Below, in pieces: positions 1-42,554 of a stretch of DNA of 42,554 nucleotides; position 1 is the stretch's first letter, and every line of letters begins with the position of its first letter. The stretch spans positions 1-42,554 of IMG/VR virus record IMGVR_UViG_3300043449_000581; one strand, given 5' to 3'. The stretch is from a virus. Made by a program: the position numbers and the translations under genes. The notes beneath the pieces are model-generated. The model was not told where the DNA came from and did no database searches. It saw only the letters and a program-made list of their open reading frames with translations.

Positions 1-57
1 CGCATTGCGAATGCAGGTTCAGAAGAAGAAATCTTATCCATTCTCAGCGGTCAGTAA
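1..57 (+). CDS. C-terminal fragment of capsid scaffolding protein (partial)
   Basis: The first 18 codons and the TAA stop match the end of the full scaffold-like gene at 41907-42383 (residues RIANAGSEEEILSILSGQ). The gene is cut by the start of the contig and is not a separate gene. It lies 35 bases upstream of the capsid gene, the usual scaffold-capsid order. Confidence 0.9.
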   Translation, partial: RIANAGSEEEILSILSGQ

Positions 58-225
58 AAACCGCACACTAACCAGAAAGGGGATATCGGCACATGCCTGA
101 TGTCTTTTCAACCACAACCTCTGGTGTTGGTTCCAATCTAGTAACAATGGCGTATGACAAGTTAGTTGAACTTAACTTGCGTACAACACCTCAGTTCCGC
201 GCAATTGCGGACAAGAAGGTCGGAA
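1..225. repeat. Left copy of terminal redundancy
   Basis: This segment holds the end of the scaffold gene and the beginning of the capsid gene and recurs at 42327-42554. The copies are identical by eye except for a patch at about 72-98 (42398-42427) covering the ribosome binding site and capsid codons 2-3, where the right copy is three bases longer. The overlap shows that the contig closes on itself or is circularly permuted. Confidence 0.93.
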
Positions 226-1067
226 ACCCAACACACGATGGTTCATCAATCCGCTTCCAATTCTTCACAGATATTGCGGATACAACAATCGCTGGCGCAA
301 CTCTCGCAGAGACAGTTGACCCAGATGCAGTAGCAATTCCAGCAACAACAACACTAGATGTTTCACAACTAGAACTAGGTCGCGTTGTTCTTCCAACTCG
401 TAAGTTGTCACTAATGTCACTTACAGACGTTGACCCATGGATTGCTAACGCAGTTGCATTCAACATGGCAATGACACTTGACAAGGGTGTTGCTGCTGTT
501 CTAGATGCAGGAACAAACGTCATCCGTGAGTCTGCTGGCTCACTATCAACATCTGCTGCAATCACAACTATCGCAACAACAGACTTGCTAAAGTCTCGTG
601 ATATTCGTTATGCAGTAACAAAGATGCGTTCAAACAACGTCGTGCCAAAGGCAGGCGGAATGTTTGTAGCATATGTTCACCCAGAAGTATCTGCGGACCT
701 CCGCACAGAAACTGGAAACAACGTATGGCGCACACCAACAGATTACGTAGACCCATCACGTAACTACGCTGGTGAAATTGGTACATGGGAAGGTGTTCGC
801 TTCATTGAGTCACCTAACATGACAAACACACAGTCAGGTACAGGCTCAGGCGGTACTCAGACTCGTGTTTACAAGTCTTACGTTCTTGGCGCACAGGCTC
901 TTGCAGAGGCTGTATGGAAGGAACCAAAGATTGAGTTCGGTAACGTAGTAGATAAGTTGAACCGTTTCCGTCCAGTCGGCTGGCACGGTATCCTTAACTG
1001 GGCCGTATACCGTCAAGAAGCGTTGTACCGCATTGAGACATCCTCATCAGGACGTCCACAGGCTTAA
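93..1067 (+). CDS. Major capsid protein
   Basis: This 324-residue protein would form the icosahedral shell. It follows the scaffold gene directly, has the usual length for an HK97-fold capsid protein, and lacks signal or membrane segments. Its N-terminus (MPDVFSTTTSGVGSNLV) and the following region with many conserved Asp, Thr and Val residues resemble the N4-gp56-type capsid family by eye; that family assignment is inference. The ATG at 93 follows an AGAAAGGGGA ribosome binding site. The second, truncated copy at 42419 begins MPGDVF instead of MPDVF. A very stable hairpin follows the stop codon, suggesting that this message is stabilised or attenuated. Confidence 0.85.
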   Translation: MPDVFSTTTSGVGSNLVTMAYDKLVELNLRTTPQFRAIADKKVGNPTHDGSSIRFQFFTDIADTTIAGATLAETVDPDAVAIPATTTLDVSQLELGRVVLPTRKLSLMSLTDVDPWIANAVAFNMAMTLDKGVAAVLDAGTNVIRESAGSLSTSAAITTIATTDLLKSRDIRYAVTKMRSNNVVPKAGGMFVAYVHPEVSADLRTETGNNVWRTPTDYVDPSRNYAGEIGTWEGVRFIESPNMTNTQSGTGSGGTQTRVYKSYVLGAQALAEAVWKEPKIEFGNVVDKLNRFRPVGWHGILNWAVYRQEALYRIETSSSGRPQA

Positions 1068-1084
1068 TCAAGCAGTTAGACGGG

Positions 1085-1110
1085 TGGGCAGGGGCTTCGG
1101 TCCCTGCTCA
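1085..1110 (+). terminator. UUCG-capped hairpin after the capsid gene
   Basis: Bases 1086-1095 pair with 1100-1109 without a gap (two G-T pairs), and T1085 pairs with A1110, closing a C(UUCG)G tetraloop, an exceptionally stable RNA loop. No T-run follows, so it is more likely a partial terminator or a 3' stabiliser that sets capsid expression apart from the downstream genes than a complete intrinsic terminator. Confidence 0.7.
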
Positions 1111-1134
1111 TCAGTAAAACTACTAGGAGGCGAA

Positions 1135-1386
1135 ATGGCTTATAGATTCACAACCCCAACCATAAGTGAGGGTCCAGCAGGTGAAGGCCGTCTATTCAGC
1201 CGTTACAGGCTCGTAAGAGGCATCACAGTCCTTAAGGTAGATGGACTTTATTATGAAATTCGCTATCCTTCAAGTGAAGAGGTAGAGGATGCAGAAGTTG
1301 CCTACATCGGAGGTTACTCCTATGAGGTTGATGCAACAGAAAAGGCTGCACTAGAGGCAGCAGGTTACACAGTGGAGACGGTATGA
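1135..1386 (+). CDS. Small conserved-type virion-region protein, unknown function
   Basis: The product has 83 residues, MAYRFTTPTISEGPAGEGRL onward. The ATG at 1135 is chosen because it follows a strong CTAGGAGG ribosome binding site; an open frame extends upstream to 1033 but runs into the capsid gene and the hairpin. The C-terminal part (EKAALEAAGYTVETV) resembles the end of small head-tail proteins. The position just after the capsid gene suggests a head completion or decoration role, but no family is recognised with certainty. It overlaps the next gene by ATGA. Confidence 0.7.
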   Translation: MAYRFTTPTISEGPAGEGRLFSRYRLVRGITVLKVDGLYYEIRYPSSEEVEDAEVAYIGGYSYEVDATEKAALEAAGYTVETV

Positions 1387-1697
1387 GACACAGATTAGAC
1401 CACCCAGAAGATGTTGAGGGTTGCTTTGGATGCAAGGTTCTAGGACTCCAGATGAGTCCAGGGGATGCTTCATCACAAAAGTCAATGACCAACAAGAAGT
1501 GGGATGGAGAGTTGGATGCCTATCGACAAGCACGTGCCGATGGGATACAACCAGCAGGAACAAGTATGGCAAAGATTCAAGAGGCTCGCAGAGCATCCGA
1601 GGCTATGGGTAAACCTTACGACTCGAATACTATGCCCAACACAAACTTAATCAAAAACAACACAGTATCTAAACTAAAGGAAGTAGGGCTAGTTTAA
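1383..1697 (+). CDS. Hypothetical protein with N-terminal Cys pair
   Basis: The product has 104 residues. The N-terminus MRHRLDHPEDVEGCFGCKVL contains a CxxC motif that could bind a metal; the rest is hydrophilic and rich in Ala, Lys and Asn. Start and stop are coupled to both neighbours (ATGA at the front, TAATG at the end), so it belongs to the same transcript as the capsid gene. No function can be assigned. A minor virion or head-tail role is inferred only from position. Confidence 0.7.
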   Translation: MRHRLDHPEDVEGCFGCKVLGLQMSPGDASSQKSMTNKKWDGELDAYRQARADGIQPAGTSMAKIQEARRASEAMGKPYDSNTMPNTNLIKNNTVSKLKEVGLV

Positions 1698-1837
1698 TGT
1701 CAATGAAAAATGAAAAGTACAAGTCAAAGTCAGCAATGAAGCGCCACGAAAAGATGGAAGGCGCTAAAGAAATGACGATGGAATATGGCAAGAAGAAGAC
1801 TGTTAAGAAGGCTGCTAAGAAGATGGGTAAGAAGTAA
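1697..1837 (+). CDS. Lysine-rich mini-protein (46 aa)
   Basis: The reading frame begins at the ATG that overlaps the previous stop (TAATG) and encodes MSMKNEKYKSKSAMKRHEKM followed by a tail of Lys and Ala ending KKMGKK. About a third of the residues are Lys, so it is strongly basic. It is the first of several tiny basic proteins here. It might bind DNA in the particle; this is inference, and the tight coupling is the main evidence that it is a gene. Confidence 0.6.
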   Translation: MSMKNEKYKSKSAMKRHEKMEGAKEMTMEYGKKKTVKKAAKKMGKK

Positions 1838-1839
1838 TT

Positions 1840-2031
1840 ATGGCTAAGAAACCTAAAGATGTTGGTGTCTTCGGTAAGACATATGACTATGCTGCAACTA
1901 TTGCTAAAAGTTACAAGAAGTGGGATAAGTTAACAAATGCTCCTGCTCGCAGTCCAGAAGCAGGACAATTCTGGGGAGCAGTTCTACAGAACCGCAAGTA
2001 CAACTCTCAAGGTAAGCAGATAAAGAAGTGA
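1840..2031 (+). CDS. Small basic protein (63 aa), unknown function
   Basis: The product MAKKPKDVGVFGKTYDYAAT onward is 63 residues, basic, with aromatic residues in the middle (FWGAVLQNRKY). It starts two bases after the previous stop and overlaps the next gene, which starts at GTG 2028 (GTGA). No membrane segment or recognisable domain is seen. The context is a run of small basic virion-region genes. Confidence 0.65.
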   Translation: MAKKPKDVGVFGKTYDYAATIAKSYKKWDKLTNAPARSPEAGQFWGAVLQNRKYNSQGKQIKK

Positions 2032-2201
2032 AAAAAGCACTTAAGACTAAAGAAGCAAAAGTTATGCATGAATTCAAGACTGGAACACTTCACTCTGGTA
2101 AGGGTGGCAAAGTAGTTAAGTCTCGTAAGCAAGCAATTGCTATTGCACTCTCAGAGGCTGGCAAGTCTATGCCTAAGAAGATGGCAAAGAAAAAGAAATG
2201 A
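2028..2201 (+). CDS. Small DUF6496-like basic protein
   Basis: The gene starts with GTG at 2028 inside the previous stop region and encodes 57 residues. The core MHEFKTGTLHSGKGGKVVKS followed by RKQAIAIALSEAGKS is the signature I associate with the DUF6496 family of short phage and bacterial proteins of unknown function; the C-terminus is a Lys tail. It overlaps the next ATG (ATGA at 2198). Function unknown. Confidence 0.7.
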   Translation: MKKALKTKEAKVMHEFKTGTLHSGKGGKVVKSRKQAIAIALSEAGKSMPKKMAKKKK

Positions 2202-2476
2202 AAGACTCACGACTAACACGGGCTGGAGTAGCAGGCTTTAATAAGCCTAAGGCCACTCCAAGCCACCCTACTAAGTCACACGTAGTTGTGGCTAAGGTAG
2301 GTAGCCAAGTTAAAACCATACGTTTTGGACAACAAGGCGTTTCTGGCTCACCTAAAAAAGCAGGAGAATCTGCATCCTATGCAGCACGTCGTAAGTCTTT
2401 CAAAGCAAGACATGCAAGTAATATATCCAAGGGAAAAATGAGTGCCGCATATTGGGCAGACAAGGTGAAATGGTAA
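2198..2476 (+). CDS. Conserved small phage protein (SPK...ARHASNI...AYWADKVKW type)
   Basis: This 92-residue product ends with the block SPKKAGESASYAARRKSFKA then RHASNISKGKMSAAYWADKVKW. Very similar blocks occur in short proteins of marine and freshwater phages, where they have no assigned role (recalled pattern, not searched). The protein is basic, with Arg and Lys spread along its length. It is coupled to both neighbours (ATGA before, TAATG after). Confidence 0.7.
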   Translation: MKDSRLTRAGVAGFNKPKATPSHPTKSHVVVAKVGSQVKTIRFGQQGVSGSPKKAGESASYAARRKSFKARHASNISKGKMSAAYWADKVKW

Positions 2477-2997
2477 TGGCAAAAATTAAAGTATCACAGG
2501 CTACAATCGATAAGATTAAAACAATGGGAATGACTAAAGCACTTAAGGGTGCTTCTGGTGCTAATCCAGAAATGAAAGAAGCACTAACTCGTATGTATGG
2601 TGCCAAGCGTGTATCTGCTGCAGGTATGGGTCGTGCTGCTGCTAATAAGGCTGCAGTTGCTTCTCGTCCTGCTGCTAAGTCAGCCGATGCTGCTCGTGCA
2701 GCAACAAGTCGAGTTTCAGCAAAGCCACTTCCAACTAAGAAGTCAGGAACAACTGACCCATTTGCTAGGGCAGTATTTGGCGTAGGTCGAGCAATTAGCA
2801 ACAATGGTGCTGGTACATCTACTCGTAAGCCAGTTACTGGTAAGCCATCTGTTGGTGAAAAGATTAGTGCAGCACTATCTGGTAAAGGTGTAGGCAATCG
2901 TTCATCTGCAGCATCAGTGGCAACAACTAACGCAAAGCGTATGGGTATTTCAGTTGCTGAATATAACAAGCGTCTAAACGCAAAGAAGTCTAAGTAA
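2476..2997 (+). CDS. Basic Ala/Lys/Ser-rich virion-region protein
   Basis: The ATG at 2476 overlaps the previous stop as TAATG, matching the coupling used by its neighbours; an upstream in-frame ATG at 2452 is less likely. The product has 173 residues. Residues 1-50 look folded (KIKVSQATIDKIKTMGMTKA, then GANPEMKEALTRMYG); the rest is low-complexity Ala, Ser, Lys and Arg, ending in a basic tail. It resembles a histone-like nucleoid or DNA-condensing tail. No family is recognised. Confidence 0.65.
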   Translation: MAKIKVSQATIDKIKTMGMTKALKGASGANPEMKEALTRMYGAKRVSAAGMGRAAANKAAVASRPAAKSADAARAATSRVSAKPLPTKKSGTTDPFARAVFGVGRAISNNGAGTSTRKPVTGKPSVGEKISAALSGKGVGNRSSAASVATTNAKRMGISVAEYNKRLNAKKSK

Positions 2998-3026
2998 TTC
3001 CCCTTCAAGTATAAAGGATTTCTACC

Positions 3027-3364
3027 TTGAGTGCAAAGCATAATTTAGTCTGCGAGCAGGCTGGTACATTCACATTTCAGTTCACCATTAAAACTAATGA
3101 TGTTCCATGGGATTTGACTAACTATAACGCAACTATGACAATTCGACCATTTGTAGGTTCAACAGAGACAACTCTGCTTGCCAATGAAACTAATGGCCGT
3201 ATTGTTCTAGGTACAACTAATGGTCAGGTAACTGTCACTATTAGTGCTACGCTTACGAGTGCTATTGCAGCAGGTCGGTATGTTTATGACTTTATTTTAG
3301 ATTCTGGTTCAGTTACAACACGTCTCCTTGAAGGGAAGTTTGTAGTAACACCTGCGGTGACTGT

Positions 3365-3368
<4 letters not shown>
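3027..3368 (+). CDS. Beta-rich baseplate/fibre N-terminal-like protein
   Basis: The product has 113 residues and starts with TTG at 3027 after an AAAGGAT ribosome binding site. The order of strands ([20 protein letters not shown], then ATMTIRP, then [12 protein letters not shown]) resembles the short Ig-like domain at the head of BppU/DUF2479-type baseplate proteins, which often precede fibre genes. It overlaps the collagen-like fibre gene by ATGA, so the two products may attach to each other. Family naming is by eye and tentative. Confidence 0.65.
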
Positions 3369-6234
<2,866 letters not shown>

Positions 6235-6235
<1 letters not shown>

Positions 6236-6390
6236 TGCCAATTGACTTTCCAGCAAGTCCCACAGCAGGACAGACATACACATTTGGTTCACGTACTTGG
6301 CAGTACACAGGAACTGCTTGGATGGCTATCAATAGCACTACCGTGGTAACTGATTCCTTTCCACAGGTTTTAATGCTAGGCGGTATGTAA
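6235..6390 (+). CDS. Small fibre-associated protein (51 aa)
   Basis: Too short to be obvious, this frame starts at the TAATG overlap with the fibre stop and encodes MPIDFPASPTAGQTYTFGSR followed by TWQYTGTAWMAINST, a motif frequent in phage fibre tips and short fibre proteins. Its last residues (VLMLGGM) recall the end of the fibre-like protein at 8914-9465 (TFMLMGA). It may cap or oligomerise with the collagen-like fibre. Function is inferred from motif and position. Confidence 0.7.
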
Positions 6391-6412
6391 AGATTCACCG
6401 CGCGTGGGTAGT

Positions 6413-6439
6413 ACCTTTTGTGGTATATTGGCAAAAGGT
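6413..6439 (+). other. Inverted repeat in gap before methyltransferase
   Basis: ACCTTTTG (6413-6420) and CAAAAGGT (6432-6439) are perfect 8-base inverted repeats with an 11-base loop containing TATATT. This 66-base gap is the only real break between the fibre genes and the methyltransferase. It could be an operator, a weak terminator or the edge of an inserted module. Confidence 0.5.
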
Positions 6440-6456
6440 CTATCTACGGGGGTTGC

Positions 6457-6969
6457 ATGCCATATTCAGATACTTCAAATATTGAGTGGACTAAATGGTT
6501 GCTAGAGCAACTGAAACCAAAGAGTATCATGGATGTAGGGGCTGGCGCAGGTAAATACGGTTTGCTGGCAAGGGAAGTTCTGCCTGATGTAGCACTATCT
6601 TGCATAGAGGTATGGGAACCATACTTTGATGAGTTTAATCTTATGAGTATCTACCCTACAGTCTATAAGCGCGATGTGCGAGAACATAAAGATTTCAAGT
6701 ATGACCTAGTAATTCTAGGCGATGTACTTGAACACATGAGTAAAGAAGACTCTATCAAGTTATGGGAATTGATTAAGAGCCAAGCAAAAGCAGCAATGAT
6801 TTCAATTCCGATTGTTCACTTTCCTCAAGGCCATGAACATAATAACCCATATGAAGAGCACATTGTAGATGACTGGACACATGAGCAAGTAATGTCTACC
6901 TTTACTGGCATTACAGGATACAGAACATTTGATGTTACTGGTTCTTATGTAGCGGAGTTTAAGCGATGA
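6457..6969 (+). CDS. Class I SAM-dependent methyltransferase
   Basis: The 170-residue product carries motif I MDVGAGAGKYG (about residues 25-35), the acidic residue after strand 2 (E51) and motif IV LVILGDVLEHM (about 83-93), the marks of the small class I methyltransferase fold. It lacks a target-recognition domain and an NPPY or PC motif, so it is unlikely to be a DNA methylase and more likely acts on a sugar, small molecule or protein. The ATG at 6457 follows a G-rich stretch; an upstream in-frame start at 6418 lies inside the inverted repeat. It overlaps the glycosyltransferase gene by ATGA, so the two probably act on the same product. Confidence 0.85.
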   Translation: MPYSDTSNIEWTKWLLEQLKPKSIMDVGAGAGKYGLLAREVLPDVALSCIEVWEPYFDEFNLMSIYPTVYKRDVREHKDFKYDLVILGDVLEHMSKEDSIKLWELIKSQAKAAMISIPIVHFPQGHEHNNPYEEHIVDDWTHEQVMSTFTGITGYRTFDVTGSYVAEFKR

Positions 6970-8012
6970 AAATAGCGGTTTATACAATTGCCAAAAATGA
7001 AGAACAGTTTGTAGAGCGTTGGTATGAGTCAGCCAAGGATGCTGACTATCTATTGATAGCAGATACAGGTTCTACTGATGAAACAGTTGCTAAAGCCAAG
7101 GCACTAGGTATCAATGTCGTTGACATTACAGTATCTCCTTGGAGATTTGATATGGCTCGCAACGCTTCTCTTGCTGCGATTCCTGCAGATATAGATTACT
7201 GCATAGCCCTAGACATGGATGAAGTCCTTGTTAAAGGATGGCGCAAATATCTTGAGACTGCTACTAAGTCAAGAGTCAGGTATGGATACACTTGGTCTTG
7301 GAAAGATGATGGTAGTCCAGGACTGGTCTATGGTGGAGATAAGATTCATGCTCGACATGGATACAGATGGAAGCATCCAGTCCATGAGATTCTAGTCAAC
7401 TATGGTAGACAAGAAGAGCAAGAGTGGGTTGAACTCAAGATTGAGCATCATCCAGACCACAGTAAGTCTCGTGCTCAGTACCTACCTTTGCTAGAGATAG
7501 CAGTAGCCGAAGACCCTACTGGAGATAGAAACTTATTCTATCTAGGTAGAGAGTACTACTTTAACAACAGACTTAAAGAGGCTGCTGAGAAGTTTTATGA
7601 ATACATAAAGTATGCAACATGGGCTCCAGAGATTATGACAGCAAAGGTCTATCTATCTAAGTGTGAGCCAGAACTTGCTGAACAGCATTTAAATGAAGCA
7701 ATCAAGATTAGTAGTAGACGTGAATCTCTTATTGAGACCTCTAAGTACTACTATGAAAAACAAGATTGGGCTAAGTGCGGATTTTTTGCACTAGAGGCTT
7801 TAAAGATAAAAGAGAAGCCACTTGACTACCTTTGCGAAGGTTGGGCTTGGGGTGAACAACCTTACGACCTTGCTGCTATCTCATACTACAACTTAGGTGA
7901 GTATGACTTGGCTTACAAGTACGGCGAAGAAGCAGTAAAGATAAACCCCAATGACGAACGATTGCAGAACAATCTGCACTTCTATCAGGAGAAGATAAAT
8001 GGCAACACTTAA
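6966..8012 (+). CDS. Family 2 glycosyltransferase with C-terminal TPR-like helices
   Basis: The 348-residue product begins MKIAVYTIAKNEEQFVERWY, typical of GT-A family 2 enzymes, with the nucleotide-sugar motif DTGSTD at 33-38 and the metal-binding DMDE at 83-86. The second half, from about residue 170, is a row of helical repeats (for example YNLGEYDLAYKYGEEAVKIN) like tetratricopeptide repeats, as in several protein-modifying glycosyltransferases. No membrane segment is seen, so it acts in the cytoplasm. Coupling to the methyltransferase and placement among fibre genes suggest it decorates a virion protein; modification of host surface sugar is an alternative. Confidence 0.87.
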   Translation: MKIAVYTIAKNEEQFVERWYESAKDADYLLIADTGSTDETVAKAKALGINVVDITVSPWRFDMARNASLAAIPADIDYCIALDMDEVLVKGWRKYLETATKSRVRYGYTWSWKDDGSPGLVYGGDKIHARHGYRWKHPVHEILVNYGRQEEQEWVELKIEHHPDHSKSRAQYLPLLEIAVAEDPTGDRNLFYLGREYYFNNRLKEAAEKFYEYIKYATWAPEIMTAKVYLSKCEPELAEQHLNEAIKISSRRESLIETSKYYYEKQDWAKCGFFALEALKIKEKPLDYLCEGWAWGEQPYDLAAISYYNLGEYDLAYKYGEEAVKINPNDERLQNNLHFYQEKINGNT

Positions 8013-8904
8013 AGACATGGTTGATGAGGTTCGCTCAAACCTTGCTGGGTATACGCTAAGACAAGACCGTATTACTTATCTTTCAAATGCAAGTGGAATC
8101 ACCACTACATCAGCATCACTTACAATTGGTTCTAGCAATGACCTTGCTAAAGGAATCATCGAAATTGATGATGAATTGCTATGGGTAGACACTTTTGATA
8201 AGACAACCAGCACATTAAACATTATTCCTGGCTTTGGCCGTGGCTACGGAAACACTACTCCTGCTCCTCATGCTCGATACGCACAGGTTACTCTATCTCC
8301 TTCTTTCCCTCGCGTAAGCATTAAGAATGCTATTAACGATACTATCAACTCAGTCTTTCCTAAACTTTGGGCTACTTCAACTACAACAATTACCTACAAT
8401 AGTGTTCAGACAGCATACGCACTACCTGATGATGTGCAAGATGTTCTTGGAGTTTCATGGCAAACAACTGGTCCATCTAAAGAATGGCTTCCAGTTCGCA
8501 ACTGGCGTCAAGACTCAATGGCCAATCGTGCTGCATTCAACTCTGGAACTACCATTTCAATCTATGACCGTATTGAAGCAGGCCGTACAATTCAAATTTA
8601 CTATACAACTACCCCCAATACACTAGATAGCAATACTGATGAATTTGCTGATGTAACTGGTTTACCAGAAACATCACGGGATGTAATCATCCTAGGAGCA
8701 TGCAGTAAGTTGTTGACCTACATAGATGCTGGACGAGTTAATCTTACTTCTGCAGAATCTGATGCAGCCGATAGTAAAATCCCTTCTCAGGCTGGTACTA
8801 ACTCAGGTAAATATATCTATGCACTATTTCAGACTCGCCTTAAAGAAGAAGCAAGTAAGTTACTCAGCCAATACCCAGCAAAAATCCACTACACCCGTTA
8901 CTAA
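7999..8904 (+). CDS. Virion structural protein, probable head-tail adaptor
   Basis: The 301-residue product starts inside the end of the glycosyltransferase gene (14-base overlap). Residues about 50-95 hold the motif IEIDDELLWVD and GFGRGYGNTTPAPHARYAQV, a beta element recurring in phage tail and adaptor proteins. The central part with PRVSIKNAINDTINSVFPKL and the mixed helical C-terminus fit adaptor or tail-tube-A-like proteins, but a fibre component is possible. The assignment rests on order and pattern, not a clear family signature. Confidence 0.6.
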   Translation: MATLKDMVDEVRSNLAGYTLRQDRITYLSNASGITTTSASLTIGSSNDLAKGIIEIDDELLWVDTFDKTTSTLNIIPGFGRGYGNTTPAPHARYAQVTLSPSFPRVSIKNAINDTINSVFPKLWATSTTTITYNSVQTAYALPDDVQDVLGVSWQTTGPSKEWLPVRNWRQDSMANRAAFNSGTTISIYDRIEAGRTIQIYYTTTPNTLDSNTDEFADVTGLPETSRDVIILGACSKLLTYIDAGRVNLTSAESDAADSKIPSQAGTNSGKYIYALFQTRLKEEASKLLSQYPAKIHYTRY

Positions 8905-8913
8905 GGAATATAA

Positions 8914-9465
8914 ATGACTCGTAAATATTCAAGTATTAGTCTACAGACAACACTTGCATCTGGTATTTCGAACTCTGCAACATCTATGATTGTTGCTAGC
9001 AGTTCTGCCTCTGCGTTACTTGGCGGTGTATCACTTACCGCTGGCAACGTTGACCAATTTACTCTTGCTCTTGACCCTGATACGGTTAATGAAGAAATTG
9101 TATTTGTAACCGGTTCTTCTGGGGATACATTAACAATTGTTCGTGGTCGTGCTGGAACAAGTGCTGTAAGCCATTCAGGCGGAGCAACTGTTAAACACGT
9201 ATTGACTTCTGATGATTTAGATTACTTTACATCAGTTGGAGTAATTGCCAGCGCAGCATTGCCTAAATCTACAGTAACAACTAAAGGTGATTTATTAGCA
9301 GCAACTGGAAGTGCTGTCATTGCTCGTGTAGGTGTGGGCTCTAATGGGCAAGTTTTAACCGCTGATTCAACTCAAACAGCGGGTGTTAAATGGGAAACCG
9401 TTGCAACACCACCAGCAACTAGCGATGGCTCAGTTGCAACAACTTTTATGCTTATGGGAGCATAA
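8914..9465 (+). CDS. Tail fibre-like structural protein
   Basis: The 183-residue product contains the element EEIVFVTGSSGDTLTIVRGR followed by AGTSAVSHSGGATV, a common beta motif of phage tail and fibre proteins, and a C-terminal GQVLTADSTQTAGVKWETV segment frequent at fibre ends. It ends TFMLMGA, similar to the 51-residue protein at 6235-6390. It probably forms part of the fibre or baseplate assembly. Confidence 0.7.
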   Translation: MTRKYSSISLQTTLASGISNSATSMIVASSSASALLGGVSLTAGNVDQFTLALDPDTVNEEIVFVTGSSGDTLTIVRGRAGTSAVSHSGGATVKHVLTSDDLDYFTSVGVIASAALPKSTVTTKGDLLAATGSAVIARVGVGSNGQVLTADSTQTAGVKWETVATPPATSDGSVATTFMLMGA

Positions 9466-9497
9466 GACTAACCAACAACCAATAAGGAGAAATAAAA

Positions 9498-9827
9498 ATG
9501 GCAACAACTTACAAGGTGTTGGGACAAGTAATCCCAGCAGCAACAACAGCAACAACTCTTTACACAGTACCTGCTGCAACTAACACAGTAATATCTACTA
9601 TTGTTATCTGTAATCAAGCAGCATCTGCTGCGACATTCCGTATTGCAGTACGTCCAGCAGGTGCCACATTAGCAACGCTTCATTATGTTGCCTATGATGT
9701 AACAGTTGGAGCGGCTGACTCAACAGCCCTTACTCTTGGCTTGACTCTTGCTGCTACAGATGTAGTAACTGTTTACGCTTCAACCGCGACAGTATCATTC
9801 AATGCATACGGAAGCGAAATTGCATAA
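9498..9827 (+). CDS. Small beta-rich virion protein
   Basis: The 109-residue product MATTYKVLGQVIPAATTATT onward is Thr and Ala rich with alternating strands and no charged core, typical of small phage tail or decoration proteins. The start at 9498 is set by an AAGGAG ribosome binding site 8 bases upstream. It overlaps the glycine-rich gene by TAATG. Receptor-binding or capsid decoration are both possible. Confidence 0.7.
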   Translation: MATTYKVLGQVIPAATTATTLYTVPAATNTVISTIVICNQAASAATFRIAVRPAGATLATLHYVAYDVTVGAADSTALTLGLTLAATDVVTVYASTATVSFNAYGSEIA

Positions 9828-10645
9828 TGGGAGTTACTTCATTTACTAATGGCTTTACTAAACAAAGCGGTATTGTTAAGGCAACTGCAATTGCTTCTAC
9901 TGGCTCTCCTACTATTGATACAACTACCCGTGCTGGTAAAACTATCTACACATTTACAGGCTCAGGAACCCTAACGATTGGTGTTGCAGGAACGTGTGAG
10001 ATTTTAGCAATAGGTGGCGGTGGTGGTGCAAGTGGCGGTAGCGTTTCTTCTTCTGGTGGAGGTGCTGGTGGTTATTCTTATAATGCAAATGTCTTTTTAT
10101 CCTCTGGCTCTAACACAGTAACAATTGGTGCTGGAGGAACTGGAAGTGCTAGTAGCGGCAGTGTTGGTCAAGGTAATCCAAGTTTTATCTCACAGTATGT
10201 TGCGTATCATGGTGGCGCGGGCAACGGTTATGGAGCAACTTTTGGTTTTACAGGGGCTTCTGGAGGCGGCGCCACAGGCGGTGGCCTTACTAATCCTTCA
10301 ATGATTTCTACCCAAGGTAATAGTGGTGGTACACCAGGGGGTGCTGGTGAAGGAGGTGGTGGTGGCGGTGGTGCTGGAGCGGTTGGTGGAAATGGAACTA
10401 CTACAGCGGGAGGTAATGGTGGAGCGGGCCTTGCTAATTCAATAACAGGAACCTCAGTAACTTATGCTGGAGGTGGCGGTTCTAGGGGACCAAGTACACA
10501 AGGCACAGGCGGTACAGGAGGTGGCGGTAATGCTGCTTCATCAGGTACTGGAGGTAACGGTACTGCGAACCGTGGTGGCGGTGGTGGTGGTGGCCCAACC
10601 GGTGGTAATGGTGGTTCAGGTGTAGTAATAGTAGTGATTGGATAA
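9827..10645 (+). CDS. Glycine-rich fibre tip/adhesin-like protein
   Basis: Of 272 residues, about the first 60 form a beta-rich anchor (SGTLTIGVAGTCEILAIGGG); the rest is dominated by Gly in blocks such as GGGGGGGAGAVGGNG and ends in the hydrophobic strand GVVIVVIG. Gly-rich blocks of this kind build polyglycine II helices in the T4-like S16 gp38 adhesin (known family fact); use as a receptor-binding tip here is inference. Reverse-strand open frames under this gene are artefacts of the G-rich composition. Confidence 0.75.
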   Translation: MGVTSFTNGFTKQSGIVKATAIASTGSPTIDTTTRAGKTIYTFTGSGTLTIGVAGTCEILAIGGGGGASGGSVSSSGGGAGGYSYNANVFLSSGSNTVTIGAGGTGSASSGSVGQGNPSFISQYVAYHGGAGNGYGATFGFTGASGGGATGGGLTNPSMISTQGNSGGTPGGAGEGGGGGGGAGAVGGNGTTTAGGNGGAGLANSITGTSVTYAGGGGSRGPSTQGTGGTGGGGNAASSGTGGNGTANRGGGGGGGPTGGNGGSGVVIVVIG

Positions 10646-10649
10646 AACA

Positions 10650-10895
10650 ATGGCACATTTTGCAAAAATAAAAAATAATATTGTTACTCAAGTAATTGTA
10701 GTTAACAATGAAGTTCTCCTAGATTCAGAAGGTGTAGAACGAGAAGCACTAGGTGCTGCGTTCTGTGCTGACTTATTCGGTGGAGAATGGATTCAGACAT
10801 CCTATAACGGAAACTTCCGTGGTAGATATGCAGGAACGGGTATGAATTACGACCCAATCAAGGATGAGTTTACCTATCCAGTAATTGAGGAGTAA
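10650..10895 (+). CDS. Conserved phage protein (MAHFAKIKNNIVTQVIVVNN type)
   Basis: The ATG at 10650 is chosen over an in-frame TTG at 10638, because MAHFAKIKNNIVTQVIVVNN followed by AFCADLFGGEWIQTSYNGNF and RGRYAGTG is the standard start and core of a small protein common in cyanophages and other aquatic phages, of unknown function and usually beside fibre genes. The product has 81 residues and follows the glycine-rich gene by four bases. Confidence 0.8.
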   Translation: MAHFAKIKNNIVTQVIVVNNEVLLDSEGVEREALGAAFCADLFGGEWIQTSYNGNFRGRYAGTGMNYDPIKDEFTYPVIEE

Positions 10896-10897
10896 TC

Positions 10898-11509
10898 ATG
10901 GCTATTACGCGAGTATCTACATCTAGTATTACTAATCCCAAAAAGTATGTTGATTTCTTGGCAGATAATACTGCTTTCCCATTTATTGGAGCATTTGAGT
11001 CTATTGCTACCGCAAATGGTACAGGGTCAAGTGGAGTTATTACTTTTTCTTCAATACCTCAAACATATAAATCTCTGCAAATCAGGTGGAGGGCTAAGCA
11101 TACTGCTACTCTTGCGGCTCTTAACCAATTAAATATAACTATTAATGGAGCAACAACTAATTATAGTTATCATTATTTATCAAATTCTTCGGGAGCAGTA
11201 GCATTTGGTGGTGTCGCTAGCACCACTTTTATAAACACTAATTCTGGTAATATATCTTCTAATGCTGCTTACCCAAACATGCACGGAGTAGGAATAATTG
11301 ATATTATAGATTATACATCAACGACTAAAACAAAAACATTAAACATAGTAAATGGGGCTGATATTAACGCAACAGGTGGCACAGGCAACATTTCCGTAAG
11401 TTCTGGTTTATGGTATGCAACACCAGCAGCAATCACTTCAATTACTCTTACATCAACAAGTAGCAACTGGACAACATCATCATCATTTGCACTTTATGGG
11501 GTGAAATAA
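10898..11509 (+). CDS. Fibre-domain paralogue 1 of 3
   Basis: The 203-residue product holds the pattern ITFSSIPQTYKSLQIRWRAK ... LNITINGATTNYSYHYLS and a C-terminal ITSITLTSTSSNW block. The next two genes share the same layout (FSSIP-x2-Y, a basic residue, I-NG-x-N-YS, a final TSISFT or TSLSFT strand), so the three arose by tandem duplication. The first about 35 residues are an extra N-terminal segment that may anchor the protein. Probable beta-sandwich receptor-binding or decoration domain. Confidence 0.75.
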   Translation: MAITRVSTSSITNPKKYVDFLADNTAFPFIGAFESIATANGTGSSGVITFSSIPQTYKSLQIRWRAKHTATLAALNQLNITINGATTNYSYHYLSNSSGAVAFGGVASTTFINTNSGNISSNAAYPNMHGVGIIDIIDYTSTTKTKTLNIVNGADINATGGTGNISVSSGLWYATPAAITSITLTSTSSNWTTSSSFALYGVK

Positions 11510-11510
11510 T

Positions 11511-12026
11511 ATGGCAACAACATACGAACCAATCGCAACGGCCACAGGCACAACTTCAACAATTACATTTTCTAGTATCCCAAGTACTTATACTGACCTA
11601 AGGCTTTCAATAAACGCTAGAGTAAATAATCAACCAGACGCTTTTTTTATTCGGATAAATGGTGATAATGCTTCAAATTACTCCTCAATAAGTATTATTA
11701 GTAGTGGTGGTACTCCTTCAGTAGGTCAGTTTGCTAATTCAAGCTGGATGCTACTTGCTTCTGTAAATACCGCACAAACTGAATTTGGTTCGTATCAATT
11801 TGATTTTTTTGGTTATGCAAATTCAATTAATAAAACAGTACTTATCTCTACTAATAATAACATAAACAGTGCTTCTACTGGAAATGGACTAGTCGCGTCA
11901 ACGATAGGAATGTGGAGAAATACTGCCGCAATAACTAGTATTTCTTTTACTTCTGTAAATATGAACGGTTTCGATAATACAACTATGTACTATACGGCAA
12001 CCCTTTATGGAATTAAGGCGGCATAA
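11511..12026 (+). CDS. Fibre-domain paralogue 2 of 3
   Basis: The 171-residue product starts one base after the previous stop. It carries ITFSSIPSTYTDLRLSINAR ... FFIRINGDNASNYSSISI and ends ITSISFTSVNMNGFDNTTMY followed by YTATLYGIKAA, matching paralogues 1 and 3 position by position. Without an N-terminal extension it is essentially the bare domain. Probably a trimeric or multimeric surface domain for host binding. Confidence 0.75.
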   Translation: MATTYEPIATATGTTSTITFSSIPSTYTDLRLSINARVNNQPDAFFIRINGDNASNYSSISIISSGGTPSVGQFANSSWMLLASVNTAQTEFGSYQFDFFGYANSINKTVLISTNNNINSASTGNGLVASTIGMWRNTAAITSISFTSVNMNGFDNTTMYYTATLYGIKAA

Positions 12027-12544
12027 TGGCAAATACATACTCACTTATAGCAAGTAACGTACTTACCGCATCTGCTTCATCTGTTACCTTCTCCTCAATC
12101 CCTGATATTTATACTGATTTAGTGATAAAAATTAGTGCAAGAACTGATGCTGCTGGAAATAGCGACCCGTTGAATCTAAGAATAAATGGAGATACGGCAA
12201 CAAACTATTCATTTTCAAGACTTACTGGAAGTAGTGGTAGCGTTGGCGGCGCAGCCGAAGTAAATCAGCAACAAATAACGTATGTTCTTGTCAATGGCAA
12301 TGGCTCAACTGCTAATACCTTTTCAAATACTGAAATTTATATTCCATCTTACGCAGTATTAGGCAATTTTAAACAGTTGGGTGTAATTACAACGGCAGAA
12401 AATAACTCTGCTGCTTCCTCTACGAATATACTTGCAGGATATTATAGAAATTCAACCGTACTTACTTCGCTTTCTTTTACGGGAAATCTTAGCAATTTAT
12501 TAACAGGTTCATCTTTCTATCTATACGGCATCAAGAGAAACTAA
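12026..12544 (+). CDS. Fibre-domain paralogue 3 of 3
   Basis: The 172-residue product overlaps paralogue 2 by TAATG and contains VTFSSIPDIYTDLVIKISAR ... LNLRINGDTATNYSFSRLTG and a final LTSLSFTGNLSNL ... FYLYGIKRN. It is closer to paralogue 2 than to 1 in its central pattern. Divergence among the three exceeds what recent copying would leave, so they may bind different ligands. Confidence 0.75.
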   Translation: MANTYSLIASNVLTASASSVTFSSIPDIYTDLVIKISARTDAAGNSDPLNLRINGDTATNYSFSRLTGSSGSVGGAAEVNQQQITYVLVNGNGSTANTFSNTEIYIPSYAVLGNFKQLGVITTAENNSAASSTNILAGYYRNSTVLTSLSFTGNLSNLLTGSSFYLYGIKRN

Positions 12545-12554
12545 GGAGAAATAA

Positions 12555-12788
12555 ATGACAGACACACCAACAGCAGTAGAAGTAAACTGCGCTACAGGCG
12601 AAGTAACTGAGCGTCCTTTAACTGCAGAAGAGATTGCAGCAAACGAAGCAGCAGCAGCACAGGCTGAGGCTGAGCGAGTAGCAGCAGAGGCAGAGGCAGC
12701 AGCAGTTGCTGCAGCAAAAGAAGCAGCACATTCTAAACTAGCAGCACTTGGCTTAACAGCAGAAGAAATCGCAGCACTTTCAAAGTAA
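12555..12788 (+). CDS. Small Ala/Glu-rich coiled-coil protein
   Basis: The 77-residue product begins MTDTPTAVEVNCATGEVTER, a start often seen in short proteins encoded beside phage fibres, then has a long Ala-Glu helix (about residues 25-65) and the end SKLAALGLTAEEIAALSK. AAGGAG lies before the ATG. It may act as a fibre chaperone or assembly factor; this is inferred from position and composition. Confidence 0.7.
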   Translation: MTDTPTAVEVNCATGEVTERPLTAEEIAANEAAAAQAEAERVAAEAEAAAVAAAKEAAHSKLAALGLTAEEIAALSK

Positions 12789-12804
12789 ATTAAAGGAGTA
12801 GACA

Positions 12805-14772
12805 ATGCCGTATGGCGATGATATTACCGAGGCAATACCTTATGTACTTTCCAATCCAGTTGCTTCAATCTCATACGGTAGTGGCGGGGAAGCATATGAT
12901 ATTGCTGTAAATGGCGTCCCATTTTTCCTTGCTACTAGCGATGAAACACCTTATCGTCGTGAAACAGCGGCATATCGTAAGCAACAGATTGACCAAAGCA
13001 ACGAACCAGGTGAACAGTCAATTACTGGCTGGTGGGTTCGCGCTCAGTCATCTTTCCACAATGGTGATGGAATTAATTATTATGACCCATCATCAGGTGA
13101 AACAGTCTCTTATCGTTATGCAGACAGCAAAGGCGTCAATGTATGGAATAAGGGTAAATTAACTCTTCTTAAGTCATGCGCACAGGGACATGTTGTTACA
13201 GGTCCAATTCAATCTAATGGCAGAGCATTCCAGACAGTTCGTTCTATTAAGTGGTCAACTAATGAAGGCATACTCCTACTTGACGAATATGATGTTGATA
13301 AGATTAATACCTCTGGAACAGTAACTCATTTTATTGATTACAATGCTGGAACAGATTCACCTGTCTATGCTATTTGCGATGATGGAACTACGGCATATTG
13401 GGTAACTAACAAAGTCAGTGGAACTAACAAGATGACAGTCTTATCTAAGCCTCTAACTGGCGACTCAAGTACTGCTGAGACAACAATGTTTTCTGCAGCC
13501 TCAGGAACTGTATCTAATGCAGTTATGGAGTATGTTAAAGAGCGTATTATTATGTGCGCTGATAACAAGGTCTATGAATTCTCATCAGGGGCAACTGCAT
13601 TACCTGCACCTTTATACACACATCCAGCATCTACACATGTTTATACCAGCATCACAGCATCTGGCCCTGCTATCTATATCGCGGGCTACAATGGTATCCA
13701 GTCAACAATCTCAAAGTTTACATTAAATACAAGCACTGGTGCCCTACCTACTCTATCCTCAGCAATTATTGCTGCAGAGATGCCAGTTGGTGAAATCATT
13801 CACAAGATTTATTATTATCTTGGATATATGATGATTGGTACTAATAAGGGAATCCGTGCTGCATTGGTAAGTGACCAAGATGGTTCTATTGCTTACGGTC
13901 CATTAATTGTAGAAACTAGCCAACCTTGCTACGACTTTGCTGCTCGTGATAGTTTTGTATGGTGTGCTACCTCAGTAGATGGGGAACCAGGACTTATACG
14001 TATTAATCTAGAAACTCAAATTGAGCCACTGCGTTTTGCATGGGCTAATGATGTCTATTATCCTGGAGTAACTGGTCATCAAACTACATCTTGTGCCTTC
14101 ATGGACGGTACTTCTCGTATTGCCTTTACAACTACATATGCTAGTGCAGCAAATGGTAATGTCTATATTGAGAATGCAAGTACTTTGCTTTCACAAGGCT
14201 ACCTGACTACAGGTGCTATCCGTTATGGGACACTTGAGAATAAAGTATTTAAGACACTTAAAGCACGTGTTAATAATGCTACTGGTGGGTTAACTATCGA
14301 ATCAATAGATAGTCTTGAAAACGTATACACTATTGGTAACTTTGCCGAAAAGGACTTTACTCCAGAGGTAAATATATTCTACCCACAGGGTCCACAAGAG
14401 TACATGTCTTTTAAGTTTACTCTCAAGCGATTCACAGAAGACAATACCAAGGGGCCAACATTTAATGGCTACCAACTCAAATCATTGCCTTCTATCCCAC
14501 GCCAACGTCTTATCCAATACCCAATCTCATGCTATGACAGGGAAATAGATGTCAATGGTGTCCAGATAGGTTATGAAAATAGGGCGTTTGAAAATATGAG
14601 TAGCCTAGAAATAATTGAAAATACTGGAGATAGTATCCGTATTGAAGATTTTAGAACAAATGAGTCATATCTAGGTTTAATAGAAAGCATACAGTTCGTC
14701 AATAAAACACCAACCGACAAGAGAAATTCAGGCTTTGGAGGCATCTTGTTACTAACCATCCGTACCTTATAA
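12805..14772 (+). CDS. Large tail protein, nozzle-like beta-propeller candidate
   Basis: The 655-residue product is nearly all beta with repeated blocks containing small-residue turns and aromatic strands (for example HVYTSITASGPAIYIAGYNG; AARDSFVWCATSVDGEPGLI), compatible with a beta-propeller like the short-tail nozzle proteins. The N-terminal about 60 residues (VASISYGSGGEAYDIAVNGV) resemble a virion attachment segment. An AAAGGAG ribosome binding site precedes the ATG. It is the largest protein downstream of the capsid after the fibre and precedes lysis; tail nozzle or minor tail protein is inferred. Confidence 0.6.
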   Translation: MPYGDDITEAIPYVLSNPVASISYGSGGEAYDIAVNGVPFFLATSDETPYRRETAAYRKQQIDQSNEPGEQSITGWWVRAQSSFHNGDGINYYDPSSGETVSYRYADSKGVNVWNKGKLTLLKSCAQGHVVTGPIQSNGRAFQTVRSIKWSTNEGILLLDEYDVDKINTSGTVTHFIDYNAGTDSPVYAICDDGTTAYWVTNKVSGTNKMTVLSKPLTGDSSTAETTMFSAASGTVSNAVMEYVKERIIMCADNKVYEFSSGATALPAPLYTHPASTHVYTSITASGPAIYIAGYNGIQSTISKFTLNTSTGALPTLSSAIIAAEMPVGEIIHKIYYYLGYMMIGTNKGIRAALVSDQDGSIAYGPLIVETSQPCYDFAARDSFVWCATSVDGEPGLIRINLETQIEPLRFAWANDVYYPGVTGHQTTSCAFMDGTSRIAFTTTYASAANGNVYIENASTLLSQGYLTTGAIRYGTLENKVFKTLKARVNNATGGLTIESIDSLENVYTIGNFAEKDFTPEVNIFYPQGPQEYMSFKFTLKRFTEDNTKGPTFNGYQLKSLPSIPRQRLIQYPISCYDREIDVNGVQIGYENRAFENMSSLEIIENTGDSIRIEDFRTNESYLGLIESIQFVNKTPTDKRNSGFGGILLLTIRTL

Positions 14773-14791
14773 CTCCTAGGAGCGCAAACTA

Positions 14792-14998
14792 ATGAACCCA
14801 TCAAGTTGGGCTGGACTAATCGTATCTATTATCGCCATCATTTCTGCATTTACTGCTTCGGTGCGATGGTTAGTCAAGCATTATCTGTATGAATTGAAGC
14901 CCAACTCTGGGTCTAGCCTTAAAGATTCAGTTATCAGATTAGAAGAAAAAGTAGAAATTCTGTATCAAATGATGTTACAACGAGGGAAGAATGAATGA
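14792..14998 (+). CDS. Small membrane protein with coiled coil, holin/antiholin candidate
   Basis: The 68-residue product has one N-terminal membrane segment (about residues 7-27, WAGLIVSIIAIISAFTASVR) and a C-terminal amphipathic coiled coil (SLKDSVIRLEEKVEILYQMM). This plan is common in small phage lysis-cassette proteins. It overlaps the endolysin by ATGA. A role in holin activity or anchoring is inferred from position and topology. Confidence 0.7.
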   Translation: MNPSSWAGLIVSIIAIISAFTASVRWLVKHYLYELKPNSGSSLKDSVIRLEEKVEILYQMMLQRGKNE

Positions 14999-15495
14999 GA
15001 CCTGTAGCCAAGAGAGCCACGCCTGCTGTAATTGCTGTATTGCGCCAAGCGACGGCGTTAAGACCCAAGCGCAAGAAAGCCTCAGATGGGCTCCTTCCGA
15101 GTGCTGCTCATATCAGACAGAACCCAACCTCTGACCATAATACAGGCTATGCCGTAGACCTTACACACGACCCTAAGAATGGAATTGACTGTGCTGAAAT
15201 CTTTGAAAAACTTAAAGAAGACAAGAGAGTCAGATATCTCATATTCCAAGGCAAGATTTGGTCAAGAGACAAAGCCAAACTGGGAAACAGACGGTACGTT
15301 GGGACTAATCCTCATAATAAGCATCTACATATTTCTATTGAGTCCACTATGGGTGCCGATACTAGTCCATGGTTTTGGTGGATGAATCAACCGAGCATAG
15401 TTGCCCAGGTTGCTGCTAGAGTAATGCCCGTGCCTTCTAAAAAGGCATACAAGACAGAAGTTTGTACCTGCTGTAAATTACACGGTGCAAAATAA
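14995..15495 (+). CDS. Endolysin, M15-like zinc peptidase
   Basis: The 166-residue product has the zinc site of the M15/D-Ala-D-Ala carboxypeptidase type: TSDHNTGYAVDLT with His48 and Asp55, and HNKHLHISI with His110 and His112. It would cut peptide cross-links of host peptidoglycan at lysis. No signal peptide is seen, so it needs a holin; candidates flank it on both sides. The C-terminus (about residues 130-166, ending VCTCCKLHGAK) carries three Cys and could be a small wall-binding or zinc element. Confidence 0.82.
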   Translation: MRPVAKRATPAVIAVLRQATALRPKRKKASDGLLPSAAHIRQNPTSDHNTGYAVDLTHDPKNGIDCAEIFEKLKEDKRVRYLIFQGKIWSRDKAKLGNRRYVGTNPHNKHLHISIESTMGADTSPWFWWMNQPSIVAQVAARVMPVPSKKAYKTEVCTCCKLHGAK

Positions 15496-15510
15496 TCCTA
15501 GGAGGATATA

Positions 15511-15696
15511 ATGGAACAATTTAAGCAAATCTCACTATCATGGTTCCGCGCTGCTGCAGCATCTGCCGTGGCTCTCTACCTTGCTGGTGAAACAGACCTT
15601 AAGACTCTTGCATACGCAGCCCTTGCTGGCGCTGCTGGACCTATCCTAAAGTGGTTAGACCCATCTGCAACAGAGTTCGGACGTGGTTCAAACTAG
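15511..15696 (+). CDS. Holin-like small membrane protein
   Basis: The 61-residue product carries two hydrophobic stretches (about residues 11-26 and 31-50, the latter LKTLAYAALAGAAGPILKWL) and ends in a short hydrophilic tail (DPSATEFGRGSN), a layout typical of small actinophage holins. A strong CCTAGGAGGAT ribosome binding site precedes the ATG. It is the last gene of the late operon, directly before the terminator at 15736. Confidence 0.78.
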   Translation: MEQFKQISLSWFRAAAASAVALYLAGETDLKTLAYAALAGAAGPILKWLDPSATEFGRGSN

Positions 15697-15735
15697 GCTT
15701 TAAAAGCCTTCTAAGCCACTTTAGAGACGAGATTA

Positions 15736-15776
15736 CCCCTCACCTTAGTAGAAATACTAGGGTAGAGGGGTTTTTT
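15736..15776 (+). terminator. Intrinsic terminator of the late operon
   Basis: CCCCTCACC (15736-15744) pairs with GGTAGAGGGG (15761-15770) with one bulged A, the stem continues through TTAGTA/TACTAG (one G-T pair) around a GAAA loop, and six T follow. It ends rightward transcription between convergent genes. Confidence 0.9.
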
Positions 15777-15782
15777 CTTGTT

Positions 15783-15956
15783 TTATCCGCCTGTTGAGTA
15801 GAATCCTGTGCCGTTAAACTTGATAGCAGGCACAGATAGAACCCGCTTCATAGGTTCTCCACAGGTACATTCCCAGTAGTTATCCCTATCCTCCATGGCA
15901 ACCTGTATCTCTATAGTTCCACCGCAGTTGTCACACTTATATTCGTAAGTAGGCAT
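15783..15956 (-). CDS. FmdB-type zinc ribbon protein
   Basis: Read from 15956 down, the frame encodes 57 residues starting MPTYEYKCDNCGG, with a second Cys pair ECTCGEPM and the end FNGTGFYSTGG. This is the FmdB/CxxC regulatory zinc-ribbon pattern, including the usual G-x-G-F-Y-S-T end. The second pair is CxC instead of CxxC. It shares one base with the upstream gene (TGATG) and ends 13 bases from the late-operon terminator. A role in regulation is a family guess only. Confidence 0.8.
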   Translation of the reverse strand: MPTYEYKCDNCGGTIEIQVAMEDRDNYWECTCGEPMKRVLSVPAIKFNGTGFYSTGG

Positions 15957-16180
15957 CAATCCAACTCCTTCTCAATAATTTGAATGGTTGGGCAGGGGTA
16001 TTTTGCATACCCTCTTTGGTCGGCGCATTGGTAACACCACTCAGCACCCTTAACACCGTCTATAACAGCAAATGCTGGTTTATGCAATTCCACTATTGCA
16101 CGAAGGGCTTGATACCCTGGTGCCTTAAAAGAATCGTGCCATAGTCCTTCTAGTTTTTTAGACAGTTCATCGTGTGTCAT
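15956..16180 (-). CDS. Hypothetical small protein with Cys motif
   Basis: The 74-residue product MTHDELSKKLEGLWHDSFKA onward has a helical first half and a short C-rich block (EWCYQCADQRGYAKYPCPTI) that may bind zinc. Similar small proteins ending in a YPCPTI-type motif occur in actinobacteriophages (recalled pattern). Coupled to both neighbours by one-base overlaps. Function unknown. Confidence 0.7.
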   Translation of the reverse strand: MTHDELSKKLEGLWHDSFKAPGYQALRAIVELHKPAFAVIDGVKGAEWCYQCADQRGYAKYPCPTIQIIEKELD

Positions 16181-16326
16181 TAGTACTCCAAGCCTATGTA
16201 CCAGAACCCAAGGTCTAGATTAGCGTAGAATCTGCTTACAGTAAAACCAATACCAAAGCCACCCAATCGACCATAGGTTAGCCACTTTCCTACCCCTATT
16301 TGTTTTGCTGCCATTTCAACCCCCAT
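16180..16326 (-). CDS. Small Gly/aromatic-rich hypothetical protein
   Basis: I place the start at 16326, or at 16314 where GGGGG precedes the ATG; the frame stays open to 16425, but a TATGAT box at 16350-16345 lies inside that extension and the extra residues look unlike protein. The product includes GKWLTYGRLGGFGIGFTVSR and ends DLGFWYIGLEY, a pattern of short beta proteins found in several siphophages and actinophages. Function unknown. Confidence 0.6.
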   Translation of the reverse strand: MGVEMAAKQIGVGKWLTYGRLGGFGIGFTVSRFYANLDLGFWYIGLEY

Positions 16327-16522
16327 AGTTTGGATTCTTAGTGTATCATAGTAGAGCGGGTAACCGTGGGGCGGAAACTTCAAATGACGGTGACGACATA
16401 TGTCTGATTCCACTCCCCTGACCACCTTAGTTTTCTATGGGGGGTAGGGGGGCGTTTCTTAAAATCTGGCTCAGACAGGTTTGAAGAAACCCGTTATCCG
16501 TATCGTATGGTATCGTACCGCT

Positions 16523-16696
16523 ATGACTAAATTTATAGACGAAAACGAGTACTACCACATCATGGATGTTATCCATTATTGCTGTGATGAGATGCAGTTT
16601 AAATACCTATGCAAGTTATGTGAAGAAACTATGGATTGTTACTTCTGTGGATTCGACCCATATGATTCCCATGGCTGTGATAGAGTATCTTCATGA
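16523..16696 (+). CDS. Small Cys-rich hypothetical protein
   Basis: From ATG 16523 the product has 57 residues with Cys pairs (YCCDEM, LCKLCEE, CYFCGFD) that suggest a zinc-bound fold. A TTG 42 bases upstream would extend it, but TTGAAG at 16481 looks more like a weak -35 box for a near-leaderless message (TATGGT at 16506). It is the first gene of the rightward replication block and overlaps the nuclease gene by ATGA. Confidence 0.6.
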   Translation: MTKFIDENEYYHIMDVIHYCCDEMQFKYLCKLCEETMDCYFCGFDPYDSHGCDRVSS

Positions 16697-17436
16697 ACGA
16701 ATTACCTAAGCATATATCCTATTCCTCTTTTACCACTTGGCAAGAGTGTGGATGGAAGTACTACCTTCAAAAAGTAGAAGGAGTACAAGAAGCACATGCC
16801 GTCTGGTTTACAGGTGGCTCAGCAGTCCATAAGGCTACAGAAGTCTACGACCTTGAGGGTGGTAGTTCTGAAAGTATCTGGAATAAAGTCTGGTACGAGC
16901 AGGTCAAAGAAGACGAAGCAATCAATGGTGACATGAACACGTGGCAGTTTGCCAAACGTGAGGACATGTCATGGTGGTATGGCGAAGGCCTATGGATGCT
17001 AGACCGCTGGATTGCATTCCGTCAGAATGGCTGGAATGTATACGAAGACTTTGTTGAAAAAGAATATGAAATTGAAATCGAAGATAGCACAGTCAAAATG
17101 GCTATTGACCGTGTTATGACTGACTTCGAGGGGAATCGGGTGCTCCTCGATATCAAAACTGGTGCGTCATCCCAAAGGCATCCTTTGCAACTCGCGGTCT
17201 ATGCGTGGGCGCTTGAGAAACAAGGGATTACTGTCGACAAGGCAGGCTTTTGGGATGCACGTACTGGTCATATCTCGCTATGGAGTTTAGCAAACCTACA
17301 CTCAGAACGTATAGAAGATATGCTCAATACCTTCGACAAGGCTCGTAAAGAAACTATCTTTTTACCTAACCTCTCCAACTGTGGTCGATGTGGTATAACA
17401 TCCTTCTGCAAGTTTGTTAATGGACACGTTAGTTAG
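16693..17436 (+). CDS. Cas4/RecB-like PD-(D/E)XK exonuclease
   Basis: The 247-residue product has His46 (GGSAVHKATE), D139, the active-site DIKTG (D153-x-K155) and QLAVYAWAL, in the RecB-family nuclease order. Cys19 in WQECGWKY and Cys230, Cys233 and Cys239 (NCGRCGITSFC) reproduce the four-Cys iron-sulfur layout of Cas4 and AddB. It probably resects DNA ends for recombination-dependent replication. No CRISPR array or other cas gene is present, so it is a phage recombination nuclease. Confidence 0.85.
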   Translation: MNELPKHISYSSFTTWQECGWKYYLQKVEGVQEAHAVWFTGGSAVHKATEVYDLEGGSSESIWNKVWYEQVKEDEAINGDMNTWQFAKREDMSWWYGEGLWMLDRWIAFRQNGWNVYEDFVEKEYEIEIEDSTVKMAIDRVMTDFEGNRVLLDIKTGASSQRHPLQLAVYAWALEKQGITVDKAGFWDARTGHISLWSLANLHSERIEDMLNTFDKARKETIFLPNLSNCGRCGITSFCKFVNGHVS

Positions 17437-17533
17437 TAGCATAGTACCGATGATGAAGTCCATAGATGATTGGGCTGATTATTGGGAAAACATAGGGTTC
17501 AAACACGAACGAGATAAGGAGCAAGGCAAATGA
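17420..17533 (+). CDS. Mini-protein (37 aa), hypothetical
   Basis: This short frame overlaps the nuclease gene by 17 bases and the following gene by ATGA. It encodes MDTLVSSIVPMMKSIDDWAD then YWENIGFKHERDKEQGK, acidic and hydrophilic. An internal ATG at 17453 could be the true start. Support comes from the overlap pattern shared with its neighbours, not from homology. Confidence 0.45.
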   Translation: MDTLVSSIVPMMKSIDDWADYWENIGFKHERDKEQGK

Positions 17534-17958
17534 CGGCTAACTTCCAAGTTAGTAGCAAACTCAACGATGGCAGAATCTTCGTTGTGGCTGGGGATACTTA
17601 CACAGCATTCTGTGAAGCCCTAGAAAGCGTAATCGGAGTCGAAGAGTCGCAGGATGTACTCAAGACTATGGCACAATCAATCTATGGTGCACCTCAAAAT
17701 GCATCACAGGCTATGGATACACTACGTTCTGCTTTTCCTGAGGGACAAGTAGACCATACTGCACATCCAACACAAACTGCTGTAAATACACTCGGGCCTG
17801 AGGGCAAGAAGTGTAAGCACGGAGTGATGTCAAAGCGCACAGGACAAGGCGCCAAGGGACCATGGAAGGCATATATGTGCCCTTCACCTAAGGGAACTCC
17901 TGACCAGTGTGAACCAGTATGGCTTCGTCGAGGCGAAGCAGAATGGAATAGTTTCTAA
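17530..17958 (+). CDS. Hypothetical protein with C-terminal zinc-ribbon-like block
   Basis: The 142-residue product has an N-terminal mixed domain (NDGRIFVVAGDTYTAFCEAL) and a C-terminal block CKHGVMSKRTGQGAKGPWKA ... MCPSPKGTPDQCEPVWLRRG, which has the C-x2-HG, W-x-fC-P and C-x-P-x-W spacing seen in small actinophage proteins. The position between a nuclease and a RecA-like ATPase suggests a DNA-binding accessory protein; this is inference. Confidence 0.7.
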   Translation: MTANFQVSSKLNDGRIFVVAGDTYTAFCEALESVIGVEESQDVLKTMAQSIYGAPQNASQAMDTLRSAFPEGQVDHTAHPTQTAVNTLGPEGKKCKHGVMSKRTGQGAKGPWKAYMCPSPKGTPDQCEPVWLRRGEAEWNSF

Positions 17959-17961
17959 CCC

Positions 17962-18753
17962 ATGAGAACACTTGCCCGCGCCGTAGGTTCCAAGGACATA
18001 GGTGGTGAACCACTACCAACTGTCTTTCGTACCTTTGAGATAAACAAGATTGTCTTTCGTAGAGCAGAAGTCTCTATGATTGCTGGTACTCCTGGTGCTG
18101 GCAAGTCTTCCGTGGCGTTAGCCATAGCATTGAGAGCAAAGGTTCCTACACTCTATGTGAGTGCAGATACTAATGCTCATACAATGGCTATGCGATTACT
18201 ATCTATGATTACTGGCAAACCTCAGACTGAGGCAGAACATATGCTTGAGGCTGATGTTGCCAATACTCGTAAGACTATAAATGAAAACTCAGGGCACATC
18301 TTTTGGTCTTTTGAATCAGCACCTACGCTTGATGATTTAGACCAAGAGGTGGCTGCCTTTGAGGAACTATGGGGATGTTCACCTACTCTTATCGTTGTCG
18401 ATAACCTAATGGATATTGCTAACGATGGCGGAGAAGAGTTTGCTAACATGCGCTCTACTCTGAAAGAACTTAAGTACCTTGCAAGAGATACTAACGCTGC
18501 TGTTGTGGTGCTTCATCATACAAAGGAGTCCTACACAGGTACACCGTGCCAACCTCGCTCTGCTTTGCAGGGTATGGTTGCACAGTTACCTGCTCTTATC
18601 TGTACAGTTGGCTCTGATGCTCCTGGCTTTATCGCCGTAGCACCAGTAAAGAACCGTTATGGTAAAGCAGACCCATCAGGCAATACAGCCTTTTGGTTGA
18701 ACTTTAACCCTGAATACATGGATGTTTCTGACATCGCTGAGAGGTTAAAATGA
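17962..18753 (+). CDS. RecA/DnaB-like P-loop ATPase (replicative helicase/RepA type)
   Basis: The 263-residue product has Walker A GTPGAGKSS (42-50), Walker B PTLIVVDNL (about 141-149) and the AVVVLHHTKE strand (about 179-188) that marks RecA-fold hexameric ATPases of the DnaB/RepA group. There is no separate N-terminal primase-binding domain, so it is a minimal ATPase like plasmid RepA. It sits near the primase genes and likely unwinds DNA or remodels nucleoprotein at replication forks. Confidence 0.85.
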   Translation: MRTLARAVGSKDIGGEPLPTVFRTFEINKIVFRRAEVSMIAGTPGAGKSSVALAIALRAKVPTLYVSADTNAHTMAMRLLSMITGKPQTEAEHMLEADVANTRKTINENSGHIFWSFESAPTLDDLDQEVAAFEELWGCSPTLIVVDNLMDIANDGGEEFANMRSTLKELKYLARDTNAAVVVLHHTKESYTGTPCQPRSALQGMVAQLPALICTVGSDAPGFIAVAPVKNRYGKADPSGNTAFWLNFNPEYMDVSDIAERLK

Positions 18754-18842
18754 GTTTCATCGACCCAATTGTACCCACTCCTGACTGGGGAAATCCGTTT
18801 CCTACAGTAGAACCTGATGAGTGGGACGATGACGATGACTAA
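18750..18842 (+). CDS. Acidic mini-protein (30 aa)
   Basis: Starting at ATGA overlapping the ATPase stop, it encodes MSFIDPIVPTPDWGNPFPTV then EPDEWDDDDD. The Pro-rich acidic sequence and the coupling suggest a short linear peptide that binds a partner, perhaps the ATPase encoded just upstream. It also overlaps the start of the next gene. Function unknown. Confidence 0.55.
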   Translation: MSFIDPIVPTPDWGNPFPTVEPDEWDDDDD

Positions 18843-19038
18843 AGATATAAACCAATTAAAGCCAGATTACACAAGGGCGATGGATATACGTGGTGAACCT
18901 ACCAGTGTATGCATCTGTGGATGTTATATTTGGAATCTCAAGGTAGCCTTCCAAGAGGATGGTACTATTGGGATGTATTTCAGAGATATGGAGTGTGTTG
19001 ATTGTGGAACGCAAGCAACCGCACCAATTGAGGAGTAA
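18835..19038 (+). CDS. Small zinc-binding hypothetical protein
   Basis: ATG codons at 18817, 18829 and 18835 are in frame; I use 18835, which shares bases with the previous stop. The product has 67 residues with two Cys clusters (SVCICGCYIW and ECVDCGTQ) framing strands NLKVAFQEDGTIGMYFRDM, a zinc-ribbon layout seen in small actinophage proteins. Function unknown. Confidence 0.65.
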   Translation: MTKDINQLKPDYTRAMDIRGEPTSVCICGCYIWNLKVAFQEDGTIGMYFRDMECVDCGTQATAPIEE

Positions 19039-19040
19039 AA

Positions 19041-19469
19041 ATGAAACTAACAACATACGCTTGGATAATGGCTGCTGTAGTCTTTGTGGGAACTTTGCCT
19101 CACGCTGTGGGTGCGATGTTTATCAAGAGCCACACAATTATAGTAGAGAAATGCAATAAGCCAATAATCTTTGTCTCTATTTCAGAGATGAAGAAGATGG
19201 CAAAGCAAATTGCTAGAGGAAAAGTTCTAGCACAGTATCAGAGTAACCATGAGTGGAAAGCACTCTTTACTTTATGGGATAGAGAGTCTCGCTGGGATTA
19301 CACGGCAGACAACCCACACTCAACTGCATATGGGATTCCTCAGATGCTCAAGATGCCTAAGGATACACCGATGCTAAAGCAAATTGACTTAGGATTGAAA
19401 TATATTAAACACCGATACGGCAGTCCATCAAAGGCATTAGCCTTTCATAACCGTCACGGCTGGTACTAA
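19041..19469 (+). CDS. Secreted lytic transglycosylase-like protein
   Basis: The 142-residue product has an N-terminal hydrophobic segment (about 7-28) that may be a signal peptide or anchor, then a lysozyme-like domain: ALFTLWDRESRWDYTADNPH with Glu82 as probable catalytic acid, STAYGIPQ and the end LGLKYIKHRYGSPSKALAFH. This is the transglycosylase SLT pattern found in actinobacterial wall enzymes. It is encoded among replication genes, 3.5 kb from the lysis cassette, so early wall remodelling or superinfection effects are possible. The catalytic role is by motif only. Confidence 0.75.
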   Translation: MKLTTYAWIMAAVVFVGTLPHAVGAMFIKSHTIIVEKCNKPIIFVSISEMKKMAKQIARGKVLAQYQSNHEWKALFTLWDRESRWDYTADNPHSTAYGIPQMLKMPKDTPMLKQIDLGLKYIKHRYGSPSKALAFHNRHGWY

Positions 19470-19471
19470 TA

Positions 19472-19813
19472 ATGGGTGGTCGCGCAGCAAAGGCTAAAGG
19501 TGCAGGAGCAGAGCGAGATGTGGTAAAATACCTCAAGCAATGGTTCCCGTATGTAGACAGGCGTTTAGCAGGTGCGACCCTTGATAAAGGTGACATCTCA
19601 GGGATTCCTGGAGTCACTATAGAGATAAAGAACCATGCTAAGATGGACTTAGCAGGGTGGACAGAAGAGTTGATAGTCGAGATGGCTAACGACAAGGCGT
19701 GGACAGGTGTGGTTGTGCACAAGAGGAAAGGTCGGGGGAATCCTGGAGACTGGTACGCAACCATGCCTGTGCATGTATGGATAGAACTTCTTAGGAAGGT
19801 GTTAGACAAGTGA
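19472..19813 (+). CDS. Holliday junction resolvase-like PD-(D/E)XK nuclease
   Basis: The 113-residue product holds Glu14, Asp41 (DKGDISGIPG) and the E51-x-K53 pair (VTIEIKNH), the core of Hjc-like or RecB-like small resolvases, followed by a helical end with KRKGRGNPGDWYATM. It would cleave branched DNA in recombination and before packaging. The size fits a single catalytic domain. It overlaps the primase zinc-finger gene by GTGA. Confidence 0.78.
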   Translation: MGGRAAKAKGAGAERDVVKYLKQWFPYVDRRLAGATLDKGDISGIPGVTIEIKNHAKMDLAGWTEELIVEMANDKAWTGVVVHKRKGRGNPGDWYATMPVHVWIELLRKVLDK

Positions 19814-20187
19814 GAGAAAACCCGAACATCACCGCGATACTTGAGCACTATGGTGCTACAGTACCGACCAGAAATGGTTGGGCTAAGATGAAGTGTCCGT
19901 TTCATAATGATTCACACGCATCATCAGCAGTTAATTTACAAGAGAATATTTTCAAGTGCCATGGATGCCAGTACAAGGGCGATGGCTACAAAATTATAAT
20001 GGACAAAGAGGGGGTCGGTTTCCGTGAAGCAATCAGCATCGCAGAGGGAATCCTTAACGCGCGCGGCGAAGTTATACCACAGCGCACTACACGAGGCGGA
20101 AGATTATCTAGCAGAGCGGGGCATAACGCTGGAAGCAGCAACTCGCGCACGATTGGGCGTCGTCTTAGAGCCGTTAACGGGTCATGA
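19810..20187 (+). CDS. Primase, N-terminal CHC2 zinc-finger part
   Basis: Starting at GTG 19810, the first about 85 residues form a CHC2 zinc finger with C29, H32, C50 and C53 (KCPFHNDSHA, FKCHGCQYKG), then GVGFREAISIAEGIL. From about residue 88 the sequence becomes Arg-Ser-rich and non-protein-like (RTTRGGRLSSRAGHNAGSSN), while the +1 frame over the same bases gives a well-formed primase sequence. So the last about 35 codons are probably not used, and this finger may be joined by a frameshift to the TOPRIM part at 20024-20647. Confidence 0.75.
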   Translation: MRENPNITAILEHYGATVPTRNGWAKMKCPFHNDSHASSAVNLQENIFKCHGCQYKGDGYKIIMDKEGVGFREAISIAEGILNARGEVIPQRTTRGGRLSSRAGHNAGSSNSRTIGRRLRAVNGS

Positions 20188-20647
20188 AGCGTATATCAAT
20201 AGGCTCGCAATCCCCTACCTTACACGCTCGGGCGTGGTTGATGTTCGGTTTAGGTCATTGGACTTATCTGAACCGAAGTATATGGGCATGGCCGGTGCTA
20301 GCACACATCTATACAACGTCGGTGCCTTATTTAGGGCATCTTCATACATTTGCATATGTGAAGGTGAGATTGACACCATCACGCTCGATTTTGTTTGTGA
20401 CATACCTGCCGTGGGTGTGCCAGGAGTTAACAATTGGAAAAAACACTATACCCGTCTCCTCGCAGACTTTGATAAGGTTTTTCTCTTTGCTGACGGGGAT
20501 AATGCTGGCTCTGACTTTGGCAAGTCTCTCTCTCGTGAGTTGGGCAATTTGGTGGTAGTTCAGATGCCTGAGGGGGAAGATGTAAACTCTATGTATCGTC
20601 TGCATGGGGCAGACTACTTTAAGAACAAGATTGCGAGTGTACAGTAA
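20024..20647 (+). CDS. Primase, TOPRIM catalytic part
   Basis: The frame has a GTG at 20024 but is open from 20000. It encodes LTRAAKLYHSALHEAEDYLA, the RNA-polymerase-like DnaG core, then a TOPRIM domain with ICICEGEIDTITL (metal-binding Glu) and FLFADGDNAGSD (Asp-x-Asp). It overlaps the zinc-finger frame by 164 bases in the +1 frame. It may be started alone at GTG, or be made as a fusion by frameshift; a sequencing indel is the third possibility. Either way it is the primer-making part of the phage replication system. Confidence 0.82.
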   Translation: MKQSASQRESLTRAAKLYHSALHEAEDYLAERGITLEAATRARLGVVLEPLTGHEAYINRLAIPYLTRSGVVDVRFRSLDLSEPKYMGMAGASTHLYNVGALFRASSYICICEGEIDTITLDFVCDIPAVGVPGVNNWKKHYTRLLADFDKVFLFADGDNAGSDFGKSLSRELGNLVVVQMPEGEDVNSMYRLHGADYFKNKIASVQ

Positions 20648-20991
20648 TGTTAATTCCAGTTGACGGACACTTTGAGTGTTCAGAACCTAAATGTGAGTTC
20701 ATCACATGTGACTTGTTTGAGTTCATGGAGCACTGTGGGGTTGAGTATGAGTGGGGTGTAAGGCTTAACAAGAGGTACTCCTTTGACCTATTCATGTTCC
20801 TTTCCATCCTCAATGAGATTACCAATAAGGGCGACCTTGATGCCATGTATGACCATATCCAGTCCGCTACCTTGCTGATGATTAACGCAAGCGGTGACGA
20901 GTTGGCCGACTTTATCGAAGAAACTGTAGTACAATCGGAGATGACAGAAGTCATGGAAGGAATCGAGAGGTTACTCAAAGAGAATGAATAG
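20647..20991 (+). CDS. Hypothetical acidic protein
   Basis: The 114-residue product MLIPVDGHFECSEPKCEFIT onward has an N-terminal Cys pair (C-x5-C, then CDLFEFMEHC), acidic helical segments and the end EVMEGIERLLKENE. It overlaps the primase stop by TAATG. The Cys spacing could bind zinc. No family is recognised; accessory replication function is inferred only from location. Confidence 0.65.
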   Translation: MLIPVDGHFECSEPKCEFITCDLFEFMEHCGVEYEWGVRLNKRYSFDLFMFLSILNEITNKGDLDAMYDHIQSATLLMINASGDELADFIEETVVQSEMTEVMEGIERLLKENE

Positions 20992-21310
20992 AGCAGAATT
21001 AAAAGAGATAGCATGGATGGAAAAGACTCCTGAGAAGTTTGATATGGATGTCTATGAAATCATTGATGAACTATACATGTTACTATTGAGTAAGCATAAA
21101 GACTACGGCCCACTCAATATTGCTAAATCTCCTGGTGGACCTATCAATGGACTTCGTGTACGTATGTGGGACAAAATTGCTCGCATCAACCATCTAGTTG
21201 ATAGCGGTGCAGATGCAGAACATGAATCTCTTGAAGACTCGTTCAAGGATTTAGCAAACTATGCAATCATCGGAATGATGGTGCTGAGAGGAAAATGGCC
21301 ACAAGAATGA
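20984..21310 (+). CDS. MazG/DUF1599-like nucleotide-associated protein
   Basis: The 108-residue product carries the block KHKDYGPLNIAKSPGGPING then LRVRMWDKIARINHLV and ESLEDSFKDLANYAIIG, the pattern of the DUF1599 nucleotide-modification-associated domain in the all-alpha MazG-like superfamily. Such proteins are linked to nucleotide pool handling in phages. The Glu-x-x-Asp residues in the last block would be metal ligands. It overlaps both neighbours by a few bases. Confidence 0.75.
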   Translation: MNRAELKEIAWMEKTPEKFDMDVYEIIDELYMLLLSKHKDYGPLNIAKSPGGPINGLRVRMWDKIARINHLVDSGADAEHESLEDSFKDLANYAIIGMMVLRGKWPQE

Positions 21311-21630
21311 AAATCTTCGGACCATACAAAGGCAGTAAGCAAAATGGTGGTAGACCAATCTACGTATTCAAGAGAAAGAAAAAAGATGGCACAGTGGTTA
21401 CGACTTCTAGCAATAAGGCTAGAGTTGATTACGAAAATTCCACAGGAAAAACATTACCAAGAAAAACAGAAGTCGACCACAAAAACAACAAAGGTCGAGC
21501 AGGAGATGACAGGATGTCAAACCTCAGAACAATCTCCAAAAGCGAAAACGTTGGATTAGAGAACAAGCGTCGCGCTAAAAAAACTGTTGCTAAAAAAGCA
21601 GCACCAAAGAAAGCAGCCAAAAAGAAATGA
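21307..21630 (+). CDS. HNH endonuclease with basic tail
   Basis: I start at ATG 21307, which overlaps the previous stop as ATGA; an in-frame ATG at 21295 adds four residues. The core TEVDHKNNKGRAGDDRMSNL holds the first His of an HNH/McrA-like beta-beta-alpha-metal site and the Asn; the final His is replaced by the LRTISKSEN segment, a frequent variant. The last about 22 residues are a Lys-Ala tail (KKTVAKKAAPKKAAKKK), histone-like. Free-standing HNH genes may aid packaging or act as mobile nucleases. Confidence 0.75.
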   Translation: MKIFGPYKGSKQNGGRPIYVFKRKKKDGTVVTTSSNKARVDYENSTGKTLPRKTEVDHKNNKGRAGDDRMSNLRTISKSENVGLENKRRAKKTVAKKAAPKKAAKKK

Positions 21631-22367
21631 AAAATATCGTTTGCATTTCCGATTTGCAGGTCCCGTACCACGATGTAGAAGCCACCAAAGCAGTTGCTAA
21701 ATTCATTCAATGGTACCAACCTGAGACAGTCGTCTCTTGTGGTGACGAGATGGATATGCAAACAATTAGTAAGTGGAGTAAGGGTACTGAACTAGAGTAT
21801 GAACGCTCTATTGGTCGTGACCGTGACCTTACACGCCAAGTGCTATATGATTTAACTATTGAGCACATGGTACGCAGTAACCATACTGACCGCTTGTTTA
21901 ACACAGTTGCAATGAGGGCGCCAGGGTTACTTGGCCTACCTGAATTGCAATTAGAAAACTTTTTAGGTCTTGATGACCTTGAAATTAAATATCATACTGA
22001 CCCTTATCAGTTAGCGCCAGGTTGGTTACTGATGCATGGTGATGAAGGCAACGTACAACCAACTGCAGGTGCTACTGCATTGGGATTAGCAAAACGCTCA
22101 GGTATGTCTGTTGTGTGTGGTCATACGCACCGTATGGGTCTTACACATCAGACTCAAACATATCGTGGTGGTAAGCCTAAGACTATTTGGGGTATGGAAC
22201 TGGGTAATCTTATGGATTACCGTAATGCTAAATACATCAAGGCTGGGCTATTCACATGGCAACAGGGCTTTGGTATTTTGCATGTGGATGGTAACAATGT
22301 TACGCCACAGATTGTTCCAATCGTCAATCAATCTTTTACTGTGGATGGTAAAACATTTAAGTGGTAG
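21627..22367 (+). CDS. Calcineurin-like metallophosphoesterase
   Basis: The 246-residue product contains the ordered motifs SDLQVPYHD, GDEMD, SNHTDR, HGDE and GHTHR, which give the two-metal site of the calcineurin-like superfamily (first motif has Gln where Ile-His is usual). It begins four bases inside the HNH stop (ATGA). Substrate unknown; phage members have been linked to DNA-end or nucleotide processing. Its place between an HNH nuclease and a sigma-like gene suggests a middle-phase nucleic-acid role. Confidence 0.82.
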   Translation: MKNIVCISDLQVPYHDVEATKAVAKFIQWYQPETVVSCGDEMDMQTISKWSKGTELEYERSIGRDRDLTRQVLYDLTIEHMVRSNHTDRLFNTVAMRAPGLLGLPELQLENFLGLDDLEIKYHTDPYQLAPGWLLMHGDEGNVQPTAGATALGLAKRSGMSVVCGHTHRMGLTHQTQTYRGGKPKTIWGMELGNLMDYRNAKYIKAGLFTWQQGFGILHVDGNNVTPQIVPIVNQSFTVDGKTFKW

Positions 22368-23065
22368 AGACAGAAAAGTATGAGAACCTTGTAGCAATGA
22401 TTGCTTATGAGTTCTCCCGTAAGTTTCATATGTGTGATGCTGATGATATTCGTCAGGAATTATGGATATGGTTCTTAGAACATCCTAACAAAGTTAAACT
22501 ATGGGAGACACTTGAAGGTAAGCAGTCAACTAAACTGATTGCTAGGTCGCTGCGTAATGCTGCTAAAGATTACTGTCAACGCGAGAAGGCACGTGCAGTT
22601 GGTTACAAGGTTGAAGATAACTATTACTATGACCGTGAGGTTGTTGAGTTGTTGTTACCTGCAGTACTTGTAGGCGACCTTACTGCACCAAGTATGGCTG
22701 AATTAGGTTTTACTAAATCCAAGAAGGTAGCATCAGAAGGTGGTAACTGGTTTGCCATGATGGGTGATATTGAGGTTGGATTAAATAAATTAACCGCAGA
22801 GCAATCCAGTATCATCTATCTACGTTTCGGAGAAGGCTGTGATAACGCTAGCCTGGCAACAGAATTAGCCATCACAGAGGATGCTGCTCGCATGCGAGTT
22901 AACAGAGCGGTAAACAATTTGCTAAACTATCTTGGTGGTTCTAGACCACGCAAAGAACGAGACTATACAGAGGAGCAAGTCAATGAGCAGATTAATGCAG
23001 ATACAGGAAGTATCGGAGATATACAAGAACTTGGAGACGAAGTTATCGGACAAGACTTGGACTGA
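22361..23065 (+). CDS. Sigma-70-like transcription factor
   Basis: The 234-residue product begins at GTG 22361, overlapping the phosphoesterase stop. It has a region-2-like helix pair (YEFSRKFHMCDADDIRQELW, IWFLEHP) and a region-4-like helix-turn-helix (LTAEQSSIIYLRFGEGCDNA, SLATELAITEDAARMRVNRA). The middle (about residues 80-140) is divergent. It is a good candidate for the factor directing middle or late transcription; no second sigma gene is visible. The acidic C-terminal tail overlaps the next gene. Confidence 0.75.
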   Translation: MVETEKYENLVAMIAYEFSRKFHMCDADDIRQELWIWFLEHPNKVKLWETLEGKQSTKLIARSLRNAAKDYCQREKARAVGYKVEDNYYYDREVVELLLPAVLVGDLTAPSMAELGFTKSKKVASEGGNWFAMMGDIEVGLNKLTAEQSSIIYLRFGEGCDNASLATELAITEDAARMRVNRAVNNLLNYLGGSRPRKERDYTEEQVNEQINADTGSIGDIQELGDEVIGQDLD

Positions 23066-23351
23066 TAGCCTTGCACCCGATGACTTAAAACTCATCACCG
23101 ATGTTAAAGACATGTCTGAGAATCTTATCTCTCAGGTCTATATATTTATAGATTACTTCCATCAGTATGTTGATATTGTACAAGCATCTGCAATCTTCTC
23201 CCCTGAGTATACACAACAAGTTCAGCAGAACGCCGAGGTCTATCCGACACAAACTTCCGCTCCCGCGGGGCCGACCCCTAGCAATCGCGCTGAAAAGCGC
23301 GCTGCTAAGAAGGCAGGGCTAATCCTACCACAAGGGATAGACAACGCATGA
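22983..23351 (+). CDS. Hypothetical protein
   Basis: The ATG at 22983 is chosen because GAGGAG lies 7 bases upstream; longer starts would overlap the sigma-like gene even more. The 122-residue product is helical at first (MSRLMQIQEVSEIYKNLETK), then has a hydrophobic helix (LISQVYIFIDYFHQYVDIVQ) and a Lys-Arg-Ala end with SNRAEKRAAKKAGLILPQ. No family is recognised. Confidence 0.65.
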   Translation: MSRLMQIQEVSEIYKNLETKLSDKTWTDSLAPDDLKLITDVKDMSENLISQVYIFIDYFHQYVDIVQASAIFSPEYTQQVQQNAEVYPTQTSAPAGPTPSNRAEKRAAKKAGLILPQGIDNA

Positions 23352-23485
23352 TATGTACAAAGTGTAGAGCAGCAGGCACGGCCAATTCAGTTGGTGACAT
23401 AGCGATTGCGGTAATGTTCCATGCGGAATGTGAATACAAAGATTGTTGTTGTCAGCATAAGACAGGTAAGTACACTAAGGCATAA
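23348..23485 (+). CDS. Small Cys-rich protein (45 aa)
   Basis: Beginning with ATGA over the previous stop, it encodes MICTKCRAAGTANSVGDIAI then AVMFHAECEYKDCCCQHKTG. The Cys pairs CTKC and the CCC-x-H cluster imply a zinc-bound mini-fold. It is the last gene of the rightward block; its stop lies at the convergent terminator at 23484-23518. Confidence 0.6.
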   Translation: MICTKCRAAGTANSVGDIAIAVMFHAECEYKDCCCQHKTGKYTKA

Positions 23486-23518
23486 AAAAAGCCCCCCACC
23501 CAGTTACGGGTGAGGGGC
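23484..23518 (-). terminator. Terminator of the leftward operon
   Basis: GCCCCCCACCC (23491-23501) and GGGTGAGGGGC (23508-23518) form a stem with one mismatch around a six-base loop. Read leftward, seven T follow (A-tract at 23484-23490). It stops the operon running from 28287 and separates it from the convergent rightward block. Confidence 0.88.
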
Positions 23519-23520
23519 GG

Positions 23521-23537
23521 TGTACGATTATCGTACA
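23521..23537 (-). promoter_or_regulatory. Operator-like palindrome, site 1
   Basis: TGTACGATTATCGTACA, perfect arms about one central base. It lies between the stop of the last leftward gene (23539) and the terminator, so it cannot be a promoter for a downstream gene; this fits a transcription roadblock or stoperator. Confidence 0.85.
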
Positions 23538-23538
23538 G

Positions 23539-23646
23539 TTAGTCTATTCCATATTTTTCTTCTAAGGTGTCGAACTCATCATCTAGTTCTTCCTCATCAT
23601 CTTCGATATCTAATGCGATATCGTCATCATCTCTTGGCTCACTCAT
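23539..23646 (-). CDS. Very acidic mini-protein (35 aa)
   Basis: Read from 23646 it encodes MSEPRDDDDIALDIEDDEEE then LDDEFDTLEEKYGID; more than half the residues are Asp or Glu. It is coupled to the upstream gene by TAATG and is the last gene of the leftward operon. Such acidic peptides can mimic DNA and bind DNA-binding host proteins (for example anti-restriction proteins), but this one is shorter than known DNA mimics and the role is speculative. Confidence 0.6.
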   Translation of the reverse strand: MSEPRDDDDIALDIEDDEEELDDEFDTLEEKYGID

Positions 23647-23843
23647 TACTCAACCTCTACCCACCGCATAGCGGTCTGTAGTAAGTCGTCATAATCGCCT
23701 GACATAGCCTCCTGATAGAAGGCATCTACTTCTTCTTTGAGCACGCCATTACGCATGAGTGCTCGACCTACATTAGACATGATAGTCATTGCGTTGCCAT
23801 CGTTGCCTGTTAGTTGAACTTTAATCGGGTATTTTGGTTGCAT
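23646..23843 (-). CDS. Small conserved-type phage protein (65 aa)
   Basis: The product MQPKYPIKVQLTGNDGNAMT then IMSNVGRALMRNGVLKEEVD, AFYQEAMSGDYDDLLQTAMR has the pattern I recognise from short actinophage and other phage proteins with a VQLTGxDGN start and a SGDYDxLL end. Function unknown. It starts eight bases after the stop of the upstream gene and overlaps the next by TAATG. Confidence 0.72.
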   Translation of the reverse strand: MQPKYPIKVQLTGNDGNAMTIMSNVGRALMRNGVLKEEVDAFYQEAMSGDYDDLLQTAMRWVEVE

Positions 23844-23851
23844 TTTTTTCC

Positions 23852-24040
23852 TTAGTGTAGTGTTGGTGGGTAGAGTGGTTTTACTGTTGCGTTAATCAGT
23901 CTGATACCGAACTTAATTGCAGCGTCAATGGTATCAAATGCGCCATAGATAATGATTTCGCCATTATCTAGTTTGCATGTAATCACATAGCCGTGAGGCA
24001 ACTGTTCACTGTTAAACTCATGTTCCTCAATGAGTACCAT
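23852..24040 (-). CDS. Small hypothetical protein (62 aa)
   Basis: The product MVLIEEHEFNSEQLPHGYVI then TCKLDNGEIIIYGAFDTIDA has a beta-hairpin-rich middle and ends AAIKFGIRLINATVKPLYPP. AAAGGAAG precedes the ATG, and operator site 2 lies 13 bases upstream of the start, so it may have its own controlled start. No family recognised. Confidence 0.68.
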   Translation of the reverse strand: MVLIEEHEFNSEQLPHGYVITCKLDNGEIIIYGAFDTIDAAIKFGIRLINATVKPLYPPTLH

Positions 24041-24053
24041 GTTACTTCCTTTC

Positions 24054-24070
24054 TGTACGATTATCGTACA
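24054..24070 (-). promoter_or_regulatory. Operator-like palindrome, site 2
   Basis: TGTACGATTATCGTACA, directly upstream of the ribosome binding site of the gene at 23852-24040 and adjoining the stop of 24071-24193. Its leftward strand contains GATAAT, a possible -10 box ending 19 bases before the start codon. Confidence 0.87.
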
Positions 24071-24193
24071 CTAGAGTGCAATCCATAAGATTACACCAAC
24101 TATGGTTAGCGTTGCAAGGGATGTCCAAAGCATAAGCATTAACTGCTCACCTACACTTTCGACAAAGTATTCGTACTCATCTTCTTTATTCAT
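24071..24193 (-). CDS. Single-span membrane mini-protein (40 aa)
   Basis: Read from 24193 it encodes MNKEDEYEYFVESVGEQLML then MLWTSLATLTIVGVILWIAL: an acidic N-terminus and one C-terminal membrane segment of about 20 residues. It overlaps the WhiB stop by eight bases. It may be a membrane regulator, for example of lysis or superinfection; this is inferred only from topology. Confidence 0.6.
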   Translation of the reverse strand: MNKEDEYEYFVESVGEQLMLMLWTSLATLTIVGVILWIAL

Positions 24194-24530
24194 TTTTCTC
24201 CCAGTTATGTGGCACTCTATACACAGCAGACTCATAGGTAGATAGCCAATCTATTGGCGTGATATCTAGAGCAACCTGCATAGCGTGTCTTTCGAGTCTA
24301 TCTAGACCTGCCCAAATCCCAGTAAGATTTGAGTAGCGCAAAGAATAATCCTTGCACTCTTGCTTAGCAGGGCAGTCATGACAGATTGAGCGAGCAAGCG
24401 TAGCCTCAGGAGTATTACTCCATTTTCGACCACGACCTGATAACTCTTGCGGATGCCACCACTCAGGGTCATATCCCTTATCGAAACATGACGCCTGATT
24501 AGTGAACATTGGTAAGTGGTTATCAATCAT
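24186..24530 (-). CDS. WhiB-family iron-sulfur transcription regulator
   Basis: The 114-residue product has the four cluster-binding cysteines C15, C50, C53 and C59 (SICHDCPAKQEC), the turn GIWAGLD at 71-77 and a short C-terminal tail. WhiB proteins bind a 4Fe-4S cluster and work with the principal sigma factor; phage WhiB can down-regulate host WhiB and cause superinfection effects (shown for mycobacteriophage TM4). The start follows GAGGAG, and operator site 3 lies 19 bases upstream of the ATG. It is the strongest evidence for an actinobacterial host. The last about 35 residues, with TPIDWLSTYESAVYR, are unlike the usual basic tail. Confidence 0.92.
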   Translation of the reverse strand: MIDNHLPMFTNQASCFDKGYDPEWWHPQELSGRGRKWSNTPEATLARSICHDCPAKQECKDYSLRYSNLTGIWAGLDRLERHAMQVALDITPIDWLSTYESAVYRVPHNWEKNE

Positions 24531-24681
24531 ATGTCTCCTCTGTTAGAAGTGTACGATTATCGTACACCCCTAACTTAGAGAAAGCACACGACTGACAGTA
24601 ATTGCGCTCTGCTAGGTCATATGTAGGCACGGATATATCCATTCTACATGTCCAGCATTTCGCATTCGTGTATTGGGTCAT
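24523..24681 (-). CDS. Zinc-ribbon mini-protein (52 aa), with operator inside the gene
   Basis: Read from 24681 it encodes MTQYTNAKCWTCRMDISVPT then YDLAERNYCQSCAFSKLGVY with two CxxC pairs, a treble-clef-like zinc ribbon. It shares TAATG with the previous gene and overlaps the WhiB start by eight bases. Codons for GVYDNRT are operator site 3, so the end of the protein and the control site are written in the same bases. Confidence 0.65.
   Translation of the reverse strand: MTQYTNAKCWTCRMDISVPTYDLAERNYCQSCAFSKLGVYDNRTLLTEETYD
24550..24566 (-). promoter_or_regulatory. Operator-like palindrome, site 3 (before WhiB)
   Basis: TGTACGATTATCGTACA, 19 bases upstream of the WhiB start and inside the coding region of the 52-residue zinc-ribbon gene. 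Confidence 0.87.
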
Positions 24682-24869
24682 TACTGACCTTTCTCTAGCG
24701 GTAATTGTTCCGCTAGTGTCTGATACTCAACGGCTTTGAGCATCATCTGTGCGTGTTTGCTTGTATCTCCCTGCAATAATGCTTGTTGAGCATCATGCAG
24801 GAATAATTCGGCTCTCATGCCGTAGTAATACGGGGTAGGTGGTACTACTTTGCGTGGTTGGTTACTCAC
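24681..24869 (-). CDS. Small hypothetical helical protein
   Basis: The GTG at 24869 forms GTGA with the stop of the amidotransferase gene; an ATG at 24905 would force a 40-base overlap. The product has about 62 residues, VSNQPRKVVPPTPYYYGMRA then ELFLHDAQQALLQGDTSKHA, helical after the Pro-rich start and ending LAEQLPLEKGQ. Function unknown; coupling to the amidotransferase may mean a shared complex. Confidence 0.62.
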   Translation of the reverse strand: MSNQPRKVVPPTPYYYGMRAELFLHDAQQALLQGDTSKHAQMMLKAVEYQTLAEQLPLEKGQ

Positions 24870-25702
24870 CAGCCCCACCCCCCTTGAAAGTCTGACTTGT
24901 TCCACCAGTTGTTGGATGTGTTAGCACCCTTGCCTTGATAGCACATGCAATCGTTCATGTATGTCATACACATGAAACAGCATCCGCATTGAGGGCAGTA
25001 ATCTTCTGCCTTCTCGGGCTTTTCGGGTACTGTGTAATCGCATACCTCACAGTAAGCCCATATATCCTCATCATCTTTGACAGTTAAGCCAAAGTCTAGA
25101 GGTTTGACAGATGTCCACATTCTGCTATATGAATCAAGGTAGCATGAGTCGTTAGACCACCATACACCTGATGCATCTCTCTTTCCCTTTTCCTCATGGA
25201 TAAGGTAGCACTGATACTTAGCGCGTGGGTCTACTGTTAGCACACACACCTTAGAACCCGAAGTGAAGTCTTCGATTAGGTTATACACTTGAGTATTATC
25301 TAATGCAGATACACCACCGATAGCAGGCAGTAAGTCTTCTGCAAAGATACGCGTATCACTACGGGTATCACCTTGCGGTTCAATGATAGGCAGGATGCCA
25401 TTGTGTGCTAGGTAGGTACGCTCATCATGACCTACCTTGAATGGGTGACAGTTATCTACTGTCGTTGTGCCATGTGTAGCAAGACGGGCGTGCCATGTGG
25501 CATAACCCTCAGGATACTTGGCGCGCATCTCTAGGAAGCGATTGATAGATGTGTCAGCGTTCATAGTGCGCTCACTATGGATACGATTCTCACTTGGTAT
25601 AACGATTGCGAAACCAAATCCGTGTGGATTGTTGAGCGCACTTGCTTCTAACTTATCTCTTGACGGAATTACATTGGGCGGGATTACACATAACATACAC
25701 AT
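24866..25702 (-). CDS. Class II glutamine amidotransferase
   Basis: The 278-residue product starts MCMLC, so Cys2 becomes the N-terminal nucleophile after Met removal. Ntn-hydrolase motifs follow: NPHGFGFA (25-32), HARLATHG (71-78), NCHPF (84-88) and LAHNG (98-102). It would release ammonia from glutamine. The C-terminus (about 217-255) adds a Cys-rich block (AYCEVCDY; YCPQCGCCFMCMTYMNDCMC) absent from standard enzymes and likely to bind zinc. The amidoligase gene immediately upstream suggests a two-enzyme pathway, a pairing described for phage amidoligase clusters. Confidence 0.85.
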   Translation of the reverse strand: MCMLCVIPPNVIPSRDKLEASALNNPHGFGFAIVIPSENRIHSERTMNADTSINRFLEMRAKYPEGYATWHARLATHGTTTVDNCHPFKVGHDERTYLAHNGILPIIEPQGDTRSDTRIFAEDLLPAIGGVSALDNTQVYNLIEDFTSGSKVCVLTVDPRAKYQCYLIHEEKGKRDASGVWWSNDSCYLDSYSRMWTSVKPLDFGLTVKDDEDIWAYCEVCDYTVPEKPEKAEDYCPQCGCCFMCMTYMNDCMCYQGKGANTSNNWWNKSDFQGGWGW

Positions 25703-25717
25703 TAGATATCTCTTTTC

Positions 25718-25734
25718 TGTACGATTATCGTACG
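25718..25734 (-). promoter_or_regulatory. Operator-like palindrome, site 4
   Basis: TGTACGATTATCGTACG (last base differs), filling most of the 33-base gap between the amidoligase stop and the amidotransferase start, 15 bases upstream of that start. Confidence 0.85.
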
Positions 25735-25735
25735 A

Positions 25736-27199
25736 TTAGTCTTCTGAGTTTGGTACATCATTGGCGAACGATTCGCTCATGATTGTGGCTAGGTTTGGAT
25801 AAGTCTCAAGATTGCTTGAGATGTATCCTGTGAACGCCAGCCATGTCAGGGCTTGGTTCTTTGGTGTTACCTTGAGGTCGCGTGTGTACTCAACTGCTGC
25901 ACTTACGAACTCAAGAGCAGACAGCACTCTCTCCTTGCGTAGTGAACCCTTGAAGACACGCACCTCTATGGTTGCATCATTCTCGGTGTTGATAGCAGAG
26001 TACCTTCCGTTATTCTGCTCACCAAACTTGACCTTGCGTACTAAGTGACCCTTATCGTTAAACGCTGCATAGTTATTGTTACTACGGCCAGCGATACGCT
26101 CAACCTGTCGCTGATTATCATAAACCAACTTCATGAAGCGTAACTCATGCGATTGTCGAGCCAAGATAATTGCATCTCGCTCTTTGATGCCTCCTGCCCA
26201 TGGATTCTTGCCAGTACCAAAAGCGGTACGGGATACATGGACATGCAACCCGCATGATGTGGTGTTCCATGAGCGATAGCCTTGAGACTTGAGTTTGGTC
26301 AGCACTTCCCACTTAAACTCTTTCTGATACTTCTCAAGAGTGTGAGGATGTGTGACTATCTCGAAGCCGTCAGATAGTGAGCCATCATCTTTCATGTATG
26401 CAGTAGCACCTAAAGTATTCTGTGCTATCTCAGCACCTTCATACCTAGAGCCGTTGCGTGCCTCTACTTCTAACTCGAAGCCGAGGTGATACTGCCCTGT
26501 GCCAATGAAGTAAGGTCGTGGGCGGTAGGAGTAACTGTGAATGACCGACTCATCTTCTTCGTCAGCACTACAATCATCATGACTTCCGTCCCAGTATTCG
26601 TCTCCACAGTCGTCACATGTGTAGACATTGTTGTCAATACATGTTTGGCAGTAGCGATTTCCGTCGAATCGTTGGGTGTACGATAATCGTACGGTGTCTT
26701 CGCAGTTTTCACACCAATGGAAGTTACCTTCACCACCGTTGTCTTCGTAGAAACTTTCTGTACAGGTTGTGCATCTAGTTTCTCCTTCAATCTGAATGAA
26801 CTCAGTAAAGTCTCCAGTTTTGTAAGCATCTCCATTCCTTTCATATGTCTGACGCCATGGGCGGTTGATAAGGTGTGCATAGTTAAGGTCACAATCTGAG
26901 CAACCTTCGTTAGAGCAACGGTTATGAGCAATAATGACTCTGCCGTCTGCTAGGTGAGCAGTAGTCAATGACCAGCGTTCATGACCTTCAACCTCAGGCC
27001 GTAAACATGCTTCGCATCTCTCGCCTGTGGCTAAGATAGGGAACTCCTCTACCTTTGGCCATGATTCATTGTTGTACCAATGAGTCCAGCAGTGAACGCA
27101 TATACCGCGCATATCCTGTGACTCAGTAGAACTGACAAAGAGGTGGTCAGGTGCTGAACAACGCGCACAGACGCCTAACTCTAAGTATCCGTAAGCCAT
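25736..27199 (-). CDS. Amidoligase-family (ATP-dependent COOH-NH2 ligase) protein with zinc ribbons
   Basis: The 487-residue product has an N-terminal half with many CxxC pairs (for example CARCSAP, CVHC, CEACL, CTTC, CENC, CQTC, CDDC), an array of zinc ribbons. From about residue 236 come LGFELEVEARNG, DDGSLSDGFEIVTHPHTL and TTSCGLHVHVSRTAFG, the core of the putative amidoligase family (glutamine-synthetase-like fold, PF12224 type). Such enzymes join a carboxylate to an amine with ATP; a partner amidotransferase can supply ammonia. The target is unknown: host wall peptide, a virion protein or a small molecule. Operator site 5 lies inside the gene. Confidence 0.82.
   Translation of the reverse strand: MAYGYLELGVCARCSAPDHLFVSSTESQDMRGICVHCWTHWYNNESWPKVEEFPILATGERCEACLRPEVEGHERWSLTTAHLADGRVIIAHNRCSNEGCSDCDLNYAHLINRPWRQTYERNGDAYKTGDFTEFIQIEGETRCTTCTESFYEDNGGEGNFHWCENCEDTVRLSYTQRFDGNRYCQTCIDNNVYTCDDCGDEYWDGSHDDCSADEEDESVIHSYSYRPRPYFIGTGQYHLGFELEVEARNGSRYEGAEIAQNTLGATAYMKDDGSLSDGFEIVTHPHTLEKYQKEFKWEVLTKLKSQGYRSWNTTSCGLHVHVSRTAFGTGKNPWAGGIKERDAIILARQSHELRFMKLVYDNQRQVERIAGRSNNNYAAFNDKGHLVRKVKFGEQNNGRYSAINTENDATIEVRVFKGSLRKERVLSALEFVSAAVEYTRDLKVTPKNQALTWLAFTGYISSNLETYPNLATIMSESFANDVPNSED
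26677..26693 (+). promoter_or_regulatory. Operator-like palindrome, site 5 (inside amidoligase gene, reversed)
   Basis: TGTACGATAATCGTACG; the central base is inverted relative to the other seven sites. It is written in amidoligase codons for TVRLSYT. Being internal, it may be a roadblock or a chance sequence kept by selection. Confidence 0.78.
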
Positions 27200-27201
27200 G
27201 A

Positions 27202-27354
27202 TTACTTGCCCGCCTTGATGTCGAAGTATGCCTTGCGGTATTCCTCAACGGCACGGGTTAGGCGTGCGTTATGTAGTGCTGATGTGATGACGAGTGTTAC
27301 TGATACGCCTAGTGCTATCACGATAGCGATTAGGTCGGTTACTTGTAGGTACAT
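27202..27354 (-). CDS. Single-span membrane mini-protein (50 aa)
   Basis: Read from 27354 it encodes MYLQVTDLIAIVIALGVSVT then LVITSALHNARLTRAVEEYR, with one membrane segment at about residues 7-27 and a cytoplasmic basic helix ending KAYFDIKAGK. AAAGGAAG precedes the ATG and operator site 6 lies 22 bases upstream. It could anchor the neighbouring amidoligase at the membrane; this is inferred from adjacency (two bases apart). Confidence 0.65.
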   Translation of the reverse strand: MYLQVTDLIAIVIALGVSVTLVITSALHNARLTRAVEEYRKAYFDIKAGK

Positions 27355-27376
27355 CTAACTTCCTTTCGGGTATCGC

Positions 27377-27393
27377 TGTACGATTATCGTACG
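27377..27393 (-). promoter_or_regulatory. Operator-like palindrome, site 6
   Basis: TGTACGATTATCGTACG, 22 bases upstream of the membrane mini-protein that opens the amidoligase-to-WhiB section of the operon. Confidence 0.86.
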
Positions 27394-27395
27394 GC

Positions 27396-27606
27396 TTGGT
27401 GTGGGCAGAATGTCCACTATCTAAGAATACTGGGTATGGCTGGCTAAGTCAAGCGACTACGGCTAGGGCTATCCACGCAAAACGACTACGGCTAACCCCC
27501 ACCCCCGACACAAACCTTTTACGCCACGACTACGGCTATGCCCCATGCCCCAACACAAACTCGTCCGACACAAACTGTCGGACACAAACTTTTCGCGCGG
27601 AGCGCG
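27396..27606. repeat. Gene-free repeat cluster (CGACTACGGCTA and ACACAAAC units)
   Basis: No credible gene is seen between 27355 and 27672. CGACTACGGCTA occurs at 27454, 27483 and 27527; GACACAAAC or AACACAAAC at 27507, 27552, 27567 and 27581. A perfect hairpin GTCCGACA/TGTCGGAC spans 27563-27583 and CGCGC/GCGCG spans 27594-27606. CCCAACACAAACT reappears at 28466-28478. The rightward open frame here is low-complexity and Pro-Thr-Arg rich, and is rejected. Iterons of an origin, protein-binding sites or a structured leader are possible. Confidence 0.65.
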
Positions 27607-27623
27607 TGTACGATTATCGGACA
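27607..27623 (-). promoter_or_regulatory. Operator-like palindrome, site 7 (one arm mutated)
   Basis: TGTACGATTATCGGACA differs from the consensus by one T-to-G change without compensation in the other arm. It lies just beyond the hairpin that follows the 204-residue gene. Confidence 0.75.
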
Positions 27624-27628
27624 TGGCG

Positions 27629-27660
27629 AAGCCCCCACCCCCGAAAGAGGGTGAGGGCTT
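27629..27660 (-). terminator. Hairpin after the 204-residue gene
   Basis: AAGCCCCCACCC (27629-27640) and GGGTGAGGGCTT (27649-27660) pair with one mismatch. The arms closely resemble those of the terminator at 23491-23518, but no T-run follows in either direction, so termination may be partial. Confidence 0.6.
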
Positions 27661-27672
27661 GAGCCTTGAGAA

Positions 27673-28287
27673 TTAAGCGGCTACGCGTTGAGCCTTCACG
27701 CTTGGATGATTAGAATTGTGAGCCTTGACCAGCGCGCCCACGAACTTCACAAACTCGCCCCATTGAGCCTCGTTCTGAATTGAAAGGTCTTCCAACTCTT
27801 TCGCTCCCATGAAGAGAGAAATGTAGGCGTCTAGGTTGGCGAGAGTCTCGCCCGCCTTTGCCTTGCGTCCAGCCTTTGCGCGCTCACCCTGTGAAGGAAT
27901 CGCGCGGACGAATTGAGCGAAGGTCTGAGCCTCGCTAAGTTTAGCGGAAAAATCCTTCTTGTAAGCGCGCTTGGCCTGAATTGTGGTGTTTAAAATGACC
28001 TTGAGAGTCTGAGCCTTTGCGCCTTCCAATTTACGGACATCGGCAGAGTCCACGAAATACTGAACCTGAGACCCGCGAAGCGTTGGAGCCGTGCCGACTT
28101 CCTCAGCCTTCTCGATTGTGGCCTTGAGACCACGAACGGAAATTGTGCCCGCGTTGAGCATTGAAACCGCCTTCTCGTACCAGTTCAATTCGCCCTGAAG
28201 GTTCAGGATAGAAGCGAAGTCTGAAACGAGTGACTCGTTGATTGCGTCCTTGCTTGAGATTACTTTGCCTGACTTTGGTGCTGACAT
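27673..28287 (-). CDS. Unknown 204-residue protein, first gene of the leftward operon
   Basis: The ATG at 28287 is preceded by AAAGG; a longer frame reaches 28368 but covers a good promoter. The product is basic, helical and Ala-Lys rich (GTISVRGLKATIEKAEEVGT, APTLRGSQVQYFVDSADVRK, TLKVILNTTIQAKRAYKKDF). Its codons look more GC-rich than those of its neighbours. The segment around residues 55-85 could be a helix-turn-helix-like DNA contact, which, with its lead position under operator site 8, makes it a candidate regulator; this is inference. No family is recognised. Confidence 0.7.
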   Translation of the reverse strand: MSAPKSGKVISSKDAINESLVSDFASILNLQGELNWYEKAVSMLNAGTISVRGLKATIEKAEEVGTAPTLRGSQVQYFVDSADVRKLEGAKAQTLKVILNTTIQAKRAYKKDFSAKLSEAQTFAQFVRAIPSQGERAKAGRKAKAGETLANLDAYISLFMGAKELEDLSIQNEAQWGEFVKFVGALVKAHNSNHPSVKAQRVAA

Positions 28288-28333
28288 TTTAGAGCCTTTC
28301 GATTTAGAGTGATTAGGATTAACCACTAAGAGA

Positions 28334-28362
28334 ATCATCCCAGAAATGCCCCCTAGAGTCAA
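28334..28362 (-). promoter_or_regulatory. Leftward promoter candidate for the operon
   Basis: On the minus strand TTGACT (28362-28357) and GATGAT (28339-28334) are separated by 17 bases, matching -35 and -10 boxes in 5/6 and 4/6 positions. Transcription would begin near 28327, about 40 bases before the 28287 start codon. Operator site 8 lies 18 bases upstream of the -35 box. Confidence 0.55.
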
Positions 28363-28380
28363 ATCCAAATGCCTAGTGTC

Positions 28381-28397
28381 TGTACGATTATCGTACG
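28381..28397 (-). promoter_or_regulatory. Operator-like palindrome, site 8
   Basis: TGTACGATTATCGTACG, upstream of the first leftward gene and its promoter candidate; the outermost member of the array. Just beyond it are direct repeats of CGCTCAGCCA (28396-28416). Confidence 0.86.
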
Positions 28398-28752
28398 CTC
28401 AGCCACGCTCAGCCACACGCTCAAACGGTCAGGCAGATAGTCACCCAACACGCTCACCAAAGCATCCCAACACAAACTAAAAAACGCGCTCGCTCGTTCC
28501 TCGCTCGCGGTCTGCCGACACTTACTTAAATCGCGGAAGCGATTGTTAAAACTTATCCTGTCGTAAACGACAAAGGACAAAGACAAAGACTCTATCGTGC
28601 GCTAAAGCGCACTCTTATTGGCTTGAAAAGCCTCGTGTCGCCCTGGGCGACCCCAGTGTTACTTATCCCCTCCGGGGATGTATATACACTATCGGCCAAA
28701 AATATTTTTACAGTATTTGGCCTCCAGTGTCCCAATATGTCCGTATTAGTAC

Positions 28753-28777
28753 TATAATATCTGTGACGTTAGTCACA
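28753..28777 (+). promoter_or_regulatory. Rightward late promoter candidate overlapped by a Crp/GlxR-like palindrome
   Basis: A perfect TATAAT lies at 28753-28758 without a good -35 box. Four bases later comes TGTGACGTTAGTCACA (28762-28777), which is TGTGA-N6-TCACA, the consensus of Crp-type regulators such as actinobacterial GlxR. The expected start point (about 28765) falls inside the palindrome, so a bound protein would block initiation. Confidence 0.6.
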
Positions 28778-28801
28778 AAGTATACCATCGTGCGTTCGTT
28801 T

Positions 28802-28829
28802 TTGTCTTTTGAACGGGTTAGTATATATA
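28802..28829 (+). promoter_or_regulatory. Second rightward promoter candidate within an inverted repeat
   Basis: TTGTCT (28802-28807) and TATATA (28824-28829) lie 16 bases apart. They are enclosed by the inverted repeat CGTTCGTTT (28793-28801) and AAACGAACG (28841-28849), which could be an operator pair or a hairpin. Confidence 0.45.
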
Positions 28830-29068
28830 GAGAAACAAATAAACGAACGACTCCTACAGAGTGAGTTTATCTGGTCGTGAGTGGTTGGCTAAGACAGTAC
28901 GGAACGTAGTGTAGTGCTGGCTTATGGCCAGCCACGAACCAAGGGGGTAGCGAGGCTCGTAAACGAGCCGAGCGATAAGGGGGAAACGCTAATTTGGACG
29001 GCCTAAATTAGCGAATCTATAAGGGGAAAAAGCCCTCGGTTTTATATCAGGTTTTTATAGGGGGAGTT

Positions 29069-30940
29069 ATGGCTGCAGGTAAAGGTACTGAGCATCATAA
29101 TGTCAAGGCATTACGGGAAGCAAAAGCCAAAGTATTAGAATTTATTAAGCAAGGTTTATCATTAGATGACGCCATAGCAAGGGCAGATAGAAAGCCTGAT
29201 GTTATGAAAACATGGCGTCAAGACGATAAATTCATGAGGCTCCTCGAAGCAGCCCGTGAAGAGGGAGAAAAAACCCTAAGCATCGTCACAGGGGACGCTA
29301 AGTTTAAACTGGGCTTTGAAGAGTTCTCTAAGGAGTTCTTGGACAGCCCCATCTTCCCGCATCACCGTTCCTGGATTGACGTCCTTGAGGGACGTGAGCC
29401 AAGTTACATCCATGATAGCATGGTCTATGAGCCAGCCTCGGCTAAGCGTTTACTTATCAACGTACCCCCTGAGCATGCCAAGTCCACAGTCATCACGGTC
29501 AACTACTGTGTCTATCGCATAGCCATGGACCCTAACATCAAGATTACCATCGTCTCAAAGACTCAAGAGCGCGCCAAAGAATACCTATACTCAATCAAGC
29601 AGCGTCTGTCTCATGAGCGGTGGGCTAAGATGCAAAGCGTCTACGGCTCTGCTGGGGGATGGAAAGAAGATGCAGATACCTGGAAAGCAGACCGTATCTA
29701 CCTCAGCCGTGACTCGACTGAGAAGGACCCTACTGTACAGGCTCTTGGCGTTGGTGGTCAAATCACTGGTGCTCGTTCTAACCTTATCATTCTTGACGAC
29801 GTTGTTACTACGTCTAACGCTCATGAGTGGGAAAAACAAATGCTGTGGTTACAGCGAGATGTTGTAACTAGACTTGGTGATTCTGGCAAGTTGCTGATTG
29901 TGGGCACACGTATTGCCTCAAATGATTTATATCGTGAGATTAGAAATGCTGAGCATTGGACTGGTGGCAAGACCCCGTTCACTTACTTCTCAATGCCAGC
30001 GGTTTTGGAATTCAATGATGACCCTGAGAAATGGGTTACACTTTGGCCTAAGTCAAACATACCATGGGAGGGCTCAGAAGATGACATCCTTCCCGATGAA
30101 GACGGTCTTTATCCTAAATGGAACGGGCCAGCACTGTTTCGTCGACGTTCAGAAGTCTCTCCTTCTGCTTGGGCACTTGTTTATCAACAGCAAGACGTCC
30201 AAGAGGACTCTATCTTCCCGCCTGCATGTGTCCAAGGTTCAATCAATAGGATGCGCAAACGCGGGCCTCTAAAGCCTGGCACACCTGGTCATCCAGAAAC
30301 GCAAGGTCAGTGGTACACCATCATGGGCTTAGACCCCGCGATGGCTGGTAATACCGCTGCTGTTATTATGACGGTTGACCGTCAGACTAGAAAACGCTAC
30401 ATCTTGGATGTAGAGAACATGCACGAACCTACTCCTCAGAAGATTCAGAAGTTAATTGAGGATTGGGTGCACAAGTATCGTCCTAATGAATTACGTATTG
30501 AGACTAACGCCCATCAGAAGGCATATGCTTTGGATGATAACTTGCGTCAGTTCCTTGCCTCTACTGGTGTTAGATTCTCTAGCCAGTTCACAGGTAAGAA
30601 CAAATGGGACGTAGGGTTCGGTGTGGCTGCCATGTCAGGACTCTTTGGGACTATGCGTACTAACGCACACCAAGATGACAACCTAATGGAACTACCATCT
30701 CAGGATGGTTCAGAAGGTATCAAGGCGCTAATCCAACAATTGATTACTTGGAAGCCAGATACTAAAGGCAAGACAGACTGTGTAATGGCTCTATGGTTCT
30801 GTGAACTGCGAGCAAGAGAAGTAATTGGCAGTACAAGAATCAGTCAAAGCCATATCCCTAATAAGTGGGCTACGGCAAAACAACAAAGTACTCGTTATGT
30901 GGTAAACCTCAACGATTACGAATTTGCACAATACGAATAG
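29069..30940 (+). CDS. terL: Terminase large subunit with small-subunit-like N-terminus
   Basis: The 623-residue product contains an atypical Walker A (INVPPEHAKST, about 130-140), Walker B LIILDD (about 239-244) and the nuclease domain with MGLDPAMAGNTAAVI (about 420) and TDCVMALWFCELRA (about 570), so it both drives and cuts DNA during packaging. Residues 1-75 (VKALREAKAKVLEFIKQGLS, then AIARADRKPDVMKTWRQDDK) look like a helix-turn-helix of the terminase small-subunit kind; no separate small subunit is found. The start follows an AGGGGGAG ribosome binding site at the end of the structured region. Confidence 0.93.
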   Translation: MAAGKGTEHHNVKALREAKAKVLEFIKQGLSLDDAIARADRKPDVMKTWRQDDKFMRLLEAAREEGEKTLSIVTGDAKFKLGFEEFSKEFLDSPIFPHHRSWIDVLEGREPSYIHDSMVYEPASAKRLLINVPPEHAKSTVITVNYCVYRIAMDPNIKITIVSKTQERAKEYLYSIKQRLSHERWAKMQSVYGSAGGWKEDADTWKADRIYLSRDSTEKDPTVQALGVGGQITGARSNLIILDDVVTTSNAHEWEKQMLWLQRDVVTRLGDSGKLLIVGTRIASNDLYREIRNAEHWTGGKTPFTYFSMPAVLEFNDDPEKWVTLWPKSNIPWEGSEDDILPDEDGLYPKWNGPALFRRRSEVSPSAWALVYQQQDVQEDSIFPPACVQGSINRMRKRGPLKPGTPGHPETQGQWYTIMGLDPAMAGNTAAVIMTVDRQTRKRYILDVENMHEPTPQKIQKLIEDWVHKYRPNELRIETNAHQKAYALDDNLRQFLASTGVRFSSQFTGKNKWDVGFGVAAMSGLFGTMRTNAHQDDNLMELPSQDGSEGIKALIQQLITWKPDTKGKTDCVMALWFCELRAREVIGSTRISQSHIPNKWATAKQQSTRYVVNLNDYEFAQYE

Positions 30941-30947
30941 GATAACA

Positions 30948-32690
30948 ATGGCAGACATTAAACTTATCGCGCGTCGCGTTGAGGCTATGAAACATCGTGC
31001 TGCAGAGCGCGATACCAAAATGGCCAACATCAGCCTTGTGCGCGCTGGAAAGATGGTCGAGATATTTCCCGACATGTTTCCAGATGGTATGCCTCATGCC
31101 ATGGTTGCAAACTTCATTGACGTCGCAGCACGCGACCTAGCAGAAGTACTTGCACCACTTCCTTCGATTAACTGCTCTACAACTAATGTAACATCTGACC
31201 GTGCTCGTATGTTTGCCGATAAGCGCAGCATGATTGCTAACAATTACGTTTATTATTCACGCTTGCAGACTCAGATGTATCCAGGTTCAGACCAGTACTT
31301 CTCCTATGGTTTCTTGCCTATCCACGTTGAACCAGACTGGGATGTAGACCTTCCTCGTATTCGAGTTGAAGACCCAACTGGCGTTTACTATGAGCGTGAC
31401 CGTTTTGGTCGCCTTGTTTGCTATGCAAAGCGTTACAATAAAACTATTGGTGAACTTGTTAATGAGTTCCCTGAATATACTGGAGCCATCCTAGGTCAAT
31501 ATGGCTGGGACCAGAATATGAACCAAGAAATTGAAGTTATCCGCTATATGGATAAAGATACAATCGTACTTTATGTTCCATCACGCAAAGATTTAATTTT
31601 ATCATCTGCAAAGAATCCTATGGGTAAGATGACCGTAGTAATTGCAGAGCGTCCTTCATTGGACGGAAAGCCTCGCGGACAGTTTGATGATGTTGTATTC
31701 GTACAACTTGCCCGTGCTCGTTTCGCAAACCTAGCCATGGAAGCGGCTGAAAAGTCAATCCAGGCTCCACTTGTAGTACCTGATGATGTACTTGATATGC
31801 CTATGGGCCCAGATGCAATCATCCGTACTACAAATCCTAATGGTGTCGGGCGTGTCCGTTTGGATATTCCCGCTGCTACTTTCCAGGAGCAATCAGCACT
31901 CCAATCAGAATTAAGACTTGGTGCTCGATATCCTGAGGGTAGAACTGGAAACATTGACGCAAGTGTTATCACTGGTCAAGGTGTTCAGGCACTTCTTGGC
32001 GCTTTCGACTCTCAGATTAAGGCTGGTCAAACAGTCATTGCTGAGGTGTTGGAAGATGTCATTAAGATGTGTTTTGAAATGGACGAAATCCTTTTCAATA
32101 AAGAAAAGAATGTCAGAGGTGTAGCGCAAGGCACACCGTACGAGTTAAAGTACATGCCAGGCAAGGACATTAAGGGCGATACTTCGGTAGAAGTCCGATA
32201 TGGCTTGATGGCTGGATTAGACCCTTCCCGCGCTCTGATTTTCTCTCTTCAAGCATTAGGTGCAGACTTAGTATCAAAAGATTTTATTCGTCGTGAACTA
32301 CCATGGAGCGTTAACGTTACTATGGAAGAACAACGTATTGAAATTGAAAAGATGCGCGAAAACCTTACAGCATCTATTACTGCAAGCGCACAAGCGATTC
32401 CAGCAATGGTTGCACAAGGTCAGGACCCATCTAAGTTAATCCAGAATATTGCCGACGTTATTGAACGTCGTCGTAAAGGGGAGAGCATAGAGGCTGCTGC
32501 GTTGGCAGTGTTCAAGGTGGAAGCACCTGTACAACCAACTCAGCCAGAGATGGCTCCGCCAGGCACACAAGGCCCAGTTGAGCAAGCGCCCCCGTCCCCA
32601 GCGGCTCCTGGACAACCTTCTGGCGGGGCCCCTCAACAACAGGGAGCACCAGCAGATTTACAAACAATGTTAGCAGGCCTAGGGGGATAA
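30948..32690 (+). CDS. Portal protein
   Basis: I start at ATG 30948 (MADIKLIARRVEAMKHRAAE), seven bases after the terminase stop; a TTG 24 bases upstream is in frame. The 580-residue product follows the terminase, has a portal-like size, and contains long helical segments such as ALLGAFDSQIKAGQTVIAEV and the wing-like VVIAERPSLDGKPRGQFDDV. The C-terminus (about 535-580) is Pro-Gln-Ala rich and disordered. It forms the dodecameric DNA entrance. The assignment rests on order, size and pattern. Confidence 0.85.
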   Translation: MADIKLIARRVEAMKHRAAERDTKMANISLVRAGKMVEIFPDMFPDGMPHAMVANFIDVAARDLAEVLAPLPSINCSTTNVTSDRARMFADKRSMIANNYVYYSRLQTQMYPGSDQYFSYGFLPIHVEPDWDVDLPRIRVEDPTGVYYERDRFGRLVCYAKRYNKTIGELVNEFPEYTGAILGQYGWDQNMNQEIEVIRYMDKDTIVLYVPSRKDLILSSAKNPMGKMTVVIAERPSLDGKPRGQFDDVVFVQLARARFANLAMEAAEKSIQAPLVVPDDVLDMPMGPDAIIRTTNPNGVGRVRLDIPAATFQEQSALQSELRLGARYPEGRTGNIDASVITGQGVQALLGAFDSQIKAGQTVIAEVLEDVIKMCFEMDEILFNKEKNVRGVAQGTPYELKYMPGKDIKGDTSVEVRYGLMAGLDPSRALIFSLQALGADLVSKDFIRRELPWSVNVTMEEQRIEIEKMRENLTASITASAQAIPAMVAQGQDPSKLIQNIADVIERRRKGESIEAAALAVFKVEAPVQPTQPEMAPPGTQGPVEQAPPSPAAPGQPSGGAPQQQGAPADLQTMLAGLGG

Positions 32691-32909
32691 ATGGCGACAA
32701 GGAAGAAGAAAGTAGTTGACGAGGACTACTCAAAACTAGACCAGTACGCTATTGAGTTACACGAATTTTATAAATCTTTGCGTAAAGCAGGATTTACCAA
32801 TGACAATGCGTTATGGATACTTTCTGCAAAAGATGCATATCCTGAATGGATGGAGAGAACTCCAACATTAGACGATATTAGAAAACACTTAGATGAGGAT
32901 GAAGACTAA
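32691..32909 (+). CDS. Small hypothetical protein in the head region
   Basis: The 72-residue product MATRKKKVVDEDYSKLDQYA then IELHEFYKSLRKAGFTNDNA is helical and highly charged, ending DIRKHLDEDED. It begins the base after the portal stop and overlaps the next gene by TAATG. Small proteins of this layout sit between portal and head genes in other actinophages; function unknown. Confidence 0.72.
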   Translation: MATRKKKVVDEDYSKLDQYAIELHEFYKSLRKAGFTNDNALWILSAKDAYPEWMERTPTLDDIRKHLDEDED

Positions 32910-33352
32910 TGGCTATTAATGAAAAAGTCTCAGGTGTAGGAAAAGACTCATCTCGTACTGATAAAAATGTTTCTGAGCGTGTAAAAAAGATTCAGCGCGA
33001 AGCAAAGATTCAAAATGCCTCTGGTGGTGTATACACTAATCGTGCTGATTTAACTTCCCTTGCTGGAGGAGCACCTACTAATGTTCCTACACCAAACATG
33101 GCTATGCAAGAACCTTCACGAGTATCTTCTATTCCTTCTGTAAATGCATTTGCACCTGGCTCTGGAAGTCAGGGAACTCCGCTTTCAGATGGTGCTCAGT
33201 ATGGTCCTGGTCGTGGTATAGAAGCACAACCACTTCCTATAGATGCACCTAACCCTGATTCTATTTTTATTCGTGCTATGGCTAAAGCAAACCCTGAGTC
33301 GCGTCAACTAATGATGATGGTTGAGGCGTACAACGAGATGGAAGCAGAGTAA
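32909..33352 (+). CDS. Hypothetical head-region protein, largely disordered
   Basis: The 147-residue product has a charged helical start (EKVSGVGKDSSRTDKNVSER), a long Gly-Pro-Ser-Ala segment (about 37-112) and a short helical end (IFIRAMAKANPESRQLMMMV, EAYNEMEAE). This may be a linker or assembly factor; neither a protease motif nor a fold is visible. It is coupled by TAATG on both sides. Confidence 0.68.
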   Translation: MAINEKVSGVGKDSSRTDKNVSERVKKIQREAKIQNASGGVYTNRADLTSLAGGAPTNVPTPNMAMQEPSRVSSIPSVNAFAPGSGSQGTPLSDGAQYGPGRGIEAQPLPIDAPNPDSIFIRAMAKANPESRQLMMMVEAYNEMEAE

Positions 33353-36300
33353 TGCCGCAATATCTTACACCTGCACAGGAATTAATGGCAGTTAAGATGG
33401 GCACTTTAACTCCAGAAACTTATACGAACTTTAGTGCTATTGCCAATAAATATCCTGGTATCAGCAAAGATTTAGTTGTTGCCATGACCCGTGCAGGATT
33501 GACTGCAAATACTCCTGGCATTAATAAGATTACAACAATTGATGGAATTGCTGCACTTAAAAATGAGGCTTTTAAAGTTGATAAACTTAAGAGCAACGTA
33601 AAGGCTGACCGTGGCATTTTAGGTTCAATGGATAAGACTTTCAGAGAAGCAGTTTATAATCCAATTAAAGGAACACTGCGTACTGCATTTGCTGGTCTTC
33701 GTTTGCCATACGATATTGCAACAGTTGCAACCCGTAATTTAACTGATGGCAAAAGTGCAATTACAGATTTTCGTAATGCTTTTGAAGCAACAACCTTTGG
33801 TTCATTACTTGCAAGTGGTAATAAGGGAACTGGTTCTGGATTCTTTATCTCACCTGAAACCAAGGTAGGTAAAGCACAAGCCAAGGCTATGGGCAAGTAT
33901 GGACAAATTAATGGTGAGTCTTTTACCATTGGTCGCAGCATTTTTAATGGCATTAATATGAATCCAAATAGTAATGCGTATCACATATCCTCTGGCATTG
34001 TTGATGCTGTTCTCAATGTAACTTTAGACCCAACAACTTGGTTTGGCCCTGGCGCTGTAGGTAAAATCCTCACACAAGGCAAGAAAGTTACTTCTATATC
34101 CAAGGGACTTCAAGAAGAAGTTCAGGCAACAAGTGCATTTCAAATGGAAAGCCTTCGCAAAGAAGCAATTGACACGCTAGAAAAGCGTGGAGATATCACA
34201 AGAGATAAACTCAATAAAAAGATTTCTAGTTCATACAAGCGTTTTTCTACTCAATATAAAAAAGCAGAAAAAGAAATCATTGCTAGAGAAACAGCAATTG
34301 TTGATACTCAGGTTGGGACATTCAAAAAACTTCTCAATACTTCCAAAGATATTTATGCTTGGGAAGGTGTAGATAAGGCAGCAGACGCAACTCTATCTTC
34401 TACTGCACTTGCTAAATGGTTTGTACAAAATCCTACAGTTCAGACTGGTGAATTGACCAAGGCAATTGGTCTTCTCAGTGCAGATATGAAAAATACTGGT
34501 GGGTTCTTTGATGGCTTTATCATTATGGATGAAGTTCCACGTGTTGGTGGAATCTCTGTAGGTGTTCATGCAGCAGGAAGTGTAGCAGATGAATATGCTG
34601 TCACCCTTAAGGCTGGAAAAGAACTTAATCTTCTTGACATGGCAGATACATTTGTTGATGCTTCTGAGGAAGTACGTGTTGCTGAGAACCTACGTCGCGC
34701 TAAATTTGCAGATGACTTAGATAAAATTGCAAGAAGCAAGAAAGATGAGACTCAATTCCGTATCCTTACACAGTTATCTACTAGAATACGTGAAGATGCC
34801 GCTAATCTTGATGGCTTTGTTGGGTCATTGTTCTCAACAGGTAGTGAATTAGTTGGAGCAATGCCACTAGGCACACTTATTGGCGAGATTACACAGTATA
34901 AAAACCCTGCAATTATGGCAGAGATTTCAGATTTAGTGGCAAAGGTATGGAAAGTGGATGGATTTACAAACATCCGCTCTATCTATGGTCAAACTGGTGG
35001 CGTAGTAGTAACTAATACTAAGCGTCTTGCTGCAAAGGGTGCTGAATTTGGTAATGCAGCAGCAGAAATTCTTGAACCAACTAACCTTGGCCCTAATATT
35101 GTTAAACTTCTTGACTCTGTTAAAGGCTCAAAAGAAGAAATAGCCCGTTTAGAAAATGAAATCAATACTTTATCAAACAAAGCAGTAGATTTAAAGGATA
35201 AAGAGAACTGGTTTAACCTGTTACGCGAAAATGCACAGGGAGACCCAGATATCCTCAAAGAACTTATCCAAGACCCAGCCAATGCTGGTATCAAAAATCT
35301 CCTTAAACTAGAACTTGAAGTTGCTGAGAGCAATGTATTTAGAGAATCTCTCATGCATGACATTGGCATTACAGATAACTTCTTTGGTGAGGTATTAGAT
35401 ACACCTGCTGCCGAAAAGGCACTTAAATTTGTTCTTGGTCGTCAATTTAGACCAATTGCTGAACTCATTGCTAAAGAAACTAGCCCTGTTCGCTTGCGTC
35501 GTTTATTCAATCGCAAGTTAGACGATAATATGATTCTAGAACTTGCTGCTGCAACAAATGCAGATGAAGTATCTATAGCATTTTTAAAGCAGTTCTCTCC
35601 TGAGCAAGACCCAAATAAGATTAAGCAAGCATTATCTGCTGGGGCAAAGATTGCTACTAATCCAGTTGCTCGTATGGTTCCTGGAGTCAATATGGATGCC
35701 ATTCGTTATGCTGAGAACATCAATAAGGCACTTGGTCGTTTCTATATCCGCACTACTGCTTTAAATCTTAGTGACTTAACAGGATTAAACAACGGTGTTG
35801 AAGACTGGATGAGTTCTGTTAGCATCAGTCGCATTCTTGGCAAGAATACCCAAGAAAAAATTATCACCGAAACACAAGAGGCTATCTTTAAATCAGCCAC
35901 TCCTGCAGAACGTGGCAAAGCAGTAGCAACTGGCATTGGCAAAATGATGGAAGAAGTAGGCCGTACATTAGGGCTTAAAGAAGATGAACTTCTTGAACTT
36001 AAGAATGTTGCTAGAGTCAATGGCAAAGAAGAAGCACTTATTAAGTCATATTTTTCTGATTTGTCTATTAACAATGCTGGTGGCGCAGTCTTTAAAGCAG
36101 GAGATAAAAACATCAAACTTGAAGGTGGTATCTTTGAATACCAATTAGCAAGTGACATTATTAATCTTCCTGACTCACGTAGGGTTGCAGAAGCAGTCCT
36201 TAAGCATAAGACTAACTTGCCTATCTTTGGAAATGCAAAATCAGCCAGGATTCTTTTGGAAGAAACTAACGACCTGTGGCGTACAGCACAATTAGTCTTC

Positions 36301-39147
36301 CGTGTGTCTTATGTATTCCGCAATATCGCAGAAATGCAAATGCGTCAGTTCTTCTCAGGTCACAATAGCCTATTTAACAACCCAATTGGATTTATCTCAA
36401 TGGTTATGGCTACTCCAGAAGGCAACACCTTCCAGAAAGCCCTTGCAAAGCGTTCTAAGTATGGAGTTAATGCACTAGGTGACTGGGTTAAGTCAACTGA
36501 TGCTGAGGTTGAATTATCTCAATCTATTATTGCTCGTCGTGGGCTTATGCGTGGCACATCTGTTGGTGACTACGGCAGTTCTGGACGTAAAGCAAACATC
36601 TTTAAAGCATATCAAGCAGTTGGCACAGAGCATCCAGACTTCCTTAAAGGACTTGCTTGGACTGTCAATAGTTACTCTGCAGACCGTTTCTTTCCTGATG
36701 TCATTCGTGTGCTTGAAAAGGGAACACCAGAGGCTAAGACTGAGTATGTAGATAACTTAATTGCTACACTTGATGAACCAGGCAATAAGTTAAAAGAATT
36801 CATATCTGCTATCTATGATGATAACGAAGGTATGCGTGAGATTCTTCTTAAGAATCCAGGTCTAGAAACAGGCCCTGGAATTGTTAAAGAAAATATAAAT
36901 AAGGATAATATCCTCCTTTGGTTATTTGATGAGACGCAACCAACAAGTTATGCAGGTCAACTTAACATTGTTGCTGGCCAAGGCGCGCAACGAAACGCAA
37001 TTCTGGATTTAATTCGTGATGGAGAATCAACAATCACGACAACTAACGGTAAGGCTGTCAAAATTAAGACTCCTTATCGTATTAAAGGGTTGACGACAGA
37101 GCAAGTCCTTGCTGCTGAGAAGTCATATAATGCGCAAGTTGCAGGAATCTTTAAGCCTGAACAGTTGACTGGCTCTATGGTAACTAATGTAGTTGAAAAA
37201 TCTTTTGGTGAGGGAACTGTTGGCAAGGGTAAAGAATTTATTGATAGGTTCTTTAATTGGGCTGCAGTAAAGGAAAGCAAGTACAATTTTGGTCCTGAGT
37301 TTGATGCTTCATACTGGGACTATATTATTGGTTATGCAGATATGCTAGATACCCCCGAACTTAAAACACTACTAAGAAACGCTAACAAGGCACTTGCCCC
37401 AAATTCAAAGATTGTAAGTGGAAAGATTATTGGGCGTGTTCCTAGAGCACTAAATGACTTAAATAAAATTGTCAAAAAGCGTCTTGCTAACCCTGACTAT
37501 GTACATGTTGGTGGTGCAACACTTAGAACTCTTGACGGTATTGCTGGCGAACAAGCATCTAACTATGTTAAGAATCTATTCTATGATGCTGCAAAGCAGA
37601 AGCAATGGGCTAATGCTGTGCGTATAGTTGCTCCGTTTGCTCAGGCACACTATAATACTATTTCTAAATGGTCTGAACTTATGAAGGCTAACCCAGTACC
37701 TGCTTATAAGTTTGCTAAAACATTTGATGCACTTACCAAAGAAGGTACAAATGTTATCTATGAAACAAGCAATATGGCATATGATGATAACAAAGGATTC
37801 ATCTACAAAGATGACCAAACTAATCAGTTAAAGTTTAAGATGCCTTTAGTTGGAAACTTCTTGGGTACTCTTGCTGGAAGAAGCATCAATGCAAAAGATG
37901 CAGTACAGATGACATCTCCTGTAGAGGCTCTCAACCTAGCATTTGGTTCTGTTAACCCAGTTCTTCCTGGATTTGGTCCTGCAATGGTTGTTGCTTATCA
38001 AGCATCTGGAAGAACTTCTGCCTTTGGTCCAGTTGATGATATTGTTAGAGACATATTAACACCATTTGGAGAACCTAAAACTCCTGGAGACTTACTGTTT
38101 CCAGCATGGTTAAAGAAAACATTTGTTTCTTTTCAAGGCAACGATGCAACCACACTACGCAATGTTAAAGACTTTGCATCCTACCTAGCCTCAACAGGTG
38201 AGTATGGTGGAGACCAAGCACTCATTAATGATGCAGAACGTACAAGATTATTTAACGATGCTACAAAAATGGCTAAGGCATTTGGTCTTGTTAATGCTTT
38301 GTTTACAAGCATATCACCTTCTGTGCCAATGCCAGAGGTTCTTGCAAGCATTAAGAACCCTGATAATAAGCAAAACTTTATGACAATAAGCATGCTATAT
38401 GAGCAACTGCAAAAGTTGAAAGATAGATATCCATCAGACCAAGGCGTTGCAATTGCAAAGTTTGCCGAGCAGTTTGGTGCTAACAACCTTCTTGTTGCAG
38501 TTAGCGGAACCACACCAGGAACTTCTGGCAAGGCAGACGCTTGGACTTTCTTAAACAATAACCCAGGTGCATCTGATAAGTATGCTCGTCCTAACGAAGA
38601 TGTAATTCCTTTCTTCTTCCCAGGTGGAGAATACTCACAGAAGTACTACAACTGGCAGGTTAAGTCAGGTGCCCGTCGTAAACTATCTACTGCTGAAATC
38701 ATGCAAGAATCAGAAAATATGGTTTATGCAATGCTTAAGAGTCAGATTGCCGAAGCGCAGATTGCTGGATTCTACACAGGAGACTGGTATGTAGAGCAAG
38801 TTGCTAAACTCAATAAGCAGTTTGGTGGTAAGCCAGTAGACAGCCTTGTAACAGGTATCTCTGATGCTCGTGTTGCAACTATTGAGCGAGCATTACAGGA
38901 CCCAGCGTTACAGGCATCGCCAGTTTATAAGCAAGTATCTGAGTTCTACCCAGAGTTTAAGAAAATGAGAGACCTGCTCAATACTTTGAAGGTAAGCAAC
39001 TATGCTGAACTCTCATCTAAGGGTGGTCTTCCAACATTGCTACGTAATGAACTTACTTCACTAGGAGAAAAGTTAATGACAGAAAACCCCGACTTTATCC
39101 CAATGTACTACGGGGTATTTGCTGGCATATTGAAGGAGAGTAAATAA
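33352..39147 (+). CDS. Giant virion protein (1931 aa), probable internal/DNA-ejection protein
   Basis: This single gene takes up 14% of the genome. The protein is mostly helical with Ala, Lys and Leu throughout, long charged segments (about 255-330 and 580-640) and a conserved-looking aromatic block around residues 970-1000 (LWRTAQLVFRVSYVFRNIAE). There is no signal peptide or clear membrane segment. A position between portal and scaffold, with no tape-measure gene in the tail region, suggests an internal virion protein that is ejected with the DNA (compare T7 gp16 or N4 large internal proteins), but a tape-measure-like role cannot be excluded. No enzymatic motif is evident. Confidence 0.7.
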   Translation: MPQYLTPAQELMAVKMGTLTPETYTNFSAIANKYPGISKDLVVAMTRAGLTANTPGINKITTIDGIAALKNEAFKVDKLKSNVKADRGILGSMDKTFREAVYNPIKGTLRTAFAGLRLPYDIATVATRNLTDGKSAITDFRNAFEATTFGSLLASGNKGTGSGFFISPETKVGKAQAKAMGKYGQINGESFTIGRSIFNGINMNPNSNAYHISSGIVDAVLNVTLDPTTWFGPGAVGKILTQGKKVTSISKGLQEEVQATSAFQMESLRKEAIDTLEKRGDITRDKLNKKISSSYKRFSTQYKKAEKEIIARETAIVDTQVGTFKKLLNTSKDIYAWEGVDKAADATLSSTALAKWFVQNPTVQTGELTKAIGLLSADMKNTGGFFDGFIIMDEVPRVGGISVGVHAAGSVADEYAVTLKAGKELNLLDMADTFVDASEEVRVAENLRRAKFADDLDKIARSKKDETQFRILTQLSTRIREDAANLDGFVGSLFSTGSELVGAMPLGTLIGEITQYKNPAIMAEISDLVAKVWKVDGFTNIRSIYGQTGGVVVTNTKRLAAKGAEFGNAAAEILEPTNLGPNIVKLLDSVKGSKEEIARLENEINTLSNKAVDLKDKENWFNLLRENAQGDPDILKELIQDPANAGIKNLLKLELEVAESNVFRESLMHDIGITDNFFGEVLDTPAAEKALKFVLGRQFRPIAELIAKETSPVRLRRLFNRKLDDNMILELAAATNADEVSIAFLKQFSPEQDPNKIKQALSAGAKIATNPVARMVPGVNMDAIRYAENINKALGRFYIRTTALNLSDLTGLNNGVEDWMSSVSISRILGKNTQEKIITETQEAIFKSATPAERGKAVATGIGKMMEEVGRTLGLKEDELLELKNVARVNGKEEALIKSYFSDLSINNAGGAVFKAGDKNIKLEGGIFEYQLASDIINLPDSRRVAEAVLKHKTNLPIFGNAKSARILLEETNDLWRTAQLVFRVSYVFRNIAEMQMRQFFSGHNSLFNNPIGFISMVMATPEGNTFQKALAKRSKYGVNALGDWVKSTDAEVELSQSIIARRGLMRGTSVGDYGSSGRKANIFKAYQAVGTEHPDFLKGLAWTVNSYSADRFFPDVIRVLEKGTPEAKTEYVDNLIATLDEPGNKLKEFISAIYDDNEGMREILLKNPGLETGPGIVKENINKDNILLWLFDETQPTSYAGQLNIVAGQGAQRNAILDLIRDGESTITTTNGKAVKIKTPYRIKGLTTEQVLAAEKSYNAQVAGIFKPEQLTGSMVTNVVEKSFGEGTVGKGKEFIDRFFNWAAVKESKYNFGPEFDASYWDYIIGYADMLDTPELKTLLRNANKALAPNSKIVSGKIIGRVPRALNDLNKIVKKRLANPDYVHVGGATLRTLDGIAGEQASNYVKNLFYDAAKQKQWANAVRIVAPFAQAHYNTISKWSELMKANPVPAYKFAKTFDALTKEGTNVIYETSNMAYDDNKGFIYKDDQTNQLKFKMPLVGNFLGTLAGRSINAKDAVQMTSPVEALNLAFGSVNPVLPGFGPAMVVAYQASGRTSAFGPVDDIVRDILTPFGEPKTPGDLLFPAWLKKTFVSFQGNDATTLRNVKDFASYLASTGEYGGDQALINDAERTRLFNDATKMAKAFGLVNALFTSISPSVPMPEVLASIKNPDNKQNFMTISMLYEQLQKLKDRYPSDQGVAIAKFAEQFGANNLLVAVSGTTPGTSGKADAWTFLNNNPGASDKYARPNEDVIPFFFPGGEYSQKYYNWQVKSGARRKLSTAEIMQESENMVYAMLKSQIAEAQIAGFYTGDWYVEQVAKLNKQFGGKPVDSLVTGISDARVATIERALQDPALQASPVYKQVSEFYPEFKKMRDLLNTLKVSNYAELSSKGGLPTLLRNELTSLGEKLMTENPDFIPMYYGVFAGILKESK

Positions 39148-40493
39148 TGGCAGACGCCACACAGTCTCGCATGGCTTACGTAGCCTCACGACCTACTGCT
39201 TTTGCTGCAATGTCAAAGGTTCAACCAACAGGAAACCTTGGTGTTGGAAACATATGGAATGACTCAACTGACCCATTCTATCAGTTTGCATTTGCAGACC
39301 CTTCATATAAATCACAGGCTCTTCAAAATCTTTATCGTTCTCTTAGTAATACTGCTTCTGTTGCGCCAGGATACAAAAACAACCTTGATTATCTTAAAGA
39401 CTTACTGGTTAAATCTGGACTAAGCAAGAATGAACTTACTATGTCAACTGCTTTGGATAAAGTAGTTTCAGCATCAATTGCTTCAAATACCAGCCCATTT
39501 GCTTTTCTTAGAGATTACTCTTCAACTGTTTCAGGTGCTGGTAAGCAGATTGCTCAACCTGACACCACTACTCAGTATACTAAGCAGATTCAGACTGCAT
39601 TGCAGTTTAAAGACCTTGGGGATGCTCGTCAGTATTACAGTGATTCATACTTTGCAGCATGGGGTAAATACCCATCTGCTGATTTAGACAAGAAGTTTCA
39701 GGATGCTTGGAATACTCAAGTTAAAGAGCAAGACCAGCCTGCAACAACGAAGACAAGCGTTGAGAAGGCTCCTATCTATGATAAGAAGAGCAAGCCAGTT
39801 ATCGACCCAGTAACCAAACAACAAAAAGTCGATAAGTTTGGCAACAAAGTTTATTCATCAATTGCTAAAGATAAAAATGGGGTCTACCGTTATACAGATG
39901 TTATTACTGGTACTACCACCTCACAGGGTCAAGGATTCACACAAGAGGAACAAAACCAGTTCCTTGCAGATTTCTTGGTTGCTAATAATCCCAATACCAA
40001 GTGGAACGTAGATGACCTTGGTGGGGCTGCTAAATCAGTTTATGACCAGATAGTTGCTTTTAGCAAAGCCAATTATTCAAAAGTTCCCGATTTGGCAAGT
40101 ATTGCTCCAATTATTACAAAAATACTAGGAACACCAGATGCAAAGGTAGCAACTGAATATTTTACTCAGTATCAGAGTACAGTACGCAAGCAAACCGCTG
40201 CTAAGTATATGAGCATTGCAGATTACATTAATGCTGGCGAAGATGCTGATAAGTACGTTAAGCCTATTCTGGAAACACTTTCTTCTGCTCTTGAAAAGAA
40301 CTTTACAATAGATGACCCATTTGCCCTATCAGTTTTTAACTTTAAGGATGATAAAGGTGTGTATCGTATGCCTAATGCATTGGAACTTAATCAAATGATT
40401 ATGAACCATCCAGACTATGGTAAGACAGCAAGAGCAGTAAATGAGGCTGTCGACTTAACGCAGAATCTAAGAAGCAAGTTAGGACGCGGATAA
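39147..40493 (+). CDS. Structural/internal virion protein candidate (448 aa)
   Basis: The product is helical, rich in Gln, Ser, Tyr and Lys. Segments include DLGDARQYYSDSYFAAWGKY, followed by a charged middle (KKSKPVIDPVTKQQKVDKFG) and a helical end (YADYIN-type SIADYINAGEDADKYVKPIL). It begins with TAATG over the giant gene and ends in TAATG with the next, so the three are translated together and probably sit together in the particle. No family is recognised. Confidence 0.68.
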   Translation: MADATQSRMAYVASRPTAFAAMSKVQPTGNLGVGNIWNDSTDPFYQFAFADPSYKSQALQNLYRSLSNTASVAPGYKNNLDYLKDLLVKSGLSKNELTMSTALDKVVSASIASNTSPFAFLRDYSSTVSGAGKQIAQPDTTTQYTKQIQTALQFKDLGDARQYYSDSYFAAWGKYPSADLDKKFQDAWNTQVKEQDQPATTKTSVEKAPIYDKKSKPVIDPVTKQQKVDKFGNKVYSSIAKDKNGVYRYTDVITGTTTSQGQGFTQEEQNQFLADFLVANNPNTKWNVDDLGGAAKSVYDQIVAFSKANYSKVPDLASIAPIITKILGTPDAKVATEYFTQYQSTVRKQTAAKYMSIADYINAGEDADKYVKPILETLSSALEKNFTIDDPFALSVFNFKDDKGVYRMPNALELNQMIMNHPDYGKTARAVNEAVDLTQNLRSKLGRG

Positions 40494-41785
40494 TGCCATT
40501 AGACCAACAATATGATATTAATGTACTAGGCATAGAACCAACAGCAACTGATTCGTTTGCTCCTAAACTAGAAACTGAAACAAATACTGAATATATGGCT
40601 CGCATTACACAAGCCTATAAAGATGTTCCTCAACCAACACTTACACAAGCCCAGGAAGATGCAGGGGCGATTGTTAAATTTGTTCGTACAGGCGCTTCTG
40701 GTGTTGGTGAATATAAAATTGTTTATCCTATTGGCGTTGGTTTTAACCCTATTACTGGTCAACCAACTGGCGTTAATGCGTTTAGTCCTAGTGGTATTAC
40801 GAATACCTTATCACCGCTGGCAACTACAACAACTAAAGCAACTACAACAACTACAACAAATCCTGATGGCCCTACAACTAACATTGATGTGCTCAAAGCA
40901 GCACTTCGTGGTTTAGGATTTACAGCAACAATTCTTGATTCTTCAACTACATTCCTCAATAGCCTTCTTAAGGAAGGTCTTGACTATGATAATGCTACAG
41001 AAATATTTTTAAATAGCAAAGAGTATACTCTTAAAAATGGCACAAAGATGACATCTCCATTCTATACAGAATATGGGTATCTTAACGAAGGACTAACAGT
41101 ACCTTATTCTGCAAGTGAATTGTTCAATACTGTTGAGGGTTACAAGGGTGTTGTAGATAAGTATAAATTAAGCACCAAATATTTAACCCAGGATAACCTT
41201 AAGCAATATGTTAAAAACCGTGTAACTGTTGCTAACCTTGCTGAGCGCGCTGCCATGGCCGAATTAAGAGCAGTAGAATCTGACCCATTCCAGGTTGAGG
41301 CACTTATAAAGCAGGGTTACATTGCATCTGCTACCGACCTTAAAGACTTCTATATGGACTCTAAGATTGGTCAAGAGCAACTAGAACTTAACCGTCAAAC
41401 TGGTGTATTTACAGCAGAAGCATTGCGTAGAGCGCGCCTTGGAGTTCTTACTACAGAATCTCAGTTAGCATCATTCAAGCAACTCACAGCAACTCTTGCT
41501 GCTAAGGGCTACAGTGAAGCACAGATTTCACAACTTGCTGGTACTGGCTTTGAGAATATTAGCGAGAGCATAACTCCTATGAGTAAGTTTGCTGGTATTT
41601 ACGATAAGCAGACTGAAACACTAGGTGTCAAAGAAGGCCTACAAACTGAACTACAAGCAGAAGAATTTTTAGGAACTGCTTCGCAGCGACGTAAAAAGTA
41701 TACCCAACTTGAAACCAGTACTTTCCAGAGTTCATCTGGTAGAGCAAATATTTCTAAGTCTTCATCGACTGCAGGAATACTTTAA
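40493..41785 (+). CDS. Structural/internal virion protein candidate (430 aa)
   Basis: Residues 1-95 form one domain; a Thr-rich linker (about 103-125) includes TTTKATTTTTTNPDGPT; residues 126-430 are helical, with LRAVESDPFQVEALIKQGYI and TAEALRRARLGVLTTESQLA. The end (FQSSSGRANISKSSSTAGIL) is Ser-rich. It belongs to the head block together with the two preceding genes. Function is inferred from position only. Confidence 0.66.
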   Translation: MPLDQQYDINVLGIEPTATDSFAPKLETETNTEYMARITQAYKDVPQPTLTQAQEDAGAIVKFVRTGASGVGEYKIVYPIGVGFNPITGQPTGVNAFSPSGITNTLSPLATTTTKATTTTTTNPDGPTTNIDVLKAALRGLGFTATILDSSTTFLNSLLKEGLDYDNATEIFLNSKEYTLKNGTKMTSPFYTEYGYLNEGLTVPYSASELFNTVEGYKGVVDKYKLSTKYLTQDNLKQYVKNRVTVANLAERAAMAELRAVESDPFQVEALIKQGYIASATDLKDFYMDSKIGQEQLELNRQTGVFTAEALRRARLGVLTTESQLASFKQLTATLAAKGYSEAQISQLAGTGFENISESITPMSKFAGIYDKQTETLGVKEGLQTELQAEEFLGTASQRRKKYTQLETSTFQSSSGRANISKSSSTAGIL

Positions 41786-41792
41786 AAGAATC

Positions 41793-41820
41793 CCCACCTG
41801 GACCCATCGGCCCCAGGGGG
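41793..41820 (+). terminator. Hairpin before the scaffold-capsid pair
   Basis: CCTGG (41797-41801) pairs with CCAGG (41813-41817), extended by CCC/GGG with one bulged A. No T-run follows. It may limit read-through into, or mark the 5' end of, the scaffold-capsid message, which ends at the UUCG hairpin at 1085-1110. Confidence 0.45.
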
Positions 41821-41906
41821 CGTACAAGACCGAGAGTACAAGCCAATATGGATACCCCGTCTGATATTGAGGTGTGCGACTACTACTAACAAAGGGAGAA
41901 ATCGCT

Positions 41907-42383
41907 ATGAGCGATAACCGCGACAACTACTGGGATGATGAAGACGAAGACGATACACCTACAAGTGCATTTGAATCGGATACAGACCTTGTTAAAAAAC
42001 TACGTAAGGCATTAAAAGCCGAACAACGCAAAAACAAGGAACTTGAGACTTCATTTGGTGAACTCACCAAGTCCCAAAAAGAGCGGATTTTAAAGGATGT
42101 ACTTTCATCCAAGGGTGTCAATCTCAAGATTGCACAGTTTATTCCATCTGATATCGAGGCATCTGAGGATGCTATTAGTCACTGGCTAGAAAATAATGGT
42201 GATGTATTTGGTTACACACCTACACCTAAGCCAGCAGTCAATCAAAATGATATCGCTGCAATGCAGAAAATGGACTCTGTGTTAACTGGGGCTGAGACAC
42301 CTGCTGCTTCTGATGACTTTGCTAATCGCATTGCGAATGCAGGTTCAGAAGAAGAAATCTTATCCATTCTCAGCGGTCAGTAA
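41907..42383 (+). CDS. Capsid scaffolding protein
   Basis: The ATG at 41907 follows AAAGGGAGAA; the open frame reaches 41874 but those codons are a leader. The 158-residue product begins with an acidic segment (DNYWDDEDEDDTPTSAFESD), then a coiled coil (TDLVKKLRKALKAEQRKNKE) and a helical C-terminus ending ANAGSEEEILSILSGQ, the usual scaffold build. It lies just upstream of the capsid gene. A copy of its last 18 codons opens the contig at 1-57. Confidence 0.85.
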   Translation: MSDNRDNYWDDEDEDDTPTSAFESDTDLVKKLRKALKAEQRKNKELETSFGELTKSQKERILKDVLSSKGVNLKIAQFIPSDIEASEDAISHWLENNGDVFGYTPTPKPAVNQNDIAAMQKMDSVLTGAETPAASDDFANRIANAGSEEEILSILSGQ

Positions 42384-42554
42384 AAACCGCACACTAATCA
42401 GAAAGTGAGGTATCCCCCATGCCGGGAGATGTCTTTTCAACCACAACCTCTGGTGTTGGTTCCAATCTAGTAACAATGGCGTATGACAAGTTAGTTGAAC
42501 TTAACTTGCGTACAACACCTCAGTTCCGCGCAATTGCGGACAAGAAGGTCGGAA
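42327..42554. repeat. Right copy of terminal redundancy
   Basis: These 228 bases match the left end (1-225) except in the ribosome binding site and first codons of the capsid gene. It has no mismatch elsewhere by eye. It includes the scaffold end and the capsid start. Confidence 0.93.
42419..42554 (+). CDS. Major capsid protein, partial copy at contig end
   Basis: The frame begins MPGDVFSTTTSGVGSNLVTM and runs off the contig after 45 codons. Against the copy at 93 it has one extra codon (Gly3) and a different upstream AGTGAGG ribosome binding site. It is the same gene seen through the overlap, in a variant form. Confidence 0.9.
   Translation, partial: MPGDVFSTTTSGVGSNLVTMAYDKLVELNLRTTPQFRAIADKKVG

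Follow-up and report, generated by a model that had tools for sequence, protein, structure and literature searches.

The question posed by this locus is which protein reads eight near-identical palindromes strung along one leftward operon of an actinophage, and with what effect on that operon. The window analysed here is the whole 42,554-bp virus record. All eight of the 17-bp palindromes described in a first-pass annotation are present, each with no more than one mismatch to TGTACGATWATCGTACA (Table 1), and no further copy occurs elsewhere in the record, as had also been claimed. Matches on the two strands number 16 against 0.07 expected (counted as matches with up to three mismatches in shuffled sequence), a number reached by none of 100 shuffles. 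The palindrome is thus real, although its outermost base pair varies (Y..R, with C..A and T..G frequent), so that the core is GTACGANNNTCGTAC. The positional description also holds, in that GATAAT lies on the transcribed (leftward) strand in seven of the eight sites, O4 being inverted; four sites (O3, O5, O6 and O7) end 13–22 nt 5' of a start codon; two (O4 and O6) fall within coding sequence; and O8 is placed between the final stop codon and a strong intrinsic terminator.

Table 1. Sites, genes and inferred transcription signals of the array operon, in the direction of transcription
Feature	Position	Strand	Remarks
Site O1	28381..28397	-	5' of P1; centre about -62 from inferred transcription start
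Promoter P1 (inferred)	28334..28362	-	TTGACT-17-GATGAT; drives binding-protein gene; position relative to O1 conserved across relatives
fam26 gene (inferred array-binding protein, 204 aa)	27673..28287	-	First gene; residues 72-85 predicted as recognition helix, Q76 as specificity residue
Candidate terminator T1	27628..27660	-	Stable hairpin after fam26 gene, without long T run
Site O2	27607..27623	-	One arm mismatch, GTCCGA
Promoter P2 (inferred)	27424..27452	-	TTGACT-17-TATTCT; for downstream operon
Site O3	27377..27393	-	About +25 to +40 of P2; 22 nt before ATG 27354
Small membrane-like ORF	27202..27354	-	First gene 3' of P2
Amidoligase_2-domain protein	25736..27199	-	
Site O4	26677..26693	.	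Within amidoligase gene; inverted centre
Site O5	25718..25734	-	Between amidoligase stop and GATase start (ATG 25702)
Class II glutamine amidotransferase-like protein (GATase)	24866..25702	-	
Site O6	24550..24566	-	Within ORF 24523-24681; 19 nt before whiB (ATG 24530)
WhiB-family regulator	24186..24530	-	
Site O7	24054..24070	-	13 nt before ATG 24040
Site O8	23521..23537	-	Past last stop codon, ahead of T2
Intrinsic terminator T2 of operon	23491..23518	-	

Arrays of 5–11 palindromes (median 8) lie along the same operon, and are confined to it, in more than 50 non-redundant relatives, a freshwater family of actinobacterial viruses represented by metagenome contigs of uncertain completeness. The sites occupy short intergenic gaps at a median spacing of 557 bp, and are more evenly spaced than random in all 45 of 45 arrays; where they lie within genes, their codon position differs from phage to phage. 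In all classes they are palindromes of 15–18 bp, while the centres differ (among them ATT, TTT, GAA and CAA). No fewer than 12 half-site words are in use, one per phage, and in the phage genomes examined no word occurs outside phages of its own class or outside the array operon. The first-pass annotation had asked whether sites are equally dense elsewhere and whether they persist between related phages; on the phage side they are absent elsewhere, and in relatives the sites are conserved while the words change. The words do not follow phage phylogeny, with at least 17 changes on the GATase tree, and phages with TerL 96–98% identical carry different words at the same spot. Four loci (L087, L091, L093 and L097) have four words at one syntenic spot with conserved flanks, with GATase 91–96% identical and TerL 96–98% identical in those with a TerL sequence; their fam26 proteins (the product of the first gene of the operon) are mostly 18–32% identical, the exception being L087 and L091 at 77%. 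No relative of TerL or GATase was confirmed, as prophage or host copy, in 84,980 bacterial and archaeal genomes, and fam26 was not found in 50,697 isolated-phage records. Two cultured Planktophila phages, E7 and F5, whose TerL is 58% identical, lack both the array and fam26, and mycobacteriophage Marvin and a Manatee Spring podovirus have an amidoligase and GATase without such palindromes.

The gene that accompanies the array is that of fam26. After removal of duplicates, 56 loci extend from TerL to GATase; gene and array are both present in 40 of them and both missing from 13, and the three apparent exceptions all resolve: L116 and L117 have an even-length palindrome of which only two perfect copies score, and the L099 contig starts within the operon. 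The gene is missing from the whole records of all arrayless relatives. With backbone identity controlled, fam26 identity tracks half-site class (partial r 0.65 for the N-domain and 0.61 for the whole protein, reached in 0 of 500 permutations). The best single column for half-site class is residue 76 (mutual information 1.84 of 1.88 bits), and it is the one column in which base A3 and the remaining bases have no residue in common, being Gln in 32/32 as compared with 0/25. Glu at this position goes with C3, and Ser, Gly, Ala, Asn or Pro with T3; Lys is found with both T3 and G3, and the residue code is therefore incomplete. Residue and half-site change together in 6/6 pairs that are phylogenetically independent and lie on supported branches (p 0.03). 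On these grounds we infer that fam26 is the binding protein, probably acting as a dimer, and the comparative evidence strongly supports the view that protein and array form one system in which fam26 recognizes the sites and does so at the level of DNA. Against this reading, fam26 shows neither a recognizable DNA-binding family nor a fold match: there is no credible match in Pfam, PHROGs or NCBIfam, none for the whole model in PDB and BFVD, and none in PDB for the confident N-domain model (pLDDT 94). The earlier statement that no known repressor is present thus stands, as fam26 belongs to no known family.

The transcriptional organization of the locus may be somewhat more complex than the single operon originally described. 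The array is confined to one operon, but the fam26 gene may be its own transcription unit, since a stable hairpin lies 3' of it (-32.2 kcal/mol over 27610–27675, z -4.8, not picked up by a scan for T-run terminators) and a second promoter falls between O2 and O3. Consensus promoter matches within the window are no more numerous than in shuffles, and P1 and P2 are therefore assigned on conserved geometry: in many relatives O1 is placed 15–28 bp 5' of the P1 -35, and O3-type sites begin 29–41 bp after the P2 -10 in 23 of the 29 loci with a P2 match. A suggestion that the sites are combined promoter-operators does not survive, as other classes have not retained the GATAAT-like centre, and conserved TTGACT-N17 promoters exist apart from the sites.

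We consider it likely, from this comparative evidence, that fam26 is a repressor which the phage encodes along with a dedicated operator array, and that it silences the operon carrying the sites, its own gene included, by a roadblock like that of L5. The protein would bind each palindrome as a dimer, placing one recognition helix (residues 72–85) on each GNNNGR half-site; RNA polymerase would be stopped just past P2 at O3 (about +25) and again at later sites of the unit, as far as the terminator, in the manner of L5-type stoperators. With sites at about +25 after the second promoter, within genes, and ahead of start codons and the terminator, stoperator-like action is the most likely mode, and the analogy with L5 and Bxb1 drawn at the outset is well supported in this functional sense alone, of one protein acting at many sites along a transcription unit. 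In a non-integrating family the probable use would be to shut off an early or accessory operon sharply through autoregulation.

In most phages the position of O1, near -62 of P1, suits an activator better than a roadblock, and P1 activation or looping by fam26 may therefore occur. A reading in which the same protein mainly activates or organizes the operon, as a class I activator-like protein or by bridging sites into a silenced or packaged domain, with no elongation roadblock, is the less probable one, though by no means negligible. The placing of O1 relative to P1 in many relatives and the even spacing of the sites fit it, and the separate C-terminal helical domain of fam26 could oligomerize; however, the first site lies downstream of P1 in GTTCGG and GTACGG phages, the distances from O2 to O3 are not helically phased (Rayleigh R 0.06, n=51), and sites within genes and before the terminator are needless for an activator.

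A host protein, the phage WhiB or a sigma-like protein had also to be considered as the binder, with fam26 a linked passenger; of the candidates first named (fam26, WhiB and a protein of the host extract), the comparative evidence picks fam26 and not WhiB. The operon does encode WhiB, O6 precedes whiB, and host regulators in general bind 17-bp palindromes. However, arrayless phages keep the WhiB and sigma-like genes, different words occur in near-identical phages, and it is residue 76 of fam26 that shifts with the word. Control partial correlations range from -0.22 to 0.21 (WhiB 0.11, sigma-like 0.06, TerL 0.07, amidoligase -0.14, GATase -0.22), and by this control WhiB, the sigma-like protein and every other shared family with enough data are rejected as binder. 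This alternative is strongly disfavoured and we regard it as very improbable.

Also very improbable is the proposal that the palindromes act as RNA hairpins beside the Shine–Dalgarno sequence, controlling translation, RNA processing or stability. Every site can fold into a 6–7-bp hairpin, and sites end 15–18 nt before the GATase start in 45/49 loci, but the first site lies 5' of P1, and thus outside the transcript, in most phages, and O8 comes after the last stop codon. The outer pair on the sense strand is C..A, a mismatch, at 111 sites as against 41 with the G.U-capable T..G; moreover, every arm within a phage carries one and the same word, more than pairing alone would demand, and the arms follow a protein residue. 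A role for the array as centromere, replication iteron or packaging element, and not in gene control, is similarly improbable: many identical sites do lie next to the gene of a putative binding protein, but ParA, the partner in ParB–parS centromeres, is absent from 12 near-complete records, sites lie about 560 bp apart instead of at helical-turn intervals, the array has the same extent as one transcription unit, and the distance of O3 from a promoter is fixed.

How does the fam26 system compare with those already described? A pseudo-symmetric 17-bp site with a central base is what is expected for a dimer of helix-turn-helix proteins, as at lambda-type operators, and the present sites share this form; unlike lambda, there is no match to a lambda-type repressor family, the sites are many along the transcript, and operators do not overlap promoters. 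The same array finder run on phiC31 returned 15 copies of CCTACTCACGTGAGTAGG, which we take to be the conserved inverted repeats (CIRs) of repressor c. These are likewise palindromes that recur in numerous intergenic regions of an actinophage, but they span the whole genome including structural genes, whereas the present sites are limited to one operon; the phiC31 repressor is a 2-kb gene and the phage has an integrase, unlike this family, and the fam26 profile has no match on phiC31. In cluster A phages (L5 gp71, Bxb1 gp69, TipsytheTRex) sites and repressor have diversified jointly, giving groups of different specificity (PMC6550527), and the repressor binds an asymmetric 13-bp site as a monomer (PMC9283540). 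As in cluster A and the related Streptomyces phage R4, one phage protein is paired with numerous near-identical sites placed in the short spaces between genes along transcription units. In those temperate phages, however, the sites are genome-wide and oriented with transcription, whereas here palindromes lie in one operon and the orientation bias is only partial, unlike that of L5 stoperators (the outer pair is C..A at 111 sites and T..G at 41, and in the GTACGA class the centre is TAA at 101 sites and TTA at 55). The protein is also unrelated, its profile having no match in R4 or in the part of Bxb1 containing gp69, and words are independent of genome relatedness. No integrase is seen, with no match to PF00589 or PF07508, nor to PF13614 for parABS, in the window or near-complete relatives. 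The start-associated sequences (SAS/ESAS) of cluster K mycobacteriophages, whose ESAS inverted-repeat consensus differs among subclusters (PMC3203893), resemble the present sites in lying directly upstream of start codons; but SAS is an asymmetric 13-bp sequence containing the Shine–Dalgarno, whereas the palindromes lie 5' of it and occur also upstream of a promoter, within genes and after the last stop. The present system belongs to none of the L5, R4 and phiC31 systems.

In summary, protein and sites very probably constitute a lock-and-key gene switch whose key has been repeatedly re-invented, adding a repressor–operator array with no sequence kinship to the L5/R4 and phiC31 systems. These phages lack an integrase, so the obvious explanation of such an array, lysogenic immunity, cannot apply. 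Acting in trans, the protein would silence co-infecting phages with the same word, so that new words would be favoured, and the switch perhaps serves to exclude such phages. More tentatively, a fold-novel family of phage DNA-binding proteins with operon-wide arrays might constitute a non-lysogenic recognition system, by which phages of abundant freshwater actinobacteria, virulent or in a carrier state, silence the operon of same-word phages and diversifying selection replaces the protein and some eight sites together. The diversity of the family, with its many words and switches and a readable code at residue 76, allows two questions to be tested. One is how specificity can shift at once in a protein and in its many scattered sites; the other is whether phages that co-infect a dominant group of freshwater bacteria exclude one another through the diversity of their operators.

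All eight of the 17-bp palindromes claimed by the first-pass annotation (here O1 to O8, numbered in the direction of transcription) were found at the positions it gave and are strongly non-random; the array is also confined to the operon as proposed, further copies being absent from the entire 42,554-bp virus record. The block that carries them is leftward, flanked by rightward early and replication genes and by the rightward terminase. Its amidoligase, class II amidotransferase (GATase) and Cys-rich genes (24523-27199) form an operon core that is conserved in relatives and has no known product, and a pair resembling the first two is also present in cluster S mycobacteriophages and a Manatee Spring podovirus. 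The same part of the Mycobacterium phage Marvin genome as this pair (L138, 46656-65100) contains up to six copies of a non-palindromic repeat, about CCCCCCGTGCCGATCAGTTTTTT, which differs from the window palindrome.

Features of the leftward block and its putative promoters
Feature	Position	Location	Remark
fam26 protein, 204 aa	27673-28287	leftward block	without known family
Small membrane-like ORF		leftward block	
Amidoligase-domain protein		leftward block	
Class II glutamine amidotransferase-like protein (GATase)		leftward block	
Cys-rich ORF		leftward block	
WhiB-like protein		leftward block	
Small ORFs		leftward block	
Intrinsic terminator		3' end of leftward block	
P1, putative promoter of fam26 gene	28362-28334		from comparative geometry
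P2, putative promoter of downstream genes	27452-27424		from comparative geometry

The exact word of the window (half-site GTACGA) was scanned against 2.9 million viral contigs, yielding 49 stretches, most with several sites over a few kb and all but three with homologues of window proteins. The majority of further relatives, collected via amidoligase, GATase and terminase, have arrays of the same palindrome or of others (GTACGG, GGTCGG, GTTAGG, GTCTGA, GCAGGA, GTTCGG, GTTGGA, GTAGGA and GTGGGG, even-length GTTTGGA and GTACGA forms, plus GGTAGGA and GCTCGG from truncated contigs). One word is common to all sites of a phage, the arms co-vary between classes of phages sharing a word, and in near-complete records each word is restricted to phages of its own class and to this operon. 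In four related phages (L087, L091, L093 and L097) the amidoligase-GATase site reads GCAGGA, GTTGGA, GTACGA or GTTTGG between conserved flanks, a comparison that reveals the switch directly. A GATase tree, quickly built and with many weak branches, gives at least 17 word changes and at least five changes in array presence.

The sites are very probably bound by the fam26 protein, judging from how closely its sequence follows the word. Its gene is the first of the block in array phages, and no arrayless relative has it; this holds for L106 too, whose source record is near-complete at 41.6 kb. With similarity of other proteins held constant, fam26 similarity tracks half-site class, most strongly for the N-terminal domain (partial r 0.65; no more than 0.21 for every other shared family tested). 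When 57 non-redundant members of 12 classes are aligned, residue 76 emerges as the best class predictor: it is Gln in 32/32 phages whose half-site has A at position 3 and in 0/25 others; Glu accompanies C3, T3 goes with Ser, Gly, Ala, Asn or Pro, and Lys occurs with G3 in one class and T3 in another. Contacts of the Gln-A and Glu-C type are classical. Word and residue 76 switch together in 6/6 independent pairs on well-supported branches of the GATase tree. A C5-methyltransferase-like ORF (DLFSGTNSAT / DFFSGTGSAT) is present in arrayless loci L106 (16090-16725) and L104 (9415-10059); its family occurs in 3/77 loci.

The AlphaFold2 model of the N-domain is all-helical and of high confidence (pLDDT 94, pTM 0.86); its helices 51-64 and 72-85, the second containing residue 76, could form a helix-turn-helix-like unit. 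No credible match was found in Pfam, PHROGs, NCBIfam, PDB sequences, PDB folds or BFVD; since small helical domains can escape fold searches, a new fold is a possibility.

P1 (TTGACT-N17) lies 15-28 bp downstream of O1 in many relatives and upstream of it, in reversed order, in the GTTCGG and GTACGG classes. P2, between O2 and O3, is matched in 29/51 loci examined, and in 23 of these 29 O3 starts 29-41 bp past the -10, compared with such matches in 18% of random windows. Because a scan of the window alone gives no excess of promoter-like matches, the promoter claim rests on comparative geometry. Given the conserved P2-O3 distance, O3 would lie entirely downstream of the transcription start, and protein on it would block promoter escape or early elongation, not promoter binding. 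The GATase site lies in a short gap 15-18 nt 5' of the start codon in 45/49 loci; other sites also occupy short gaps ahead of start codons, one lies directly 5' of the terminator, those within the long amidoligase gene vary in codon position among phages, and spacing is evener than random (gap CV 0.48 versus 0.84). Such a layout would be expected of an array that blocks elongation. The fam26 protein is thus likely to be a repressor, and we lean slightly towards a roadblock as its mode of action; the position of O1 near -62 would also allow autoactivation or looping. The palindromes appear to act as DNA, a reading at the RNA level being rejected because, with P1 correctly assigned, O1 would escape transcription in most phages, O8 comes after the final stop codon, the sense strand prefers a non-pairing C..A outer pair over T..G, and a protein residue tracks the word. 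Short direct repeats of the GCTGAGCGTG type occur 5' of O1 (28398-28440) and at equivalent spots in many phages of several classes, and CGACTACGGCTA and GACACAAACT repeats surround P2 in the O2-O3 interval (27440-27600).

The array and fam26 probably work like a stoperator system (PMC6550527, PMC9283540), and palindromic sites are shared with phiC31, in whose whole genome (L242) our blind palindrome finder recovered, as a positive control, 15 copies of CCTACTCACGTGAGTAGG. Unlike in these systems, the array lies in one operon, the protein is unrelated to either counterpart and no integrase was found; the window system thus belongs to neither.

The nearest cultured relatives by TerL (58% identical), Planktophila phages E7 and F5, suggest a host of the Nanopelagicales type; both are lytic (PMC10202952), and fam26, GATase and the array are all missing from them (L244/OX376640, L245/OX376641). 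No tyrosine integrase, serine integrase or ParA was found in the window or the near-complete relatives searched, nor any relative of the phage in the bacterial genomes searched, so lysogenic immunity is not an obvious purpose. We infer that the array system may serve shut-off and exclusion.
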